Shown here: positions 1 to 64,000 of the stretch, piece after piece
Position numbering within the stretch: position 1 is the first letter of the stretch
How the letters are laid out: every line of letters starts with the position of its first letter
From: Herbidospora sakaeratensis
Lineage (GTDB): Bacteria > Actinomycetota > Actinomycetes > Streptosporangiales > Streptosporangiaceae
NCBI RefSeq assembly: GCF_001570525.1
Contig: NZ_BBXC01000008.1
Span: 461,841-525,840, forward strand
DNA length: 64,000 nt
Direction: 5' to 3'
Made by a program: the position numbers and the translations under genes
The notes under the pieces: generated by a model
What the model saw: the letters and a program-made list of their open reading frames with translations, nothing else
Databases searched by the model: none
Told to the model about the DNA's origin: nothing

Positions 1-437
1 CCCCCCCCCCCCCCCTCCCCACCCCCCCCCGGAAACCCCCGCCCCCGCGGCCCGCCCCCGCCGAGCCGCAGGCCGCCGCCGCGTCCGTGGACCGTGCCGT
101 CGATGAGGCGCCCGCGTTCGTCGCGCCCGAGGCTCCCGCCGTGGTGCCGGCGCAGGCCGCGCCCGAGCCGGTCGCCGAGGAGCCCGTCAAGGTCGAGGAG
201 CCGCCGACGCCGGCGGTCATGCCGAAGGCGGTCAAGCCCCGGCCCGCGCCGCCGCAGGCGAAGCCGCCCGCGCAGCGGCCCGCGCCGAAGGAGGAGAAGC
301 CGGCCGAGCCGGTGCCCGCCGGCGCCGCGCCCGCTCCGGCGCCCAAGCCGCCGGCCCCGCGCCGCAAGTCGCGGGCCCGCCGCGCCTCGGTGCCGTCGTG
401 GGACGAGATCATGTTCGGCGCGCCCAAGCAGGACTAG
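1..437 (+). CDS. sepH: C-terminal end of SepH-like septation protein (partial)
   Basis: This reading frame is open from the left edge and ends at a TAG at 435-437, so only the last ~145 codons are present. The visible part is a disordered Pro/Ala/Glu/Lys-rich linker followed by a basic patch and the ending ASVPSWDEIMFGAPKQD. From memory, a terminal SVPSWDEI(M/V)FG motif is characteristic of the actinobacterial DUF3071 family, whose member SepH promotes FtsZ assembly at division septa. The N-terminal DNA-binding-like domain that would prove this lies outside the window, so the name rests on the tail alone. The stop codon overlaps the stop of the convergent PH-domain gene by three bases. The first ~30 bases are almost pure C and may not be reliable sequence. 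Confidence 0.5.
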   Translation, partial: PPPPLPTPPRKPPPPRPAPAEPQAAAASVDRAVDEAPAFVAPEAPAVVPAQAAPEPVAEEPVKVEEPPTPAVMPKAVKPRPAPPQAKPPAQRPAPKEEKPAEPVPAGAAPAPAPKPPAPRRKSRARRASVPSWDEIMFGAPKQD

Positions 438-1879
438 CGCTTCAGGAAGGGCGCCAGCCAGTCGGGGGTGACCTCGGCGGCGAAGGCGGCCCCCTGGGTC
501 TCTCCGGCGTCGATCGCCTTGTAGCCGCCGCTGCCCGCGCCGACCCCGGCGATCACGGTCACCAGACCGGCGCGGCGCTGGAACCACGACTGCTCGATGG
601 TCCAGCCGACGACCGCGCGGCGTTCGACGACCGCCTGGGCCCGGCGCAGCGAACCGGAGCGCACCGACAACCGGGTGCCGTCGTAGGTGTGGCCCAGCGA
701 CCGGTATCGGTCGAGGCCGAGGGCGATTCCGGCCACGGCCAGGACGGTGGCGGCGACGCCGATGAGGGCGTAGCCCAGGGCGTACATGACCAGGGCCAGG
801 ACCACCCACGGCGCGATCGCCCGGAACAGGCGGCGGCGGCGCGCGGCGGGCGGGTGGGGGCGCAGCGCCTCGCTGAACGGGCCGACGGCCTCGGCGGCGA
901 TGTCGTCGACGGCGGCGCGGGGGGCCACGGGGAGCAGCTGGCCCCGGGTCTGGGAGTCGCCGAGGCCGGTCACCACCGCCCACAGGCGGGCCACCCGGGC
1001 GCGGCGCTCCAGCGGGCTTTCGGCGATCTCGTAGCCGCGGATGCGGCGGCGTTCGAGGGAGACCACGCGCCGGTTGACCAGGCCGCGTTCGGCCACCAGG
1101 TGGTCGCCCCGGCCGAACAGCACGAAGTTCCAGTTGAAGACGGCGTACATGGCCGCGGCCAGGAACGGCATCAGCACGACCAGCACGATCGCGGCGCCGA
1201 CGAGGAGCAGCGGGTGGCCCCAGAGCCACTCGCCGACGGCCACCGCGTCGTCTTCGTCGAGGCCGAGCTCGCCGCCCCACTGGAAGGCCAGGCCGACGGC
1301 GCCGGCGACCAGCGCGAACGGGGTGAACAGGTAGGCGCCGGACAGCGGGCCGTAGCGCAACCAGGCCCGGGGCACCGTGAGGAACACGTGGTCCCGCGGT
1401 GCGGTGGGCTGCTCGGGAGTGACCACGGCATGGTGGCGGGACAACAACACGGCGCGCAGCCGCTCGGCGTCCTCGACGGTGATGCCGTCGAGCTCGCCCT
1501 CCTGCTTGTCGCCCCCGGCGCCGGTGTCGAGCTTGAGCACGGCCAGGCCGAGCAGCCGGTGGAGGAAGGGCGTGGTGACGTCGACGCCGCGGATGCGCTC
1601 CAGCGGGATGACGCGGGTCGAGCGGCCGATGAAGGCGCGGGACAGTTCGAGCCGGCCGCCGGTGATGGTGTAGGAGAAGGTGGCCCAGCGCACGACGGCG
1701 TACAAGACCGAACCGGCGACGCCGAGCGCGGCCCAGATGAAGGAACGCGGCGAGAACCCCCCGGCGATCAGCACGCCCGCCAGCGGGACGAGCAGCGACG
1801 GCAGCACCCTGATCGGGTCGATGAGCAGCAGCCTGGGGCTGAGCCGGGCGGCCTCCGGCACCGGCTCGTGGACGGGCAT
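434..1879 (-). CDS. PH domain-containing membrane protein (YdbT-like)
   Basis: The 481-residue product has several hydrophobic pairs (near residues 20-55, 180-250 and 360-410) alternating with soluble segments of the bacterial PH (bPH2) type. One such segment contains ITGGRLELSRAFIGRSTRVIPLERIRGVDV, which fits the usual pattern of an R-x-I-P-L-x-x-I-x-x-V strand. Proteins of this YdbT class carry three PH-like repeats and sit in the membrane; their biochemical role is unknown. The ATG at 1879 lies 2 bases beyond the stop of the smaller upstream PH gene, so the two are surely one operon. The frame stays open upstream to 2272, but that part is antisense-like sequence overlapping the upstream gene. 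Confidence 0.8.
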   Translation of the reverse strand: MPVHEPVPEAARLSPRLLLIDPIRVLPSLLVPLAGVLIAGGFSPRSFIWAALGVAGSVLYAVVRWATFSYTITGGRLELSRAFIGRSTRVIPLERIRGVDVTTPFLHRLLGLAVLKLDTGAGGDKQEGELDGITVEDAERLRAVLLSRHHAVVTPEQPTAPRDHVFLTVPRAWLRYGPLSGAYLFTPFALVAGAVGLAFQWGGELGLDEDDAVAVGEWLWGHPLLLVGAAIVLVVLMPFLAAAMYAVFNWNFVLFGRGDHLVAERGLVNRRVVSLERRRIRGYEIAESPLERRARVARLWAVVTGLGDSQTRGQLLPVAPRAAVDDIAAEAVGPFSEALRPHPPAARRRRLFRAIAPWVVLALVMYALGYALIGVAATVLAVAGIALGLDRYRSLGHTYDGTRLSVRSGSLRRAQAVVERRAVVGWTIEQSWFQRRAGLVTVIAGVGAGSGGYKAIDAGETQGAAFAAEVTPDWLAPFLKR

Positions 1880-1881
1880 GC

Positions 1882-2391
1882 TCACGTCGCGTCGTCCCTG
1901 AGTTCCTGGGCCCGGCGCGACAGCTCCTCGGCCAGCCGCGCGGCCACCTCGTAGTCGAGGCCCTTGATCGTGGACGACCCCGCGTAGGAGGCGGTGCGGA
2001 TCTCGACGGTCGCCAGCCCGAAGAAGCGCTCCAGCCAGCCCTGCGCCTTGTCGACGGTCTGGATGCGGGACACCGGCACGAACACCCACTTGCGCGACAA
2101 CCAGCCGGAGCGCGCGTAGACGACGTCGGCGGCCAGCTCCCAGCGGTGCACCGCGAACCGGACGACCGGCTCGGCGAGCACGAACGGGATCAGCAGCAGC
2201 CCGATGACCAGCGCGGCCACCCAGGTGCGGTCGAGCAGCCACTGGGGCAGGAACTCCCACCCCGTCATCCACATGGAGAGCAGCACCAGCCCGCCTGCCA
2301 GCAGCACCGTCACGATGACGGCCTCCGCGAACCAGAGCGACCTGGCCCTCGGCGAGACCTGGTTGGCGGGGTCACGCAGCGCGTCACGCAT
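1882..2391 (-). CDS. PH domain-containing membrane protein (YdbS-like)
   Basis: The 169-residue product has two membrane segments (about residues 25-45 and 55-80) followed by one bPH2 domain with the typical strand FVPVSRIQTVDKAQGWLERFFG and the ending AGSSTIKGLDYEVAARLAEEL. YdbS and YdbT proteins are usually encoded together, small partner first, as here. Function is not established for the family; a membrane-stress or envelope role is often suggested. The gene begins the two-gene operon; ATG at 2391 is the only good start. About 240 bp upstream separate it from a divergent lipoprotein gene, and I see no convincing gene in that gap. Confidence 0.8.
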   Translation of the reverse strand: MRDALRDPANQVSPRARSLWFAEAVIVTVLLAGGLVLLSMWMTGWEFLPQWLLDRTWVAALVIGLLLIPFVLAEPVVRFAVHRWELAADVVYARSGWLSRKWVFVPVSRIQTVDKAQGWLERFFGLATVEIRTASYAGSSTIKGLDYEVAARLAEELSRRAQELRDDAT

Positions 2392-2629
2392 CTGGCATCA
2401 CGATCCCACCCTAAATCGTCGGGATGTGCCGTTGGTCACCCCCCAACCCGCGCTTGAAGATTTCTACCGGCGAGTACCACTTCCCCACCAGAATCATAGG
2501 AATCCCAGGTCACATGGGTCCGTCCGGGGTGGACCATGGAACGAACCCGGCGAATATGGAGATTCTTCTCGCTGTGGATCATCGCGATCGGGTCGGCGCA
2601 CCTGCGGGATCCGCGTAGCATCATCGGGC

Positions 2630-3187
2630 ATGGGGTCGCTGACGAAGTCCGTTCGCACGCGCCGAGCCGCTCTCATTCCGGCGGCCGTCGCGGCGCTGAC
2701 GGCATCGGCCTCGGGCTGCGGGATCGTGGGCGGAGGATCGCCCGCCGACCTCGACGTGATCAGTGTGTCGAGCCCGCAGTTCCGTGACGGCGACCCGCTG
2801 CCGTCGGGCTACTCGTGCAATGGAGACCTGGGCAATCCGCCCCTCCGGTGGTCGGGTACGTCGGGCGCCAAGTCGGTGGCCCTCGTGGTCGACGACAACG
2901 CCGCGGGAGACAAGGCGATGGTGCACTGGGTGGTGTTCAACATCGAGCCCGACACCACCGAACTCGCGGAGAACGGCATCCCCCGGGGTGCACGGCAGGG
3001 GCAGACGACTAGTGGAAAAGTCGGATATGTGCCCCCCTGCCAGCCCAATGACAGCTACCGTTTCACCGTCTACGCCCTGAACGAGAAACTGGACCTCCCG
3101 CAGGGTGCCCCCCTCTCGGAGAGTCTGGCCACGATCGCGTCGCACACGATCGCCCGAGGTCGCCTCACTGCGGCTGACATCGAGTGA
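2630..3187 (+). CDS. PEBP / YbhB-YbcL family lipoprotein
   Basis: The 185-residue product starts with a basic n-region (KSVRTRR), a hydrophobic stretch and a loose lipobox ASGC near residue 29, so it is probably a lipid-anchored exported protein. The rest matches the phosphatidylethanolamine-binding/Raf-kinase-inhibitor-like fold: FRDGDPLPSGYSCNGD, then VALVVDDNAAG, then MVHWVVFNI, then GYVPPCQPNDSYRFTVYAL near the end. Bacterial members bind small anions or lipids and their substrates are mostly unknown. The longer open frame back to 2204 has no matching family sequence, and ATG 2630 gives a proper signal peptide, hence this start. Confidence 0.85.
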   Translation: MGSLTKSVRTRRAALIPAAVAALTASASGCGIVGGGSPADLDVISVSSPQFRDGDPLPSGYSCNGDLGNPPLRWSGTSGAKSVALVVDDNAAGDKAMVHWVVFNIEPDTTELAENGIPRGARQGQTTSGKVGYVPPCQPNDSYRFTVYALNEKLDLPQGAPLSESLATIASHTIARGRLTAADIE

Positions 3188-3372
3188 CATGCTGATGACC
3201 GGAGGTAGTAGTGGTGGACCAATCTTCGCCTAGGGTGTGACAACGGTCATTGTGGTCGAGCAGAATCGGATCCTGAATTGCTGAGCGCAGGTGATCACAG
3301 GGGGCAGGTCGCGTCGATGGCCGCGCGATCTCACCGGCGCCGCTGGAAGGCCATGGCCTTGAGGGTGGTGCT

Positions 3373-4878
3373 ATGACCGCGGTCATTTTGGGCCTTGTCG
3401 CCGTTGTGCTGTTGGTGCTGATAGTCGTGGCACTCGGCATGCGGTCGATGAACCGGAGAGAGAGCGCGCTCTCCTCCGAGCGCATCAAGGCGATGGCCGA
3501 GGGCGCCGCGAAGAAGAAGGGCAGCCGGCCCGCCGAAGAGACCTTTTTCGAGAGCTTCCCCGAGGGCTTCGACGCCTTCGAGGAACCGAAGAAGGCTCCG
3601 CCGAAACCGGCGAAGGCCCCCGGTGCGCCGCCCCGTCCGGGCAGCCGCCAGGGCGCCAAGCAGCCCGCCGGCGCCGGCGCTCCCCGCGGCAAACGCGGGG
3701 TCGACGAGTGGGGCGCCGACGACGACTACGACGACGACTACTGGTCGCGCGTGCGCGCCGACGACGGGGCGTTCGGCGGCACCATCAAGCAGCGCATGGC
3801 CACCCCCCGCCCGGTCGAGGCCGAGCCCGCCGCGGCCGGCCCCGCCCCCATCGCGTCGGTCACCCCCATCAGCGCCGTCGACCCCAACGCCGCGACCGTC
3901 CAGGGCGTCCTCCCTCAGCGCCCGGCCGCGCAGCCGCCCGTCCAGCCCGCCCCGACCCCCGGCGTCGTGACCCCGATCGCCGCCGCGCTCACCCCCGGGG
4001 TGGTCACCCCGATCGCCGGTCTGTCGACCGGCCCGCTGAACACCGGAACCCCGTCCAACGGGTTCCTGTCCCCCGACACCGGCATGGTCGACGGCCTGCG
4101 TGCCACCCCCTCCTCGCAGCTGGCCGAGCAGAAGACCGTCACCTTCTCCGCGCCGACCCCCGACCTGAGCAGCCCGGCGACCGGGCCGTTCGTCCCGCCC
4201 GGCGCCTCGACCGGCCCGTTCTCCTCGGGCCCGTCGACCGGCATGTTCGAACGGCCGGCCAGCTACGACCAGCCCCCGACCGGACCGTTCCCCAGCCGTC
4301 CGGCCTACGACGGCGGCTACGACACCGGCTACACCAGCGGCAACTTCCCCGTGCCCGCCGCGCCGCAGCCCGAACCGATCCCGCCGGCCTACCCCGAACC
4401 GGCCGGCTGGCCCGCCCCGCCCGCCGGTGGCACCTACCAGCCGCCGGCCGCCGCGCCCTCGTGGGGCAGCACCAGCGGCGACGTGTTCGACGACCCCGAG
4501 CCGCCCCGTCAGGGCAGCGGATCGACCTGGTCGACCGGTGAGGCGGCGGGCTACCAGATGCCCGCGGCGCAGCCGTCCTACAACGACTTCTCGACCGGCG
4601 CCTACCAGACCGGCAACCTGCCGACCCCGGCGCCCGGCTCCTACGAGGTCAGCGCCGGCTGGGCGACGATCGACGACTCCGACTCGGTGGCCGGATCCTA
4701 CGGCTACGACCAGCAGGGCTACCCCGGGGCCGTCCCGCCCGCCCCGCCGCAGAACAACGGCGGCAGCTGGCCCTCCTACGACGAGCTCTACGGCGAGCAG
4801 ACCACCCGCAGCGGCGGCGGCCGCCGGGGCACCCATCGGAACGGCCCCGAGACCGACCAACCCGACTATTACCGCTGA
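3373..4878 (+). CDS. Proline-rich single-pass membrane protein, unknown function
   Basis: The 501-residue product has one N-terminal membrane helix (residues 2-22) followed by MRSMNRRESALSSERIKAMAEG, which looks like a short cytoplasmic juxtamembrane helix. An acidic patch (DEWGADDDYDDDYWSR) follows at about 113-128. The remaining ~350 residues are low-complexity Pro/Gly/Ser/Thr/Tyr sequence with degenerate units such as TPGVVTPIA (twice in tandem), STGPL, ATGPF, STGPF, STGMF and PTGPF. I do not recognise a named family. Its layout (inside-out anchor plus long disordered tail) is like scaffold or cell-surface-assembly proteins of actinomycetes, but that is only an analogy. ATG 3373 is preceded by a weak purine run, GAGGGTGG. 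Confidence 0.75.
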   Translation: MTAVILGLVAVVLLVLIVVALGMRSMNRRESALSSERIKAMAEGAAKKKGSRPAEETFFESFPEGFDAFEEPKKAPPKPAKAPGAPPRPGSRQGAKQPAGAGAPRGKRGVDEWGADDDYDDDYWSRVRADDGAFGGTIKQRMATPRPVEAEPAAAGPAPIASVTPISAVDPNAATVQGVLPQRPAAQPPVQPAPTPGVVTPIAAALTPGVVTPIAGLSTGPLNTGTPSNGFLSPDTGMVDGLRATPSSQLAEQKTVTFSAPTPDLSSPATGPFVPPGASTGPFSSGPSTGMFERPASYDQPPTGPFPSRPAYDGGYDTGYTSGNFPVPAAPQPEPIPPAYPEPAGWPAPPAGGTYQPPAAAPSWGSTSGDVFDDPEPPRQGSGSTWSTGEAAGYQMPAAQPSYNDFSTGAYQTGNLPTPAPGSYEVSAGWATIDDSDSVAGSYGYDQQGYPGAVPPAPPQNNGGSWPSYDELYGEQTTRSGGGRRGTHRNGPETDQPDYYR

Positions 4879-4929
4879 TTTCGGCGTTCCAAGTAGGACC
4901 CTCGGCTGACCTTGGCATAAGGTCGCCGC

Positions 4930-7107
4930 ATGACCGGGGGTAACAGTTCGACCACGCAGCGTGCCATCTCCGTGCTGCGGCATGACGTACCGGCCTCACT
5001 CGTGGTGTTCCTGGTGGCGGTTCCGCTGTCACTGGGCATCGCGGTGGCGTCCGGGGCGCCGATCGCGGCCGGGCTGGTCGCGGCGATCGTCGGCGGCATC
5101 GTGGCGGGCGCGCTGGGCGGCTCCGTCGTCCAGGTGAGCGGTCCGGCGGCCGGGTTGTCGCTGGTGGTGGCCGATCTCGTGCAGGTCTACGGCTGGCGGG
5201 CCACCTGCGCCATCACCCTCGCGGCGGGGCTGCTGCAGATCGTGCTCGGCGCGTTCCGGGTGGCCAGGGCCGCCCTGGGGGTCTCCCCCGCCGTCATCCA
5301 CGGCATGCTGGCCGGGGTCGGCGTCGTGATCGCGTTGTCGCAGCTCCACATCGTGCTGGGCGGCAGCCCGCAGCGGTCGGCGCTCGACAACCTGCTGGAG
5401 GTGCCGGCCCAGGTGGCCACCCTCCACGGCGACGCGGTGATGATCGGGCTGCTGACGATCGGCGTGCTGCTGATCTGGGACCGCATCCCCAAGGTCCGGC
5501 TGGTGCCCGCCCCGCTGGCGGCGCTCACCATCGCGACGGTGACGGCGGCGCTGGCGGGCTGGAAGTTCACCGAGGTCGACCTGGCCAACGGGCTGAGCCA
5601 GCTCGCCGGGCCGATCCTGCCCACCGGCGACTGGCACGCCATCGCGGCCTCGATCCTGCTGGTGGCCGTGCTGGCCGGCGTCGAGTCGCTGCTGACCTGC
5701 GTCGCGGCCGACCGCATGCACGACGGGCCGCGCGCCGACCTCGACCGGGAGTTGTGCGCGCAGGGCGTCGCCAACGTGGTGTCGGGCGGTCTGGGCGGCC
5801 TGCCGGTGTCGGGCGTGGTGGTCCGGACGACCACGAACGTCCGGGCGGGCGCGCGGTCGCGCTGGTCGACGGTGCTCCACGGGGTGTGGGTGCTGATCGC
5901 CACGATCGCGTTCGCGTCGGCGCTCGGGCTGATCCCGATGGAGGCGCTGGCGGCGCTGCTGCTGTTCATCGGCGTGAAGATGGTCAACCTGGGCACCGCG
6001 CGGGGGCTGCGCGGCCACGGCGAGATGCCGATCTACTTCCTGACCATGGGCGCGGTCGTGCTGGTGGGGCTGGCCGAGGGCATCGTCATCGGGCTGGGCC
6101 TGGCCGCGCTGCTGGCGCTGCGGCGGCTGACCTGGGTGTCGGTCGAGGTCACCGAGGGCGGCGGGCGCTGGCGGGTGGTGGTGACCGGGTCGCTGATCTT
6201 CATCGGGGTGCCCCGGCTGACCGACTCGCTGCGCACGATCCCGCGCGGCGCCGAGGTCGACCTGCTGCTCAACGTCGACTTCATGGACAACGCGGCGTTC
6301 GAGGCGCTGCACAACTGGCGGCTGGAGCACGAACGGGGTGGCGGCACCGTCGACATCGACGAACTCCACGACGACTGGTACACCGCCGCCGCCAGCGGGA
6401 CCCGGGTCTTCCCGGCCAAGACGCCGCCCAAGCTCGACTGGTCGTGGTTGCCGTGGGCCTACCGGCGGCCCCCGGCGGCCGTGCCCGGCGACCTGCTGGA
6501 GGGCACCCGCGAATACCAGCGCCGGACCGCGCCGCTGATCCGGCCGCTGCTGACCCGCATGGCCCGCAAGCAGTCGCCGTCGCACCTGTTCATCACCTGC
6601 GCCGACTCGCGGGTGATGCCCTCGCTGATCACCGCGAGCGGGCCGGGCGACCTGTTCATGGTCCGCAACGTCGGCAACCTGGTGCCGCGCTTCGAGTCGG
6701 TGCCGGCCGACGACTCGGTGGCGGCGGCGATCGAGTACGCCGTCGGCGTCCTCGGCGTCAGCACGATCACGGTGTGCGGACACTCGGGGTGCGGCGCGAT
6801 GGCGGCGCTGCTCGGTGACGCGCCCACGGGCCTGACGGCGGTCGGCAACTGGCTGCGCCACGGGCACCACTCGGTCGAGCGGTTCGAGAACACCCCCCAC
6901 GGGCCCGAGCAGGCGCCGCTCGACCACCTGTGCCGGGTCAACGTGATCCAGCAGCTCGAGAACCTGCGCAGCAATCCGATGGTCGACCGGCTGGAACGTT
7001 CCGGGAAGCTGGAGCTGTCGGGGCTCTACTTCGACATCGCGACCGCCCGGGTGCACGTGCTGAACGAGGAGGGCTTCACGCCCGTGCCGGAGCTTCGCAC
7101 AGGGTGA
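4930..7107 (+). CDS. SulP anion transporter fused to beta-carbonic anhydrase
   Basis: The 725-residue protein begins with a SulP/SLC26-type membrane domain of about 400 residues (VFLVAVPLSLGIAVASGAPIAAGL, then VSGPAAGLSLVVADLV). A STAS-like segment follows around residues 410-500 (VEVTEGGGRWRVVVTGSLIFIG, LLNVDFMDNAAFEALHNW). The last ~200 residues are a beta-class carbonic anhydrase. Visible zinc ligands and the catalytic Asp/Arg dyad are Cys557-Ala-Asp559-Ser-Arg, His618 and Cys621 (GHSGCGAM). The likely job is bicarbonate or another anion moving across the membrane with CO2/HCO3- conversion on its inner face; direction and ion are not provable here. ATG 4930 gives the full first helix. It is a single-gene unit. 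Confidence 0.93.
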   Translation: MTGGNSSTTQRAISVLRHDVPASLVVFLVAVPLSLGIAVASGAPIAAGLVAAIVGGIVAGALGGSVVQVSGPAAGLSLVVADLVQVYGWRATCAITLAAGLLQIVLGAFRVARAALGVSPAVIHGMLAGVGVVIALSQLHIVLGGSPQRSALDNLLEVPAQVATLHGDAVMIGLLTIGVLLIWDRIPKVRLVPAPLAALTIATVTAALAGWKFTEVDLANGLSQLAGPILPTGDWHAIAASILLVAVLAGVESLLTCVAADRMHDGPRADLDRELCAQGVANVVSGGLGGLPVSGVVVRTTTNVRAGARSRWSTVLHGVWVLIATIAFASALGLIPMEALAALLLFIGVKMVNLGTARGLRGHGEMPIYFLTMGAVVLVGLAEGIVIGLGLAALLALRRLTWVSVEVTEGGGRWRVVVTGSLIFIGVPRLTDSLRTIPRGAEVDLLLNVDFMDNAAFEALHNWRLEHERGGGTVDIDELHDDWYTAAASGTRVFPAKTPPKLDWSWLPWAYRRPPAAVPGDLLEGTREYQRRTAPLIRPLLTRMARKQSPSHLFITCADSRVMPSLITASGPGDLFMVRNVGNLVPRFESVPADDSVAAAIEYAVGVLGVSTITVCGHSGCGAMAALLGDAPTGLTAVGNWLRHGHHSVERFENTPHGPEQAPLDHLCRVNVIQQLENLRSNPMVDRLERSGKLELSGLYFDIATARVHVLNEEGFTPVPELRTG

Positions 7108-7165
7108 AATCGGCTCCCGGTGAAACGGGGCAGACCACCCGACACCGGGCACCCAGGATGGGGCC

Positions 7166-8167
7166 ATGAGAATTCTGGTGATCGGCGGCTCGGTGTTCCT
7201 CGGCCGGGCCGTCGTCGAGGAGGCCCTCGCCCGGGGCCACGACGTGACCATGTTCAACCGGGGGGTGAGCCGCGCCGACCGTCCCGACGTCGAGTCGGTG
7301 CACGGCGACCGCGGCGTGCACGACGACCTGCTGCGCCTGGTCGAGGGCCGCGCGTGGGACGCCGTCGTCGACGTGTGCGGCTACACCCCGGCGACGGTGC
7401 TCGACGGGGTGCGGGTGCTGAACGGGCACGCCGCCCACTACACGTTCGTCTCCAGCATCAGCGCCTACCGGGGCTTCCCCGGCGAGATCGGCGTCAACGA
7501 GGAGTCGGAGCAGTTCCCGGGCGACCCCGAGGCGACCGAGGGCGAGTACGGCCCGCTCAAGTCGGGCTGCGAGCTGGCCGTCAGCGAGAACTTCGAGGGC
7601 GGCGTGCTCATCGTCCAGCCGGGCCTGATCCTCGGCCCCCACGAGAACGTCGGCCGGCTGCCGTGGTGGCTGACCCGGATCGAGCGCGGCGGCCGGGTGG
7701 TCGCGCCCGGCAACCCCGACCGGGAGATGCAGCTCATCGACGCCCGCGACATCGCGGCGTTCACGATCGCGCAGGTCGAGAAGGGCACGACCGGCACGTT
7801 CCTGACCGGCGGGGTCCCGGCCAACACCACCTACGGCCAGTGGTTGCGCGAGTGCGTCGAGGTCACCGGGTCGGACGCCGAACTGGTCTGGGTCGACGAC
7901 GCGGTGCTGCACGAGCACGGGGCGCAGATGTGGACGGAGTTCCCGCTGTGGGCCGACGACAGCATGCCCGGCGTGTGGCTGAGCGACTCGTCGAAGGCGC
8001 ACGCGGCCGGGCTGACGTGCCGCCCGGTGAGCGAGACCGTGCGCGACACCTGGGAGTGGCTGCGGCACGTCCCGGTGGAGGAGCGGGTGTTCGGGGCGCG
8101 GTTCAGCCACGGGATCGATCCGGACAAGGAGGCCGCGATCCTCGCCGACTGGGACAACCGGGGCTGA
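7166..8167 (+). CDS. NAD-dependent epimerase/dehydratase family protein
   Basis: The 333-residue product is an extended short-chain dehydrogenase fold. It opens with the Rossmann motif MRILVIGGSVFLGRAVVEEAL (pattern GGxxFLGR) and a basic NRG after the second strand. Later features are VSSISAY in the catalytic region and VIVQPGLILGPHENVGRLPWWL in the substrate-side segment. The usual YxxxK appears as YGPLKSGCE around residue 130. Relatives include plant CSP41-like and isoflavone-reductase-like proteins, and substrate cannot be told. The start ATG is 58 bp after the SulP gene, with no clear co-regulated partner, so it may be monocistronic. Confidence 0.85.
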   Translation: MRILVIGGSVFLGRAVVEEALARGHDVTMFNRGVSRADRPDVESVHGDRGVHDDLLRLVEGRAWDAVVDVCGYTPATVLDGVRVLNGHAAHYTFVSSISAYRGFPGEIGVNEESEQFPGDPEATEGEYGPLKSGCELAVSENFEGGVLIVQPGLILGPHENVGRLPWWLTRIERGGRVVAPGNPDREMQLIDARDIAAFTIAQVEKGTTGTFLTGGVPANTTYGQWLRECVEVTGSDAELVWVDDAVLHEHGAQMWTEFPLWADDSMPGVWLSDSSKAHAAGLTCRPVSETVRDTWEWLRHVPVEERVFGARFSHGIDPDKEAAILADWDNRG

Positions 8168-8267
8168 CGACTTTCCCGGCATCCCCACCGAGAGCGGAAC
8201 GCTGCCCCTAGGATTCACGAGCCGCGATCAGACGGCTACGCCACGTGATGACCCGGGAGAGCGTTTC

Positions 8268-10016
8268 ATGGCAAGGTCCATCAAGGGGAACTCCGCCCTT
8301 GCCCGGCCCTACCGCGACCTCGTGTGGCTCGCCTATCTGACGCTGCCGCCCGACAGCGGCGAGCGGCGGGTGCTGCTCGCCCACCGTCTCGCCGCGCGGG
8401 CGCTACTACGGCGTCCCGGCGACCCCGCGCAGGCCCGTCTCGACGTGCTGAAGCGGGTGCTGAAGCGACGGCCCTATCCGCTGATCGGGTTCGGGCGCCG
8501 GCTTGAAGTGGTGCCCGCGGTCGTCCGCAGCGACGAGCGCGCGTTCACCGCCGCGCTGGAGGAGCTGCCGCCGGCCGCCCGCGCCGCCTACGCGCTCACC
8601 CGCATCGAGGGCCTCGACGCGGGCGAGGCCCGCCGCCTGCTGGGGGCGGCCGGGGTGGCCGAGCCGACGATCGCGCTGGCGCTGATCGACGCGCTCGACG
8701 ACGAGCACGGCCGCCTGGAGGACCACCGCCCCGCCGCCGACCCGACGCTGGCCCGCATCTACGGCCGGGGCCCGTCCAAGGTCCTGATCACGCTGGCCGC
8801 CGCCGGGGGCCTGCTCGCCGTCGCGGGCGTGCCCCACCTGCTGGGCCTGCACGACGTCCGCGCGGCCACCGCCGCGCCCGCGTTGCCCGAGGTCAGCCGG
8901 GTCTCGCCGGGCACGTGGCGGACCACCACCACCCTCGACCTGCACACCTGGGAGCCCCGGGGCGACCTGACCGGCGACGACGGGCTCGTGGTCCGCGCGG
9001 TCCGGGCCTGGCAGGGCGAGGTGACCCCGCAACCGGTGTCGGGCGCGCTGCCCGGCCCGCCGGTCGCGCCCCAGCTGCTCTACGCGGGCCGCCTCGACGG
9101 CACCACGGTCGTGCTGCTGCGCGACTCCGGCCGGGTCGCCCGCTACGCCGAGACCGGCCGGTCGCGGTCGCTGGAGGTGTTCCCCGAGCCCCGGCTGAAG
9201 GCCGACGGGTCGACCCCGCTGAAGTTGTCGGGCGGCCGTTACCTGGTGCCGCCGTGGGTGACCGAGGCGTCGGCGGCCAACCTGAGCCGGCTGGGCGCGA
9301 AGTGGCGTCCGGTGGCGCTGGCCGGCGGGGTGACCGATCCGGTGCCGCAGGTCACGGCCGGTCCGTGCTGGCGCGGCCCGGTGTTGCGGCTGCGCGCGCC
9401 GGGGGTGGCCCACGGCATGGCGTACACGATGCTCGACCTGGGGCGGCTCGCGCTGGCGAACGTGACCCACCAGGCGCCGCCGCCCGCCGAGATCAACCGG
9501 ATGGGGCCCGAGGAGATCGACGTGTCGCCCGGCGGGTTCAGCGCGTGGGCGCACCTGTCGTGCGCGTTGCCGTTCCCGCCGGTCGAGGCCGAGGCGGCGA
9601 CGGCCTGGGAGTTCTGGTCGGGCGAGCTGCCCGAGTCGGCGCGGGCGCGGTGGATGTGCGCCCGGTTCGGCAACGCCGACGGAACGAGCTCGGTCAGGGC
9701 GGTGCTCGCCGTCGCGACGCCCGGCCGGACCGTGACGATCCCCACGGGCTCCCGCGCCGGCACGTGGGACTGCAGCCGCCTGAAGCGCCACGTGGTGGCG
9801 GCGACCTGGTGGCAGGCCCCCTCGGGCCAGTGGTACTACCTGGTCGCGGGCAGCCGCGACGTCGCCCGCATCACGGTGACCGGCCCGACGGTGAAGGACG
9901 TCCTGGCCGGACGCGGCCTCGTCGCGGCCCTGGGCCCGAACGGCGGCACGCAGCCGCCCGGCGAGGTCACGGTGACGGCCGGCACCACGACCGTGCTCCG
10001 CGAGACGGCGCCCTGA
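8268..10016 (+). CDS. Membrane-anchored protein with sigma-factor-like N-terminus
   Basis: The 582-residue product has a helical N-terminal ~165 residues rich in Arg/Ala/Leu. That part contains a stretch resembling sigma region 4 or a helix-turn-helix: ALEELPPAARAAYALTRIEGL followed by DAGEARRLLGAAG. One membrane segment follows (VLITLAAAGGLLAVAGVPHLLG, about residues 170-191). The remaining ~390 residues look extracytoplasmic, with Trp/Gly-rich strand-like sequence and several cysteines (PCWRG, SCALP, MCARF, WDCSRL). I do not recognise a named family. By layout it could be a membrane-tethered regulator or sensor, but the DNA-binding idea is weak and only inferred. The likely SD is GGGAGAG just ahead of ATG 8268. 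Confidence 0.75.
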   Translation: MARSIKGNSALARPYRDLVWLAYLTLPPDSGERRVLLAHRLAARALLRRPGDPAQARLDVLKRVLKRRPYPLIGFGRRLEVVPAVVRSDERAFTAALEELPPAARAAYALTRIEGLDAGEARRLLGAAGVAEPTIALALIDALDDEHGRLEDHRPAADPTLARIYGRGPSKVLITLAAAGGLLAVAGVPHLLGLHDVRAATAAPALPEVSRVSPGTWRTTTTLDLHTWEPRGDLTGDDGLVVRAVRAWQGEVTPQPVSGALPGPPVAPQLLYAGRLDGTTVVLLRDSGRVARYAETGRSRSLEVFPEPRLKADGSTPLKLSGGRYLVPPWVTEASAANLSRLGAKWRPVALAGGVTDPVPQVTAGPCWRGPVLRLRAPGVAHGMAYTMLDLGRLALANVTHQAPPPAEINRMGPEEIDVSPGGFSAWAHLSCALPFPPVEAEAATAWEFWSGELPESARARWMCARFGNADGTSSVRAVLAVATPGRTVTIPTGSRAGTWDCSRLKRHVVAATWWQAPSGQWYYLVAGSRDVARITVTGPTVKDVLAGRGLVAALGPNGGTQPPGEVTVTAGTTTVLRETAP

Positions 10017-10030
10017 CTATCGTGACCCCC

Positions 10031-10306
10031 GTGAACCAGTGCGTGTGCGGGCACGACGACCATCGGGCGCCGCTCGACAAGGCCGAGGGCCTGGTGCTGG
10101 CCGGGCACCTGCGCGTGATCGAACCCCTGCTGGAAGTGGTCGCCCGCGACGACTCGCGGTGGCTGGGCGTCCTGCGCTGCGGGTCGTGCGGCCGCTACTG
10201 GGCCGAAGACAGCATGACGTCGGGCCACGCCGACCTGTTCTTCGTCTATCCGGTCGACACAACCGACCCGCACGCCTGGCTGGCGGCGGCCCGGCCGCTC
10301 TTCTAG
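10031..10306 (+). CDS. Small cysteine-rich hypothetical protein
   Basis: The 91-residue product carries two Cys pairs, CVCGH at the N-terminus and CGSCGRYW in the middle. Together they could form one zinc site. It otherwise has a helical segment (AEGLVLAGHLRVIEPLLEVVA) and an aromatic-rich end. It is probably a small zinc-ribbon-like protein of unknown role. An in-frame GTG at 10022 is an alternative start; neither has a convincing SD. The gene follows the membrane-anchored protein by 14 bp and its end overlaps the convergent cupin gene by four bases. Confidence 0.6.
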   Translation: MNQCVCGHDDHRAPLDKAEGLVLAGHLRVIEPLLEVVARDDSRWLGVLRCGSCGRYWAEDSMTSGHADLFFVYPVDTTDPHAWLAAARPLF

Positions 10307-10677
10307 GCGATCCAGAGCGGGGTGCCGTGGACGGTCCCGTCGGGCAGGATCGCCTTCGCGTCCCCGGCGGCCGTGACGACGGCGGTGAAACCCCCGGCCG
10401 CGGCGGTGACCCGGCGGGCGGTGTGGGGCGGCATGACCACGGTGTCGCCCCCGGCGACCTCGAAGGTCTGGCCGCCGAGTTCGACGGTGGCGCCGCCGGT
10501 GACGAACGCCCAGATCTGCTCACGGTCGAAGTCGTGCCTCGGCCCGGCGGCGCCGGGCGTGGCGTCGACCCGCCAGACCGACTGGGCCGAGCCGCCCTGG
10601 CCGGGCGAGGCGAAGGTGGTCATGACCCCGGCGGGCGTCTCGGAGCGGCGGGCCTCTGCGGCGCGGATGACGGTCAT
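10303..10677 (-). CDS. Cupin domain protein
   Basis: The 124-residue protein is a single small cupin barrel. The first cupin box is degenerate (GPRHDFDREQIWAFVTGGATVELGG) and the second is visible as GGDTVVMPPHTARRVTAAAGGF. The histidine in motif 1 is followed by D-x-x-x-E-Q rather than the full metal set, so metal binding is plausible but reduced. No substrate can be assigned. It is transcribed away from the MarR gene across a 57-bp gap that contains an inverted repeat, which suggests the MarR protein controls it. Confidence 0.8.
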   Translation of the reverse strand: MTVIRAAEARRSETPAGVMTTFASPGQGGSAQSVWRVDATPGAAGPRHDFDREQIWAFVTGGATVELGGQTFEVAGGDTVVMPPHTARRVTAAAGGFTAVVTAAGDAKAILPDGTVHGTPLWIA

Positions 10678-10694
10678 CTCGATCCCCTACGATA

Positions 10695-10709
10695 GACAAT
10701 GTCGTTGTC
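10695..10709. promoter_or_regulatory. Inverted repeat in cupin/MarR divergent promoter
   Basis: GACAA, five bases, TTGTC forms a perfect dyad inside an unusually AT-rich 57-bp gap between the two divergent genes. Position and symmetry fit a MarR-family operator controlling both directions. Binding is inferred only. Confidence 0.45.
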
Positions 10710-10734
10710 CATATAGTCAATCAGGTTGTCTTTC

Positions 10735-11190
10735 ATGTCAAACGGGTTCGAGCTGCCGCTGCGGCTGCTGATGGCGTTCCGTGTGCTCATCGACGCCCTG
10801 CACGAGGAGCTCGCCGAGCGGGGCCACCCCGACATGCGGCCCATGCACGGCTTCGTGCTGCAGGCGGTCGCGCGCGGGGCCGACTCGGCCGCGTCGCTGG
10901 GCCGCACGCTGGGCGTCTCGAAGCAGGCGGCCGGCAAGACCGTCGAGACGCTGGAGGAGCTCGGCTACGTCACCCGGGTCCCCGATCCGGCCGACTCCCG
11001 CCGCAAGACGGTCGTGCTGACCGGCCGGGGGGTCGACGCCCTGCGGCAGTCGGCCGAGGTGTTCGACGAGCTGCGGGCGCGGTGGGCCGCCGAGCTCGGG
11101 GCCGGGCGACTCGACGACCTGGAGGACACGCTGCGCCGGATGACGCCAGACGACCTGTTCCGGCTCGACGTGCCCGGCTGGTTCGGCTAG
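10735..11190 (+). CDS. MarR family transcriptional regulator
   Basis: The 151-residue protein has the MarR winged-helix layout: dimerisation helix (ELPLRLLMAFRVLIDALHEELAERG), recognition region (SAASLGRTLGVSKQAAGKTVETLEELGYV) and the wing with the usual basic D-x-R-R (DPADSRRKTVVLTGRG). Such proteins are dimeric repressors that release DNA on binding phenolic or similar ligands or on oxidation. ATG 10735 is preferred over the TTG at 10726 because the family normally begins close to the first helix. The divergent cupin gene and the dyad between them make autoregulation and control of the cupin likely. Confidence 0.85.
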   Translation: MSNGFELPLRLLMAFRVLIDALHEELAERGHPDMRPMHGFVLQAVARGADSAASLGRTLGVSKQAAGKTVETLEELGYVTRVPDPADSRRKTVVLTGRGVDALRQSAEVFDELRARWAAELGAGRLDDLEDTLRRMTPDDLFRLDVPGWFG

Positions 11191-12149
11191 CTCCCCCAGC
11201 CCGGGACCGTCTTCTCCAGGATCACCAGGGGCAGGTCGCGGGGGGATTTGGCCTCGTAGGAGGCGTACAGGGGGAAGATCTCGGTCATCGTCGGCCAGAG
11301 GGCGCGCTTCTCCTCCGGGGTCGCGGTGCGGGCGCGGGCGGTGAAGACCTCCGGGCCGACCTGGACCGTCACATGGGGGTCGGCGGTCAGGTTGAGATAC
11401 CAGGCGGGGTGGGCCGGGGAGCCCGCGTTCGAGGCGACGAGCAGGTGGCGGGGGCCGTCGACGCCGTAGAAGAGGGCGGTGCGGCGGGGGCGGCCCGACC
11501 GGCGGCCGGTCGTGGTGAGCAGGAGGGCGGGTTTGCCCTGGTAGGTGTGGCCCTTCTGGCCGCCCGACTCCACGTAGGCCGCCACGTGGCTCGCGACCCA
11601 GCCCGTGGGGCTGGCCTCGATGTCGGCGCGCGGCCTGATGGGGGCGTACCGGCGGAAACCACCGCTGGTCATGCCGGGGAAGTCGTAGACCCGCTGCCAG
11701 GCCGGGCTGCGGAGGGTGAGCGCCTCCTCGTGGGCCTCGGCGCCGGTCCAGCCCGCCAGGTTGAGCATGCGGGTGCCGTCGAAGCTGGTGTGGAAGCGGC
11801 CCGAGACGCCGCCCGGATGGGGGTCTTCTGCGGCCATGGCCTCGAAGACGGTGTCGATCCAGCGGCGCAGCCGGTCGGGGTCGGGGCCGTCGAACTCCGC
11901 CTCGACCGCGACCACGCAGCCGGGCTCGCGTCCGTCGGCCGCGTGCCGGTAGAGGTGGTAGGCGGTGGGCTCGGCGCCGGTGAGGCCCGTCAGGAAGGCG
12001 GCGCCGTCGGTGGTCCATCGGCTGTACGTCATGACGGTGGCCGCGTCGAGGCTCTCGTACACCTCGAAGGAGACGAGCCCCTCGGGCCACGGCGCGGGCG
12101 GCCAGCCGTCGGCGGCGTTCGACTCGGTGGTGAAGAACAGGTCAGGCAA
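11187..12149 (-). CDS. ABM-like monooxygenase domain fused to deazaflavin (F420) nitroreductase-family domain
   Basis: The 320-residue protein seems to join two folds. The first ~175 residues resemble two antibiotic-biosynthesis-monooxygenase-like ferredoxin folds (SFEVYESLDAATVMTYSRWTT, MLNLAGWTGAEAHEEAL with SPAWQR). Residues ~180-320 match the DDN/DUF385 deazaflavin-dependent nitroreductase family (LLLTTTGRRSGRPRRTALFYG, HLLVASNAGSPAHPAWYLNL, TVQVGPEVFTARART). Start is TTG 12149: it has GGAG six bases upstream and overlaps the FMN reductase stop by eight bases, so translation is probably coupled. With the SoxR-controlled FMN reductase upstream, a role in quinone or redox-active metabolite reduction is likely. 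The cofactor (F420 or FMN) is inferred. Confidence 0.8.
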   Translation of the reverse strand: MPDLFFTTESNAADGWPPAPWPEGLVSFEVYESLDAATVMTYSRWTTDGAAFLTGLTGAEPTAYHLYRHAADGREPGCVVAVEAEFDGPDPDRLRRWIDTVFEAMAAEDPHPGGVSGRFHTSFDGTRMLNLAGWTGAEAHEEALTLRSPAWQRVYDFPGMTSGGFRRYAPIRPRADIEASPTGWVASHVAAYVESGGQKGHTYQGKPALLLTTTGRRSGRPRRTALFYGVDGPRHLLVASNAGSPAHPAWYLNLTADPHVTVQVGPEVFTARARTATPEEKRALWPTMTEIFPLYASYEAKSPRDLPLVILEKTVPGWGS

Positions 12150-12666
12150 CGGGAACTCCGTAGGGGTGGGCCCGGCGGGCCGACGCGAGCGCGTGGCCCC
12201 ACCAGGTGAGCTGGTCGAGCAGCCGGTCGGCGGCGGCGCCGCACGGTCCGGGGTCGAGCGGACGGCCGTCGTCGCCGAACTGGCCCGGCGCCCAGATGAA
12301 GGAGACCGTCTCCCGGACGGTGACCGCGTGCAACTCGGCGAAGACCTGCCACAGGTGCTCGACCGCGCGCAGGCCGCCCGAGATGCCGCCATAGGAGACG
12401 AACCCTACGGGTTTGGCCTGCCACGGCGTGACATGCCGGTCGATGGCCGTCTTCAGCGGGCCCGGGAAACTGTGGTTGTACTCGGGCGTGACCACGACGA
12501 ACATGTCGGCCGCCAGCAGCGCCTCTCCCCCGGGCTCGCCGTCGACCAGGTCGACGACCTCGACGGTCAGACCGGCGCGCTGCCGGGCGTGGCCGGTGAA
12601 CCACTCGGCCACGACGGGCCCGAACCGGCCCTGGCGGGTGCTGCCGACGATCACGACGAGTCTCAT
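12142..12666 (-). CDS. NADPH-dependent FMN reductase
   Basis: The 174-residue product is a flavodoxin-like reductase: VVIVGSTRQGRFGPVVAEW (FMN phosphate loop), VVVTPEYNHSFPGPLKTAID (the PEYN(H/Y)S-P-LK-ID signature) and FVSYGGISGGLRAVEHL. It should reduce flavins or quinones with NADPH in the cytoplasm. The gene is divergent from soxR with a SoxR box between, and it is the first gene of a two-gene unit with the monooxygenase-deazaflavin fusion. ATG 12666 is preceded by GGTGGAG. The predicted -10 of the SoxR-type promoter lies so close that a leaderless transcript is also possible. Confidence 0.9.
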   Translation of the reverse strand: MRLVVIVGSTRQGRFGPVVAEWFTGHARQRAGLTVEVVDLVDGEPGGEALLAADMFVVVTPEYNHSFPGPLKTAIDRHVTPWQAKPVGFVSYGGISGGLRAVEHLWQVFAELHAVTVRETVSFIWAPGQFGDDGRPLDPGPCGAAADRLLDQLTWWGHALASARRAHPYGVPVA

Positions 12667-12672
12667 GGCTCC

Positions 12673-12703
12673 ACCCTGGGACCTCAACCGGGCTTGAGGT
12701 CAA
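12673..12703 (-). promoter_or_regulatory. SoxR-type promoter with SoxR box
   Basis: On the minus strand TTGACC (12698-12703) and CAGGGT (12673-12678) are separated by 19 bp, the over-long spacing typical of MerR-family targets. Inside lies CCTCAACCGGGCTTGAGG (12682-12699). Its half-sites CCTCAA and TTGAGG equal those of the classical SoxR box of the E. coli soxS promoter. It drives the FMN reductase operon, and soxR itself starts 20 bp away on the other strand. Confidence 0.8.
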
Positions 12704-12718
12704 GCTAGGGTGCGGGGC

Positions 12719-13102
12719 ATGTCCCCGGAGATCACGATCGGCGAACTGGCCGACCGCAGCGGCGTGCCCCACTCGGCGCTGCGCTTCTACGAGAGCCAGG
12801 GCCTCATCCACAGCCGCCGGACCGCCGGCAACCAGCGGCGCTACGTGCGCGCCACCCTCCGGCGGGTGGCGTTCATCCGCGCCGCCCACCACCTCGGCAT
12901 CCCGCTCTCGCAGGTCGGGGAGGTGCTGGCCCTGCTGCCGTCCGACGGGGCGCCCACCCGCGAGTTCTGGGAACGCGCCTCGCACTGCTGGCGCGCCCAC
13001 CTCGACTCGCGCATCGACCGGCTGGAACGTATACGCGACCGGTTCACCCGGTGCGCCGGATGCGGCTGCCTGTCGTTCGACGGTTGCGCGCTGCTCGACT
13101 GA
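12719..13102 (+). CDS. soxR: Redox-sensing MerR-family activator SoxR
   Basis: The 127-residue protein has the MerR helix-turn-helix (TIGELADRSGVPHSALRFYESQGLI), the dimerisation helix and the SoxR cluster motif C-A-G-C-G-C-L-S-F-D-G-C (CX2CXCX5C), which binds a [2Fe-2S] centre. Oxidation of the cluster by redox-cycling compounds turns on bound promoters. In actinomycetes SoxR is known to respond to endogenous pigments and to control a few reductases and monooxygenases rather than SoxS. That agrees with the divergent genes here. ATG 12719 is chosen; GTG 12710 would add three residues. Confidence 0.93.
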   Translation: MSPEITIGELADRSGVPHSALRFYESQGLIHSRRTAGNQRRYVRATLRRVAFIRAAHHLGIPLSQVGEVLALLPSDGAPTREFWERASHCWRAHLDSRIDRLERIRDRFTRCAGCGCLSFDGCALLD

Positions 13103-13139
13103 CGACTTTGTCGGTGGCGGCTGGCAGCATGGGCGGGTT

Positions 13140-14207
13140 ATGGCTGAACCGCTGAAAGACCAGATCAACGCCGCCTCGGTGACCGTGCTCGCCGACGGCC
13201 TGGCCGCCTGCTCCCCCGCCTTCCCCCGCGACCGCTTCGTCGCCGCCGCCCTGTCGGGCCTCGACGGTCTCGAACTCAAGGATCGGGTACGTTCCGTCGC
13301 CGCCGCCCTCGCCCCCGCGATGCCGGCCGACTTCCCCGAGGCCGCCGCGCTGCTCCGGGCGGCCGCCACGCGGGTGCGGCTCGACCTGTGGAGCGGCTGG
13401 CCCGCGACCGAATGGGTCGCGCTGGCCGGGCTCGGCCACCTGGCCGACGCGATGACGACACTGGGCGCGCTGACCCCCTACGCGACCGGCGAGTTCGCCG
13501 TCCGCCCCTTCCTGTCCCGGCACGGGGAGGAGGCCCTCGCGGTCATGCGCGGCTGGGCCGAGGCGGATGACGAGCATCTGCGGCGGCTGGCGTCGGAGGG
13601 CAGCCGTCCCCGGCTCCCGTGGGGGTCGCGGGTGCCGTGGCTGATGGGCGGCCCGACCGTGCCGATCCTCGACGCGCTGCGCGACGACCCGAGCGAATAC
13701 GTGCGCCGGTCGGTCGCCAACCACGTCAACGACCTCACCAAAGACCATCCCGACCTGGCGCTCGACGTGCTCGACCGCTGGCGGGCCGAACCGGGCGAGC
13801 ACACCCGGGCCGTGCTCCGCCACGCCCTGCGGGGGCTGCTGCGGGCCGGCCATCCGCGGGCGCTGACCCTGGTCGGGGCCACTCCGGGCGGCGGCTCGGT
13901 CGACGCCCTGACCGCCGAGTCGGCGACCGTCGAGATCGGCGGGCACCTGCGGTTCACGGTCACCGTCCGGGCCGACGCCCCCGGCCCGCTCGTGCTGCGC
14001 TACGCCGTCACCAGGGAACGTTCGCGGCGCGTCTTCCACCTGGGCGAACGGGTCGCGACGACCGCCGGGCAGACGTTCACGCTGACCAAGGCCCACTCGT
14101 TCCGCCCGGTCACCACGCGCAGCGAGCCGGTCGGAGACCGCCACCTGGAGATCATGGTGAACGGGGAGATCCGGGCGGGCCTGCCGTTCGTGCTGACCGG
14201 TCAGTAA
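13140..14207 (+). CDS. AlkC-like DNA alkylation repair protein
   Basis: The 355-residue product is all-helical in its first ~240 residues, with HEAT-like repeats and the conserved stretch SRPRLPWGSRVPWLMGGPTVPILDAL-x-DDPSEYVRRSVANHVND-x-x-KDHP. This closely resembles the AlkC branch of the AlkD/AlkC HEAT-repeat DNA glycosylases, which remove 3-methyladenine-type lesions. Residues ~255-355 look like an Ig-like beta domain (SATVEIGGHLRFTVTVRADAPGPLVLRYAV), as reported for AlkC-type proteins. It is a single gene between soxR and a convergent lipoprotein gene, which it overlaps by seven bases. Confidence 0.8.
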   Translation: MAEPLKDQINAASVTVLADGLAACSPAFPRDRFVAAALSGLDGLELKDRVRSVAAALAPAMPADFPEAAALLRAAATRVRLDLWSGWPATEWVALAGLGHLADAMTTLGALTPYATGEFAVRPFLSRHGEEALAVMRGWAEADDEHLRRLASEGSRPRLPWGSRVPWLMGGPTVPILDALRDDPSEYVRRSVANHVNDLTKDHPDLALDVLDRWRAEPGEHTRAVLRHALRGLLRAGHPRALTLVGATPGGGSVDALTAESATVEIGGHLRFTVTVRADAPGPLVLRYAVTRERSRRVFHLGERVATTAGQTFTLTKAHSFRPVTTRSEPVGDRHLEIMVNGEIRAGLPFVLTGQ

Positions 14208-14989
14208 CCCGGCACCACCCGGCCCGCGAAGTCGACCACGACCCGGTTGCCGAGGGGTTCCTTCAGGGTGAGCGTCGCCTTGGTGAGCGGCGCGGCCACC
14301 CGCTGGTCGCAGCCGCCCGTCTCGGCGCCCGACACCTTGAGCCCGATCGAGACGAACGACGGATGCTCGACGACCGTCGGCACGATGCGCGGCTCCGTCG
14401 TCCCGGGGCAGGGCATGCCCCCGCTGACGGTGAAGGTCGCCGACACCGTCCGGCCGTCGACCGACAGGTCGCTGACCAATGTGGACGGCACGATCGAGCC
14501 CAGCCGCCAGAAATGGCTCGCCGTGAGGGCCGGCCAGCGCACCGTGCCGCCCTCGGCCAGGCGGAACTCCCAGGCCGGCAGGTCGACCGGGCCCCGGTCG
14601 GTGCTGAACGGGGAGACGGTCAGCGCCGTGCCGGTCACGTGGGCCTCCGGCCGGTCGGCGTGCGGGGTCTGGGAACGGATGGCGGCGAGCGCGTCGCGGG
14701 CGCTGGTGAGGGTGACGTACCGCGACAGGCCCTGAACGGTGAGCTGCCTCGACGGCGGCGCGGCCGACGACAACGCGGCCGAGGAGGCGGGCATCCGGCC
14801 CCGGGCCGCCTCGTCGGCGAGCGGCAGCGGGTCGAGCACGATGAGCGGGCGGTCGAGCGCCGAGGTGACCGGGAAGTCGCGCCAGAGGTCGGCGACCTTC
14901 GGGCCCGGCGCCTTCGGCGGCGCGGCCGGGTCGGGGGTGCAGGCGGCGACGGCGACCACGGCGGCCAGGAGCACGAGGAACCTGCGCAT
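14201..14989 (-). CDS. Putative lipoprotein, unknown function
   Basis: The 262-residue product has a short signal peptide (MRRFLVLLAAVVAVAAC) ending in a lipobox VAAC with Cys17, then a Pro-rich spacer (TPDPAAPPKAPGPK). The globular part contains DRPLIVLDPLPLADE and SRQLTVQGLSRYVTLTSARDALAAIRSQ, then strand-like repeats to the end. I recognise no named family. ATG 14989 is preceded by GGGAGG, a good SD; the long upstream open frame is not used. It lies 315 bp upstream of the end of the two-component operon on the same strand. Confidence 0.75.
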   Translation of the reverse strand: MRRFLVLLAAVVAVAACTPDPAAPPKAPGPKVADLWRDFPVTSALDRPLIVLDPLPLADEAARGRMPASSAALSSAAPPSRQLTVQGLSRYVTLTSARDALAAIRSQTPHADRPEAHVTGTALTVSPFSTDRGPVDLPAWEFRLAEGGTVRWPALTASHFWRLGSIVPSTLVSDLSVDGRTVSATFTVSGGMPCPGTTEPRIVPTVVEHPSFVSIGLKVSGAETGGCDQRVAAPLTKATLTLKEPLGNRVVVDFAGRVVPGY

Positions 14990-15053
14990 GACGCCTCCCG
15001 TTCCGGGCTCCCAACCCAAGAGACGGATTCGGCGGACGTGCGGTTCGGGACCC

Positions 15054-15686
15054 TCAGCCCAGATTCTCACGCGCGTAGACGGCGGCCTCCGTCCGGTTGC
15101 GGACACCGATCTTGGCGAAGGCGTTGTTGATGTGCGTCTTGACGGTCGTCTCGGCGATGAACAGGGCCGCCCCGATCTCGGTGTTGCTGAGCCCCCGCGC
15201 CACCAGCCGCAGCACCTCGGCCTCCCGCGCGGTCAGCCCGTCGGGCAGGGTCGCGCTCGGCGGCGGCGCGGCCCTGACCAGCGCCTCGACCAGCCGCCGC
15301 GACACCGCGGCCGTGAACGTCGACTGCCCGGCGGCGGCCGACCGGAGCGCGGCGGCGATCTCGGCCCGCCCGGCGTCCTTGGTCAGGTAGCCGCGTGCCC
15401 CGGCGAGCAGCGCCGAGTCGACCGACTGGTCGTCGTCGTAGGTGGTCAGCACCACGACCGCCGTGCCGGGATACCGCCGGGCGATGCGCCGGGTGGCCTC
15501 GACGCCGTCCATGACGGGCATGCGCAGATCCATCAGCACGACGTCGGGACGCGCCTCGGCCACCAGGCGCAGGGCGTCCTCCCCGTTGCCGGCGTCGCCG
15601 ACGACCTCGACCCCGTCGACCAGCCCGAGCAGCGCGACCAGCCCCTCGCGCATGACCTGCTGGTCGTCGACGACCACGACCTTCAC
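15054..15686 (-). CDS. NarL/LuxR-type response regulator
   Basis: The 210-residue protein has a receiver domain with acidic pair Asp7-Asp8, phospho-acceptor Asp53 in VVLMDLRMP and the conserved Lys in YLTKDAG. It ends in a LuxR helix-turn-helix (LTAREAEVLRLVARGLSNTEIGAALFIAETTVKTHINNAFAKIGVRNR). It is the output protein of the adjacent kinase. GTG 15686 overlaps the kinase stop by four bases (GTGA), so the two are translationally coupled. Targets are not visible, and autoregulation of the three-gene operon is the usual expectation for this class. Confidence 0.93.
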   Translation of the reverse strand: MKVVVVDDQQVMREGLVALLGLVDGVEVVGDAGNGEDALRLVAEARPDVVLMDLRMPVMDGVEATRRIARRYPGTAVVVLTTYDDDQSVDSALLAGARGYLTKDAGRAEIAAALRSAAAGQSTFTAAVSRRLVEALVRAAPPPSATLPDGLTAREAEVLRLVARGLSNTEIGAALFIAETTVKTHINNAFAKIGVRNRTEAAVYARENLG

Positions 15687-16783
15687 TCGGGCACCTCCGC
15701 GCGCACCACCCAGGCTCCGTGCGCCGCTCCGGCGGTCAGCGTCCCGCCGGCCAGGGCGAGCCGCTCCCCCATGCCGCGCAGCCCGTGCCCGGCGGCGCGG
15801 GGAACGCCGGAGCAGGGATTGCGCACCACCAGCCGGACCGCGTCGTCGCCGTAGGCGAGCTCGACCGTCACGGGCGTGTTCGCGGCGTGCCGGGCCGCGT
15901 TGGTCAGCGCCTCCCGCGCGGTCCGCAGCAGGCACACCTCCGCCGCCGGGGTGATCGGGCGGCGGGCGCCCTTCGTGCTGAGTTCGGCCGCGACGTCGTG
16001 GTCGCGGCGATGCTCGGCGACGAGCAGGCCCAGCGCCTCGGGCAGCGGCGGCACGTCCTCCCGCAGCGCCGCCACCGCCGACCGCGCCTCCAGCAGCCCC
16101 TCCCTGGCCAGCGCCCTGGATCGGCGGATCCGCGCGGCCGCGCCGTCGACGTCGCCCTTCTCGGTGAGCAGCGCCTCGGCGACCTCCAGCTGCACCCCGA
16201 GGGCCCCGAGGGAGTGCGCGAGCACGTCGTGGAGCTCCCGGGCGATGCGGGCCCGTTCGTCGAGGGCCATCGCCCGCATCCGGTCGTGCTGCGCCCGGCG
16301 GTAGTGGCGGCGGTGCAGGGCGAACAGCACCGCGCACGTCATGACGGCCCCGCTGACCACGATCGCCGACCGTGGTTGCGTCCACCAGAGCATGCTCGCG
16401 GCCATCAGCCCAAGATCCGCGGCGGTGACCACGACGATCGCCGCCATCGACGGCGTGCCGTGCGCCGCGAACAGCAGCAGCGTCGCGAACAGGAAGATCG
16501 TCGGCGCCGCCTCGGCCGACCCCGAGACGGCCGCGGCCGCGCCCGACGCGAGGCCGAGCAGGACCGCGGCCGTTCCCGGGCGGCGGGCGTCGAGCAGGAC
16601 GAAGGCCAGCCAGCAGGCCATCGACACCCCGAGGGCCGACCAGACGAACACGGGAGCACGATCGGGCGAGGCGGTCGCCAGCGACCAGGCCAGCACCAGC
16701 GTCATCAGCAGCCTGACCAGGCGGCCCGTCTCCGGGTCGTCGGCCGCCAGCAGGCGCAGGACCCGTGCGCGCACCTCGGACAT
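15683..16783 (-). CDS. HisKA_3-type sensor histidine kinase
   Basis: The 366-residue protein has four to six membrane segments in residues ~20-155. The HisKA_3 phospho-acceptor region follows (ARIARELHDVLAHSLGALGVQ, His185), then a HATPase_c domain (LRTAREALTNAARHA for the N-box, GHGLRGMGERLALAGG for the G-box). No separate extracellular sensor domain exists, so the stimulus is probably sensed in or at the membrane. The start ATG lies four bases after the stop of a 38-residue membrane peptide, and the end overlaps the regulator gene. Confidence 0.92.
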   Translation of the reverse strand: MSEVRARVLRLLAADDPETGRLVRLLMTLVLAWSLATASPDRAPVFVWSALGVSMACWLAFVLLDARRPGTAAVLLGLASGAAAAVSGSAEAAPTIFLFATLLLFAAHGTPSMAAIVVVTAADLGLMAASMLWWTQPRSAIVVSGAVMTCAVLFALHRRHYRRAQHDRMRAMALDERARIARELHDVLAHSLGALGVQLEVAEALLTEKGDVDGAAARIRRSRALAREGLLEARSAVAALREDVPPLPEALGLLVAEHRRDHDVAAELSTKGARRPITPAAEVCLLRTAREALTNAARHAANTPVTVELAYGDDAVRLVVRNPCSGVPRAAGHGLRGMGERLALAGGTLTAGAAHGAWVVRAEVPE

Positions 16784-16787
16784 CGGC

Positions 16788-16904
16788 TTAGCCGGCGTCC
16801 TTCAGGGTCAGAATCATGTCCACCAAGATAAGGCGGAAGGCGACGAAGCCGACCACCACCAGGACAGCGACCACCACGATCGCGAGCAGGAGCTTGCCGT
16901 TCAT
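16788..16904 (-). CDS. Small single-pass membrane protein leading the two-component operon
   Basis: The 38-residue product starts MNGKLLLAIVVVAVLVVVGF and is one hydrophobic helix followed by a short tail ending LTLKDAG. ATG 16904 has a strong purine SD (GGGGGAAAG) immediately before it. The frame is open farther upstream, and ATG 16979 would add 25 residues but has no SD. The stop is four bases from the kinase start, so it is almost certainly co-transcribed. A membrane peptide in this position could modulate the kinase; that is inference. Confidence 0.6.
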   Translation of the reverse strand: MNGKLLLAIVVVAVLVVVGFVAFRLILVDMILTLKDAG

Positions 16905-17060
16905 CTTTCCCCCGTTGGCGTCCAGAAGCCGATGCAGCAGGTCGAGCCAGATGGCTGACCGGTTTGGGCGTTTGGTCATGGTGTGGACGGTATTGAGGGG
17001 GTGGGGTGGAGTCGGACCTTCGATGGGTGGAGACGGGGGTGGAGAGTTAGGTTGGCCCTC

Positions 17061-17462
17061 ATGGCCATGCCGAGGAAGGGCTCCCGGCTCATCACCGTGG
17101 GCGGGACGGTCTACCGGTGGCGGGTTCGGCACAAGCCGACGTACTGCGAAGGGCTCTGCTGGGGTCCGCTGGCGTTCTCGGTGGAGCACGCGGAGCGGCC
17201 GGGGGGCGTCCTGAAGGTGACGCTGCCTTCTCCCCGGCCGGACAACTGGCTCGGCGAGAGGGCCATGGCGGTACGGCCGGTGCTGGTGGCATCGGTCATC
17301 CGGCGGGCGCTCGACGGGGGGTGGACGCCGGGCGCCGGGACTGTCCACGTCGCCGTCACGGAGGACGAGCTGCCGGAGCTGCTGGGCGGGTGTAATCCTT
17401 TCAGCCAGCCCCCATCCGCGCGTCTGGAGGGCGGCCCCGAGCGTCGCGTCCGGGCACGGTAG
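17061..17462 (+). CDS. Conserved-looking hypothetical protein
   Basis: The 133-residue product contains GSRLITVGGTVYRWRVRHKPTYCEGLCWGPLAFSVEHAE, then LPSPRPDNWLG and VASVIRRALDGGWTPG. This beta-rich pattern looks like a family I have seen as unannotated in actinomycetes and planctomycetes, with no known role. The last ~25 residues are low-complexity and may be less conserved. ATG 17061 is chosen because the conserved-looking part begins there; ATG 17067 is equally possible. It is a single gene upstream of a decayed dehydrogenase. Confidence 0.6.
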   Translation: MAMPRKGSRLITVGGTVYRWRVRHKPTYCEGLCWGPLAFSVEHAERPGGVLKVTLPSPRPDNWLGERAMAVRPVLVASVIRRALDGGWTPGAGTVHVAVTEDELPELLGGCNPFSQPPSARLEGGPERRVRAR

Positions 17463-17584
17463 GCGGCCCGGTTTCCGCACATCTCGTAGGAGTGCCCCCG
17501 CGTGGTGTCGTAGAAGGCGTGTGAACAGTCCGTCGGCGGCGAGTTCCGCCACGGCGCGGACGACGCCGCCCACCACCGGCGAAC

Positions 17585-17951
17585 CGGACACCCGTCATCG
17601 TCGCCGGGGACGACCTGGGCGACCGCATCTCGGCCGCCCTGGGAGGCGAGCGGTCGCGGCTGGCGTTCGACGGCACCGCCGACCCCGCGCATACGGCGGC
17701 GCTATTGCGAGCTCTGGAGGACGGCGGCACCGTCGTCACCTTCGCGGCCGTCACCGGTCAGGTGCCCGCCGTCCCGCTGGGCGACCTGATCTACCGCGGC
17801 ATCGTCCGGCGTGCCTTCTTCATCCTCAATCGAGCGGGTGTACGCCGAACTGGCCGGACTGGTCGAGCAGGGGGTGCTGAGGGCGCCGGTCGAGGCGACG
17901 TACCCGCTGGAGGATCACCCGGCGGCCCTCGGTGCCAGAGCGCCCGTTTGA
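17585..17951 (+). pseudogene. Remnant of zinc-type/quinone oxidoreductase (MDR family)
   Basis: One frame reads DDLGDRISAALGG, then ALEDGGTVVTFAAVTGQVPAVPLGDLIYRGIVRRAFFILN. It then shifts near 17828 into another frame reading IERVYAELAGLVEQGVLRAPVEATYPLEDHPAALG and stops at 17949-17951. These two pieces look like the C-terminal half of a medium-chain dehydrogenase/reductase (the segment after the Rossmann fold, ending in the usual P-V-E-x-x-Y-P-L motif). The N-terminal catalytic half is missing and about ten residues at the frameshift appear deleted, so the gene is dead unless reads are wrong. Confidence 0.6.
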
Positions 17952-18034
17952 GCATGGGGCTACTCATTTCCGCTGCCGGCGACGGTGTTAAACCGGATCT
18001 ACGCGAGGCACCCCATCACGCGAGAGAGGTCTTG

Positions 18035-18349
18035 ATGAGCCAACCGATCAATCCGGCACGGCGACAGGAACTGCTGGAGAAACTGAGATCCATCGATCCG
18101 CGAAATCTCGACGCCCTTCGATTCCGTGTGATCACCGTGGCCGAGTCGTTCAGGGATTCCTTCACCGACTCGTTCTACGACTCCTTCTCGGACTCGTTCT
18201 CCGACCAATTCGGCGACGGCTTCACCGACGGCGCCCCCGACAGGCTCAGATTCCTCCCGGCGGAGAGGATGCTCAAGCAGATCACCACCCTGGGCCCCGA
18301 GCAACAACTGGTGTCGGTCGAATTCACGATCGCCAGGGATCAGGCCTGA
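18035..18349 (+). CDS. Probable RiPP precursor with seven Phe-X-Asp repeats
   Basis: The 104-residue peptide has a helical, charged leader-like part (residues 1-38). Seven F-X-D units with exact four-residue period follow: Phe39, 43, 47, 51, 55, 59 and 63 (FRD, FTD, FYD, FSD, FSD, FGD, FTD), separated by Ser, Gln or Gly. A C-terminal segment of about 38 residues comes after. Three-residue-cyclophane (triceptide) substrates carry aromatic-X-X motifs cross-linked by radical SAM/SPASM enzymes. One such enzyme starts 11 bases downstream. ATG 18035 has AGAGGT seven bases upstream. The long tail after the repeat is unusual for a precursor. The role is inferred; the peptide could instead be a structural repeat protein. 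Confidence 0.75.
   Translation: MSQPINPARRQELLEKLRSIDPRNLDALRFRVITVAESFRDSFTDSFYDSFSDSFSDQFGDGFTDGAPDRLRFLPAERMLKQITTLGPEQQLVSVEFTIARDQA
18149..18232 (+). repeat. Seven-unit F-X-D-S coding repeat in precursor gene
   Basis: Twelve-base units, each encoding Phe-X-Asp plus Ser/Gln/Gly, run without interruption across residues 39-66 of the precursor. Codons vary between units (TTC with GAC or GAT, several Ser codons), so the repeat is old or selected at protein level rather than a fresh slippage product. Confidence 0.8.
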
Positions 18350-18360
18350 CGGACGCGCAG

Positions 18361-19482
18361 ATGCTTCGCCAAGTGATCATGCAGCCGACCTCGTCGTGCA
18401 ATCTGAACTGCACCTACTGCTACGTCCCGAACCGGCGGGACCGGACCCTCATGAGCCCGGAGGTGCTCGACCACGCCATCCGGAAAACGCTGCGCAGCGA
18501 CCTCGTTCGGGGCCGCGTCGAATTCCTCTGGCACGCCGGCGAGCCGCTGATGGCGGGCCGACAGTTCTACGTGGACGCGATGCGGTCGGTCGCCACGCAC
18601 AATCATCGCGGCATCGAGGTGCGCCAATCCCTCCAGACCAACGGAACCCTGGTGACGAGGGACTGGTGCGCCTTCCTGCAGGAGCACGGTTTCTCGGTCG
18701 GCCTCAGCGTCGACGGTCCCGCGGCGATCCACGACCGGAGCAGGCGCAACTGGAGCGGCGGCCGGTCCCACGAGAAGGTCATGCGCGGCTACGAACTGCT
18801 CACCGGCCACGGCATTCCGCTGGGCGCGATCTGCGTGCTCACGCGCGAGAGCCTGCGGCACCCCGACGAGATATTCGCCTTCTTCCTCGGCAACGGGTTC
18901 ACCAGCGTCGGCTTCAACGTGGAGGAGGTCGAGAACGGCAACACCAGCTCGTCGCTGACGGAAAGAGGCGGCGAGGTGGCCGGGGAATACCGCAGGTTCA
19001 TGGACCGGATCTACGACCTGTGGCGGGCCGAGGCCGGGCGACTGTCGGTTCGCGAGTTCGGCGACCTCTCGTGGATCATCCGGCACAAGTTCTCCGACCC
19101 CGGATATCAACGCCGCCCACTGGAGACCCAGCCGCTCGGGATCATCACCATCCAGAAGGACGGCACCATCTCGACGTTCAGCCCGGAGTTCGCCGGGGCC
19201 AAAAGCCCGGAATACGGCGACTTCAGCATCGGCAACATCCTGGACGTCGACGAACTCGACGACGTCCAGGACGATGCGAATCTCCGGCGGATCGTGCAGG
19301 CGGTGGACGCCGGAATCCAGGCGTGCGCGGACGAATGCCTGTTCTTCGACCTCTGCGGCGGGGCGTACACGTCGAACAAGTTCTTCGAGAACGGTTCCCT
19401 GACGAGCACCGAGACGACCGCGTGCCGCCTGCACCGGCAGGAACTGTCCGCGGTGCTCATCGAGAAGTTGTCCCGGAGGTAG
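18361..19482 (+). CDS. Radical SAM/SPASM peptide-maturase-like enzyme
   Basis: The 373-residue protein carries the radical SAM cluster motif C13-NLN-C17-TY-C20 (CX3CX2C), then FLWHAGEPLMAG (SAM-binding GGEP-like) and LQTNGTLV. The C-terminal Cys-rich SPASM-type part is CADECLFFDLCGGAYTSNKFFENG followed by STETTACRLHR. From memory, the GG-x-SNK-F-ENG-x-x-STET-C ending resembles cyclophane-forming maturases of the GrrM/OscB kind. It should cleave SAM to a 5'-deoxyadenosyl radical and cross-link or otherwise modify a peptide. The gene lies 11 bp after the F-X-D repeat peptide, its obvious candidate substrate. No exporter or protease gene is adjacent. Confidence 0.88.
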   Translation: MLRQVIMQPTSSCNLNCTYCYVPNRRDRTLMSPEVLDHAIRKTLRSDLVRGRVEFLWHAGEPLMAGRQFYVDAMRSVATHNHRGIEVRQSLQTNGTLVTRDWCAFLQEHGFSVGLSVDGPAAIHDRSRRNWSGGRSHEKVMRGYELLTGHGIPLGAICVLTRESLRHPDEIFAFFLGNGFTSVGFNVEEVENGNTSSSLTERGGEVAGEYRRFMDRIYDLWRAEAGRLSVREFGDLSWIIRHKFSDPGYQRRPLETQPLGIITIQKDGTISTFSPEFAGAKSPEYGDFSIGNILDVDELDDVQDDANLRRIVQAVDAGIQACADECLFFDLCGGAYTSNKFFENGSLTSTETTACRLHRQELSAVLIEKLSRR

Positions 19483-19485
19483 TGG

Positions 19486-19570
19486 ACCGGCCGGGGGCTC
19501 TCCGGGTGGCGCCCCCGGCCGGTTGTCTGCCGGAACCGGCCGGGGTGTGCGCCGGGAATCCCCGGCCGGT
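19486..19570 (+). terminator. Two tandem GC-rich hairpins after the radical SAM gene
   Basis: The first hairpin has 13-bp arms ACCGGCCGGGGGC / GCCCCCGGCCGGT (19486-19498 and 19511-19523). The second has 11-bp arms (19535-19545 and 19560-19570) of nearly the same sequence, and both are followed by a T(T/C)GTCTG copy. Neither has a U-tract, which is normal for high-GC actinobacterial terminators. They sit between convergent genes, so they may serve both directions. Confidence 0.65.
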
Positions 19571-19591
19571 CGTCTGTGGGGTGGCAGGTGC

Positions 19592-19861
19592 TCAGGTGTG
19601 CCGGGGAGACGTCGCCGCCTCCACCAACTCCGCCTGCCTCATCAGGTGGCGGAGCTCGTCCAGCACGGTCGACTCGACGATCAGCGGCTTGGACACGGGC
19701 CAGGCGGCCATGGCGAAGAACCGCCGGCTTCCGGTCCCGTAGGAGATCACCCACGCCGGCTCGACCTGGTCGAGATGGGCGGCAGCGCGGCGTTTGTCGG
19801 CGTCCCAGTCGCGGCGTGCCACTTCGCCGTCGTGGGGCCTCGTCTTCGTTCGGCGAGCCAT
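19592..19861 (-). CDS. Small hypothetical protein
   Basis: The 89-residue product starts MARRTKTRPHDGEVARRDWDADKR and contains EPAWVISYGTGSRRFFAMAAW followed by a helical end (VLDELRHLMRQAELVEAA). I recognise no family with a function; short proteins like this are common in actinomycetes. ATG 19861 has a near-perfect SD, AGGAGGTG, eight bases upstream, which makes it a real gene despite its size. It faces the radical SAM gene tail to tail. Confidence 0.65.
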   Translation of the reverse strand: MARRTKTRPHDGEVARRDWDADKRRAAAHLDQVEPAWVISYGTGSRRFFAMAAWPVSKPLIVESTVLDELRHLMRQAELVEAATSPRHT

Positions 19862-20267
19862 GTTCAGCACCTCCTGCGTCTATGACACTGCGGAGGGCCG
19901 GGGCGGGGACAGTGCGAGTCGGGGACACTGCGGGATGGAGGCGAACTCTCACCACATATAAGACGGAACGGGGGTCTCAGGGTGCTGGGTGACGTTCCTG
20001 GCTCCGCGCCATGGAACAGCCTCCGAAATCACCACCGGAAGGCCGGTCGTCAGCACAACGGGTGTGCACAGAGGCTGTGATGTCACATCGACCAGGTGAG
20101 CCGACGTCGTGTGCGGCAAGGGAGGCGTCACCGACCGGCTACATGAGAGCTGAGGGGCGATCTCAGGTGCGACGGTGATGGCGAGGCCGGCTGCCATCGC
20201 GCACAGAGAGCGGGAAACGTCCCACCCCAAGAGGGAGCGCACGCCCGTACAGATCAGAGAGTCGTAA
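19862..20267. other. Gap of about 400 bp before rnpB with no convincing gene
   Basis: Only weak open frames occur here (for example 19949-20242 on the minus strand), with no SD, no family resemblance and poor third-position GC. The region has lower GC than its surroundings. It probably holds the promoter of the small gene ending at 19592 and downstream sequence of rnpB. Confidence 0.5.
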
Positions 20268-20667
20268 GGCGGACGAGTCGGCCTATAGGCCGGGTTCTGT
20301 GGTCATCGCTGACCGACGGCCATCCATCTAGGGCCACGATTGCTCGTGGTCTCAAGCGGTCTACCCGCGCACCATCGGACGGGCAGTCCTCAAGCGGCGC
20401 GCGCGGGAACCCGGAGGTTCCCTTCTTGACCTTGCTCCGGGTGGGGTTTACCGAGCCGCCCCCGTCACCGGGAGCGCTGGTGGTCTCTTACACCACCGTT
20501 TCACCCTTACCTCCCCCGTGAGGGAGAGGCGGTCTGTTCTCTGTGGCACTGTCCCGCGGGTCACCCCGGGTCGGCGTTACCGACCACCCTGCCCTGTGGA
20601 GCCCGGACCTTCCTCGGCGGAACCCCGTGAAGGGTCCCGACGCGGCCGTCCGGCCGGCTCGTCCGCC
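20268..20667 (-). ncRNA. rnpB: RNase P RNA (class A)
   Basis: Read on the minus strand, the roughly 400-nt RNA starts GGCGGACGAGCCGGCCGG and ends GGCCGACTCGTCCGCC. The ends pair as helix P1. The universally conserved 5' core GAGGAAGGTCCGGGCTCC lies near 20598-20615, and the 3' core ACAGAACCCGGCCTATAGGCC lies near 20282-20302. The internal AAGGGTGAAACGGTG and GGTAAACCCCA elements are also present. It is the catalytic RNA that matures tRNA 5' ends. A TAGGGT hexamer at 20677-20682, nine bases before the predicted 5' end, is a good -10 candidate. Confidence 0.97.
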
Positions 20668-20695
20668 GTACCTCCAACCCTATCGGCTCCCCCAT

Positions 20696-20774
20696 GTGGC
20701 CCACTCCAAGTGGCCCACCGGCGGACAGGCAGAAGACCTGGCAGAACACGAAGTGGCCCACCGTCAAGTGGCCC
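20696..20774. repeat. Four copies of GTGGCCC(A) upstream of rnpB
   Basis: GTGGCCCA occurs at 20696-20703, 20710-20717 and 20753-20760, and GTGGCCC at 20768-20774. Three of the four are preceded by AA. The copies lie in the promoter region of rnpB (minus strand) and 5' of the GNAT gene (plus strand). They could be regulator sites or simply a local duplication. Confidence 0.6.
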
Positions 20775-20889
20775 GATTCTCAAGTGCACCCCAACCGTAA
20801 GGCAAGCGGCTGCGCGTCCAATGTCACAGAACGTGGTCGCGGTTGCGGCTACACAGGTGTCCACGCAATCCACTGGGGGGTAGTCGACG

Positions 20890-21471
20890 ATGAACGCCAC
20901 GAACCGGCCACCGAGAGGGCCGCGCCCGATTCCGGTCAGGGCCCACCCTCGGCTGCGGATCGACGGGGTCGATCTGGTCACGCGGCCGATGACGGCCGAC
21001 GATGCCCAGGGCGTGCGGGAGATGCACGAGAGGTGTTCGCCCGAGTCGCTGCGGTCCCGTTACTTCGGGCCGGTGCCGCGGTTGAGCGACGCCGTCATCC
21101 GGATGTTCACCAATCCCGAGCGCGGGATCACGCTGGTCACGCACCTGGCCGGGGAGCCGGGGAGCGTGGTCGCGATGACGAACCTCATGGATCTCGGGTC
21201 CGGGGAGTCGGAGGTGGCGCTGCTGGTCGAGGACCGGTGGCAGGGGCGGGGGCTCGGGCGGGTGCTGATGCGGTGTGCGGTCGCGCTCGCGCCGTCGCGG
21301 CGGGCGCGGGTGATAACCGCCAGTGTGTACGCCGCCAACACCCGCATGCTCGCGATCCTGGAGGGCGCGGGGGCCGAGAAGCCGTCGATGACCGGGTTGA
21401 TCCTCGACGTCCGGCTCCCGCTCGACTCCTCCGACGTCAGCGCTGGAGCGTCAGGTGGGCCGTGTCGTTGA
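20890..21471 (+). CDS. GNAT family N-acetyltransferase
   Basis: The 193-residue protein has a GNAT fold: VDLVTRPMTADDAQGVREMHERCSPESLRSRYFG at the N-terminus, SEVALLVEDRWQGRGLGRVLMRCAV with the acetyl-CoA-binding pattern R/Q-x-x-G-x-G/A, and VYAANTRMLAILEGAGA near the end. Substrate is unknown; similar stand-alone domains are also found fused to protein-acetylating enzymes. The 3' end overlaps the convergent RNase H-phosphatase gene by 35 bp. Confidence 0.85.
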   Translation: MNATNRPPRGPRPIPVRAHPRLRIDGVDLVTRPMTADDAQGVREMHERCSPESLRSRYFGPVPRLSDAVIRMFTNPERGITLVTHLAGEPGSVVAMTNLMDLGSGESEVALLVEDRWQGRGLGRVLMRCAVALAPSRRARVITASVYAANTRMLAILEGAGAEKPSMTGLILDVRLPLDSSDVSAGASGGPCR

Positions 21472-22648
21472 AGACGCGGAGCACCGACGGGCCGTCGCTG
21501 TAGTAGTCGATCGCCGACAGGCAGGCCAGGTCGAGATGCATTCTGTAGAGCGCCTCGGGGGGCGCGTTCAGGGCGTATCTCACCAGCAGCTTGATCGGGG
21601 TCACGTGGGAGACCACCAGGACGGTCTCGCCGGGGTGGCCGGCCAGGATACGTTCCCGCGCCCATCGCACGCGGCGGCCGGCCGCCTGGAAGCTCTCGCC
21701 GCCGGGCGGGGCGACCGCCGGGTCGGCCAGCCAGGCGTTCATCTCGTGGGGCCAGCGGTCTCTGATCTCGGCGAAGGTGCGGCCCTCCCACGCGCCGAAG
21801 TCGGTCTCGCGCAGGTCGTCGTCGACGTGGACGGGCAGGCCGGTCGCCTTGGCCACGGCCTCGGCCGTCTGGCGGGCGCGGCCGAGCGGGGAGGAGACGA
21901 TGGCGTCGAGTTTCGCGCCGGCCAGGCGCACGGCGGCCTTCTCGGCCTGCGTCTCGCCCAGCTCGGTGAGCGCGGGGTCGCCCAGGCCGGAGAAACGTTT
22001 CTCGACCGAGAGGGCGGTCTGGCCGTGGCGCAGCAGGATCAGCGTGGTGGCGACGCGGGTCGCGCCGGTCCACGCGTTGCCCGTCAGAACAGACGTCTCA
22101 GCAGTCGTGCGAACAGTCGTCTCAGCAGACTCCGGCGGCGGCCCGTCCGCAGCCTGACCCTCGTCTTGCCGTGCCGGATCCGGATCCGGCTCGACGAACC
22201 GCGTCGTCGTATGCGTACTCGTACTCGTCCATTTTTCGCCACGTGCCGCCGCATCCATCGCTTCGTTGGCCAGGGCGTCGGCGTGGGTGTTCCGCTCGCG
22301 GGGGATCCACGTCCACGTCACGCGGAAGCGGCGGGCCAGCGCCGCAGCCTCGGTGGCCAGGGGCCGGAGGCCCTCGTTCTTGATTTTCCAGCGGCCGGCC
22401 ATCTGCTCGATGACCAGCTTCGAGTCCATCCGGACCTCGACCGGGACGCCGTCGAGGCCGAGGCCCGACAGGGCGGTCAGGCCGGCGATCAGGCCGCGGT
22501 ATTCGGCCACGTTGTTGGTGGTCACGCCGATCGACTCGGCCGCCTCGGCGACGACCTCGCCGTCGGGGGCGTAGACGACCGCGCCGTAGCCCGCCGGGCC
22601 CGGGTTGCCCCGGGAGCCGCCGTCGGCCTCGATGGAGTAGGTCGTCAC
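21437..22648 (-). CDS. Bifunctional RNase H / acid phosphatase
   Basis: The 403-residue protein has an RNase HI-type domain (residues ~1-135: YSIEADGGSRGNPGPAGYGAVVY, TNNVAEYRGLIAGL, RMDSKLVIEQMAG, NTHADALANEAMD) with the D-E-D-D metal residues visible. A charged linker follows, then a histidine phosphatase domain (LILLRHGQTALS, RARQTAEAV, LRETDFGAWEGRTF, VVSHVTPIK). It matches the mycobacterial Rv2228c arrangement, which degrades RNA in RNA/DNA hybrids and has alpha-ribazole-phosphatase-like activity. GTG 22648 overlaps the stop of the zinc-ribbon gene by four bases. Confidence 0.93.
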   Translation of the reverse strand: MTTYSIEADGGSRGNPGPAGYGAVVYAPDGEVVAEAAESIGVTTNNVAEYRGLIAGLTALSGLGLDGVPVEVRMDSKLVIEQMAGRWKIKNEGLRPLATEAAALARRFRVTWTWIPRERNTHADALANEAMDAAARGEKWTSTSTHTTTRFVEPDPDPARQDEGQAADGPPPESAETTVRTTAETSVLTGNAWTGATRVATTLILLRHGQTALSVEKRFSGLGDPALTELGETQAEKAAVRLAGAKLDAIVSSPLGRARQTAEAVAKATGLPVHVDDDLRETDFGAWEGRTFAEIRDRWPHEMNAWLADPAVAPPGGESFQAAGRRVRWARERILAGHPGETVLVVSHVTPIKLLVRYALNAPPEALYRMHLDLACLSAIDYYSDGPSVLRVFNDTAHLTLQR

Positions 22649-23385
22649 AGGCCCGACTCGTTGGTGCGGACCAGGATCCGGCGGCACTCCTCACACCGCA
22701 CGACCTCGTCGGGCTTGGCGGCCTTGATGACGTTGAGGTCGGCGATCGACATGGTCGTGCGGCAGCCCAGGCAGCGGCCGCCGTGGAGGAGGGCGGCGCC
22801 CACGCCGCTCGACTCGCGCAGCTTCTCGTAGAGGGCGAGCAGGTCGGCGGGGATCTCGCCGGCGATGGTCTTGCGACGGGCGGTGACCTCGGAGCCGTCC
22901 TTGTCGATCTCGGCGAAGGCGGTGTCGCGGCGGCTCTCGGCGCCGACGAGGTCGGCGGTGATGGTCTCGCGTTCGGCGCGGAGGGCGTCGACGCGGGCGT
23001 CGGCGGTCTCGCGGCGTTCCATGATCTCCAGGACGACCTCCTCGAGGTCGCCCTGCCGGCGGTGCAGGGAGGCGATCTCGGACTGGAGGCCGGCCAGGTC
23101 GCGCGGGGAGGAGACGGCGCCGGAGTCGAGGCGCTTCTGGTCGCGCTCGGCCCGCTGGCGGACGGCGTCGACGTCGGACTCGGCCTTCGACTGCTCGCGG
23201 CCCAGGTCGGCGGCCTCGGTCTCGGCGGCGATGATCTGGGTGGCGATCTGGGCGAGGCGTTTGCTCAGGTCGTCGATGCCGGCCAGCTCGGGGAGGGTGC
23301 GGCGGCGGTGGCGGAGCCGGTCGAGGGCTGCGTCCTGCTCAGCCAGGTCAAGGAGGCGCTTCTGTGCGTCCGGTGCGGCTTTCAT
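22645..23385 (-). CDS. C4 zinc-ribbon coiled-coil protein
   Basis: The 246-residue protein is a long coiled coil for about 180 residues (many heptad-like Glu/Ala/Arg runs). A C4 zinc ribbon ends it: GGRCLGCRTTMSIADLNVIKAAKPDEVVRCEECRRILVR, with the CXXC pairs. This is the DUF164/CT398 family (Rv2229c in M. tuberculosis), thought to bind nucleic acid or transcription or secretion machinery; no precise function is proven. It sits in the middle of the conserved three-gene operon Nif3-like / zinc ribbon / RNase H-phosphatase, with 3 bp before it and a 4-bp overlap after. Confidence 0.9.
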   Translation of the reverse strand: MKAAPDAQKRLLDLAEQDAALDRLRHRRRTLPELAGIDDLSKRLAQIATQIIAAETEAADLGREQSKAESDVDAVRQRAERDQKRLDSGAVSSPRDLAGLQSEIASLHRRQGDLEEVVLEIMERRETADARVDALRAERETITADLVGAESRRDTAFAEIDKDGSEVTARRKTIAGEIPADLLALYEKLRESSGVGAALLHGGRCLGCRTTMSIADLNVIKAAKPDEVVRCEECRRILVRTNESGL

Positions 23386-23388
23386 CCC

Positions 23389-24219
23389 TCATCCTCGCTG
23401 TGCTGTTGTGGTCCAGGCGTCGGTGACCCTCTCGGAGACGCGCGCCTCCACATTATTGCCCGTCGCCGCGAGGGCCGTGGTCAGCCGTTCGGCGGCATCG
23501 GTGAGCCAGGGCCACTCGGTCGCCCAGTGGGCGGCGTCGATCAGGGCGGGGCCGTCGTCCTCGGCGTACTCGCTGGCGGGGTGGTGGCGCAGGTCGGCGG
23601 TGAGGAACACGTCGACGGCGGCCCGCCTGGCCGCTCTGAGCAGGGAGTCGCCCGCGCCGCCGGAGACGGCGACGGTCTTCACCAGGCGGTCGGGGTCGCC
23701 GGAGACGCGCAGGCCGCCGGACGTGCGGGGCAGGCCGTGGGCGGCCAGGGCGGCGAACTTGGCCAGCGTCATCGACACCGGCAGCTCGCCCACCCGGCCG
23801 AGGCCCAGCCGGGGGCGGTCGGGCAGCGGGACCAGCGGGCGCAGCGAGCCGGTCAGGCCGACCGCGCGGGCCAGCGCGTCGGAGACGCCGGGGTCGGCGA
23901 CGTCGGCGTTGGTGTGGGCGGTGTAGAGGCCGACGCCCGCCCTGATCAGGCGGTGGACGATGCGGCCCTTGGCGGTGGTGGCGGCGACCGAGGTGACGCC
24001 CTTGAGGTAGAGGGGGTGGTGGGTGACGATCAGGTCGGCGCCCCAGTCGAGGGCCTCCTCGGCGACGGTGGTCACCGGGTCGACGGCGAACAGCACCTTC
24101 CCCACCGGCTGGGCGGGGTCGCCGCAGACGAGGCCGACGGCGTCCCACGACTCCGCGGTGGCGGGGTCGTAGGCCGACTCCAGCGTGCGAATGACCGTTT
24201 GCAGGGTGGTCTCAGTCAC
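23389..24219 (-). CDS. Nif3-like dinuclear metal-centre protein
   Basis: The 276-residue protein shows the NIF3/DUF34 signatures: SWDAVGLVCGDPAQPVGKVLFAVD, ADLIVTHHPLYLKGV with the metal-binding HH, and VGLYTAHTNADVADPG. Near the C-terminus are VFLTADLRHHPASEYAEDDGPALIDAAHWATEW with further metal ligands. Family members form toroidal hexamers with two metals per subunit; GTP cyclohydrolase-like activity has been proposed but the role is unsettled. It is the first gene of the three-gene operon and divergent from the monooxygenase gene. Confidence 0.9.
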   Translation of the reverse strand: MTETTLQTVIRTLESAYDPATAESWDAVGLVCGDPAQPVGKVLFAVDPVTTVAEEALDWGADLIVTHHPLYLKGVTSVAATTAKGRIVHRLIRAGVGLYTAHTNADVADPGVSDALARAVGLTGSLRPLVPLPDRPRLGLGRVGELPVSMTLAKFAALAAHGLPRTSGGLRVSGDPDRLVKTVAVSGGAGDSLLRAARRAAVDVFLTADLRHHPASEYAEDDGPALIDAAHWATEWPWLTDAAERLTTALAATGNNVEARVSERVTDAWTTTAQRG

Positions 24220-24257
24220 CCTGGGAGGTTACCGGCCCCCGGGTTAGCGTGGATTCC

Positions 24258-25679
24258 ATGCGCGTCGCCATCGTCGGAGCCGGGTTCGGCGGCCTGTGCA
24301 TGGCCGTGAGACTGGCTCGCAGGGGGATCCCCCACGTCGTCTTCGAGAAGGGCGCCGGGGTCGGCGGGACCTGGCGTGACAACACCTATCCGGGGGCGGG
24401 CTGCGACATCCCCTCCCACCTCTACTCCTACTCGTTCGACCCCTACTGCGACTGGTCGCGGCGTTATCCGGGCCAGCCGGAGATCCTCGCCTACCTGGAG
24501 ATGATCGCGGCCAAGCACGGGATCAGGCCCCGGTTCGGCACGGAGGTGACCGAGCTGGCCCACGACGGCCGGGGCTGGCTGGTGACCACGCCAGAGTCGG
24601 TCGAGCGGTTCGACGTGGTGGTCACGGCCGTCGGGCAGCTCAACCGGCCCCACGTGCCCGCCATCGCGGGCGCCGAGACGTTCGCGGGCGACGCCTTCCA
24701 CTCGGCCCGCTGGGCGGGCCGCGACCTGGCGGGGCGGCGGGTCGCCGTCATCGGCACGGGCTCCTCGGCGGCCCAGCTCATCCCGCCGGTGGCCGAGACC
24801 GCCGCGCACGTGGACGTCTACCAGCGCACCCCCAACTGGGTGCTGCCCAAGGCCGACGCCGCGTTCGCGCCGCTGACCAGGGCGGTGTTCCGATGGGTGC
24901 CGGGGGCGCATGGGGCGTACCGGCGATGGTTCTTCGACTACGTCGAGAAGACGCTCTGGCCCGCGCTGGTCGGCGGGTGGAGCAGCGACCTCGTGCGGCA
25001 GAAGGCGCTGGCGCACCTGCGCCGCCAGGTGCCCGACCCGGCGCTGCGCCGCGCGCTGACCCCCGCGTATCCGCCCGGCTGCAAGCGGGTGGTCTTCGAC
25101 AGCCTCTTCTACCCCGCGCTGACCAGGCCCAATGTCGACCTGGTGACCGAGCCGATCGTCCGGATCGCCCCCGAAGGGGTGGAGACGCCCTCCGGGCTCA
25201 GAAGAGCCGACACGATCGTGTACGCCACCGGCTTCCGCTCCACCGAGTTCCTGCTGCCGATGGCCGTCACCAACGCCGCCGGCCGCGACCTGCACGAGCA
25301 GTGGAAGGACGGCGCCGAGGCCTACCTGGGCCTGGCCGCCCCCGGCTTCCCCAACCTCTTCTTCCTGTACGGCCCCAACACCAACCTCGGGCACAACTCG
25401 ATCGTCTACATGCTGGAGGCGCAGGCCGGCTACGTCATGGGCTGCCTCGACCTGATCGCCCGCAGGGGCCAGATGGAGGTGACGGAGGGGGCGCTGTCGG
25501 CGTACACGAGCGCTTTGAACAGGGCCCTGGCGGCCACGGTCTGGAACGGCGAGTGCCACAGCTGGTACAAGACGCCGGGCGGGCGGATCACCACCAACTG
25601 GCCGCGGACCGCCCGCGAATACGGCCGGCTCACCCGGCGTCCCAGGCCAGGGGCATACAAGTTCGGGGCGGGGCGGTAA
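24258..25679 (+). CDS. Flavin-containing monooxygenase (Baeyer-Villiger type)
   Basis: The 473-residue enzyme has an N-terminal FAD loop (VAIVGAGFGGLCMAVRL), the GTWRDNTYPGAGCDIPSHLYSYSF stretch typical of Baeyer-Villiger and N-hydroxylating monooxygenases, and the NADPH loop VAVIGTGSSAAQLIP. Between the loops is FAGDAFHSARW, matching the fingerprint FxGxxxHxxxW. It should insert oxygen into a ketone or hydroxylate a substrate using NADPH and O2. The substrate is unknown. ATG 24258 is chosen; GTG 24249 would add three residues. It is separated from the peptidase operon by 36 bp and may be co-transcribed. Confidence 0.9.
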   Translation: MRVAIVGAGFGGLCMAVRLARRGIPHVVFEKGAGVGGTWRDNTYPGAGCDIPSHLYSYSFDPYCDWSRRYPGQPEILAYLEMIAAKHGIRPRFGTEVTELAHDGRGWLVTTPESVERFDVVVTAVGQLNRPHVPAIAGAETFAGDAFHSARWAGRDLAGRRVAVIGTGSSAAQLIPPVAETAAHVDVYQRTPNWVLPKADAAFAPLTRAVFRWVPGAHGAYRRWFFDYVEKTLWPALVGGWSSDLVRQKALAHLRRQVPDPALRRALTPAYPPGCKRVVFDSLFYPALTRPNVDLVTEPIVRIAPEGVETPSGLRRADTIVYATGFRSTEFLLPMAVTNAAGRDLHEQWKDGAEAYLGLAAPGFPNLFFLYGPNTNLGHNSIVYMLEAQAGYVMGCLDLIARRGQMEVTEGALSAYTSALNRALAATVWNGECHSWYKTPGGRITTNWPRTAREYGRLTRRPRPGAYKFGAGR

Positions 25680-25715
25680 CGTCCGGTAGACGCTCTCCCC
25701 GGAAGGAGCCCCGCC

Positions 25716-26738
25716 ATGCTGCACTTCGACGCGGTGGTGGCCGACACCCACAACGACCTCCTGATGTCCGTGGCCGCCCGCCCGCCGAAACAGTGGGCCC
25801 GGTACTTCCGCGACAACTGGCTGCCCCAGCTCGCCGAGGGCGGGGTGGACCTCCAGGTGCTGCCGGTGTTCATCGACGACTGGTACCGCCCCGAGGGCGC
25901 GCTGCGGCACACCCTGCGCATGATCGAGTCCGCCCACGTGATCGCCGCCGAGGTCGAGGAGGTGCGACTCTGCCTCGACGGCGCCGGGATCGACGCCGCC
26001 CTGGCCGACGGCAAGATCGCGCTGGTGCTGGCCATGGAGAGCATGCCGGGTCTCGACTCCAGCGTGGAGCTCATCCCGACCCTCCACCGGCTCGGCGTGC
26101 GGGTCGCCTCGATCGCCCACTGGGGCCGCACCCCCCTGGCCGACGGCAGCGGAGAGGACGCCACCGGCTCGCGGCTGACGGCGGCGGGCGTCGAGGCGCT
26201 GGCGGCCATGGAGGAGCTGGGGATCGTCTTCGACGTCTCCCACCTGAGCGCCTCCGGCGTCGCCCACGTGCTGGAGCTGGCCCGGCGGCCGGTGATGGCG
26301 ACCCACTCGTCGGCGCGGGCCCTGCTCGACCACCACCGCAACCTGACCGACGACCAGCTCCGGGGCGTCGCCGCCACCGGCGGCGTGGTCTGCGTGAACT
26401 TCCTGCCCGCGTTCCTCACCGAGCATCCGCGCAGGGTCACGGTCGACGACCTGGTCGACCACATCGCCCACATCGCGTCGGTGGCCGGCATCGAGCACGT
26501 CGGGCTCGGCCCCGACTTCATCCGCGAGGTGCTGCGCGACGTCACCCCGCCCTGCTGCGAGGCCGCGCCGTCGGGTCTCGACGTCGACGCGGTGATCCCC
26601 GACCTCGACGGCCCGCGCGGCCTGCCGCTGGTCACCGAGGCGCTGGAGAAACACGGCTTCTCCCCCGAGGAGATCCGGCTGATCCTGGGCGAGAACGTGC
26701 TGCGCCTGTTCCGCGCCGAACTGGGAGTGCGCCGGTGA
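25716..26738 (+). CDS. M19 family membrane-dipeptidase-like peptidase
   Basis: The 340-residue protein has the renal-dipeptidase features: VADTHNDLLMS at the start (metal His and Asp), then VLAMESMPGL with the bridging Glu, VFDVSHLS and MATHSSARAL with further His ligands, and VGLGPDF near the end. Such enzymes hydrolyse dipeptides, often with a D-residue at the C-terminal position. A very good SD (GGAAGGAG) precedes ATG 25716. The stop overlaps the next start (GTGA), making it the first gene of a coupled trio with an M20 peptidase and an acetyltransferase. Confidence 0.92.
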   Translation: MLHFDAVVADTHNDLLMSVAARPPKQWARYFRDNWLPQLAEGGVDLQVLPVFIDDWYRPEGALRHTLRMIESAHVIAAEVEEVRLCLDGAGIDAALADGKIALVLAMESMPGLDSSVELIPTLHRLGVRVASIAHWGRTPLADGSGEDATGSRLTAAGVEALAAMEELGIVFDVSHLSASGVAHVLELARRPVMATHSSARALLDHHRNLTDDQLRGVAATGGVVCVNFLPAFLTEHPRRVTVDDLVDHIAHIASVAGIEHVGLGPDFIREVLRDVTPPCCEAAPSGLDVDAVIPDLDGPRGLPLVTEALEKHGFSPEEIRLILGENVLRLFRAELGVRR

Positions 26739-27838
26739 ACCTCGACGCGATGGTCGACGACCTGGAGGAACTGGTCGGCTGCGAGTCGTTCTCGGCCGAC
26801 CACGAGGCGGTGGCGAAGAGCGCCGAAGTGGTCGCCGAGGTCGGGGCCCGGCGGCTGGGCGCCGCCCCCGAGCGGGTGACCATCCGGGGGGTGTCCCACC
26901 TGCGGTGGACGTTCGGGCGGCCCCGGGTGCTGCTGCTCGGCCACCACGACACCGTCTGGCCGGTCGGCACCCTGCGCGACATGCCGTGGAGCTGCCGCGA
27001 CGGCGTCGCGCGCGGGCCGGGCGTCTTCGACATGAAGGCCGGGCTGGTGCAGCTCTTCCACGCCCTGTCGGGCCTGCCGTCGCTCGACGGGGTGTCGGTG
27101 CTGGTCGTGGGCGACGAGGAGCTCGGCTCCCCCACCTCGCAACCGTTGATCGAGGAGGCCGCCCGGGGCCTGGCCGCCGCGTTCGTCCTGGAGGCCAGCG
27201 CCGACGGCGGGGCGTTGAAGCTGGCGCGCAAGGGCATCTCCCGGTACGAACTCCTGGTGCACGGCCAGGCGGCCCACGCCGGCCTCGAACCGGAGAAGGG
27301 CGCCAACGCCGGAATCGAGCTGGCGCACCAGATCATCGCCATCACCCGGATCGCCGGGAACGTGGCGTCCTCGTCCCGCCCGGGGTCGTTGTCGGTGACG
27401 CCGACGCTGATGTCGGCCGGGACGTCCACGAACACCATCCCCGCCCTCGGGCGGGTGGCGATCGACGTGCGGGTGCCCGACGTCGCCTCGCAGCAGCGGG
27501 TCGACGAGCTGATGCGGGCCCTCACCCCGGTCGTGGCGGGCACCCGCCTCGAACTGCTGGGCGGCCCGAACCGGCCGCCGTTCGACGGCACCGCCTCGGC
27601 CGCCCTGTTCGAGCGGGCCGTGGAGATCGCCGCCGCGCTCGGCATGCCCCCGCTGACCGGGGTGTCCGTCGGCGGCGCCTCCGACGGCAACTTCACCGCC
27701 GGGGTCGGCACCCCCACCCTCGACGGCTTGGGCGCCCTCGGCGGCGGGGCGCACGCGCCCGGCGAACACGTCCTGGTGGAGCACATGCCCGTCCGGGCCC
27801 GGCTGCTGACGGAACTGGTGCGGTCGGTGCTGGCGTGA
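26735..27838 (+). CDS. M20 family metallopeptidase (ArgE/DapE/CPG2-like)
   Basis: The 367-residue protein shows LLLGHHDTVWPVGTL (metal His, Asp), GPGVFDMKAGLVQLFHAL (bridging Asp), VVGDEELGSPTSQ (catalytic and metal Glu) and HGQAAHAGLEPEKGANAG in the dimerisation domain. The best match by eye is glutamate carboxypeptidase-like members that remove terminal amino acids or N-acyl groups. GTG 26735 lies in the GTGA overlap with the dipeptidase stop. The same overlap recurs at its end with the GNAT gene, so all three are made in a fixed ratio. Confidence 0.92.
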   Translation: MNLDAMVDDLEELVGCESFSADHEAVAKSAEVVAEVGARRLGAAPERVTIRGVSHLRWTFGRPRVLLLGHHDTVWPVGTLRDMPWSCRDGVARGPGVFDMKAGLVQLFHALSGLPSLDGVSVLVVGDEELGSPTSQPLIEEAARGLAAAFVLEASADGGALKLARKGISRYELLVHGQAAHAGLEPEKGANAGIELAHQIIAITRIAGNVASSSRPGSLSVTPTLMSAGTSTNTIPALGRVAIDVRVPDVASQQRVDELMRALTPVVAGTRLELLGGPNRPPFDGTASAALFERAVEIAAALGMPPLTGVSVGGASDGNFTAGVGTPTLDGLGALGGGAHAPGEHVLVEHMPVRARLLTELVRSVLA

Positions 27839-28560
27839 TCGTGCGGGAACTGACCACCCTGGCCGAGTTCGAGGCGCTCCACGGGGTGTTCGACGAGATC
27901 TGGCGGCCCGAGCCGACGAACCCGCCGGTGACCGTGGAGCTGATGCGGGCCTTCTCCCACGCGGGCAACTACGTGGCGGGGGCCTTCGTCGACGGGCGGC
28001 TGGCGGGCGGGTCGGTGGGCTTCTGCGCCCCGCCGCGTGAGGCGTCGCTGCACTCCCACGTGACGGGGGTGGTCGCGCCCGGGGCGGGGCTGGCGCTCAA
28101 GCGGCACCAGCGGTCGTGGGCGCTGGCACGCGGCATCTCGACGATCACGTGGACGTTCGATCCGCTGGTCCGGCGCAACGCCTACTTCAACCTGGTGAAG
28201 CTGGGGGCGCGGCCGGAGCGGTACTACGAGAACTTCTACGGCGAGATGGCCGACGGGGTGAACGCCGGCGACGAGTCCGACCGGGTGCTGGCGGTGTGGC
28301 GGCTGACGGCTCCCCGGGCGGCCGAGGAGGCGGCGGCGGAGGTCGCGGTGGCGGCCGACCCCGACGGTCCGGCCGTGCGGGAGACCGCCTCGTCCGTCGT
28401 GCTGGTTCAACTGCCGGAGGACATCGAGGGGCTGCGGCGCGACGACCCGGCCACGGCTAAGCGGTGGCGGATGGCGGTTCGAGAGGAGTTCGGGGGCAGA
28501 GTCCGGCGGGGGTGGACGGTGATCGGGTTCCGGGATGGAGGCTACGTGCTGCGGTCGTGA
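27835..28560 (+). CDS. GNAT superfamily acetyltransferase (COG3375-like)
   Basis: The 241-residue product begins VIVRELTTLAEFEALHGVFDEIWRPE and contains SLHSHVTGVVAPGAGLALKRHQRSWALARG (GNAT core) followed by ITWTFDPLVRRNAYFNLVKLGARPERYYENFYG. That last motif is characteristic of the COG3375-type predicted acetyltransferases, which are often encoded near peptidases or amino-acid racemases. A role in trimming or protecting amino-acid/peptide products is inferred from the operon. GTG 27835 overlaps the M20 stop; the 3' end overlaps the convergent NACHT gene by 19 bp. Confidence 0.85.
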   Translation: MIVRELTTLAEFEALHGVFDEIWRPEPTNPPVTVELMRAFSHAGNYVAGAFVDGRLAGGSVGFCAPPREASLHSHVTGVVAPGAGLALKRHQRSWALARGISTITWTFDPLVRRNAYFNLVKLGARPERYYENFYGEMADGVNAGDESDRVLAVWRLTAPRAAEEAAAEVAVAADPDGPAVRETASSVVLVQLPEDIEGLRRDDPATAKRWRMAVREEFGGRVRRGWTVIGFRDGGYVLRS

Positions 28561-31376
28561 GCCGGCGGTCCGGTCACCCGGCGGGCCGACCACGTCCGGG
28601 CTATGTCCCGTAGGTAGGCGGCGATCTGCCAGTGCTCCGGCGGGCTGTTGGTGACCATCATCGCGAAGGCCTCGGCGACCGCCGGCCGGCCGAACGTCTC
28701 CTCCAGCAGGCTGTAGTCGGTGGTGGCGCCGGTGCGGGCGAGGAGCAACTCGGCGGGCCGCAAGCCCTTCGCCTGCGCCAGGTGAAGCCGGTCGACGGGA
28801 AGCGCGGCGAACAGGCGCAGCGCCGCGTCACGCTCCGCCGTCGCCAGCTCGGGCAGGCCTTCCACGAGATAGTTCGGCAGAGTCAGGCCGGTTTCCGAGA
28901 CCTCCGGCAGGGCGGCGGGGTTGGCGCCGTTGAAGAAGGCGAGGCCGGGATCTCCCTCGACGTCGGCGTCCCGCAACAGCCGGCTCGCCCACTCGCCGAG
29001 AACCGAGGGCAGCTGCGAGATGTGCGCGAGCACCAGCAGCGCGTAGGCCCGCGATCCGCCCTCCCCGGTCAGCAGCCCCGCGAGCCTCTCCTTGGTCTTC
29101 TGCCGGACGAGCGGATCCTCCGCCGCCAGGCCCGACAGCACCGACGCCAAATAGGGCAGGCTTCCGTCCGGAAGACCGACGAGCCGGTCCAGGGCGTGAT
29201 CGGCGAGCAGCCGCCGATACTGCGGCGATTTGATCGCCAGATCATCGCCGAGCAACTCGGTCGCCAGCTCCGCACCGGCCCGGATCAGCCAGGACATCAG
29301 GTCACGGTTGTCGAACTCCCGCAGCAGGCTGATGACCTGCTCACGCAGTCCTTCACGATCGGTGAAGAGCCGGCCCGCCGCCAGCAACCAGGTGTTGCGC
29401 CAGTGCGCGGACGGCACGAGAGGGCGCAGGTGTGCCAGGACCTGCGCGCCCTCACCCCGGGTGAGCGCTCGGGCCGCCAGATACTCCCGGAGGCTGCGGA
29501 TCTCGAACCCGACCCCGTTGTCCCCGTACGGAACGAGCATGACAAGCCGGTGCACCGCCGCCACTTCCACCAGCTTGGCGAGTTTCAGGGCCTGCTCCTC
29601 GTCGTTCCCCTCGCTCCGCAGCCGCTCGAAGGCATGCCGGCGTACGTCGGCCGAGGGCAGCGCCCCTTCGTGCTCGACGACCCGTTCCGCCTGCCGCTGG
29701 AGTTCGAGCGCGACCGACTCGTGGATGGCCTCGACGTCGGACCGGTAGTCCTCGAGGAACCGTCCCAAGGTGGTCGGCTTGTTCAGCTCCCTGGCGTAGA
29801 TCGTGTCGAAATAGGCGTGGAAGAGCTGATAGCGGTTGGCGGGCACTCTCTGCCGTCTCTCCAGGAGCAACGTCATGATCGTGACCTGGAGCGGAGTGCG
29901 CATCAACCGGGAAGTCTCAGACTCCTTCGTCGATTCGGCGAGCCGGTGGTTCACCTGCTGTTCCAGATCCGGATCGTCGCCGAGCCTCAGCGCCGTGAGC
30001 TTGCGGGCATAGGACAACGCCTCGTCGGGTTCGAGATCGGATAGTTGCACCGTCCGGTAATCGGCGCTCCTGAACTCGCCCAGGTACCCCTGCGGCCTCG
30101 TGGTGATCACGACCAGCACGTCGGCCTTCACGACACCGGCCTCGATCAGGAAGTCGCGCACGCCCGCGCTCGCCCGCTCACGGATCGTCGGCGAGACGAC
30201 CTCGTCCATTCCATCGAGCACGATCAGCCACGGCCAGGCGCCCAGCCAGTCGTTCAGCCCCACCTTGAAGACGTCGAAGGAGGCCGCCGTCAGAACCCGT
30301 TGCATGATGTACCGCATCAGCGAGAGAGACGGGTTGGCGGCCAGCTGGTCGCCGTAGTCACTCAGTACCACCCGTATGGGCCAGCGCAGGTTGCGCGGCG
30401 TAGGCAACCCCAGGTCGTCGAAATGCGCCGCCAACCGGCTGCGCAGGCGTCGCGGTTCCGGACCCAGCACGGCATCCTTGAGCAGCGCGACCCGGTAGGC
30501 CTGGCAGACCATCTGGGTGAGGGTCGACTTCCCCTGACCGGGGCCGCCGAAGACCAGGATGTGCGATGAGTCCTCGGTGAAGTCGACGACACGGTTGCCC
30601 TGCAAGAGGATGTACTCGGCGGCCATCACCTCACGGCCGACCCGCCCGCGAATGCTGTGGCCTCCCGCGACGGCGGGCAGGTCGATGCCGATGCTGTCCA
30701 GGGCGAGCTTGTCGTCACTGTTGTCGCCCGCCTTGCCCAGCCGAACGTACTGCTGGGCCATCATGTCCTTGATCGTGTGCGCGGTCAGCAACTCGCCGAG
30801 TTTGTCGTTCTTCCTGTCAAGCCACAGATGAAGGCGTGCCAGTACGTCACCACTGGTCAAGAAGCCGCCATAACGCACCCGGACATCCCGATGCGCATCC
30901 AGGAGCGCACGGAAGGTGTCATAGTGCCATATCCGCCATCCACGCAGATTGATGCCGAACGACCTCAAAGCCGCCGAAATCTCGTCATGCGCCCTGTCAA
31001 TGCCGCCTCCGGCAGTCGGCGAAAGGGTGACATTGGTCGCTATGAGAAGATAGTCCGGAAGAGGATGACCCCGGCGATTGTTGGCCCATGTGGTCATCTC
31101 CCGGCGCACCTCGCCGAGCAGCCATTTCAGGTTGGCGGCCGGATCTGCCGGGCGCTGGCGGAATTTGGCCTGTACGACGGTGTAACCGTGCCAGGTCTCC
31201 GTCGCACCTTCGTCGATCTCCGGATTCCAGTGAATTCGCCCCTGAACGGCAGCGTCCCGTCCGCCGTCGGCGCCGTCACCGTAGATCTGCACCTTTTCCC
31301 CGAGTGCGGCGACACACAGAGCTTGCGTCAGATGTTCGAACTCCCGCGGGCCAAGCCTCGCCAGGTCATAGTCCAC
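28542..31376 (-). CDS. PD-(D/E)XK nuclease - NACHT NTPase protein, probable phage defence
   Basis: The 944-residue protein starts with a restriction-endonuclease-like domain: FEHLTQAL, GDGADGGRDA with Asp41, and TVVQAKF with Gln69-Ala-Lys71, the core of Mrr/PD-(D/E)XK nucleases. A NACHT/STAND ATPase follows: Walker A GGPGQGKST (277-285), Walker B LIVLDGMDE (384-392) and sensor TTRPQG (425-430). The C-terminal ~450 residues are helical, probably a sensor. This domain order matches bacterial NACHT defence proteins, in which phage sensing triggers a nuclease effector and cell suicide. GTG 31376 is the only plausible start; it has a weak upstream GGA and lies 23 bp after the CoA-ligase gene. GC content is visibly lower than in its neighbours, suggesting acquisition. 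Confidence 0.88.
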   Translation of the reverse strand: MDYDLARLGPREFEHLTQALCVAALGEKVQIYGDGADGGRDAAVQGRIHWNPEIDEGATETWHGYTVVQAKFRQRPADPAANLKWLLGEVRREMTTWANNRRGHPLPDYLLIATNVTLSPTAGGGIDRAHDEISAALRSFGINLRGWRIWHYDTFRALLDAHRDVRVRYGGFLTSGDVLARLHLWLDRKNDKLGELLTAHTIKDMMAQQYVRLGKAGDNSDDKLALDSIGIDLPAVAGGHSIRGRVGREVMAAEYILLQGNRVVDFTEDSSHILVFGGPGQGKSTLTQMVCQAYRVALLKDAVLGPEPRRLRSRLAAHFDDLGLPTPRNLRWPIRVVLSDYGDQLAANPSLSLMRYIMQRVLTAASFDVFKVGLNDWLGAWPWLIVLDGMDEVVSPTIRERASAGVRDFLIEAGVVKADVLVVITTRPQGYLGEFRSADYRTVQLSDLEPDEALSYARKLTALRLGDDPDLEQQVNHRLAESTKESETSRLMRTPLQVTIMTLLLERRQRVPANRYQLFHAYFDTIYARELNKPTTLGRFLEDYRSDVEAIHESVALELQRQAERVVEHEGALPSADVRRHAFERLRSEGNDEEQALKLAKLVEVAAVHRLVMLVPYGDNGVGFEIRSLREYLAARALTRGEGAQVLAHLRPLVPSAHWRNTWLLAAGRLFTDREGLREQVISLLREFDNRDLMSWLIRAGAELATELLGDDLAIKSPQYRRLLADHALDRLVGLPDGSLPYLASVLSGLAAEDPLVRQKTKERLAGLLTGEGGSRAYALLVLAHISQLPSVLGEWASRLLRDADVEGDPGLAFFNGANPAALPEVSETGLTLPNYLVEGLPELATAERDAALRLFAALPVDRLHLAQAKGLRPAELLLARTGATTDYSLLEETFGRPAVAEAFAMMVTNSPPEHWQIAAYLRDIARTWSARRVTGPPAHDRST

Positions 31377-31399
31377 GGAGAGAATTCCATCATGTGGCT

Positions 31400-32839
31400 T
31401 TAGTCCACATCTGTCGTTAGATAATTCTCCCTGACCTTCGTACGCGACAACTTGCCGGTCGGCGTCCGGGGCAGTTCCTCCCGGAACTCGATCACCCGGG
31501 GATGCTTGAACCTCGCCAGCCGAGGCCCCAGATGCTCCCTGAGCTCCTCCTCCGACACCTTCTCCGCCGTCTGGACCAGCGCCACCACCGAGTGCCCCCA
31601 CTCCTCGTCGGGCACCCCGATCACCGCCGCCTCCACCACGCCCGGGTGCGACAGCAGGGCGGCCTCGATCTCGGCCGGGTAGATGTTCACCCCGCCGCTC
31701 ACGATCAGGTCGGTGCGCCGGTCGAGCAGGAAGAGGTATCCCTCGGGGTCGAGGTAGCCGATGTCCCCCGGCGTGTACCAGTCGCCGCGCTTGGAGGCCG
31801 CGGTCTTCTCCGGGTCCTTGCGGTATTCGAAGGTGCCCAGCGACGACTTCACGTAGATCATGCCGGGGGTGCCCGGCGGGACGTCCGCGCCGTTCTCGTC
31901 GAGGACGCGGGCCTCCATGCCGGGGACCGGGCGGCCGACGGTGCCCGGGTGGGCGAGCCACTCGTGGGGCTTCACGGCGAAGGCGATGGTCGACTCGGTC
32001 GAGCCGTAGTACTCGTAGAGGACCGGGCCGAACCAGTCCATCATCGCCTGCTTCACCGCGACGGGGCAGGCGGCGGCGGTGTGGGTGACCTGGCGCAGCG
32101 AGGAGACGTCGAAGCTCTCCCTGGTCTCGGCCGGGAGGCGGAGCATGCGGTGGAACATGGTCGGGACCATCATCGTGTCGGTCACGCGGTGGCGTTCGAT
32201 CAGTTCCAGCACGGGTTCGGGGTCGAACCTCGGCGCGATCACGACGGTGTGGCCCAGATGGAGGGCGAACTGCGCGTGGGCGCAGGGGGCCGAGTGGTAC
32301 ATCGGCGAGGTCACCAGGTGCACGCCGTCGCCCGGCCGCAGGTCGAGGACCTGGTCGATGAACCACAGGTAGAGCGGCAGGACCTCTTCGGGGGTCTTGG
32401 ACGTCCGGGGCCGCTGCACACCCTTCGGAAAGCCCGTGGTGCCGCTGGTGTACCACATGACCTGGCCGTACGTCCGGTCGGGCGGGTCGGTGACCGGGTT
32501 GCCCAGGGCCAGGGCGGCGACGTCCTCCGGGGCGCGGACGACCAGTTTCGCGTCGCTGTCGCTGACGATGTAGCCGATCTCGGCCTCGGTCAGGTGCCAG
32601 TTGACCGGCACGTAGTAGAGGCCGGTCTGGCCGGTGGCCAGCAGCATGACGAGGGCGTCCAGGCCGTTGCGGAGCGTGCCGGCGACGACGTCCCCGGCCC
32701 GCAGGCCCTGGTCGCGCAGGCCGTGGGAGACCTGGTTGGCGAGGGCGAGCAGGTCACCGGCGCGGACCTCCGCGCCGTCGACGATCACCGCGAGGCGGCC
32801 GGGGTCGCTCCGGGCGATCAGGTAGAAGCTCGGGTCCAT
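31400..32839 (-). CDS. AMP-binding acyl-CoA synthetase
   Basis: The 479-residue enzyme shows the ANL-superfamily motifs: MWYTSGTTGFPKGV (phosphate loop), YEYYGSTES (motif A5), DWYTPGDIGYLD (A7), LIVSGGVNIYPAEIE (A8) and TPTGKLSRTKVREN with the catalytic Lys (A10). It adenylates a carboxylic acid and forms its CoA thioester. At 479 residues it is slightly short, and the substrate (fatty or aromatic acid) is not predictable. ATG 32839 gives MDPSFYLIARSDP; the enormous open frame upstream is a high-GC shadow. The NACHT gene follows 23 bp downstream and may be read through. Confidence 0.9.
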   Translation of the reverse strand: MDPSFYLIARSDPGRLAVIVDGAEVRAGDLLALANQVSHGLRDQGLRAGDVVAGTLRNGLDALVMLLATGQTGLYYVPVNWHLTEAEIGYIVSDSDAKLVVRAPEDVAALALGNPVTDPPDRTYGQVMWYTSGTTGFPKGVQRPRTSKTPEEVLPLYLWFIDQVLDLRPGDGVHLVTSPMYHSAPCAHAQFALHLGHTVVIAPRFDPEPVLELIERHRVTDTMMVPTMFHRMLRLPAETRESFDVSSLRQVTHTAAACPVAVKQAMMDWFGPVLYEYYGSTESTIAFAVKPHEWLAHPGTVGRPVPGMEARVLDENGADVPPGTPGMIYVKSSLGTFEYRKDPEKTAASKRGDWYTPGDIGYLDPEGYLFLLDRRTDLIVSGGVNIYPAEIEAALLSHPGVVEAAVIGVPDEEWGHSVVALVQTAEKVSEEELREHLGPRLARFKHPRVIEFREELPRTPTGKLSRTKVRENYLTTDVD

Positions 32840-32941
32840 ACGTCGAGCATTGCGCCAGACGACCTGTTTGCCCAGCCTTGACCACCTTGAGTAGCCACCT
32901 TCCGACGTTCTGTGATCATCTGGGACATCAGGGGGAACAGG

Positions 32942-34285
32942 TTGTTCGGATGGCGCCGATGGTCGATGCGGGGCCGGTTGACGTTGGTCGCCGGTCTGGT
33001 CATGACGCTCCTGTGCCTGGCCGTGCTCGCGACCGCCCTCATCGGCCTGCGGGGCCTGGCGAGCCAGTACAACGTCGACCGGATCGTCCGCGTCACCCTC
33101 AAGACCATCCACATGCTGAAGAACGACCAGATCCCGGACGTGCTGCCGGCCCAGGGCATCGCCGGGCTGCAGGTGATCCGGCCCGACGGGTCGGTGGAGT
33201 CGTCCAGCGTGCTGCTCCAGGGCAAGCCCCGGATGGCCTTCTTCCAGCCGCCCGACACGACCGTGCGGCAGGACATGGTGCACTGCGACTCCGACCTGTG
33301 GCCCGACCAGTGCATGGTGATCGTCGCGATCCGCGTCTACAGCCCCGACGGCGACTACCTGATCTACGCCGCCGACCCGGTGGTGCCCTGGTACGTCGAC
33401 CCGCGCGTCGACCTGCTGCTGTTCCTCGGCGCGGGGGTCATCGTCACGGTGACCACCTTCGGCACGTACGTGCTGGTGGGCAAGGCGCTGCGGCCGGTCG
33501 ACGCGATCAGCGAGGAGCTCGCCACGATCACCGGCAGCGAGCTCGACCACCGGGTGCCGGTGCCGAAGAACCACGACGAGATCCGCCGCCTCGCCGAGAC
33601 CGCCAACGCCACCCTCGACCGCCTGGAGGAGGCCGTCGAGCAGCAGCGCCGGTTCGCCTCCGACGCCTCCCACGACCTGCGCAGCCCGCTGACCGCCATG
33701 CGCGCCGAGGTCGAGTCGGCCCTCCTCGACGTCGAGACGGCCGACTGGGAGCAGACCGGCGAGGCCATCCTCGGCAGCATCGACCGCCTCCAGGCGCTGG
33801 TGGACGACCTGCTCCAGATCGCCCGTCTCGACTCGGGCGCCCCGGGGCGGATGGACCCCGTCGACCTCGGCCAGCTCGCCGCGACCGAGCTCGACCGGCG
33901 CAGACGCCGGGTCAGGGTCATCCGGGAACTCCAGCCCGGGGTGATCATCATGGGCGACCGGCTGCGGCTCGCCCGCGTGCTGACCAACCTCCTCGACAAC
34001 GCCGAACGCCACGCCAACTCGGTGGTGATCGTCAAGGTCTACGAGGAGGCCCTCTGCGGCGTGCTGGAGGTCATCGACGACGGCGCGGGGGTGCCGCGCG
34101 ACAAGTGGGAGCACGTCTTCCAGCGCTTCACCCGCCTGGACGCCGCCCGCTCCCGCGACGCCGGCGGGACCGGCCTCGGGCTCGCCATCGCCCGCCAGAT
34201 CTGCGAGGGCCACGGCGGCACCCTCGCCATCGAGGACAGCGTGAAGGGCGCCCGGTTCGTCCTGCGCATCCCCGTGTCGCGCTAG
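32942..34285 (+). CDS. Orphan sensor histidine kinase with HAMP domain
   Basis: The product (about 447 residues) has one N-terminal helix (LTLVAGLVMTLLCLAVLATALIGL), a ~120-residue extracytoplasmic sensor with two Cys (HCDSDLWPDQC), and a second helix (LLLFLGAGVIVTVTTFGTYVL). A HAMP linker follows, then HisKA (FASDASHDLRSPLTAMR, phospho-His) and HATPase_c (NLLDNAERHA, DDGAGVP, GGTGLGLAIA). TTG 32942 is chosen because AGGGGG lies six bases upstream; GTG 32912 and ATG 32966 are alternatives. No response regulator gene is adjacent, so its partner is elsewhere. A TetR gene follows nine bases after the stop. Confidence 0.88.
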   Translation: MFGWRRWSMRGRLTLVAGLVMTLLCLAVLATALIGLRGLASQYNVDRIVRVTLKTIHMLKNDQIPDVLPAQGIAGLQVIRPDGSVESSSVLLQGKPRMAFFQPPDTTVRQDMVHCDSDLWPDQCMVIVAIRVYSPDGDYLIYAADPVVPWYVDPRVDLLLFLGAGVIVTVTTFGTYVLVGKALRPVDAISEELATITGSELDHRVPVPKNHDEIRRLAETANATLDRLEEAVEQQRRFASDASHDLRSPLTAMRAEVESALLDVETADWEQTGEAILGSIDRLQALVDDLLQIARLDSGAPGRMDPVDLGQLAATELDRRRRRVRVIRELQPGVIIMGDRLRLARVLTNLLDNAERHANSVVIVKVYEEALCGVLEVIDDGAGVPRDKWEHVFQRFTRLDAARSRDAGGTGLGLAIARQICEGHGGTLAIEDSVKGARFVLRIPVSR

Positions 34286-34294
34286 GGTGCCGAT

Positions 34295-34897
34295 GTGGCA
34301 CGGGGAATCAGCCGAATGCGCAGGGAGGATCTGCTCAAGGTCGCCTGCGAGGTCATCGCGGCCCAGGGATTCGGGCACACCCGGACCGTCGACATCGCCC
34401 AGGCGGCGGGGGTGAGCCAGGCGCTGCTCTTCTACCATTTCGAGACGAAGGAGAAACTGTTCGCCGCGGCTTTCGGATACGCGGCCGAACGCGATCTCGA
34501 CAATCTCGAGGCGCTGCTCGAATCGGCCGGGGGGCCGGTCGACAAACTCCGGGCGATGCTCAAGTTGTATTCGCCGAGCGGCAAGTCGAAATCGTGGGCG
34601 CTCTGGATCGACGCGTGGTCGGAATCGATGCGCAACCCGTCTCTCGAAGACGTCTCGCGGGCGCTTGACCTGCGATGGAAGGACGCCCTGCGGGGAATCC
34701 TGGCGGCCGGGGCCGAAGAGGGCGTCTTCCGGTGCCCCGACCCCGAAGGGGCGGCGTGGCGGTTGATGTCGCTGATCGACGGGCTGACCGTTCAGGTGAC
34801 CGTACACAAAAGGATGTTGACCCGGGCGCGGTTGTTCGAGCTGGTGCGCACCGCCGCCGCGGTCGAACTCGGGCTGGCGCCCGATCAGCTGGCGTAG
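34295..34897 (+). CDS. TetR family transcriptional regulator
   Basis: The 200-residue protein has the TetR helix-turn-helix (LLKVACEVIAAQGFGHTRTVDIAQAAGVSQALLFYHFETKEKLF) and a helical ligand-binding part of the TetR_C type (LWIDAWSESMRNPSLEDVSRALDLRWKDALRGIL). It represses or activates on small-molecule binding. GTG 34295 is used; ATG 34316 with an upstream GGGGAA is also possible. It converges on the end of the six-gene catabolic operon (13-bp overlap) and is a candidate to bind the palindrome in that operon's promoter. Confidence 0.88.
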   Translation: MARGISRMRREDLLKVACEVIAAQGFGHTRTVDIAQAAGVSQALLFYHFETKEKLFAAAFGYAAERDLDNLEALLESAGGPVDKLRAMLKLYSPSGKSKSWALWIDAWSESMRNPSLEDVSRALDLRWKDALRGILAAGAEEGVFRCPDPEGAAWRLMSLIDGLTVQVTVHKRMLTRARLFELVRTAAAVELGLAPDQLA

Positions 34898-36837
34898 GCG
34901 TCGAGCGCGACGCCGTCTTTCAGCGGGTTGACTTCTATTTCGGTGAGCTCCGGATGGGCGTCGAGAATTGTCCCCAGTACGACCATCGCGTGCGCGACGG
35001 CGCCGAGGTCGGCGGGCGGGGCGCCGCGCCAGCCGGCCAGCAGACGGGAAACGCGCGTTTCCGCGATCACGTTCTTGGCCTCCTCCCGGGTGAGCGGTGC
35101 GAGGGCCGTCACGGTGTCGGCGAGCAGCTCGGCGAGCACTCCCCCGGCGCCGAACGTGACGACCGGCCCCACGTGGGGGTCGCGGTGCGCGCCGACGATC
35201 AGCTCCACGCCCGGCGACGTCACCTGCTCCTCCACCCAGAGCGGCAGGCCGCCGAGCCGGGCCCGCATACGCGCCGCCTCCCGGTGGAGCTCCGCCGGAT
35301 CGCCGATGCCGAGCACGACCCCGCCCACCTCGGTTTTGTGCGCCGGGCCCAGCGCCTTCAGCACCAGCGGGTACGTCAGACCGGGGTCGCCGCCGTCGTC
35401 GTAGAGGAGCCCGGCGGGGAAGGCGAGGCCGGCGGCCATGAGCGCGCGGCGAAGGTCGACGAATCCGGAGAGGTCGCCCGACGAAGGCGTCGCCTCCCTC
35501 GGACCCGGCGTCGGCGCGTCCCGGCGGGACCTCAGCGCGCTCAGCCCGGTCATGACGGCGTCGATCGTGCCGTGGACGGGCACGCCCGCCGCCCGCAGGA
35601 AGTCCACCGTCGGGCCTTCGGGGCGCATCGTGTGGATCAGGCAGGGCCGCGTGGTGAGCGTCTCGGCCAGGTGGGCGGCGGCGGTCAGCTCCGCGCCCTC
35701 CAGCGCCGGGCTGTCGGCGGCGTAGCTGGCGAAGTAGCCGGTCAGGACGACCGCGTCGACCTCGGGCGCGACGATCTCCGCGATCCTCGGGTACGTCGCC
35801 AGGTCGGCCTCCCCCGCTCCCGCGAGGTCGACGGGGTTCAACAGGCCCGCGCCGGGCGGCAGGAGGGCCCGCAGCGCCTCGACCGTGGCCGGGGTGAACG
35901 CCGGGACCTCCAGGCCGAGCCGTTCGGCCAGTTCGGCGGCGACGGCCCCCTGGCCGCCGCTGTCGGCCACCACCGCCACCCGCCGCACAGGCCCTGGGAC
36001 GGCCAGGCACGCCTGGGCGATGTGGATCGCCTCCTGCGGGGTGCGGGCCCGCAGCACGCCCGCCGCCCGGCACAACGCGTCGACGACCGCGTCGGGGGTG
36101 GCGAGCGCGCCGGTGTGGGAGGTGACCGCGCGGCGGCCCGCCGCCGAGCCGCCGACGGTCAGCAGGATCACCGGCTTGCCGCCCGCCAGGGCGATCAGGT
36201 CGCGGCCGATCGACAGGTCTTCGAGGTAGAGGACGACGACGCGGGTGTGCGGGGCGGCGACGACCGCTTCGGCCAGCTCCCGGACGCCCAGGTCGGCCGC
36301 CGCGCCGACGGAGACGAACCGCGACAGGCCCAGGCCCTCCTTCGCGGCCAGGTAGCCGAGTTCGAGGCCGACCGAGCCGCTCTGCGAGACGACGCCGATC
36401 GGGCCGGGGGTCAGCGTGCCCCAGGTGAGGGCCAGGGCGGCGGCGGAGTCGTACACCCCCATGCTGGTCGGGCCCACCAGACGGGCGCCCGCCGAGCGCA
36501 CCCGCCCGGCCAGCGCGGGCAGGCCGCCGGGGTAGGCGACCCCGGCGGTGATGGCGACGAGGTGGCGGGCGCCGGCGTCGAGGGCGTCGCCGACGACCTG
36601 CTCGTAGGTGTGCGGCGGGGTCGCGATGGCGACCAGGTCGGGGGTCTGGGGGAGCTCGCGCAACGAGCGGTGGGTGGCGTGGCCGAGGACGTCGGCGCCC
36701 CGGGCGTTCACCAGGTGCACCGGCCGGCGCGACGCCCCGCTCAGGGCGCCCCTGGCCAGCCAGTAGCCCCATTTGGCCGGGTCGCCGGACGCGCCGACGA
36801 CGGCGACCGAGCGGGGGTCGAACAGGGCCTCGGTCAT
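34885..36837 (-). CDS. ADP-forming acyl-CoA (acetate-CoA) ligase family protein
   Basis: The 650-residue protein has an N-terminal CoA-binding Rossmann domain (FDPRSVAVVGASGDPAKWGY), two succinyl-CoA-ligase-like domains (GPIGVVSQSGSVGLELG, and RAVTSHTGAL with the phospho-relay region) and a C-terminal ATP-grasp-like domain (YPLVLKALGPAHKTEVGGVVLGI to LTEIEVNPL). This is the single-chain NDP-forming type that interconverts acyl-CoA and acid with ATP. It is the last gene of the operon and could release free acid from, or activate, the pathway product. ATG 36837 overlaps the preceding stop (ATGA). Confidence 0.9.
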   Translation of the reverse strand: MTEALFDPRSVAVVGASGDPAKWGYWLARGALSGASRRPVHLVNARGADVLGHATHRSLRELPQTPDLVAIATPPHTYEQVVGDALDAGARHLVAITAGVAYPGGLPALAGRVRSAGARLVGPTSMGVYDSAAALALTWGTLTPGPIGVVSQSGSVGLELGYLAAKEGLGLSRFVSVGAAADLGVRELAEAVVAAPHTRVVVLYLEDLSIGRDLIALAGGKPVILLTVGGSAAGRRAVTSHTGALATPDAVVDALCRAAGVLRARTPQEAIHIAQACLAVPGPVRRVAVVADSGGQGAVAAELAERLGLEVPAFTPATVEALRALLPPGAGLLNPVDLAGAGEADLATYPRIAEIVAPEVDAVVLTGYFASYAADSPALEGAELTAAAHLAETLTTRPCLIHTMRPEGPTVDFLRAAGVPVHGTIDAVMTGLSALRSRRDAPTPGPREATPSSGDLSGFVDLRRALMAAGLAFPAGLLYDDGGDPGLTYPLVLKALGPAHKTEVGGVVLGIGDPAELHREAARMRARLGGLPLWVEEQVTSPGVELIVGAHRDPHVGPVVTFGAGGVLAELLADTVTALAPLTREEAKNVIAETRVSRLLAGWRGAPPADLGAVAHAMVVLGTILDAHPELTEIEVNPLKDGVALDAYAS

Positions 36838-37952
36838 CGCCCGGCCGCCATGTTGCGGGCGCTCAGGTCGTGGGCGACCTCGCGCGGGGTGCGGGCCGGG
36901 TCGGACATGATCTCGGTCGTCACCCGGCGCATCCAGGAGCGGATCTTCGCGAAGGCGGCGTCGGCGTCGGCCGGGACGTCGCCGAACAACGTCCACCACC
37001 ACCAGGAGTTGGTCGCCGAGTTGGCCACCACGTCCGGGACGACCACCACTCCCCTGTCGGCGAGCAGCCGCTCGGCCTCGGGGGTGACCGGCACGTTGGC
37101 CGCCTCCACCACCAGCCGGGCCCGCACCCGGGGGGCCTCTTCGGCCCCGACGCAGTAGGAGACGGCGGCCGGGATCAGCAGGTCGCAGTCGACGTCGAGC
37201 CACTCGTCCCGGGGCCGTTTCGCGCCGGGGACGCGGCCGAACGGGTCGCGGGCGCGCAGCAGCGCCTCCACGTCGAGGCCGCCGGGATCGGCCAGCAGGC
37301 CGTCGGCGTCGGCGACGCCGACGATCCGCACCCCCGCCCGCGCCAGGAACCGCGCCGTCGCGCCGCCCATGGAGCCGAAGCCCTGGACGACCGCCGTCGG
37401 ATTCCGGATGCCCAGGCGGTCGAGCGCCGTCAGGGCCGACCCGGCCACGCCGCAACCACCCGCCAGGTCGCCCAGGCCGATGCCGTCGACGGTGACGGCG
37501 AAGGCGGCGTCCAGGCGCTTCAGGGCCGTGTCGGGATCGTCGAGCAGCGGCAGGACGGCGTCGATCGAGGTGCGCAGCCCGGCCGCGTGACAGGCCGCCT
37601 CGATCGCCTCCTGTCGCAGCCCGAGGTCCTCACCGGTCGCCCAGTAGGTCGCCAGCAGGGGCTTCATCGCGGCGACGTAGCGGTGCAGCATCCCGGTGGC
37701 CTCCGGGTCGAGCGGGTCGCAGTCGATGCCGCCCTTCGCCCCGCCGAGCGGCTGGTAGGCCAGCCCCGGCTCGTAGGCGATGGCCTCCTTCCGCGACATG
37801 CCCCGCGCCAGGTCGGCGACCTCGTCGAGGGTCACCCCGGCGCGCATCCGCAACCCGCCGCTGGCGACCCCCCGGCCCAGCCGGTCGATGACGAGGTAGC
37901 CGGGCCGGCCGGTGACGTCGTCGGTCCAGACGACCTGGAGGAACGGGCTCAT
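36834..37952 (-). CDS. Glu/Leu/Phe/Val dehydrogenase family protein
   Basis: The 372-residue protein has the amino-acid dehydrogenase signature YQPLGGAKGGIDCDP (catalytic Lys in GGAKGG), the Asp region ATGEDLGL, and the NAD loop AVVQGFGSMGGATARFLARAGV. A C-terminal SATNSWWWW stretch is odd for its tryptophan run. It should oxidatively deaminate an amino acid to a 2-oxo acid, or the reverse. Its partner genes (TPP enzyme upstream, CoA ligase downstream, both with ATGA overlaps) suggest amino-acid breakdown. Which amino acid is not clear. Confidence 0.88.
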   Translation of the reverse strand: MSPFLQVVWTDDVTGRPGYLVIDRLGRGVASGGLRMRAGVTLDEVADLARGMSRKEAIAYEPGLAYQPLGGAKGGIDCDPLDPEATGMLHRYVAAMKPLLATYWATGEDLGLRQEAIEAACHAAGLRTSIDAVLPLLDDPDTALKRLDAAFAVTVDGIGLGDLAGGCGVAGSALTALDRLGIRNPTAVVQGFGSMGGATARFLARAGVRIVGVADADGLLADPGGLDVEALLRARDPFGRVPGAKRPRDEWLDVDCDLLIPAAVSYCVGAEEAPRVRARLVVEAANVPVTPEAERLLADRGVVVVPDVVANSATNSWWWWTLFGDVPADADAAFAKIRSWMRRVTTEIMSDPARTPREVAHDLSARNMAAGR

Positions 37953-39466
37953 GACTGCTCCTGGATGACGATCACCGTGGGGCGGTCGGCGGCGAACGCC
38001 GCGCCGATCTCACCCGCCAGGTCGTGCGGACACGCGACGCCCCGGGCACCGAAGGCCCGGGCGAGCTGGACGAAGTCGGGGCCGTGCAGGTCGACGGCCA
38101 CCGGGGCCATGGGCCGGGCCGCCATCTCGGCCCGGATCTCGCCGTAACCGCCGTTGACGGCGACGACGATCGGCAGGTTGAGCCCGAGCTCCACGGCGGT
38201 GGCCAGCTCCTGGACGCTGAACTGAAGCGCGCCGTCCCCGGCGAGCACGCAGACGGGCAGGTCCGGGTTCGCGACCTTGGCGCCGACGGCGGCGGGGAGC
38301 GCGTAGCCGAGGGTGCCGAAGCCGGTGGGGAACAGGAAGCGGTGCGGGAGGGCGGCCAGGGCGCCGTAGTAGCAGAACATCGAGTTGTCGGCGGCGATGA
38401 CGGCGTGGTCGGGGAGGGCCCTGGCGATGGCTTCGAGTTCGGCGCGCCAGGGGGCGGAGAGGGCGGCGCGTTCTTCGCCGATCCGGCGGACGACCTCAGC
38501 GAGGTCGGTGCGGGGTGCGTGATCCGGCCGCACCGTGTTCGCCACGAGTGTGGCCAGGGCTGGGAGGGCGGTTTCCGCGCGGGCGGTGATGGGGATCGTC
38601 GCGTCCGTCGTCTGGGCCGGGTCGACGTCGACGCGGATGAGGGTGCCCTCGTAGACGAAGTCCGTCCACAGATCCGAGGGGGCCAGTTCGGTGCCCACCG
38701 CCACCAGGACGTCGCAGGAGTTCAGCCACGCCTGGGTGGCCTTCAGGAAGAGCCCCGGGCCGAGGTTGCGGGCATGCGTCGGGAGGATGCCCGTCCCGTT
38801 GATGGTGGTGACGATCAGGGCGTCCACGGCCTCGGCGAGCCGGAGGGCCGCCTCGCCCGCGTTCCGGGCGCCGCCGCCCAGCACGATGCCCACCCGTCGG
38901 GCCCCGGCCAGGGCCGCCGCCGCCTCCGGGAGGCCGCCCCGCCCCGGGAGGGTCACCTCGCCCTCGGCGTCGAGGAGGTCGGCCGGGATCTCGATGTGCA
39001 CGGGCCTCGGGCGGCCCGCCGCGAAGAAGGTGAACGCCGCCGCCAGCGCCGACGAGATCTCGGCCACGGTGGTCACGCGGTGGCTCCAGGCGCAGACGGC
39101 GTCCATCGCCGCCGACTGGTTCTTCGTCTCGTGCAGGTAGCCGGTGCTCCGGCGCGGATGCGTCGTCGGCACGCCGGGTGAGATCAGCAGCAGCGGGATC
39201 GAGTCGGAGTAGGCCTGCCCGGCCGCCGCGATGGCGTTGAGGATGCCGGGGCCGGTCGTGGTCAGCACGACCCCGGGACGGCCCGAGATCCGGGCGTAGC
39301 CGTCGGCGGCGTAGCCCGCTCCCTGTTCGTGCCGGGGGGTGACCAGCCGGGTGCCCTGGCGGGCGAGGGCGTCGTACAGGGCGAGGTTGTGGGTGCCTGG
39401 GATGCCGAAGACCGTGTCGACCCCGTGGGCGGCCAGGGTGGCCGCGACCGCCGTCGCGCCCGTCAT
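37949..39466 (-). CDS. Thiamine diphosphate-dependent enzyme (2-oxo-acid decarboxylase/acetolactate-synthase-like)
   Basis: The 505-residue protein begins GATAVAATLAAHGVDTVFGIPG and has the catalytic Glu in TPRHEQGAGYAADGYAR. A central domain follows, then the C-terminal ThDP motif GDGALQFSVQELATAVELGLNLPIVVAVNGGYGEI. The size fits acetolactate-synthase-like decarboxylases, including 5-guanidino-2-oxopentanoate decarboxylase. Next to an amino-acid dehydrogenase, decarboxylation of its 2-oxo acid product is a reasonable guess. ATG 39466 overlaps the acyl-CoA dehydrogenase stop. Confidence 0.88.
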   Translation of the reverse strand: MTGATAVAATLAAHGVDTVFGIPGTHNLALYDALARQGTRLVTPRHEQGAGYAADGYARISGRPGVVLTTTGPGILNAIAAAGQAYSDSIPLLLISPGVPTTHPRRSTGYLHETKNQSAAMDAVCAWSHRVTTVAEISSALAAAFTFFAAGRPRPVHIEIPADLLDAEGEVTLPGRGGLPEAAAALAGARRVGIVLGGGARNAGEAALRLAEAVDALIVTTINGTGILPTHARNLGPGLFLKATQAWLNSCDVLVAVGTELAPSDLWTDFVYEGTLIRVDVDPAQTTDATIPITARAETALPALATLVANTVRPDHAPRTDLAEVVRRIGEERAALSAPWRAELEAIARALPDHAVIAADNSMFCYYGALAALPHRFLFPTGFGTLGYALPAAVGAKVANPDLPVCVLAGDGALQFSVQELATAVELGLNLPIVVAVNGGYGEIRAEMAARPMAPVAVDLHGPDFVQLARAFGARGVACPHDLAGEIGAAFAADRPTVIVIQEQS

Positions 39467-40629
39467 GAGCGGGCCAGCGAGCGGGAGATGATCAGCCGCT
39501 GGATGTCGGAGGTGCCCTCTTCGAGCTCCTCCAGTTTGGCGTCGCGCAGCCACTTCTCCACGAGGAACTCCCGCGAGTACCCCCAGCCGCCGAACGTCTG
39601 CATCGCCGCCCACGCGCACCACACCGCGTTCTCCGAGGCCGTCAGCTTGGCGATCGCGGCCTCCTCGGTGATCGGGTGGCCGAGGTCGTGGAGGTCGGCG
39701 GCCCGGCGGGTCAGCAGCGCCGACACGTCGGTCCTGGCGGCCATGTCGGCGAGCCGGAACGCCACCGCCTGGTGGCCGATGATGGGCGTGCCGAACTGCT
39801 CCCTCTCCTTCGCGTACGCCAGCGCCGCGTCCAGGGCGGCGCGCGACAACCCCGTGCAGGCGGCGGCGATGAGCACCCGGGAGGCGTCGAAGGTCCGCAT
39901 CAGCCCCCGGAACCCCTGCCCCTCCTCGCCGAGGCGGTCGGCCACCGGCACGCGCACCCCGTCGAGGAAGAGCTCCGCGCACGCGATGCCGCGCTGCCCC
40001 ATCTTCGGCATCGGCGACCCGACGGTGAGACCGGGCGTGTCGCGGTGCACGACGAAGGCCGTCACCCCCTTGGAGCGGGTGCCGGGCGCGACGGTCGCGA
40101 AGACGACGAACCACTCGGCGAAGGGCGCGTTGGAGATCCACGTCTTCTGGCCGGTCAGCACGTAGTGGTCGCCGTCGCGCCCGGCCCGGGTGGTGATGGC
40201 GGCCGCGTCGGAGCCGACGCCGGGCTCGGTGGTGGCCAGCGCGGTCAGGGGCGGGTCGTCACCGGTCAGCGGCGCGAGCAGCCGTTCCTGCTGGGCCGGC
40301 GTGCCGAGCTCCAGCACCGGCCCGGCGAAGAACCCCCCGGACGTGATCAGGTTGCCGATCGAGATGTCGCCGTGGCAGAGCTCCTCCTGCACCAGGCACT
40401 GGGTGACCAGGTCGGTGACCCCGCCCCCGCCGAACTCCTCGGGGATCATGAACGAGGTCAGCCCGGCCGCCGCCGCCTTCGCCCAGACGTCCCCGGGGAA
40501 GACGTGATCGCCTTCGTCGACCTCCCGCGCCCGGGGCCGGATCTCCTCGGCGGCGAACCTGCGGGCCAGCGCGACGACGTCGGCCTGCTCCGCGCTCAGC
40601 TCGCGGCCGAGACGGGGGACTCTGGGCAT
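39463..40629 (-). CDS. Acyl-CoA dehydrogenase
   Basis: The 388-residue flavoprotein shows LTALATTEPGVGSDAA and YVLTGQKTWISNAPFAEWFVVFA (FAD region), TFDASRVLIAAACTGLSRAALDAALAYAKEREQFGTPI, and the C-terminal TFGGWGYSREFLVEKWLRDAK followed by EGTSDIQRLIISR. It introduces a 2,3-double bond into an acyl-CoA and passes electrons to ETF. The position of the catalytic base is consistent with the short or branched-chain subfamily, though that is not certain. ATG 40629 lies 34 bp inside the end of the permease gene. Confidence 0.92.
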   Translation of the reverse strand: MPRVPRLGRELSAEQADVVALARRFAAEEIRPRAREVDEGDHVFPGDVWAKAAAAGLTSFMIPEEFGGGGVTDLVTQCLVQEELCHGDISIGNLITSGGFFAGPVLELGTPAQQERLLAPLTGDDPPLTALATTEPGVGSDAAAITTRAGRDGDHYVLTGQKTWISNAPFAEWFVVFATVAPGTRSKGVTAFVVHRDTPGLTVGSPMPKMGQRGIACAELFLDGVRVPVADRLGEEGQGFRGLMRTFDASRVLIAAACTGLSRAALDAALAYAKEREQFGTPIIGHQAVAFRLADMAARTDVSALLTRRAADLHDLGHPITEEAAIAKLTASENAVWCAWAAMQTFGGWGYSREFLVEKWLRDAKLEELEEGTSDIQRLIISRSLARS

Positions 40630-41567
40630 GGTCTCTCCTCGGGTACGGGCCGGGCCACGATCCCCATGGCGGCCAGCATGCAGCCGCCCCCGACGAGGAC
40701 GGTCCAGGTGAGCGGCTCGCCGTACAGGACGGCGGCGAACGCGGTCGCCCACACGGGCTCGACCGCGATGACGACGGCGGCGGCGGTCGGCGGCACGTGC
40801 GCCTGCGCCCACGTCTGCGCGAGGAACGTGCCGGCCCCGGCGATCGTGGCGAGGTAGACGACCCCGGTCCAGTCGACGGCGTTCTGCGGCAGGGTGATCC
40901 CGCCGGGCGCGGCGGCGACGGTCATGACGACGGCCAGCGTGAGGATCTGCACCACGGAGAGCGCGTACGCGTCCTGCGGCCGCGACCACTTCCCGAGCGC
41001 GACCAGATGGACGGCGTACAGCGCCGCCGACACGGCGGTCAGCGCCACCGCGCCCGCGGGCGCGCCGGCCGGCCCGCTGAGCAGGCTGAACGAGGCGGTG
41101 CCGACGGTGGCCAGCCCGACGGCCGCCCAGGTCGACCGCCCGACCCGCGTCTTCAGCCAGACCAGCGCGATCAGCGGCGTCATCACGAGATAGGACCCGG
41201 TGACGAACCCGGACACCGACGACGGGAGCTCGGCCAGCCCGATGGTCTGCAGCGTCAGCGCGACCCCGTAGACGAGCCCGAGCAGCGCGCCGACCGCCCA
41301 CAACCGGGCGGGCAGATGGCGCAGCGCTTTCGGCCGGATGGCGACCAGGACCACCACGGCGATGCCGAACCGCGCGGCGTAGAGGTCGGCGATGGGAAGC
41401 CGCGCGACGAGGTCCTTGGTCAGCGGGAACGTCGATCCCCAGATGGCGGTGACCGACACCAGCGCGAGGACGCCCAGGTGATAGTGACGCCTGCCCGACC
41501 CCCCGGACGGCGCAGCCGCCAAGCCGCCACCGATCGCCGACGCTTCGGGCTGTTCGCGGATGGTCAT
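40596..41567 (-). CDS. EamA/DMT family transporter
   Basis: The 323-residue protein has about ten hydrophobic helices in two EamA halves: LGVLALVSVTAIWGSTFPLTKDL to PLIALVWLKTRVG, then TWAAVGLATVGTASFSLLSG to LTWTVLVGGGCMLAAMGIVA. The repeated E/P-rich hinge SYLVMTPLIA and AVEPVWATAFAAVLYGEPLT are typical. DMT proteins export amino acids or metabolites, or import nucleotide-like compounds. In this operon it may move the substrate or a by-product. ATG 41567 overlaps the amidohydrolase stop (ATGA). Confidence 0.88.
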   Translation of the reverse strand: MTIREQPEASAIGGGLAAAPSGGSGRRHYHLGVLALVSVTAIWGSTFPLTKDLVARLPIADLYAARFGIAVVVLVAIRPKALRHLPARLWAVGALLGLVYGVALTLQTIGLAELPSSVSGFVTGSYLVMTPLIALVWLKTRVGRSTWAAVGLATVGTASFSLLSGPAGAPAGAVALTAVSAALYAVHLVALGKWSRPQDAYALSVVQILTLAVVMTVAAAPGGITLPQNAVDWTGVVYLATIAGAGTFLAQTWAQAHVPPTAAAVVIAVEPVWATAFAAVLYGEPLTWTVLVGGGCMLAAMGIVARPVPEERPCPESPVSAAS

Positions 41568-42787
41568 GGAGACGCCCGCAGGGTGTTCTTGACCACCTCG
41601 CCGCCCTTCATCACGAACGCCACGTCGGCGAACTTCGTGATGTCGAGCTCTCCGGGCACGGCGACCAGATCGGCGTACAGACCAGGAGCGATGGACCCCA
41701 CCCGGTCGTCCCACCCCATGCACTCCGCGCTGGTCAGCGTCGCCGCCTTCAGCGCCTGGATCGGGGTCAGCCCGTGGCCGACCATCGTGGCCAGTTGCCG
41801 CCCCTGGAGCCCGTGGGGGAAACCGCCCGCGTCGGTGCCGAAGCCGATCTTCACCCCGGCCCGGACCGCCGTGCGGAACCCCTCGCGCTGGGCCTCGGCG
41901 GTCTCGTCGTTCTTGCGGAGTTGTTCGGCGTCGTAGCCCTGCGACGGGCCCGTCTCGCGGATCCAGTCGGCCCACCAGATGTCGGCCGACAGGTAGGTCC
42001 CGTGGGCGGCCATCAGGTCGGCGGCCTCCTCGTCGAGGAAGCAGGCGTGCTCGATCGACCGCACCCCGGCGCGCACGGCCCGCTTGATGCCCTCGGCGCC
42101 GTGGGCGTGCGCGGCGACGTACCGGCCGTACCAGGACGCCTCCTCGACGGCGGCGCGCATCTGCGCCTCGGTCAGCTCGGGCGCGCCGGGGACGGTCCCG
42201 TTGGCGAGCACCGCGCCGGTGGCGATCAGCTTGATCAGGTCGGCTCCGTGGAAGACGATCTCGCGGACCCGCTCCCGGATGTCGTCCACCGACCGCGTCT
42301 CGCCGAACCGGAACTCCTTCGGCACCTCGACGTCGTGGGCGAACCCGGTCAGCATCCCGCCGCCGCCGCGAACGGTCACGTAGGCCCCGGCGACCGCCAT
42401 GCGCGGGCCGAGCACGTGCCCGGCGTCGATGGCGTCGCGCAGCGCGACGTCGACGAACGCCCGGAAGGTGCCGACGTCGCGGACGGTGGTGAACCCGGCG
42501 AGCAGCGTGTCGCGGGCGTTGGGGATGGAGGCGAACGCCTGCCGGGCGGCGCTGTGCTTGAGCTCCTGGGCGTAGTCGCCGCACGCCGCCACCCCGACGA
42601 GATGGGTGTGCAGGTCGATCAGCCCGGGGGCCACGGTGACGTCGCCGAGGTCAAGGACCTCTCCGGCGAACCCGGCGGCGGGACCCGTCGAGACGATCCG
42701 GTCACCCTCGACGACGACGAGCTGATCGGTCAGCAGCCGCTCGCCGACGACGTCGACGAGCCGGGCGCACCGCACCGCTCTGGCCAC
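41564..42787 (-). CDS. Amidohydrolase-family dipeptidase/imidazolonepropionase-like enzyme
   Basis: The 407-residue protein has the subtype I metal site: VAPGLIDLHTHLVG (HxH), carbamylated Lys region HGADLIKLIATGAVL, VAAHAHGAEGIKRAVRAGVRSIEHACF with later His ligands, and FGTDAGGFPHG with the catalytic Asp. Closest by eye are the Sgx-type prolidases (Xaa-Pro or Xaa-Arg dipeptidases) in this fold. Cleaving a dipeptide or acyl-amino acid would supply the amino-acid dehydrogenase further along the operon. GTG 42787 has GGAGG upstream. It is the first gene of the operon. Confidence 0.88.
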   Translation of the reverse strand: MARAVRCARLVDVVGERLLTDQLVVVEGDRIVSTGPAAGFAGEVLDLGDVTVAPGLIDLHTHLVGVAACGDYAQELKHSAARQAFASIPNARDTLLAGFTTVRDVGTFRAFVDVALRDAIDAGHVLGPRMAVAGAYVTVRGGGGMLTGFAHDVEVPKEFRFGETRSVDDIRERVREIVFHGADLIKLIATGAVLANGTVPGAPELTEAQMRAAVEEASWYGRYVAAHAHGAEGIKRAVRAGVRSIEHACFLDEEAADLMAAHGTYLSADIWWADWIRETGPSQGYDAEQLRKNDETAEAQREGFRTAVRAGVKIGFGTDAGGFPHGLQGRQLATMVGHGLTPIQALKAATLTSAECMGWDDRVGSIAPGLYADLVAVPGELDITKFADVAFVMKGGEVVKNTLRASP

Positions 42788-42809
42788 CGGTCCTCCCCTC
42801 CTGTTTTAC

Positions 42810-42823
42810 TGAGTCGCTACTCA
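42810..42823. promoter_or_regulatory. Palindrome TGAGT-N4-ACTCA in the divergent promoter
   Basis: A perfect 5-bp dyad around CGCT lies in the 75-bp gap between the catabolic operon (minus) and the S9 peptidase (plus). Its form fits a TetR- or GntR-type operator. The TetR gene that converges on the end of the operon is a candidate regulator. No binding evidence is available. Confidence 0.5.
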
Positions 42824-42862
42824 AACACAGCAGGGTTTACCTTGGCAATAACGGGAGAACCG

Positions 42863-44644
42863 ATGCGACCGAAGGACCTGGCGACCGACCGTCTGCTCAC
42901 CGAACTGACCGTCTCGCCCGACGGCTCCCACGTCGCCGTCGTCGAACGCCGCGTCGTCGCCGGCCGCGAACGCCACCGCCTCCTGCTGGTCCCGACGGCC
43001 GGCGGCCGGCCCAGGGTGCTCACCGCCGAGGCGTCCGCGCCGTCGTTCTCTCCTTCCGGTGCGTCCATCGCCTACCTGTACAAGAACCAGGTCCGGGTAC
43101 GCCCCCTCGACGGCGGCCCCGCCCGCACGGTGACGGCGTTCAAACGGGGCGTCGTCGAGTTCGCCTGGCTCGACGAGACCCGCTTCGCCGTCCTGGCCCC
43201 CGACGACGGTTCACCGGCCGACGACGTCGCCCGGGTGATCCGCCGCCTCGACTGGCGCGAGGAGGGCCACGGCCTGCGCCTCCATCCGACGCACGTCCAC
43301 GTGGTCGGCGACGAGGTGACCCGGCTGACCGCCGGGAACTGGTGGGCGTCGTGCCTGCGCGTGCACGGCGAGAAGATCGGCTTCATCGCCGACCCGGACG
43401 GCGACGACCGCGACCCCCACCCCCAGGTCCACGAGGTGACCCTGACCGGCGAGCTGACGCGGCGCACCGCCCTGGACGGCCCGGTCGTGCGCTTCACCTA
43501 CACCGAGCAGGGCGACGTCGTCGCGGTCGCGCCCCCGGTCCGCCGCCCGACCGACTGGGACCCGGAGACCGTCTGGCACGAGACCGAGCCGCTGACCGCC
43601 CACCTGGACCGGTTCGCCGGCCAGGCCCCCACCACCGACGAACGCCTGACGGTCGTCTGCGACGACGGCCGCGAATACGCCCACGACCTGAGAACCGGCC
43701 GGGACCTGACCCCGAGGGAGCTCGACCCGGTGGTGCACGCCCTGGCCGAAGGCGGCGGCGTCGTCTGCGCCATCGTGTCGTTCGGCGGCGCGGCCCGACC
43801 GGACCTCTACCGCCTCGACCCGCTCGAACGCCTCATGTCATCGGGCTCGGCCTGGCTGGCGAAACACCCCGCGCCCGTCGAGCGGGAGATCGAGGTCGCC
43901 GGCATCCAGGTCTTCCTCACCGCCCCGCCCGGCACCGACCTCGACACCGCCCGCGGCCTCCCCACGGTGCTGGCCCTGCACGGCGGCCCGGCGTGGGCCT
44001 GGCCCGTCGCCCCCGACTCCGACGCGCTGCTGCTGGCGTCGGCGGGCTACCTGGTCGTGCGCCCCAACATCCGGGGCTCCTTCCACCGGGGCCGCGCGTG
44101 GGGCGACGCGCTCGGCGCGGACTGGGGCGGCCCCGACGCCGCCGACTGCCACACCGTCGTCGACCACCTGACGGAGTCGGGCCTGGCCGGGAAGGTGGCC
44201 TGCTACGGCAACTCCTACGGAGGCTTCCTGGTCAACTGGCTCATCGGCGTCAGCGACCGCTTCGCCGCGGCCATCAGCCAGAACGGGGTGACGAACCAGG
44301 TGTCGGGCTTCGCCGCCTGCGATCTGGGAGCCGTCTACGACGTGGATTCGGGCCTGGGCGACACCTGGACGGAAGAGGGCGTCGACCGCCTATGGAAGAT
44401 CAGCCCCCTGCGCAACGTGGCGGGAATCAGCACACCGCTGCTGCTCCTGCAGGGAGAACAGGACTACCGCTGCCCGCCGTCGGACGCCGAGCAGATGTTC
44501 GTGGCACTGCGACGGTTGAGGAGGGATGTGGAGTACGTCCTCTATCCGGACTCGGGCCACTCGATGACCCACGACGCCCGCCTGGATCGACGCATCGACC
44601 GCTCAGAGAGGATGCTCCACTGGCTCAACCGCCACCTGCGCTGA
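42863..44644 (+). CDS. S9 family prolyl-oligopeptidase-like peptidase
   Basis: The 593-residue protein has an N-terminal beta-propeller-like region (repeated SPDGSHVAVV and SPSGASIAYLY blades, residues ~1-330). A C-terminal alpha/beta-hydrolase follows with GNSYGG (Ser451), the Asp in LLLQGEQDYRCPPSDA and the His in YPDSGHSMTHD. It should release short peptides or acyl-peptides in the cytoplasm, as it has no signal peptide. Good SD GGGAGAA precedes ATG 42863. It is divergent from the catabolic operon across a shared 75-bp promoter region, so peptide cleavage and amino-acid breakdown are probably co-regulated. Confidence 0.92.
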   Translation: MRPKDLATDRLLTELTVSPDGSHVAVVERRVVAGRERHRLLLVPTAGGRPRVLTAEASAPSFSPSGASIAYLYKNQVRVRPLDGGPARTVTAFKRGVVEFAWLDETRFAVLAPDDGSPADDVARVIRRLDWREEGHGLRLHPTHVHVVGDEVTRLTAGNWWASCLRVHGEKIGFIADPDGDDRDPHPQVHEVTLTGELTRRTALDGPVVRFTYTEQGDVVAVAPPVRRPTDWDPETVWHETEPLTAHLDRFAGQAPTTDERLTVVCDDGREYAHDLRTGRDLTPRELDPVVHALAEGGGVVCAIVSFGGAARPDLYRLDPLERLMSSGSAWLAKHPAPVEREIEVAGIQVFLTAPPGTDLDTARGLPTVLALHGGPAWAWPVAPDSDALLLASAGYLVVRPNIRGSFHRGRAWGDALGADWGGPDAADCHTVVDHLTESGLAGKVACYGNSYGGFLVNWLIGVSDRFAAAISQNGVTNQVSGFAACDLGAVYDVDSGLGDTWTEEGVDRLWKISPLRNVAGISTPLLLLQGEQDYRCPPSDAEQMFVALRRLRRDVEYVLYPDSGHSMTHDARLDRRIDRSERMLHWLNRHLR

Positions 44645-44650
44645 GGATCG

Positions 44651-45493
44651 CTAGACGAACAACTCAGCCGCGTCGTCGACCAGAGCCGCCCGGACGACCA
44701 GGTCGCTGAGGCGCTCGGGCTCGGCGCACCCGGTGATGCGGGCGCGCTGCTCGTCGGTCAGCACGATCTTCCGCGCTTCGAGCACGGCCAGCACGTCGGC
44801 GACGCCCTGCTCGACCCGGCCCACTCCGACGTACTTCTTGCCGGTCGGGCTGTTGACCGGCCAGTTGGTGAGCATGAACTCCTCCATGTTCGCCTTCACC
44901 GCCATGGCGGCGAGTTGGTGGGTGTATTCATAGTACGACGCAGCGTCACCGGGAGGCAGGTCCTTGAAGCCGCGCATGATGTCGGCCGCGACCTCGCGGT
45001 CGGCGCCGTGGGCCATCAGAGACAACACCGCGAGATGCGGGTTCTCCGCCGCCTGGGCGCGACCCATCACCGGGATGTCGTCGGGCCCGACGGCGAGGGG
45101 GTCGAGATAGAAGGTCTCGAGTTCGGTGGGCATCCGGGTGGCGGCCCAGCGGGCGGTGCGCCGGTCGGGGCAGACGACCACGACGTGGACGGGGCAGTCG
45201 AGGTGCAGCCACACCGCGGCCGCGTAGCGCGGTAACTGGCGGGCCTTGGCCTCCGAGGGCTGCAGCTGCATCTCGACGATCAGCGCCGCGTAGGGCTCCC
45301 GCTCGGGGCCGAGCGTGAGCAGCAGGTCGGGACGGAGCTCCTTGGAGACGCGGTCGCTGAGTTCGAGCTGGTGTGCCCGGACGGGGAGACCGTCGGGCAC
45401 CTCCAGCAGTTTGGCCCGCCTGACCAGGTCGAGGGCGAGCTGCGGCCGTTCTCGGAAGAGCTGGTTGAGTGAATCGTGTTGTGTTGTCGGCAC
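44651..45493 (-). CDS. Putative PD-(D/E)XK nuclease-like protein (Rpn/DUF-type family)
   Basis: The 280-residue product contains RPDLLLTLGPEREPYAALIVEMQLQPSEAKARQLPRYAAAVWLHLDCPVHVVVVCPD. This has the Asp...Glu-X-Gln spacing and beta-strand pattern of PD-(D/E)XK nucleases of the recombination-promoting or DUF4351-like group, with Glu-X-Gln in place of Glu-X-Lys. The C-terminal part is helical. Many copies per genome are common in Streptosporangiales, from memory, with no known role. GTG 45493 is the only start; no clear SD. The stop is six bases from the S9 peptidase stop. Confidence 0.65.
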   Translation of the reverse strand: MPTTQHDSLNQLFRERPQLALDLVRRAKLLEVPDGLPVRAHQLELSDRVSKELRPDLLLTLGPEREPYAALIVEMQLQPSEAKARQLPRYAAAVWLHLDCPVHVVVVCPDRRTARWAATRMPTELETFYLDPLAVGPDDIPVMGRAQAAENPHLAVLSLMAHGADREVAADIMRGFKDLPPGDAASYYEYTHQLAAMAVKANMEEFMLTNWPVNSPTGKKYVGVGRVEQGVADVLAVLEARKIVLTDEQRARITGCAEPERLSDLVVRAALVDDAAELFV

Positions 45494-45558
45494 GTGTCAG
45501 GAAGTTACCGACCGATCACCGTGCGCGCAGCCGATTCACTAGAACAGTCGATCGAATC

Positions 45559-47091
45559 TCAGAGTGCCCGATAGTCATACCAGGCAAAATGCGCCGAATT
45601 CGAGCTCTCCCGCCCCTCCGACGTCGCGTACAGAGCGATCATGGCGCCGATGAAGCCCCCCGCCACCGTCGAGCTCAGGATGCGCCCGTCGAGCACCGGG
45701 CCCAGGGACTGCCACTCCCCCGGGGCGAGGGCGTAACGGGCCTGGTAGTCCTGGCCGTGGGCCTCGAAGCCCAGCCACACGCGGCCCCCGGGGGCGGCGG
45801 TCCACCCGGCCAGGGTGTCGACGCCTTCGGCGCGGTGGACGAGTTCGAGGGCGCCGGCGCGCAGTGACAGGCGGATGTGGAAGTCGTCGTTCTGGATGAG
45901 GGCCAGGCCGGCGTGCTCCCCCTCGCCGGGTGTGAAGGCGAGTTCGGCGCAGGCCGCGAAGTCGACGTGGGCCTGCGGGCGGGCCACCAGGCTGGGGTTG
46001 CCGTGTCCGGTCAGGCCGGGCGGGCGCACCTTCAGGGTCAGGCCGTCGCCGACCGTCCAGAAGGTCTCGCGCGGGGTGCGGAGGAACTGCCAGGCCGGGG
46101 CGAGCCGGTCGAAGTGGTCGCACGCCGGGGTGGCCGGCCACCGGTGGACGGGCAGCGAGGGGCCGGCGAAGTCGAGGGTCACCTCGTCGAAGACGGGCCA
46201 TTCGTCCTCCCACCGCACCCGGGTCAGGAAGGTCTCCCGGCCCAGGTTGTAGCCGTGTTCCCGGCGCACGGAGGCCATGTCGGGCGGGGTGGTGTCGGTG
46301 CCGCCGTACGGGCGGGTGGCCAGCAGGACCGACCACCACTCGCCGTCGGGGGTCTCGACCAGGTCGGGGTGGCCCGTTGAGGTGATGGGGTGGCGCAGGC
46401 CCAGGTGGCGGTGGGTCAGCACGGGGTTGCGCGGGTTGCCGGCGTAGGGTCCGGTGATCGACCGGGAGCGGGCCACCATGACGGCGTGGTCCTCGGCGGT
46501 GCCGCCCTCGGAGGTCAGCAGGTAGTACCAGCCGCCCGACTTGTAGATGTGGGGGCCCTCGGCCCAGATGCCGCCGCGCAGGTGGGGCGTCCAGATGACG
46601 TGTTCGTCGCCGACGAGCTTGAGCGAGGTCAGGTCGAGTTCGCGGAGCCAGATCTCGGTGTCGCCGTCGTACTCCTTGTTCTCGCGTTCGCGGGTGCCGT
46701 GCATCCAGCAGCGGCCGTCGTCGTCGAAGAACAGGGAGGGGTCGAAGCCTCGGGTCTCGGGGAACCAGACCGGCTCGGTCCACGGCCCTTCGGGCGAGGT
46801 GGCGGTGACCAGGAAGTTGCCGGCCGTCTCCATCAGCGTCGTGATCATGTAGAAGACGCCGTCGTGGTGGCGGATGGTCGGGGCGAAGATGCCCGCCGAC
46901 GGCTTGAGGCCGTCGAGGTCGAGGTCGTGGCAGACGTGGCCGAGCTGCCGCCAGTGCGTCAGGTCGCGGCTGTGGAAGATCGGGACGCCGGGGAACCACT
47001 CGAACGACGAGGTCACCAGGTAGTAGTCGGCGCCGACGCGGCAGATCGAGGGGTCGGGGTGGAAGCCGGAAAGGATCGGATTGGCGGACAC
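45559..47091 (-). CDS. GH43 beta-xylosidase / alpha-arabinofuranosidase
   Basis: The 510-residue cytoplasmic protein has a five-bladed GH43 domain: NPILSGFHPDPSICRVG with the general-base Asp, ETRGFDPSLFFDDDGR with the pKa-modulating Asp, and GGIWAEGPHIYKSGGWYYLLTSEGGT with the acid Glu. A C-terminal concanavalin-like beta-sandwich follows (ALIQNDDFHIRLSL, VAGGFIGAMIALYATS). No signal peptide, so it cleaves imported xylo-oligosaccharides, as in the BxlEFG system. GTG 47091 has GGAGG nine bases upstream. A strong hairpin separates it from the xylanase gene, and it is the last gene of the GH5-GH10-GH43 operon. Confidence 0.92.
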   Translation of the reverse strand: MSANPILSGFHPDPSICRVGADYYLVTSSFEWFPGVPIFHSRDLTHWRQLGHVCHDLDLDGLKPSAGIFAPTIRHHDGVFYMITTLMETAGNFLVTATSPEGPWTEPVWFPETRGFDPSLFFDDDGRCWMHGTRERENKEYDGDTEIWLRELDLTSLKLVGDEHVIWTPHLRGGIWAEGPHIYKSGGWYYLLTSEGGTAEDHAVMVARSRSITGPYAGNPRNPVLTHRHLGLRHPITSTGHPDLVETPDGEWWSVLLATRPYGGTDTTPPDMASVRREHGYNLGRETFLTRVRWEDEWPVFDEVTLDFAGPSLPVHRWPATPACDHFDRLAPAWQFLRTPRETFWTVGDGLTLKVRPPGLTGHGNPSLVARPQAHVDFAACAELAFTPGEGEHAGLALIQNDDFHIRLSLRAGALELVHRAEGVDTLAGWTAAPGGRVWLGFEAHGQDYQARYALAPGEWQSLGPVLDGRILSSTVAGGFIGAMIALYATSEGRESSNSAHFAWYDYRAL

Positions 47092-47118
47092 CGGCGGGAG
47101 CCTCCGGGCTTTCTTGAG

Positions 47119-47162
47119 TGGCGCCGGGCCCCGCACGCTGCGGAAGGCGGGGCCCGGCGCCA
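47119..47162 (-). terminator. 16-bp perfect hairpin between GH10 and GH43 genes
   Basis: Arms TGGCGCCGGGCCCCGC and GCGGGGCCCGGCGCCA (47119-47134 and 47147-47162) flank a 12-base loop in the 90-bp gap. There is no U-tract. In the middle of an apparent operon it may act as a partial terminator or as a 3' stabiliser giving unequal GH10 and GH43 levels. Confidence 0.7.
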
Positions 47163-47181
47163 GAACCTATTGGACCATGCA

Positions 47182-50127
47182 CTACTTACCGAGCCGTAGC
47201 ACTCCCCATCGCGCCGTGGACAGATAGCTCTGTCCGGTCGGGTCGTGCCAGGTCACCGCCGCGGTACGGGCGGCGCCGGTGGCGTCGTTGATCTGCACGT
47301 CGAAGCCGACGACCCGGTCGCGCGCCAGGGTCACGGTGGGCAGCTTGATCGCCGCCTCGACGATGTAGCCGGTGGAGGTGCGCGACACGGCGCTGGTCAG
47401 GTTGCCGCGGATCGCGAAGGCGTCGAAGGTGCCGCCGATCGACTCCGCGCCCGTGAAGGAGATCCGGTACTGGCCGTCGTCGTCGTCATAACCCTTGGTC
47501 TTGTTGTTCTCCGGGTCGACGAAGATCTCGACGCTGTCCTCCTCCCACACGTTCGGCGACTCGTCGCTGAGGACGGGGTCGGTGACCTTCGCCAGCACGT
47601 ACAGCACGCCCGACGGCGACCACAACGCCCGCACCTTGGCCGTCGCGCCCGACGTGCCCTGGATCCAGGTGCCGGTGTCGACCGGGGTGGCCTTGTTCCA
47701 GACCGCCTCGGCGACGCCGTCGACGACCGGGGTCTCCTTCGGCGCGGTGAACTCCCTGACCTCGGGGACGAACGTCAGGGTCCCGCTGTAGACCGCGTCG
47801 GGGCCGGTGGCGGCGTCGTCGACGGTCAGGTCGAGGGTGGTGGCCGATCCCGACGGCAGCAGGGCCTCGGCCTGCCAGCCCCCGTCGGTCTTCTTGGTGT
47901 GCGCCTTGAAGCCCTGGGCGTGGGTGCCGCCGCGCTGGATCTTGTACGTCGCCGGCCCGAGCCTGAGCGTCAGGGAGTCGGTCGTGTCGTTGGTCGCGTC
48001 GGTGACGTCCGCGAAGACGTACACGCCCGAAGGGGCCTTTCGCAGTTGGAAGGAGGCCGACACCGACCCGGACCGGGCCACGGGCTGGTCCGGCTGCCGG
48101 TCCCACTGCTCGTCGCGTTTGCCGTCGACGGTGACGGTCCCGGCCGGCACGACCAGGGCGAGCCGCGACGCGGGCAGCTTCGTCGGGTCGGCGATGCCCC
48201 AGAAGGCGGGCTTGGCCTGGAGTTCGTCGTCGAAGGGCAGCGGCGCGTTGACGCGGTTGATCGGGAAGGTCGACAACCAGGTCTCGTCGTCGGCGACGCC
48301 CCAGATGGTCACCGAGGTCAGCTTGGCGGCCTGGCGGCGGAAGACGTCGAAGATCTCCTTGTAGCGCCGTCCCTGCTGCGCGAGCACCTCTGCGGGCACC
48401 GTCGCGTAGCTCGACACGAAGTCGGTGTAGACCGACACGTCGAGCTCGGTGACCTGCTGCTCCACGCCGAGCGTCGCGAACCGCTCGATGGAGTCCTCGA
48501 TGAAGTACGCCGGCGGCTGCTCGATGTTGACGTGGAGCTGGTGGCCGACGGCGTCGATGGGCACGCCCTCGTCGCGGAGCTGCTTGACGACCTTGTACAT
48601 CGCCTCCCGCTTGCGCGGGAACTCGGTGTTGTAGTCGTTGAACACCAGCGTCGCGGCGGGGTCGACCTCGCGGGCGACCCGGAACGCGGTGCGGATGTAG
48701 TCGAGGCCGGTGATCTCGAACCACGGCGAGCGGCGCAGGCCGTCGGGCTGGTTCTCGTCGATGACCTCGTTGACGACGTCCCAGGTGCCGATGCGGCCCT
48801 TGTAGCGGCCCATCACGGCGCGGATGTGGTTCTCGACGCGCTGGAGCAGGACCTCCTTGGTCGCGCCCTCGAAGACCCACGCGGGGGTCTGGCTGTGCCA
48901 GACGAGGGTGTGGCCGCGGAACTCCAGGCCGTTCTCGGTGGCGAAGTCGACCAGGGCGTCACCGTCGTCGAAGGTGAACCGCCCCTCTTCGGGCTCGGTG
49001 GCGTCCCACTTCAGCGAGTTGCCGGGGGTGACGCTCCCGAAGTGCCTGCCGATCAGCTTGGCGTGCTCGCCGAGCGTCGCGCCCCGGTAGAAGGCCGCGC
49101 CCAGGGTGAAGGGCACGGTGTCCTTGAGCGAGGGGATGTCGGTCTGGATGGGCTTCGGCTCGATGTACTCGAGCGTGAAGTCGTCGATCTCGAACGGGAG
49201 CGTGCCCTCGCCCGACTCGACGTAGACGCTCAGGAAGTCGACGTCGTGCGCGAGGGTGTAGGTCCCGGTCAGCCGGGTCCAGCCGGTCACGGCCACCGGC
49301 GCGGCGACGCGCTCGTACGACGGCGTGCCGTTCTGCCGCCGCTCGATCGACAGGCCGAGCGACTGGGCCTCGGCGCTGCGCACCCAGACCGACAGCGTGT
49401 ACTTCGAGCCCTTGGCCAGCTTGCCCAGGACGTTCAGCGACGGGCCGTCCCACGACGCCTGGCGGTTGGTCACGGCGAGGCCGTACGCCCCCGCGTGCGC
49501 GGCCGCGCCGGACGCCGTCAGCGTCGCCCCGCCGCGCGGGTTCCAGCCCTGCGCGGTCCCCGTCTCGAAGTCGGTGGACAGGCCCGACTGCGTGGGGTCG
49601 CCATCGGCCGTGATGACGATGTCGTCGACCGTGAACTCGGCGGTCGCGTCGGCGCTCTCGAAGTAGAGGTTCAGGGCCGAGTCGGCCGAGAAGCTGTACG
49701 ACCCGGCGAGCTCGGTGAACTGACCGGGGGCCGACGTGGCCGCGCCGACGCGCTCCCAGGTCGTCGAACCGCCCGCGGGCGTGCGCTCGACGGTCAGGGC
49801 GACCGCCCCGGACACTTTCGCGGTGACGTTGTAGGTCACGCCCTTCTCGAAGGGCGGGGTGATCTGGGCGCCCATCCAGTTCTGGGTGCGCCCGGTGACG
49901 CGCAACGCGCCGGTGGAGGTGTCGAGCACGACCCCGTCGCCGCGCGGGCCCCAGCCCTGGGCGCCGGAGGAGAAGTCGTAGGAGGCGATGGTGGTGACAT
50001 CCGCCCTGGCCGGGACGGCCAGGCATAACAGGACGAGCAGCGAGGCCGTCACGGCACGGAAGGAGCGACCCATGGTCGGCCGAAGGCCGGCCGTGGGTCG
50101 CGCCCTGGAATCTGCCTCAATGAGCAA
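47182..50127 (-). CDS. Secreted GH10 endo-beta-1,4-xylanase with carbohydrate-binding modules
   Basis: The multidomain product has a signal peptide (hydrophobic ASLLVLLCLAVPARA), two CBM4/9/22-like modules (YDFSSGAQGWGPRG and DFETGTAQGWNPRG starts), and a GH10 barrel. The barrel has the acid/base Glu in TWDVVNEVIDE (about residue 454) and the nucleophile in QQVTELDVSVYTD (about residue 561). Two CBM9-like regions follow (TVTVDGKRDEQWDRQP and TPVVDGVAEAVWNKATPVDTG). It cleaves xylan outside the cell. TTG 50127 is favoured because GGAG sits six bases upstream and the preceding gene ends 10 bp away. ATG 50073, giving 963 residues, has no SD and lies inside a hairpin, but produces a shorter, more usual signal peptide. 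Confidence 0.9.
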   Translation of the reverse strand: MLIEADSRARPTAGLRPTMGRSFRAVTASLLVLLCLAVPARADVTTIASYDFSSGAQGWGPRGDGVVLDTSTGALRVTGRTQNWMGAQITPPFEKGVTYNVTAKVSGAVALTVERTPAGGSTTWERVGAATSAPGQFTELAGSYSFSADSALNLYFESADATAEFTVDDIVITADGDPTQSGLSTDFETGTAQGWNPRGGATLTASGAAAHAGAYGLAVTNRQASWDGPSLNVLGKLAKGSKYTLSVWVRSAEAQSLGLSIERRQNGTPSYERVAAPVAVTGWTRLTGTYTLAHDVDFLSVYVESGEGTLPFEIDDFTLEYIEPKPIQTDIPSLKDTVPFTLGAAFYRGATLGEHAKLIGRHFGSVTPGNSLKWDATEPEEGRFTFDDGDALVDFATENGLEFRGHTLVWHSQTPAWVFEGATKEVLLQRVENHIRAVMGRYKGRIGTWDVVNEVIDENQPDGLRRSPWFEITGLDYIRTAFRVAREVDPAATLVFNDYNTEFPRKREAMYKVVKQLRDEGVPIDAVGHQLHVNIEQPPAYFIEDSIERFATLGVEQQVTELDVSVYTDFVSSYATVPAEVLAQQGRRYKEIFDVFRRQAAKLTSVTIWGVADDETWLSTFPINRVNAPLPFDDELQAKPAFWGIADPTKLPASRLALVVPAGTVTVDGKRDEQWDRQPDQPVARSGSVSASFQLRKAPSGVYVFADVTDATNDTTDSLTLRLGPATYKIQRGGTHAQGFKAHTKKTDGGWQAEALLPSGSATTLDLTVDDAATGPDAVYSGTLTFVPEVREFTAPKETPVVDGVAEAVWNKATPVDTGTWIQGTSGATAKVRALWSPSGVLYVLAKVTDPVLSDESPNVWEEDSVEIFVDPENNKTKGYDDDDGQYRISFTGAESIGGTFDAFAIRGNLTSAVSRTSTGYIVEAAIKLPTVTLARDRVVGFDVQINDATGAARTAAVTWHDPTGQSYLSTARWGVLRLGK
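50065..50101 (-). other. Hairpin over the alternative GH10 start
   Basis: Outer arms GCGACCCA / TGGGTCGC and an inner eight-pair stem with one G-U pair enclose a GAA loop. The ATG at 50073 is buried in the structure. It either lies in the signal-peptide coding sequence (TTG start) or covers the start codon (ATG start). Confidence 0.55.
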
Positions 50128-50136
50128 GGGGGTCTC

Positions 50137-51507
50137 CTAGTGCAGGTTCTCGTGGAGCAGGTCGAGCAGGGGCCGGCGCCGGGCGCACGAGGCCAGGGCG
50201 AAGGAGTCGGCCAGGGCCAGCAGTTCGTCGTCGGAGCGGCCGCGGAACACCTCCGCGTACTCGGGGACGAGCGCCTGGGCGATGAGGATGTGCCGGATGA
50301 GGTCGTCGATCTGGTAGCGGGCGCCCCAGGGGTAGGGGTCCCAGGAGGGGAACTCGGTCTCCATGAGCTGGTGCAGCGGCGTCAGTTCCGCCGTGCTCTC
50401 CTCCATGGTCGAACCCCACCGGTCGGCCCCGAGACGGCCCTTCTTGGCGATGAAATCGCCGAAGACGCCGATGTAAGGTTCACCGGCCGTCACGAGTCCC
50501 TGGAGACCGACGTCCTTGTACGTCCACAGCGACCACCCCGCCGAATGCGCGTCGAAGATCTCCAGCTGGTCGCGCAGGATCTGGTAGCGCTGCGCGTCGA
50601 CGTCGGCGTTTCCGGTGTAGACGGGGCCGAACTCGCCCACCCAGATCGGGGTGCCGGTCTCGCGCTGGAACACCGTGCGCTTCTCGAAGGTGGCCTCCAG
50701 GGTCGAGCGGTCGACCCATTCGCCGCGTGTCTCGCCGGGGTAGGGGCCGCCGTGCGCGAACCCGGCCAGGGCGTAGTCGTGGCAGACGAAGACCGTGTTC
50801 TCGTACACCTCGCGGAAGATCGAGAAGTCGGTCGAGTAGGTGTTGCCGTCGAGGAACAGCACGTGGCCGGGGTCGACCGCGCGGATCGCCTTGACCAGGC
50901 GGTCGTAGTAGGGGCCGACGACCCGCCCGTGCACGTCGCCGGGCTCGTTGATGGGGTTGTAGCCGGCCACCCACGGGTTGTCCTTGTAGCGGTCGGCCAT
51001 GGCCTCCCACAGGTGCACCGCGCGGTCCTGGAACTGGCGGTAGTTCCAGAAGTTGGCGATGTGGGTGGGGTTGTCGGAGTGCCAGTGCTGGTTCTGGCTG
51101 CCCGGCAGGGCGTGCAGGTCGATGACGCTGTAGATGCCGCGTTCGCCCAGCAGGCCGATGACCCGGTCGAGGTGGCGGAAGCCGTGTTCGATGATCTCGA
51201 ACGGCCGGTCGTCCGACTCGAAGTGGTGGTAGTTGACCGGGATCCGGACGCAGTTCATGCCCAGGTCCCGTAAGAGGTCGGCGTCCTCGGGGCCGAAGAA
51301 CGAGGTCAGCAGGCGGTCGAAGAACAGCTCCGAACGCTCCTCACCGAGGACCTCCCGGACGGCCGACCGCATGGACGACTCGTTGGCCGAGTAGCCGGTG
51401 ATGAAGTTCTCCATGTTGAGCCAGCCGCCGAGCCCGACGCCACGAAGGCGCACCGGACGCCCGGACGGGTCGACGAGGTGAGATCCGGACACGCGCAGGT
51501 CGGGCAT
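50137..51507 (-). CDS. GH5-type (cellulase family) glycoside hydrolase
   Basis: The 456-residue protein begins MPDLRVSGSHLVDPSGRPVRLRGVGLGGWLNMENFI and shows the clan A motifs: MNCVRIPVNYHH, AGYNPINEPGDV (acid/base Glu) and PIWVGEFGPVY (nucleophile Glu). No signal peptide is visible, so it probably acts on imported oligosaccharides. Specificity (beta-glucosidic, xylosidic or mannosidic) is not certain. ATG 51507 has GGGGAAG upstream. It is the first gene of the hydrolase operon, and two LacI-type sites lie just ahead of it. Confidence 0.88.
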   Translation of the reverse strand: MPDLRVSGSHLVDPSGRPVRLRGVGLGGWLNMENFITGYSANESSMRSAVREVLGEERSELFFDRLLTSFFGPEDADLLRDLGMNCVRIPVNYHHFESDDRPFEIIEHGFRHLDRVIGLLGERGIYSVIDLHALPGSQNQHWHSDNPTHIANFWNYRQFQDRAVHLWEAMADRYKDNPWVAGYNPINEPGDVHGRVVGPYYDRLVKAIRAVDPGHVLFLDGNTYSTDFSIFREVYENTVFVCHDYALAGFAHGGPYPGETRGEWVDRSTLEATFEKRTVFQRETGTPIWVGEFGPVYTGNADVDAQRYQILRDQLEIFDAHSAGWSLWTYKDVGLQGLVTAGEPYIGVFGDFIAKKGRLGADRWGSTMEESTAELTPLHQLMETEFPSWDPYPWGARYQIDDLIRHILIAQALVPEYAEVFRGRSDDELLALADSFALASCARRRPLLDLLHENLH

Positions 51508-51518
51508 CGCTTCCCCTT

Positions 51519-51548
51519 GAAAGTTTCGGACTGTTACCGAATATTTCG
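51519..51548. promoter_or_regulatory. Two LacI-type operators ahead of the GH5 operon
   Basis: GAAAGTTTCGG (51519-51529) and CGAATATTTCG (51538-51548) both fit the palindrome CGAAA-N-TTTCG, the second with one mismatch. They lie about 20 bp apart, directly before the GH5 SD. The same element recurs at three other promoters in the region. Confidence 0.6.
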
Positions 51549-51594
51549 CAAGCCGCAGCATAGATATCCAGCTCGCGGACCGTCAACAAAGTGC

Positions 51595-51608
51595 TGGGAG
51601 CGCTACCA
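51595..51608. promoter_or_regulatory. CebR-like box
   Basis: TGGGAGCGCTACCA differs at one position from the 14-bp palindrome TGGGAGCGCTCCCA known as the CebR (cello-oligosaccharide repressor) site in Streptomyces. It lies between the hydrolase operon and the divergent lacI-type gene and could act on both. Confidence 0.55.
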
Positions 51609-51636
51609 CCGGGAATGACACCCCTGGTACGCGTAC

Positions 51637-51650
51637 CCGAAACCTTTCGG
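51637..51650. promoter_or_regulatory. LacI-type operator ahead of the regulator gene
   Basis: CCGAAACCTTTCGG is a 14-bp dyad with a two-base centre, 15 bp before the LacI start. It fits autoregulation. Confidence 0.6.
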
Positions 51651-51664
51651 ATACACTTCCGGCC

Positions 51665-52693
51665 ATGCCAGCGAAAAGGCGGGTGACGATCGCCGTAATC
51701 GCCCAAGAGGCGGGTGTGTCGGTCCCCACGGTGTCCAAGGTCATCAACGGCCGCCCAGAAGTCGCGCCGGAGACCCGGCAGCGGGTGGAACGACTGCTGC
51801 ACAAACACGGCTACCAGCGCCGGGTCAGCCCCGGCGACGGCCCCGTGGGGCTGATCGACCTCGTGTTCGCCGAGATCGAGAGCCCCTGGGCCATGGAGAT
51901 CGTGCGGGGCGCCGAGACGGCCGCCCGCGAGGCCGAGGCCAGCGTGGTCATCTCGGTCCTGCACACCCACGCCGGGCCGGGCCGCGACTGGCTGGAGCGC
52001 ATCGCCGCCCGCCGCACCGACGGCGTCGTCGTCGTCGCCTCGCGGCTGTCGGCCGGTCTGCAGAACCAGCTGGCGGCCCGCTCGATGCCCTTCGTGGTGG
52101 TCGACCCCGAGGGCGAGCCGGCCGGTGGCGTCGCCTCCGTCGGCGCCACCAACTGGCACGGCGGCCTGGCCGCCACCCGCCATCTGCTGGAGCTCGGCCA
52201 CCGCCGGATCGGGATGATCGGCGGCCCGGCCGACATGTTGTGCAGCCGGGCCCGCATAGACGGCTACCGCGCCGCCCTGGAGACCGCCGGGGTGCCCGTC
52301 GAGCCGGGCCTGATCCGCTACGGCAGCTTCCTCGCCGACGCCGGCCACGACCACGGTCATGCCCTGCTGTCGCTGCCCGACCGTCCGACGGCCATCTTCG
52401 CCGGCAGCGACATGCAGGCGTTCGGGGTGTTCGAGGCGGCCCGGCAGCGCGGGCTGCGCGTGCCCGAGGACCTCAGCGTGGTCGGCTTCGACGACCTGCC
52501 GCTGGCCCAGTCGGCCTGGCCGCCGCTCACCACGGTCCGCCAGCCGCTCCAGGACATGGCCGCGCTGGCCACCCGGATGGTGCTGGCGATGGGCCGCGGG
52601 GAACACCCCGAGGCCCGCCGGGTCGAGCTGGCCACCGATCTGGTGGTCCGCGAGAGCACGACGCCGATCACCCTTTCGTCGCCCCCGCAGTGA
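51665..52693 (+). CDS. LacI family regulator of xylan/oligosaccharide genes (BxlR-like)
   Basis: The 342-residue protein has an N-terminal LacI helix-turn-helix with hinge (VTIAVIAQEAGVSVPTVSKVINGRPEVAPETRQRVERLL) and a periplasmic-binding-like core (GPVGLIDLVFAEIESPWAMEIVRGAE, GRPDRPTAIFAGSDMQAFGVFEAA-type region, VVGFDDLPLAQSAWPPLTTVRQP). Streptomyces BxlR represses xylobiose transport and xylosidase genes and binds CGAA-N-TTCG-type repeats, the sort found at four promoters here. It is divergent from the hydrolase operon and converges on the transporter operon, whose last stop it overlaps by 26 bp. Ligand presumably xylobiose or a related disaccharide. Confidence 0.9.
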   Translation: MPAKRRVTIAVIAQEAGVSVPTVSKVINGRPEVAPETRQRVERLLHKHGYQRRVSPGDGPVGLIDLVFAEIESPWAMEIVRGAETAAREAEASVVISVLHTHAGPGRDWLERIAARRTDGVVVVASRLSAGLQNQLAARSMPFVVVDPEGEPAGGVASVGATNWHGGLAATRHLLELGHRRIGMIGGPADMLCSRARIDGYRAALETAGVPVEPGLIRYGSFLADAGHDHGHALLSLPDRPTAIFAGSDMQAFGVFEAARQRGLRVPEDLSVVGFDDLPLAQSAWPPLTTVRQPLQDMAALATRMVLAMGRGEHPEARRVELATDLVVRESTTPITLSSPPQ

Positions 52694-53525
52694 GGCCGCC
52701 GATGAGCTGCCGCTCGGCGACCGCGTAGAAGGCCAGCGCGGGGATCATCGCCAGGACCACGTACGCGAGGATCTTGGCGGTGTCGGCCGAATACTGGCCG
52801 CTGAACTGCTGCACGCCCACGGGGAGCGTCCACCACACCTTGTCGTTGAAGACCACCAGCGGCAGGAAGAAGTTGTTCCAGCTGTTGACGACGGCCAGCA
52901 CCGACACCGTGGCCAGCGCGGGGCGGGCCATCGGCAGCAGGATCCGCCAGAAGAACCCGAACGGCGAGCAGCCGTCGAGGATGGCGGCCTCCTCCACCTC
53001 GTGCGGGATCGACCGGAAGAACGACCGCAGGATGATGATCGTCAGCGCCAGGCCGAAGGCGGCCTGGGGCAGGATCACCCCGAGCGGGTTGTTCAGCAGG
53101 CCGAAGAACCGAAGGATGATGAACAGCGGCAGGATCGCCACCGCGAACGGGAACATCAGCCCGGCCGCGAAGATGGTGAACAGCAGCTCCCGCCCCCGGA
53201 AGGCGAACCGCGCGAACACGAACGCCGCCAGCGCCGAGACCGCGACCGTGACCAGCGCCGTGCTGAGCGCGATCAGGGAGCTGTTGAAGACCTGCCGCCA
53301 GAAGTCCGACGAGGCCAGCACGTTCGTGTAGTTCTCAGGTACCCACGGTGCCGGCAGGCCGATCGGGTTGTTGGCCAGCTGCGGGTTGTCCTTGAAGCCG
53401 CCCAGGATGCCGTACACGATCGGCACCATGATGAACACGCCGATGACGATGACGATCGTGTGCAGGGCGATCGGCCGGACGATCCTGGCCGGCGTGCTCC
53501 GGCGTTCCCGCGCGTGGACGCTCAT
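52668..53525 (-). CDS. Sugar ABC transporter permease (BxlG-like)
   Basis: The 285-residue protein has six membrane segments and the permease motif for contact with the ATPase, EEAAILDGCSPFGFFWRILLPMARP (EAA loop). It is the second inner-membrane subunit of a CUT1 importer. No ATPase gene is next to it; in actinomycetes such importers use the shared ATPase MsiK. ATG 53525 overlaps the stop of the first permease gene by four bases (ATGA). Confidence 0.92.
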   Translation of the reverse strand: MSVHARERRSTPARIVRPIALHTIVIVIGVFIMVPIVYGILGGFKDNPQLANNPIGLPAPWVPENYTNVLASSDFWRQVFNSSLIALSTALVTVAVSALAAFVFARFAFRGRELLFTIFAAGLMFPFAVAILPLFIILRFFGLLNNPLGVILPQAAFGLALTIIILRSFFRSIPHEVEEAAILDGCSPFGFFWRILLPMARPALATVSVLAVVNSWNNFFLPLVVFNDKVWWTLPVGVQQFSGQYSADTAKILAYVVLAMIPALAFYAVAERQLIGGLTAGATKG

Positions 53526-54523
53526 CTGCGGCCACCTCCCATGGTCGTGGTGGCCCCGTCGAGGTCGCGCTTGAGCACGAACCGCTGGTAGCCGATGGCG
53601 AAGACCAGGCTGAGCAGGAACATCACCACGCTGATCGCGCTTGCGTAACCGACCTGGAAGCGGTTGAAGCCGATGTCGTACATCGTCACGCCGAGCGTCT
53701 CCGACGCGTGCACGGGGCCGCCCCCTGTCAGCACGTACACCAGGTCGAAGAGCTGGATGGTGCCGATCACGGACAGGAAGATCGTGATCCGGATCGTCGG
53801 GCCGAGCAGCGGCAGCGTCACGTAGCGGAACACGTGCCAGGGGCCGCAGCCGTCGATCTGGGCCGCCTCGGTGAGCTCCTTGGGGATGCTCTGCCGGCCG
53901 GCCAGGTAGAGGATCACGTAGAACCCGAAGTACTTCCACGTGATGACGATGAACAGCGAGAACATGACCGTCTCGGGCTCGGACAGGAAGCTCGACGACC
54001 CGAGTCCCAGGAAGCCGAGCACCTCGTTGGCCAGCCCGCGCTCCGGCGAGAGCAGCATGCTGAACAGCACGGCCGCGATGACCTCGCTGAGCACGTACGG
54101 CGCGAAGAACAGCAGCCGGTAGAGGGCCCGCAGGCGCATCTTCTGGTTCAGCAGCAGCGCGATGGCCAGGGCCAGCGGCAGCTGCACCACCAGCGACAAC
54201 ACGATCAGGAGCGCGCCGCGCCGCAGGTCGCCGAGGAAGATCTCGTTGTCCAGCAGCCGGGTGAAGTTGTCCAGCCCGACGAAGTTCGTCGGCAGCAGGC
54301 CGAAGCCGTTCCACTTGAACACGCTGGAGTACATCGCCAGCAGGATCGGCGCCAGCACCAGCAGCGAGAACAGGATGACGCCGGGGAGAAGGAACAGGAT
54401 GATGGTGATCCGCTTCCGCGCCTTGCCCCGGTTCTTGCTCGGGCGGGGCTGGGGCGGGGGGACCAAGCGTCGCGGGACCGGAGAGGCCGTGACGGCGCTC
54501 TCCGGTCCTTTCGTCGTCTTCAC
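53522..54523 (-). CDS. Sugar ABC transporter permease (BxlF-like)
   Basis: The 333-residue protein has a basic, Pro-rich cytoplasmic start, six membrane segments and the EAA loop TEAAQIDGCGPWHVFRYVTLPLLGP. It pairs with the BxlG-like permease. GTG 54523 lies seven bases after the stop of the binding-protein gene. Substrate is inferred from the xylanase and xylosidase genes nearby. Confidence 0.92.
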   Translation of the reverse strand: MKTTKGPESAVTASPVPRRLVPPPQPRPSKNRGKARKRITIILFLLPGVILFSLLVLAPILLAMYSSVFKWNGFGLLPTNFVGLDNFTRLLDNEIFLGDLRRGALLIVLSLVVQLPLALAIALLLNQKMRLRALYRLLFFAPYVLSEVIAAVLFSMLLSPERGLANEVLGFLGLGSSSFLSEPETVMFSLFIVITWKYFGFYVILYLAGRQSIPKELTEAAQIDGCGPWHVFRYVTLPLLGPTIRITIFLSVIGTIQLFDLVYVLTGGGPVHASETLGVTMYDIGFNRFQVGYASAISVVMFLLSLVFAIGYQRFVLKRDLDGATTTMGGGRR

Positions 54524-54530
54524 GCCGCGA

Positions 54531-55823
54531 CTACTCCGACTGCGCGGTCTCGGTGATGGCCTTGACCACTTCTTCCGGCGACTTGGTCCCGGCGATCAGC
54601 TCGGCCACGCTGTCGTTGACCTGCGCGCCGACGGCCGGCGGGTAGGCCTGGTCGAGGTAGAGCTGGAAGCCGGTCGCCTTGGCCAGCACGTCGACGACCA
54701 TCTTGCCGCGGGGGTCGGTGACGGCGTCCTCGGTGCCCTTGACAACGGGCAGCAGGGCGCCGGTGGCGATCTCCTTGCGGGCGTTGTCGGCCGACAGGAT
54801 GAACTTCAGGAAGTCGGTGGCCTCCTTCGGCGCGTCCACGCCGACGGCGAAGCCGCCGCCGCCGCCGAGCGCCTCGGTCGCCGCGCCCTTGCCGCCCTCG
54901 ACCGAGGGGAAGGGGAAGAAGCCGAGCGCCTCGCCGAGGTCGCCGGCGGTGTCCTTCTGGACGGTCGGGGCCCACTGGCCCATCAGCTCCATGGCGGCCT
55001 TGCCGCCGCCCATCGCGGCGGCCTGGCCGTCGGGGGTGTCGTAGGGGGCGCCCAGGAAGCCGTTCTGGAACGGCTTGAGGTCGGCCAGTTCCTTGAGCTT
55101 CTGACCCGCGGCGATGAAGTCGGGGTTCTCGAACGACTTGGCGGTCGCCGCCTCCTGGAGCGCGGGCAGACCGGCGATCCGCATCGCGAGGTAGGTCCAG
55201 TAGTAGTGGCCCGGCCACTTGGCCTTGCCCGCCAGGGCGATCGGGGTGATGTTGGCGGCCTTCAGCTTGTTGACCGCGTCGAGGAACTCGGTCCAGGTCG
55301 CGGGCGGCTGCTCGATCCCGGCCTTCTTGAAGAGGTCCTTGTTGTACCAGAAGCCGACCATGCCGATGTCGTACGGGACGCCGTAGGTCTTGCCGCCCAG
55401 CTGGTACGCCGCCAGGGCGGCCGGGTTGAAGGTGCCCGACCAGTCGGCGATGTCGGCGGTGATGTCCTTGGCGATGCCGCCGTCGGCCTGCTGCTGGAGC
55501 ACGCCGCCGCCCCACGTCTGGTAGATGTCGGGGCCTTCACCCGACTGCGCCACCGTGGTCATCTTGGCCTTGAAGGCCTCGTTCTCCAGCGGGTTGATGT
55601 TGATCGTCACGTTCGGGTGGGCGGCCATGTACTCCTTGGCCATCGCGTCCCAAACCGGCAGCATGGGCTCGATGTTCTGAATGTGCCACCAGTCGATGAC
55701 GACCTTCTCCTGCGCCGCCTGCCCCCCGCCGGGCGCGGGCGTTTCCTCGGCTCCGGATCCGCAGCCTGCGAGTAACAGCGCGGCGGCAGCCGCCGTCACC
55801 ACTGCGCGTCGTGTCAGCGACAT
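54531..55823 (-). CDS. Sugar ABC transporter substrate-binding lipoprotein (BxlE-like)
   Basis: The 430-residue protein has a lipoprotein signal (RRAVVTAAAAALLLAGCGSG, lipobox LAGC) and a type 1 extracellular sugar-binding fold (VIDWWHIQNIEPMLPVWDAMAKEY, SGEGPDIYQTWGGG, YGVPYDIGMVGFWYNKDLFKKAG). It would catch xylobiose or a similar oligosaccharide at the cell surface. ATG 55823 is preceded by GGAAGGA. The gene starts the three-gene transporter operon, and LacI-type sites lie 37-66 bp upstream. Confidence 0.92.
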   Translation of the reverse strand: MSLTRRAVVTAAAAALLLAGCGSGAEETPAPGGGQAAQEKVVIDWWHIQNIEPMLPVWDAMAKEYMAAHPNVTININPLENEAFKAKMTTVAQSGEGPDIYQTWGGGVLQQQADGGIAKDITADIADWSGTFNPAALAAYQLGGKTYGVPYDIGMVGFWYNKDLFKKAGIEQPPATWTEFLDAVNKLKAANITPIALAGKAKWPGHYYWTYLAMRIAGLPALQEAATAKSFENPDFIAAGQKLKELADLKPFQNGFLGAPYDTPDGQAAAMGGGKAAMELMGQWAPTVQKDTAGDLGEALGFFPFPSVEGGKGAATEALGGGGGFAVGVDAPKEATDFLKFILSADNARKEIATGALLPVVKGTEDAVTDPRGKMVVDVLAKATGFQLYLDQAYPPAVGAQVNDSVAELIAGTKSPEEVVKAITETAQSE

Positions 55824-55859
55824 ATCGGTGGTTCCTTCCGTCCCGGGAATGGACTCCAA

Positions 55860-55889
55860 GAAACTTTCGATGAAATTCCGATAGTTTCC
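55860..55889. promoter_or_regulatory. LacI-type operators ahead of the transporter operon
   Basis: GAAACTTTCG (55860-55869) and the weaker CGATAGTTTCC (55879-55889) resemble CGAAA-N-TTTCG, spaced about 20 bp as at the hydrolase promoter. They lie upstream of the binding-protein start. Confidence 0.55.
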
Positions 55890-56052
55890 CTTGATGGCAG
55901 GGAGGTTACATCGCGTTTTCCACGGGATCAACGGCCGTTGTGGAGCTGTTACTCGGCCCTTGCCGCTAGGGTTCTGCCGTGGTCCGGGCGGAGATCACGT
56001 GAAATCGCGTGCGATCCCCCATCAAGTGCGGATTTGGCAGTGAGGTTGACGG

Positions 56053-57855
56053 GTGCCCGGATGGAAGACGGCGGTGAGCCTGATCGCGGCTTCCGTCACG
56101 CTCATGGGACTTTCAGCGCCCGCGTCCGCACGGGCGCGGGCGGACATGGAGGAGCGACCCTGTCCCGTCGCCGTGCCCGCGGGCACCACGTGCGGCTATC
56201 TGCTGGTCCCCGAGCGGCGCGACGCCTACCAGAGCGACACGATCAAGGTCGGCTACGCGATCCGCAAGGCGGCGAATCCGGTCGGCGAGCCGGTCGTCTT
56301 CATGAGCGGCGGCCCGGGTTCGGCGTCGATCCCGCTGACCGAGCTGATCACCTCGATCGCGCCCGACCGCGACGTCGTGGTCATCGAGCAGCGCGGCGGG
56401 CGATGGTCCGAGCCGCGCCTGGAATGCCCTGAGATCGTCGACGGCGTCCTGAAGGACCTCGCGCCCCCCGCCGCCGTCGCGGCGAGCCCCAGCCCCCCGC
56501 CGGTCACGATGCCGATCACGGCCACGCCCGCGCCCGCCCCCAACGGGGCGATGGGCCTGGCGGCCCGCACGTGCAAGGCGCGGCTGACGGTGGACCTGCG
56601 GGGCTACCGCACCCAGGAGATCGCCGCCGACGTGGTCGAGCTGCGCCGCTCGCTCGGCTACGACAAGTGGACCCTGTTCGGCGTCAGCTACTCCACCCGC
56701 GCGATGCTGCTGGCCGCCGCGATGGACCCCGACGGCGCCAGGTCGCTGGTGCTCGACTCCTACCTGCCCGAGCGCCTCCCCTGGTACGACCAGGCGATGG
56801 GCGCCCTGCGGAGCACCCTCGACCGCCTAGGCGTGACCGCCCGGTTCGACGTGGCGGTGCGGAACATCAACGCCAATCCGGTCACCCTCGCCACCCGCGA
56901 CCCGCTCACCCGCCGCCGCGTCATGGTCCGGCTCACCGGCGACGACGTCGCCACCCTGCTGGCGGAGTCGTTCGCCGACCCCGAGGCGGTGCCGATCCTG
57001 CCGGCGCTGGTCGAGGGCCTGGCCGGCGGCCACACCGACCTGCTGCAGCCGCTCGTCGACGCCGCGGGCGGCGCGCTGACCAGCCACGAGTGGGGCCTCT
57101 ACTACGCCGTGCAGTGCCAGGACGAGACGCCCGCCAACACCTTCGCCGACCGCCGCCTGTTCACCGCCGACAACGACGCGACGGTGTGCGCGGAGTGGCG
57201 GCTGCCCCCCTCGGGCGAGGAGGGCGCGATCACCCAGGCGCCGGTCCTGATCCTGGCCGGCCAGGACGACCCCATCACCCCCTCTGCGGCGGCGGCCCAG
57301 GCGACCGAGAACCTGCCGGGCGCGCGGTTCCAGGAGTTCGCCGGCGTCGGCCACGGGGTGTTCCTCAGCAGCGACTGCGGCCGCCGGACGATCACCGCGT
57401 TCCTGGCCGACCCGGCCGCGCCGGCGCCCTGCGACGCCGCCGTCGCCCCCCGGGCGATGATCGACCCGGGCTCGGTGCACTTCACCGGGGCCGCCTACAC
57501 GGCCGTGGGGGCGCCGTGGGTGCTGGCGCCGCTCGGCGCCTTCGCGCTGCTGTCGCTCCTCCAGGTCGTCGGCGGCGGGCTCACGGTGCGGCGCGACGGG
57601 CTGCTGACCCTGCTGGCCGGGATCGCCGGCGTGCTCTTCTGCGCGGTGGCGGCCTGGAGCGTGCTGACGGTGGACGACGAGGTGTCCTTCGCCGTCGGCA
57701 TCCCGCCGATCATCTTCTGGACGAGCCCCCTGGCGGTCGTGTCGGCGGGCCTGTCGGTCGTGGCGGCCTTCCGGGAGCGCGCGCCGGGCGTGCTCATCCT
57801 GCCCGCGGCGACCGGACTCGTCTTCGCCGCCTGGCTCGTCGGATGGGTTCTCTGA
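56053..57855 (+). CDS. Exported alpha/beta-hydrolase with C-terminal membrane helices
   Basis: The 600-residue protein has a signal peptide (AVSLIAASVTLMGLSAPASARA). Its alpha/beta-hydrolase fold is similar to tripeptidyl-aminopeptidase-like (TAP/SlpD) enzymes: PVVFMSGGPGSASIPL, VVIEQRGGRWSEP, GVSYST with the nucleophile Ser, ILAGQDDPITP with the acid Asp, and FAGVGHGVF with the His. The nucleophile elbow is G-X-S-X-S rather than the usual G-X-S-X-G. After residue ~480 come three membrane helices, which the secreted relatives lack. It probably acts outside the cell while anchored. GTG 56053 is used. It is not clearly linked to the xylan genes. Confidence 0.85.
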   Translation: MPGWKTAVSLIAASVTLMGLSAPASARARADMEERPCPVAVPAGTTCGYLLVPERRDAYQSDTIKVGYAIRKAANPVGEPVVFMSGGPGSASIPLTELITSIAPDRDVVVIEQRGGRWSEPRLECPEIVDGVLKDLAPPAAVAASPSPPPVTMPITATPAPAPNGAMGLAARTCKARLTVDLRGYRTQEIAADVVELRRSLGYDKWTLFGVSYSTRAMLLAAAMDPDGARSLVLDSYLPERLPWYDQAMGALRSTLDRLGVTARFDVAVRNINANPVTLATRDPLTRRRVMVRLTGDDVATLLAESFADPEAVPILPALVEGLAGGHTDLLQPLVDAAGGALTSHEWGLYYAVQCQDETPANTFADRRLFTADNDATVCAEWRLPPSGEEGAITQAPVLILAGQDDPITPSAAAAQATENLPGARFQEFAGVGHGVFLSSDCGRRTITAFLADPAAPAPCDAAVAPRAMIDPGSVHFTGAAYTAVGAPWVLAPLGAFALLSLLQVVGGGLTVRRDGLLTLLAGIAGVLFCAVAAWSVLTVDDEVSFAVGIPPIIFWTSPLAVVSAGLSVVAAFRERAPGVLILPAATGLVFAAWLVGWVL

Positions 57856-57913
57856 CTCTTTTCCGACTCACGGCGTTGACGAGCGCCGTGTGCAGCCTTT
57901 ACGTTACCCGCAA

Positions 57914-57946
57914 CGAAAAGTCTCGGTAATCTTTTGAAACTTTCGG
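57914..57946. promoter_or_regulatory. LacI-type operators ahead of the Gfo/Idh operon
   Basis: GAAACTTTCGG (57936-57946) matches the element seen at the hydrolase promoter read on the other strand, and CGAAAAGTCTCGG (57914-57926) is a weaker copy. They lie about 150 bp before the Gfo/Idh start and tie that operon to the xylan regulon. Confidence 0.5.
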
Positions 57947-58001
57947 TAACCGGGTTTCCGAACGTCTCGACGTCGTCCGGACGGAACCCCGGTCCTGATC
58001 G

Positions 58002-58069
58002 CTCACGACGCTCGTCGTGAGGTGAGACGCCCGCGCGGGCGCCCCTGGGAGCGTGGGCGCCCGCGCGGG
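58002..58069 (+). other. Two hairpins in the leader of the Gfo/Idh operon
   Basis: A 9-bp dyad CTCACGACG / CGTCGTGAG (58002-58021) is followed by a perfect 15-bp stem, CCCGCGCGGGCGCCC (58030-58044) with its partner (58055-58069), around a 10-base loop. The second ends 23 bp before the start codon and after the operators, so it is in the leader if transcription starts near them. Confidence 0.65.
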
Positions 58070-58092
58070 TCACAACTGGAAGGGATGGCCGG

Positions 58093-59127
58093 ATGATCCG
58101 GGTCGCCGTCGTCGGGACCGGCGGGATCGCCGGCGCATGCCATCTTCCGGCGCTGCGGGCGGAGGCCCATCGCGCCGAGGTGGTCGCGGTCGCCGACGTG
58201 GACCTGGGCCGGGCCTGGCGGTTCGCCCGCGAGCACGGCGTGCCGCACGCCTATTCGTCGGTGTCGGAGCTGCTCCAGCGGGCCCGTCCCGACCTGGTGC
58301 ACCTGTGCACGCCGCCCGGGATGCACGCCGTCCAGGCGATCGAGTGTCTCAAATCGGGCGCTTGGGTGTGGATCGAGAAGCCCGCATGTCGTTCACTTGC
58401 GGAGTGGGACGCCATCACCGCCGCCGAGGGGCCCGGCTACGCCTCCGTGGTCTCGCAGCACCGCTTCGGCTCCGGCGCCCTCCACCTGAAGGAGATCGCG
58501 CCCCTGCTGGGCCGCCCGCTGGTCGCCCAGTGCGTGACGACCTGGTTCCGCGACCACGACTACTTCACGGTCCCGTGGCGGGGCCGGTTCCGGACCGAGG
58601 GCGGCGGCCCGACGGTCGGCCACGCGATCCATCAGATCGACGTGATGCTCTCGATCCTGGGCGACTGGGCCGAGGTGAGCGCGACGACCGCGACCCTCGA
58701 CCGCGACGTCGAGTACGAGGACGTCGCCATGGCCACGGTCCGTTTCACCACCGGCGCGCTGGCCTCCGTCGTGACCAGCCTGCTGTCGCGGCGCGAGGAG
58801 AGCTACCTGCGCTTCGACTTCACCGGCGCGACCGTGGAACTCCGTCACCTGTACGGCTACCGCAACGAGAACTGGACCGCCACGACCGACCTGTGGAGTC
58901 CGCCCGACGACCGCCCCAGCTCCCACGCGGCCCAGCTGAGCGCGCTGCTCGACGCCTACCAGAAGGACGAGCGCCCGCCCATGAGCGCCCGCCAGGGCCG
59001 CCAGGCCCTGGAGCTGGCGACCGGCATCTACGCCTCGGCCCACCGCCGGCGCCCGGTGACCCGCGCCGAACTGACCCCCGACGACCCCTTCTACCACCGG
59101 CTGGACGGCGGTGCATGGACGAGCTGA
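58093..59127 (+). CDS. Gfo/Idh/MocA family oxidoreductase
   Basis: The 344-residue protein has an N-terminal Rossmann loop (IRVAVVGTGGIAGACHLPAL) and the conserved WIEKPAC (the EKP motif). The C-terminal sheet holds EGGGPTVGHAIHQIDVMLSILGD, where the active-site His is expected. It should be an NAD(P)-dependent sugar or inositol dehydrogenase acting inside the cell. SD-like GGAAGGGATGG precedes ATG 58093. It is the first gene of a three-gene overlapping operon with a PmoA-like protein and a cupin protein. Confidence 0.92.
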   Translation: MIRVAVVGTGGIAGACHLPALRAEAHRAEVVAVADVDLGRAWRFAREHGVPHAYSSVSELLQRARPDLVHLCTPPGMHAVQAIECLKSGAWVWIEKPACRSLAEWDAITAAEGPGYASVVSQHRFGSGALHLKEIAPLLGRPLVAQCVTTWFRDHDYFTVPWRGRFRTEGGGPTVGHAIHQIDVMLSILGDWAEVSATTATLDRDVEYEDVAMATVRFTTGALASVVTSLLSRREESYLRFDFTGATVELRHLYGYRNENWTATTDLWSPPDDRPSSHAAQLSALLDAYQKDERPPMSARQGRQALELATGIYASAHRRRPVTRAELTPDDPFYHRLDGGAWTS

Positions 59128-59954
59128 TCTACGACGAACGCGGCGTGGAGATCCTGCGCTACGTCTACGACGACCGCGCCTCCGACGTCTTCGAGTCGCC
59201 CAAGCCCTACTTCCACCCGATCAGGACGCTCGACGGCGATCTGGTAAGCGCCTTCCGCCCGCACGACCACCGGTGGCACAAGGGCCTGGCCATGACGGTC
59301 TCCGACCTGTCGGGGCAGAACTTCTGGGGCGGCGGCACCTACGTCCGCGAGAGGGCGGGCTACGTCGACCTGCCCAACACCGGCACGATCCGGCACGACG
59401 GCTTCGAGCGCCCGGGCGTCCAGCGGCTCAGCTGGCACACCCGGGACGGCGAGCACTGGATCGACGAGCTGCGCGAGTTCCGGGTGACCGACGTCGAGGA
59501 CGACTCGTGGGCGCTGGAGTTCGCCACGACGCTCCGCAACGTCCGGGGGGCCGATCTGGTGTTCGGCAGCCCGAGCACCAACGGCCGCCCGATGGCGGGC
59601 TACTGCGGCCTGTTCTGGCGCGGCCCGCGCTCCTTCGAGCACGGTGAGGTGCTCGCCGAGACGGGTGAGGGCCCGGAGATGATGGGCCGCACCTCCCGGT
59701 GGCTGGCCTACGCCGGCCGCCACGACGGCGTCGACCGGTCGTCGACGCTGCTCTTCCAGTCCCCCGTCCCGGTGACGTGGTTCGTGCGGACGACGCCGTT
59801 CGCGGCGGTCAACCCCTCGATCGCGTTCGACGAGATTGTTAACCTGCCGCCTGGAGAGAGCATGCGGCTTGGCTACCGCGTCGTCGTCTGCTCGGGGGCC
59901 TGGGACCGGTCCCGGCTGGTCGCGTACGTTAAGGAGCACGCATGTTCGGCATAG
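59115..59954 (+). CDS. PmoA-like family protein (DUF6807)
   Basis: The 279-residue protein shows YFHPIRTLDGDLVSAFRPHDHRWHKGLAMTVSDLSGQNFWGGGTYV and a later GYCGLFWRGPRSF, the pattern of the PmoA family. The members occur with Gfo/Idh oxidoreductases in sugar-degradation clusters and have no proven activity (the name comes from an old gene label, not methane oxidation). ATG 59115 overlaps the end of the Gfo/Idh gene by 13 bp, and the end overlaps the cupin gene by 13 bp. Confidence 0.85.
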   Translation: MDELIYDERGVEILRYVYDDRASDVFESPKPYFHPIRTLDGDLVSAFRPHDHRWHKGLAMTVSDLSGQNFWGGGTYVRERAGYVDLPNTGTIRHDGFERPGVQRLSWHTRDGEHWIDELREFRVTDVEDDSWALEFATTLRNVRGADLVFGSPSTNGRPMAGYCGLFWRGPRSFEHGEVLAETGEGPEMMGRTSRWLAYAGRHDGVDRSSTLLFQSPVPVTWFVRTTPFAAVNPSIAFDEIVNLPPGESMRLGYRVVVCSGAWDRSRLVAYVKEHACSA

Positions 59955-60580
59955 GCGTCACCGCCCTGAGTGTCTACGACTGGCCCGGGGCCGACGGCAG
60001 GTGCGGGGGCTCCCCCCACCTGCACACGTTGTGCGCCGAGGCCTACGTCGTGGTGGCGGGCAGCGGGTCGGTGCAGACCCTGACCTGGGAGGGCTACCAC
60101 GAGACCCCGCTCGTGCCGGGGGCGGTGGTGTGGTTCACGCCGGGCACCGTGCACCGGCTGGTGAACGACGGCGGGTTGAAGATCGTGGTGGTGATGCAGA
60201 ACAGCGGGCTGCCCGAGGCGGGCGACGCGGTGTTCACCTTCCCCAACGCGGTGCTGAGCGGCGACTACAACCGGGCCGCCGGCATGGCTCCCCGCTGGCG
60301 GCGCGATCTGGCTTTAGAGGGTTTCCGGCAGCTCAAGGAGGCGGGCCGGCCCGGCTTCGAGAAGTTCCTGGAGCACGCCGTGCGGATCGTCGGCGACCGG
60401 CTCGACGACTTCGAGGACCTGTGGCGCGAGGGCCCGCTCAAGGCCGTCGAGGACACCGAGAAGCAGCTGGCGTCGCTGCGCCGGGGCGACTACGACTACC
60501 TGCGCGAGGCCCGCATCCAGGAGGCGTCGGGCGAGCCGCGTGACGGCATGTGCGGCCACCTGTTCACCTATCCCGGATAA
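59942..60580 (+). CDS. Cupin domain protein
   Basis: The 212-residue product has a cupin barrel with GGSPHLHTLCAEAYVVVAGSGSVQTLTWEGYHETPLVPGAVVWFTPGTVHRLVN (HxH...E...G and the second-motif His), so a metal site is likely. It then has a helical C-terminal half (GFRQLKEAGRPGFEKFLEHAVRIVGDRLDDFEDLWREG) of unknown role. Isomerase or sugar-binding activity is plausible by context. AAGGAG precedes ATG 59942. It is the last gene of the operon. Confidence 0.85.
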   Translation: MFGIGVTALSVYDWPGADGRCGGSPHLHTLCAEAYVVVAGSGSVQTLTWEGYHETPLVPGAVVWFTPGTVHRLVNDGGLKIVVVMQNSGLPEAGDAVFTFPNAVLSGDYNRAAGMAPRWRRDLALEGFRQLKEAGRPGFEKFLEHAVRIVGDRLDDFEDLWREGPLKAVEDTEKQLASLRRGDYDYLREARIQEASGEPRDGMCGHLFTYPG

Positions 60581-60638
60581 GCGCGGCTTAAGAGCGGCTT
60601 AAAGCAGTACTATCAGTAAACTTTCTTAAAAGAAGACA

Positions 60639-60667
60639 TTGACTCACCTGATCACGCGGCTTAGGTT
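60639..60667 (+). promoter_or_regulatory. Housekeeping-type promoter for copCD
   Basis: TTGACT (60639-60644) and TAGGTT (60662-60667) are separated by 17 bp, close to the primary-sigma consensus of actinomycetes. Transcription would begin near 60674, giving a leader of about 88 bases before the copC-like start. Confidence 0.7.
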
Positions 60668-60707
60668 CACGGTCATCGGGGCGGAACGACTCTGCCCGCC
60701 GAGGCGT

Positions 60708-60745
60708 CCGGGCCGCGTGAGAAAGGTGACGCTCACGCGGCCCGG
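60708..60745 (+). promoter_or_regulatory. Leader hairpin ahead of the CopC-like gene
   Basis: Perfect 14-bp arms CCGGGCCGCGTGAG (60708-60721) and its complement (60732-60745) enclose a 10-base loop. It lies between the promoter and GTG 60762. No U-tract follows. It may affect translation or transcript stability. Confidence 0.55.
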
Positions 60746-60761
60746 GCTTACCCTGCCAATC

Positions 60762-61331
60762 GTGCGATTTCTCACCGTCCCGCTGGTGCTCCTGGCGGCC
60801 CTGCTGCTGCCGCTCCCGGCGTCGGCCCACAACGTCCTGAAGGGCAGCGACCCCGCCGACGGCGCGACCGTCTCCCGGCTCGACCGGGTCACGCTGACCT
60901 TCGACCAGCCGGTCCGCCCCGACTTCGCCAAACTCGCGCTGACGGGCCCCGACGGCGGGCGTTACGAGGCCGGCCTGACGGTCCGCGACGAGGTCGTGAC
61001 CGCGACGGTGAAACCCCTTCCCTCCGGGGGCGTGTACGTCATCGGCTGGCAGATCGTCTCCAACGACGGCCACCCGGTGACCGGGACGATCCGGTTCACG
61101 TACACCCCGAATGGAGCCGGCACCCCGACGGGGGCCGCGGCGACGCTGGCGCCCGCGCCCGGCGCGGTGGCCGCCCCGATCCCGGCCGCCTCGGGCGGCG
61201 GCTGGGTCTGGGGCCTGCTGGTCTTCGCCCTGCTGCTGCTGGCCCTGTCGACCTGGGTGCTGCACCGCCACGAGTCGCGCCCGCGCCGCGCCGGCTCGAC
61301 GCCCCCCGCCCACGACCGGACCCTCGCATGA
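60762..61331 (+). CDS. CopC-like copper resistance protein
   Basis: The 189-residue protein has a signal peptide (VRFLTVPLVLLAALLLPLPASA) directly followed by HNVLKGSDPADGATVSRLDRVTLTFDQPV, the CopC/YcnJ beta-barrel with the N-terminal copper-binding His. YVIGWQIVSNDGHPVTGTIRFTY carries the later Asp-Gly-His motif. A membrane helix near the C-terminus anchors it. GTG 60762 is chosen because it places the signal peptide correctly; GTG 60717 is in frame but would be inside the leader hairpin. It is coupled to the CopD gene by ATGA overlap. Confidence 0.9.
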   Translation: MRFLTVPLVLLAALLLPLPASAHNVLKGSDPADGATVSRLDRVTLTFDQPVRPDFAKLALTGPDGGRYEAGLTVRDEVVTATVKPLPSGGVYVIGWQIVSNDGHPVTGTIRFTYTPNGAGTPTGAAATLAPAPGAVAAPIPAASGGGWVWGLLVFALLLLALSTWVLHRHESRPRRAGSTPPAHDRTLA

Positions 61332-62350
61332 CCCTGCTCGCCTCCCGTCCCGCCGCCGTCGACCGGCGGCTGCGCGCCCTCCCCCTGGCGGGGCTGATCG
61401 GCGCCGGACTGACCGCCGTCGTGGTGGCCACGTGGGCCACCCTCCCCGAACCGCCCTTCGGGCTGCCCACAGCGGGCCCCTGGGTCGAGTTCGGGCTGCC
61501 GGTGGCCCGATTGGTCCTGGATGTCGCCGCGCTCGTCACCGTCGGTCTCAGCCTCTTGCCGAAGCTGCTCGGGTTCGACCATCCCGAGGCCACCGAACCG
61601 GCGGCCTCGCGGGCGCGGCGGTGGGCGGTCTACTCGGCCGTCGTGTGGGCGTTCGCGGCGCTCGTCTCGACGTTGCTGAGCGCCGCCGAGGTGATGCCCG
61701 ACCGGTTCCCCGACGTCCCGCTGTTCGTCGACGCGATCGGCTCGGGGCAGGGGCTCGTGGTGAGCGCGGCGGCGGCCACGCTGAGCGCGGCCATCGGCAT
61801 GTTCGCCGTCAGGTTCGGCGAGAAGGTGCCCGCCGAGCTGCGGGTCGGCGCGGCCGTGTTCGGGCTGCTGCCGCTGCCGGTGACCGGGCACGCCACGAAC
61901 TGGTACTGGCACGACCTGAGCATGGTCGCGATGGAGCTGCACGTCATCGGCGCGGCCCTGTGGACCGGCGGGCTGCTGGCGGTGGCGCTGCTGCTGGCCG
62001 CCGACCGCGAACTGCTCGGCCGCACGCTGCCGCGGTTCTCACGGCTGGCCACCTGGGCGCTGCTCGTGGTCGCCGCGTCGGGCCTGTTCAGCGGGATCGT
62101 GGAGCTGCTGCTCTCCCCCGCCGTGCCGTTCCCCGCCTCGCTGGTGACGACCGACTACGGCGTGCTGGTGCTCGTGAAGGGCCTGCTGGCCGGGGTGATC
62201 GCCCTGCTGGGCGCCAACATCCGGTTCCGGCTGCTGCCCGGGGTGGTCGCCCGCCGCCCGACCGCGTTCGCGGCCTGGGCGGCGGTCGAGCTGACCGTGC
62301 TGGGCCTCGCCTACGGCGTGGCCGTCGTCATCACGCGGACGGGCGGCTGA
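61328..62350 (+). CDS. CopD-like copper transport membrane protein
   Basis: The 340-residue product has eight or so membrane helices and the conserved GHATNWYWHDLSMVAMELHVIGAALWTGGLLAVALLLA, with the His residues thought to carry copper through the membrane, as in CopD/PcoD. It works with CopC at the cell surface. ATG 61328 overlaps the CopC stop. The 3' end overlaps the convergent membrane-protein gene by 20 bp. Confidence 0.9.
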   Translation: MTLLASRPAAVDRRLRALPLAGLIGAGLTAVVVATWATLPEPPFGLPTAGPWVEFGLPVARLVLDVAALVTVGLSLLPKLLGFDHPEATEPAASRARRWAVYSAVVWAFAALVSTLLSAAEVMPDRFPDVPLFVDAIGSGQGLVVSAAAATLSAAIGMFAVRFGEKVPAELRVGAAVFGLLPLPVTGHATNWYWHDLSMVAMELHVIGAALWTGGLLAVALLLAADRELLGRTLPRFSRLATWALLVVAASGLFSGIVELLLSPAVPFPASLVTTDYGVLVLVKGLLAGVIALLGANIRFRLLPGVVARRPTAFAAWAAVELTVLGLAYGVAVVITRTGG

Positions 62351-63479
62351 TCCGCCGGCCCACGAGCTCGACGACGAGCCACGCCACCGCGAGCCCGCCG
62401 ATCGCGTAGGGCCACGCCCAGGGGGCGTACGGCGGCGCGACCAGGTAGGCGTCCTGGAGCCAGAGCCCGCCGAACACGCCCCCGGTGACGAGCAGCGCCC
62501 CCACGGCCACCCGCGCGTAGAGCACGGGCACCAGGAACGCCAGGTCGACGCAGATCGCCCCGAGGAGCAGGAAGAACGGGATCGCCGAACCCGGGAAGCC
62601 GACGCCGACGAGCAGCGGCCAGATCACCATCCGGAAGGCCAGGTATCCGGCCGCGATGAAGGTGGCGGTGAACCGGTGGCGGGTCGCCAGCCGCGCCGCC
62701 ACCAGGATCGCCATCCCGACGATCACCGCCCAGAGCGAGTAGACCTGGTCGGGCACCGGCAGCGCGAAGTTCTGCACCGCGATCGTGTCGACCGGCCGCT
62801 CGAGCTGGGCGGCGGCGAAGTTCAGCAGTTCCGTGTCGGCCTCGGGCTCACCGCGCAACCAGGCGGCGAGGCCCAGCACGCCGTACTCCTGGTGCTCGCT
62901 CGGGAAGATCGCGTTCTCCAGGAAGAAGCCGAAGAACGCCGCCAGCACGACGGTCCGCCGCCGGCCCGGGGCCGCGCCGACGTACCAGCCCCGGATCACT
63001 CCGGCGATCATGAACGCGGTGCCGATGAACAACAACGCGTGCGACGGGCTCCACGCGGTGACGTCGAGGCCGTTGATCCGGTGGTTGATCAGGTCGAGCG
63101 GGACGGCCACCAGGAAGGTGCCGGTCCCCCACAGGATCAGCCGCTGGGCCGCCTTGTCGACGCCGTAGCCGGTGTACCAGTGCACGATCGTCAGGCCGAC
63201 CACGATCATCGTGCCGACCGTGTTGATCAGATGGGGCGGCGCGAGATCGTCGCGCAACCAGCGGAAATGCCACGACACGTCCCAGGACGCGCCGAGCACT
63301 TTGAGGCAGAACGCCACGATCCAGGCCGTGTAGAGCACCCGGAAGAGGTCGGGGGGCGTCGGGCGGCCGGGCAGGCCACGCGACCAGAGGGGCAGGCCCC
63401 AGGCCACGACCTGGCGGGGCACCCGCGTGAGCATCGTTCCAGTCACCACGCGCGAAATGATGCCGTTCCCTTTACTCAC
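62331..63479 (-). CDS. Polytopic membrane protein, unknown function
   Basis: The 382-residue product has about ten membrane helices and conserved-looking WDVSWHFRWLRDDLAPPHLINTVG, INHRINGLDVTAWSPSHALLFIG and AIFPSEHQEYGVLG. The His/Asp-rich loops suggest a metal or quinone site. I know no function for this pattern. It lies next to the copper genes on the opposite strand and might be functionally linked. GTG 63479 is given; ATG 63434 would be 15 residues shorter, and neither has a good SD. Confidence 0.75.
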   Translation of the reverse strand: MSKGNGIISRVVTGTMLTRVPRQVVAWGLPLWSRGLPGRPTPPDLFRVLYTAWIVAFCLKVLGASWDVSWHFRWLRDDLAPPHLINTVGTMIVVGLTIVHWYTGYGVDKAAQRLILWGTGTFLVAVPLDLINHRINGLDVTAWSPSHALLFIGTAFMIAGVIRGWYVGAAPGRRRTVVLAAFFGFFLENAIFPSEHQEYGVLGLAAWLRGEPEADTELLNFAAAQLERPVDTIAVQNFALPVPDQVYSLWAVIVGMAILVAARLATRHRFTATFIAAGYLAFRMVIWPLLVGVGFPGSAIPFFLLLGAICVDLAFLVPVLYARVAVGALLVTGGVFGGLWLQDAYLVAPPYAPWAWPYAIGGLAVAWLVVELVGRRISRPSA

Positions 63480-63506
63480 GGCGCAATCAAGAGATGAGGT
63501 AGCTCA

Positions 63507-64000
63507 ATGGACCTCGATCGCAAAGCCGCCCTTCTCGGCGGGCAGGACATGTGGACGCTCCCCGCCGCGCCCGAGATCGGCCTGCCGTCGCTGGTGACCT
63601 CGGACGGCCCGATCGGGGTGCGCGGCGCCCGCTGGATGGCCGGCGACCCGGCCGTCGCGCTGCCCTCGCCGACCGCCCTCGCCGCCACCTGGGACGTCTC
63701 GCTCGCCCGCCGCGTGGGCGAACTGCTGGCCGCCGAGTGCCGCCGCAAGGGCGTGCACGTGCTGCTCGCGCCGACGGTCAACCTGCACCGCACCCCCGTG
63801 GGCGGCCGCCACTTCGAGTGCTTCTCTGAGGACCCGCTGCTGACCGGGGAGATCGGGGCGGCGTACGTGGCCGGGGTGCAGTCGGGCGGGGTCGGCGTGA
63901 CGGTGAAGCACTTCGTGGCCAACGACTCGGAGACCGACCGGATGAGCGTGGACGTCCGGGTCGACGAGCGCACCCTCCGCGAGCTCTACCTGGCCCCCTT
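63507..64000 (+). CDS. GH3 family glycosidase, N-terminal part (runs off the right edge)
   Basis: Only about 164 residues are visible: MDLDRKAALLGGQDMWTLPA, VTSDGPIGVRGARW, LLAPTVNLHRTPVGGRHFECFSEDPLLTGEIGAAYV and VTVKHFVANDSETDR, the typical N-terminal domain of GH3 beta-glucosidases/xylosidases. The catalytic Asp and the second domain are beyond 64000. GAGGT precedes ATG 63507. No signal peptide, so cytoplasmic. It fits the polysaccharide-utilisation theme of this end of the window. Confidence 0.92.
   Translation, partial: MDLDRKAALLGGQDMWTLPAAPEIGLPSLVTSDGPIGVRGARWMAGDPAVALPSPTALAATWDVSLARRVGELLAAECRRKGVHVLLAPTVNLHRTPVGGRHFECFSEDPLLTGEIGAAYVAGVQSGGVGVTVKHFVANDSETDRMSVDVRVDERTLRELYLAP

Follow-up and report, generated by a model that had tools for sequence, protein, structure and literature searches.

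Introduction

The closest described chemistry to the locus reported here is that of OscB, which is reported to join C7 of Trp to the β-carbon of Asn or Asp and C4 of Phe to the β-carbon of Asn, and that of YxdB, which joins C3 of Tyr to the β-carbon of Asp (PMC11002830). The closest described gene families are GrrA/OscA1 with GrrM/OscB (TIGR04260/TIGR04261) and AmcA with AmcB (NF041721/NF041718). Here we describe a two-gene locus in a 64,000-nucleotide stretch of the high-GC genome of Herbidospora sakaeratensis (the whole stretch analysed, hereafter the window). As in the GrrA/OscA1 systems, its enzyme lies above the TIGR04261 cut-off and a tandem Aro-X-[N/D] core adjoins it, but its precursor has no match to TIGR04260 (E ≤ 0.1), its leader is of another type (LLxxLRxIDP), and all seven of its units carry Asp, in contrast to the Asn of the GrrA-type peptides counted. 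AmcA peptides likewise contain several Aro-X-[N/D] units, but the enzyme of the window is under the AmcB cut-off and on a separate tree branch, and its peptide has no AmcA match; AmcA-type peptides, unlike that of the window, have FDN/WDN units and lie mostly downstream of the enzyme gene. With YxdB, to judge from its reported chemistry, the locus shares Asp as the aliphatic partner, with Tyr in YxdB instead of Phe (PMC11002830). By sequence, the locus would belong with the triceptides, in that an Aro-X-(N/D/...) precursor adjoins a gene whose radical SAM family forms cyclophanes. We propose, with a probability of roughly three in four, that it is a minimal two-gene triceptide-type RiPP unit that bonds each Phe to the β-carbon of the Asp two residues on, in up to seven places. 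It appears to represent an uncommon, Asp-type branch within an established class of peptide natural products.

Results

The precursor gene and its array

The features of the unit are listed in Table 1. The F-X-D units (FRD, FTD, FYD, FSD, FSD, FGD and FTD) start at residues 39, 43, 47, 51, 55, 59 and 63, and an 11 nt gap separates the precursor gene from the maturase gene; the first-pass annotation, which had described a 104-residue peptide with seven such units from Phe39 to Phe63 at a step of four, 11 bp ahead of the enzyme, was correct in coordinates, length and frame. The array is far beyond chance: when the residues of the peptide were shuffled 100,000 times, no periodic Aro-X-[DN] run exceeded four (a length reached in two shuffles), compared with the seven observed. 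Furthermore, it is the sole stop-free run of at least four periodic [FWY]-X-[DN] units (periods 4 to 12) in all six frames of the whole window. Phe is encoded by TTC in all seven units and Asp by GAC in six and GAT in one, and the codons of X and of the fourth position vary, so the array is not a perfect DNA repeat. The same annotation had read the array as F-X-D-S tetrads, which holds strictly for four of the seven units and fails for the last three, where the fourth positions are Q, G and G.

Table 1. Features of the unit and its surroundings (positions in the window)
Feature	Position	Strand	Remarks
Stretch with the unit	17930..20268	.	No match between flanks in same-genus G004
Shine-Dalgarno-like GAGAGAGG	18022..18029	+	5 nt upstream of precursor ATG; read directly
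Precursor peptide gene	18035..18349	+	104 aa + stop
Leader, residues 1-38, with ELLEKLRSIDPRNLDAL	18035..18148	+	Based on shuffle-tested similarity to relatives' leaders
Core, residues 39-65	18149..18229	+	Seven F-X-D units, step 4
Tail, 39 residues, 3' of core	18230..18346	+	Absent from related precursors (alignment)
Radical SAM maturase, GrrM/OscB family	18361..19482	+	373 aa; TIGR04261 369.7 bits, cut-off 310
CX3CX2C for radical SAM [4Fe-4S] cluster, residues 13-20 (C13, C17, C20)	18397..18420	+	13/13 alignment rows, window included
C322, C326, C332, C355, probable ligands of a single auxiliary Fe-S cluster	19324..19425	+	12/13 alignment rows, window included; the 13th is an enzyme cut by a contig end
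GC-rich hairpin directly 3' of maturase stop, possible terminator	19485..19524	+	14-pair outer stem, -35.3 kcal/mol; no T-run; not among the terminator scan's results

The precursor gene is single copy in the H. sakaeratensis genome, and a promoter scan gave no sigma-70-type site. At E ≤ 0.1 the peptide had no match in NCBIfam or Pfam, and tblastn on plasmids gave no match. A search of the peptide against 100 genomes, its own included, returned three weak non-self matches (E 4e-4 to 8e-3), which all lie inside long open frames and were judged to be chance. PHROG 22301 matched residues 48-82 (E 5e-4), possibly through composition, and was likewise set aside.

The maturase

The enzyme had been read as a CX3CX2C radical SAM protein with a GrrM/OscB-like Cys-rich C-terminus, an assignment borne out by its TIGR04261 score and by the four C-terminal cysteines (Table 1). 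Among the best 25 of its 64 NCBIfam matches, it falls under the cut-off of the other 24 models; it scores 298.9 bits against AmcB (NF041718; cut-off 425), the second-best family, and 179 bits against the anaerobic sulfatase maturase model TIGR03942 (cut-off 349.45). Among 394 sampled genomes of the class, the TIGR04261 cut-off is passed by the enzyme of the window alone. The N-terminal and C-terminal cysteines align with those of its relatives, and the catalytic set is complete. Residues 270-276, which we take to be the region that holds further cluster cysteines in sulfatase maturases (anSME numbering), contain a cysteine in none of the 13 rows and read SPE in 11 of them, and a single auxiliary Fe-S cluster is therefore likely. 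The AlphaFold model (mean pLDDT 93.8) has as its nearest solved folds anSMEcpe, a sulfatase maturase, and ChlB, a leader-bound radical SAM protein for which our literature search found no paper by title, and the best sequence matches among solved structures are anaerobic sulfatase maturases.

Related loci carry similar leaders and the motif

Enzyme matches at E ≤ 1e-50 occur in 34 of 341 same-family genomes (own included), of which only G056 is clearly close, at about 55-56% identity to the window, with the next at 40%. The top genome-contig matches, Geodermatophilus DSM 43162 and Dyella tabacisoli, are each about 41-42% identical and come from a search with exact short query patterns and the best 80 matches, in which relatives may be missing. 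The leader pattern LLxxLRxIDPxxL recurs in peptides upstream of the enzymes of all three, together with Aro-X-Asp or Aro-X-Asn units. G056 has a 52-aa peptide with the leader VTELLEKLKGIDPEDLTEL and the core FSNHTFRDSF, which holds one FSN and one FRD, and Dyella an 87-aa peptide with one FSD and five FTD units at a spacing of nine. The first Geodermatophilus peptide, of 67 aa, lies about 0.46 kb upstream of the enzyme and ends in EWSDSFSDWFW (WSD and FSD); between it and the enzyme sits a second peptide with a similar leader and no Aro-X-[DN] unit. These loci thus resemble the window in leader and in Aro-X-Asp units, but they differ in period and copy number and have no long tail, and in G056 one unit is Asn-type and a CTQ-oxidase pair lies ahead of the locus.

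Leader similarity to the window was equalled in none of 5000 shuffles for G056, in 12 for the first Geodermatophilus peptide, in 37 for Dyella and in 92 for the second Geodermatophilus peptide; the weak pairs among the relatives are the two Geodermatophilus leaders (271 of 5000) and, weakest, Dyella against the second Geodermatophilus leader (390 of 5000). Geodermatophilus has a second enzyme copy (52%), which is cut by the contig end and for which no leader-bearing peptide was found upstream. The reading of the window as a triceptide-like RiPP locus, made from the sequence before any search, gains support from two of three checks made on it. The predicted pairing of peptide and radical SAM gene is found in four of the five enzymes of the closest group, each preceded on its own strand by such a peptide (immediately adjacent in the window, G056 and Dyella), and the enzyme both exceeds the GrrM/OscB cut-off and shares a branch with the other FxD systems. 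The third, conservation of the repeat, gave a mixed answer: the motif recurs in all three relatives, with six FxD units in Dyella, but one Geodermatophilus peptide is without units, and the arrangement of seven copies at period 4 was found in no other genome searched.

No further Asp-type locus was found in 147 genomes around Dyella and 146 around Geodermatophilus (E ≤ 1e-70), or in 396 genomes of the phylum of the window and 398 of that of Dyella (E ≤ 1e-75), samples that overlap in part; of the five weaker enzyme matches in one of these searches, the peptide scan covered L137 and L139-L141. The roughly 40% identical same-family enzymes L096-L099 showed no FxD precursor in the ORF lists of three or in scans of all four. 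Viral contigs hold five enzyme relatives, the best at 37% identity, and a coding-strand scan showed no adjoining peptide with three Aro-X-[ND] units at the two best.

Several of these loci have neighbours of their own. In G056 (L124, G056:C50:1-8000, 1154-7964, minus strand), peptide and enzyme lie directly behind lodA/goxA-like CTQ oxidase and goxB/lodB-like genes on one strand; the oxidase, of 1383 aa, has a C-terminal haem-oxygenase-like domain and is under the curated LodA and GoxA cut-offs, and LodA_N has no match in the genome of the window. About 0.9 kb behind the Geodermatophilus maturase is a subtilase-family (S8) gene (L005, 8015-9520), a possible leader protease. In L096 (G457, 550-2589) a GrrM-like enzyme is fused, in one 679-aa frame, to an upstream protein that by eye resembles a 2-oxoglutarate/Fe oxygenase, and in L098 (G629, 632-2607) the GrrM-like enzyme gene overlaps an upstream gene that by eye is also of 2-oxoglutarate/Fe oxygenase type.

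Asn and Asp peptides in the wider family

A coding-strand scan covered 61 enzyme places, of which 23 lie on the minus strand and among which one place and one near-identical pair are counted twice. It found adjoining peptides with at least three Aro-X-[ND] units at 20 places, and 18 of these peptides are Asn-type: 12 are FDN/WDN peptides like AmcA and six are of other kinds. The two exceptions are Dyella, which is Asp-only, and L132/L009, which is mixed with an Asp majority; the scan of the 61 places gave no further Asp-type peptide. It is limited to peptides of 30-170 aa that have three or more units, which leaves the window (with a longer mechanical frame), G056 and Geodermatophilus outside the list. 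AmcA-type peptides are also present at L089, L091, L104, L106, L110 and L121, which are unlabelled in the enzyme tree. TIGR04260 (GrrA/OscA1) was matched by two Verrucomicrobiota peptides and AmcA by L012, and the peptides of the window, G056, Geodermatophilus and Dyella, as well as those of L007, L008 and G1379, have no NCBIfam match. Since family members carry up to nine units (six WxN in L008, nine WxN in L010, eight FxN in G1379), seven tandem units are no record, and the difference lies in the Asp-only array and the leader. The G1379 peptide (L165, 1192-1476), from the search of 398 genomes of the phylum of Dyella, has 94 aa, with its eight Phe-X-Asn units in uninterrupted succession, and is encoded immediately ahead of a GrrM/OscB enzyme (381.2 bits). 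Alphaproteobacterial GrrM-like enzymes (L019, L020, L021 and L023, on one branch with L018) have upstream small ORFs of 41-79 aa that end in WGPAMRR or WGPAMRV.

The enzyme tree

The tree comprises 61 enzyme rows, taken from 118 distinct ones as the best 62 less one, and does not include G1379. The five FxD-labelled enzymes, of which four have peptides and the second Geodermatophilus copy is labelled by kinship, lie on one side of a 99/97 branch, as they do in 100% of 200 bootstrap trees. None of 500 label shuffles gave a grouping as low, in a count that leaves out unlabelled rows, and in the drawn tree no unlabelled row stands among the five. With sulfatase-maturase-like rows as the outside, the FxD group is a basal grade and not a clade, with one weak inner fork (83/9) and the Dyella enzyme on a long branch. 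Because the FxD enzymes form such a grade, the use of Asp may be ancestral rather than derived.

Discussion

We infer the cross-link chemistry, and with it which and how many rings form, as follows. The leader (LLEKLRSIDPRNLDAL) would be taken up by the GrrM/OscB-family enzyme, which with SAM and its Fe-S clusters would abstract a hydrogen from the β-carbon of Asp; this carbon would then bond to the ring of the Phe two residues earlier, giving a three-residue cyclophane with the loss of two hydrogens, and a bond from Phe C4 to Asp Cβ would be its natural reading. Repetition along the array would yield up to seven Phe-Asp rings with one linker residue after each, presumably a stiff acidic rod of about 27 residues, at a mass cost of 14.11 Da for seven rings. 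Removal of leader and tail, export and a biological role are likewise presumed. Judging from the reported OscB and YxdB reactions, a Phe-X-Asp linkage would need no new reaction type (PMC11002830). The reaction type is thus known and the Asp-only precursor family looks new; the novelty of the motif is provisional, as a literature search on F-X-D, with partial coverage of the triceptide literature, found no paper, which is weak evidence of absence.

This proposal is favoured by the enzyme score, the pairing with peptides that have related leaders, the relatives with Asn arrays, the array statistics, the complete cysteines and the maturase-like fold. Against it weigh the uniqueness of the array to the window, the mix of FSN and FRD in G056, the unit-less Geodermatophilus peptide, the weak leader pairs and the window-only tail, as well as the absence of a protease or exporter among the four ORFs scanned, the basal grade with its weak fork, the long Dyella branch and the fifth enzyme labelled by kinship. 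In its boldest form, which we put forward tentatively, a separate Asp-type GrrM/OscB branch would processively ring every F-X-D, so that seven Phe-Asp cyclophanes follow one another and each fourth residue bears a carboxylate; the product would be a rigid and strongly acidic rod unlike the Asn-type triceptides and possibly metal-binding.

The same system could also cross-link only some of the seven units, such as those at the N-terminal end or those of F-X-D-S type, to give one to a few rings, an outcome compatible with our proposal that we consider possible at somewhat less than even odds. In its favour, the G056 and first Geodermatophilus precursors each have just two Aro-X-[DN] units, and the F-X-D-S tetrad breaks down in the final three units of the window, but the even spacing of six F-X-D units in Dyella, together with relatives that have six to nine Aro-X-Asn units, suggests that many sites can be modified. 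We regard a different radical modification as unlikely, whether Asp would be oxidised, decarboxylated or cross-linked through another of its positions, neighbouring units joined to each other, or an ether bond formed. Other chemistry is indeed known from related radical SAM enzymes, such as the darobactin ether link that DarE is reported to make (PMC9055067), and Asp is used here where 18 of 20 scanned peptides have Asn, but the maturase is over the GrrM/OscB cut-off, and Trp-X-Asp and Tyr-X-Asp cyclophanes have been reported (PMC11002830). That the peptide is no RiPP precursor at all, with a structural or fortuitous array beside an orphan enzyme or one whose substrate is another protein, for instance a sulfatase, is very improbable, since the sequence match to solved sulfatase maturases and the unusual tail that would favour it are set against a sulfatase-maturase score far under its cut-off (179 against 349) and the leader and motif beside the enzyme in three other genomes.

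If the rings of the proposed two-gene unit form, an Asp-type branch with its own leader would join a class in which Asn prevails among the multi-unit peptides scanned, and the unit would offer a compact multi-ring substrate for studying the order in which a single radical SAM enzyme works through numerous sites, as well as an acidic rod that is genetically encoded. Related precursors carry two, six or seven units, a natural series with which processivity and the choice between Asp and Asn can be tested directly.

Genomic context and possible origin

In the same-genus genome G004, the syntenic flanks enclose 318 bp in place of window 17930-20268. Positions 17592-17929 are the remnant of a gene that by eye is dehydrogenase-like, and at the same place G004 has it intact (335 aa). 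Both flanks lie on one contig in G001, G003 and G005, 2.6 to 20 kb apart, and on different contigs in G002 and G006; at E ≤ 1e-50 the enzyme has no match in any of the six other genomes of the genus. The G+C fraction at third codon positions is 0.81 for the peptide gene and 0.91 for the enzyme gene, compared with 0.93-0.95 for three nearby genes. The lower G+C and the lack of the unit in the same-genus genomes point to a gain by transfer, with loss elsewhere as the alternative. No protease or exporter was recognised among the four neighbouring window ORFs scanned. The maturase is followed on the minus strand by a 92-aa ORF (19595-19870), which has no Pfam family and resembles, at 43% over 44 aa, an ORF of 92 aa that immediately precedes the AmcB-type gene of L086.
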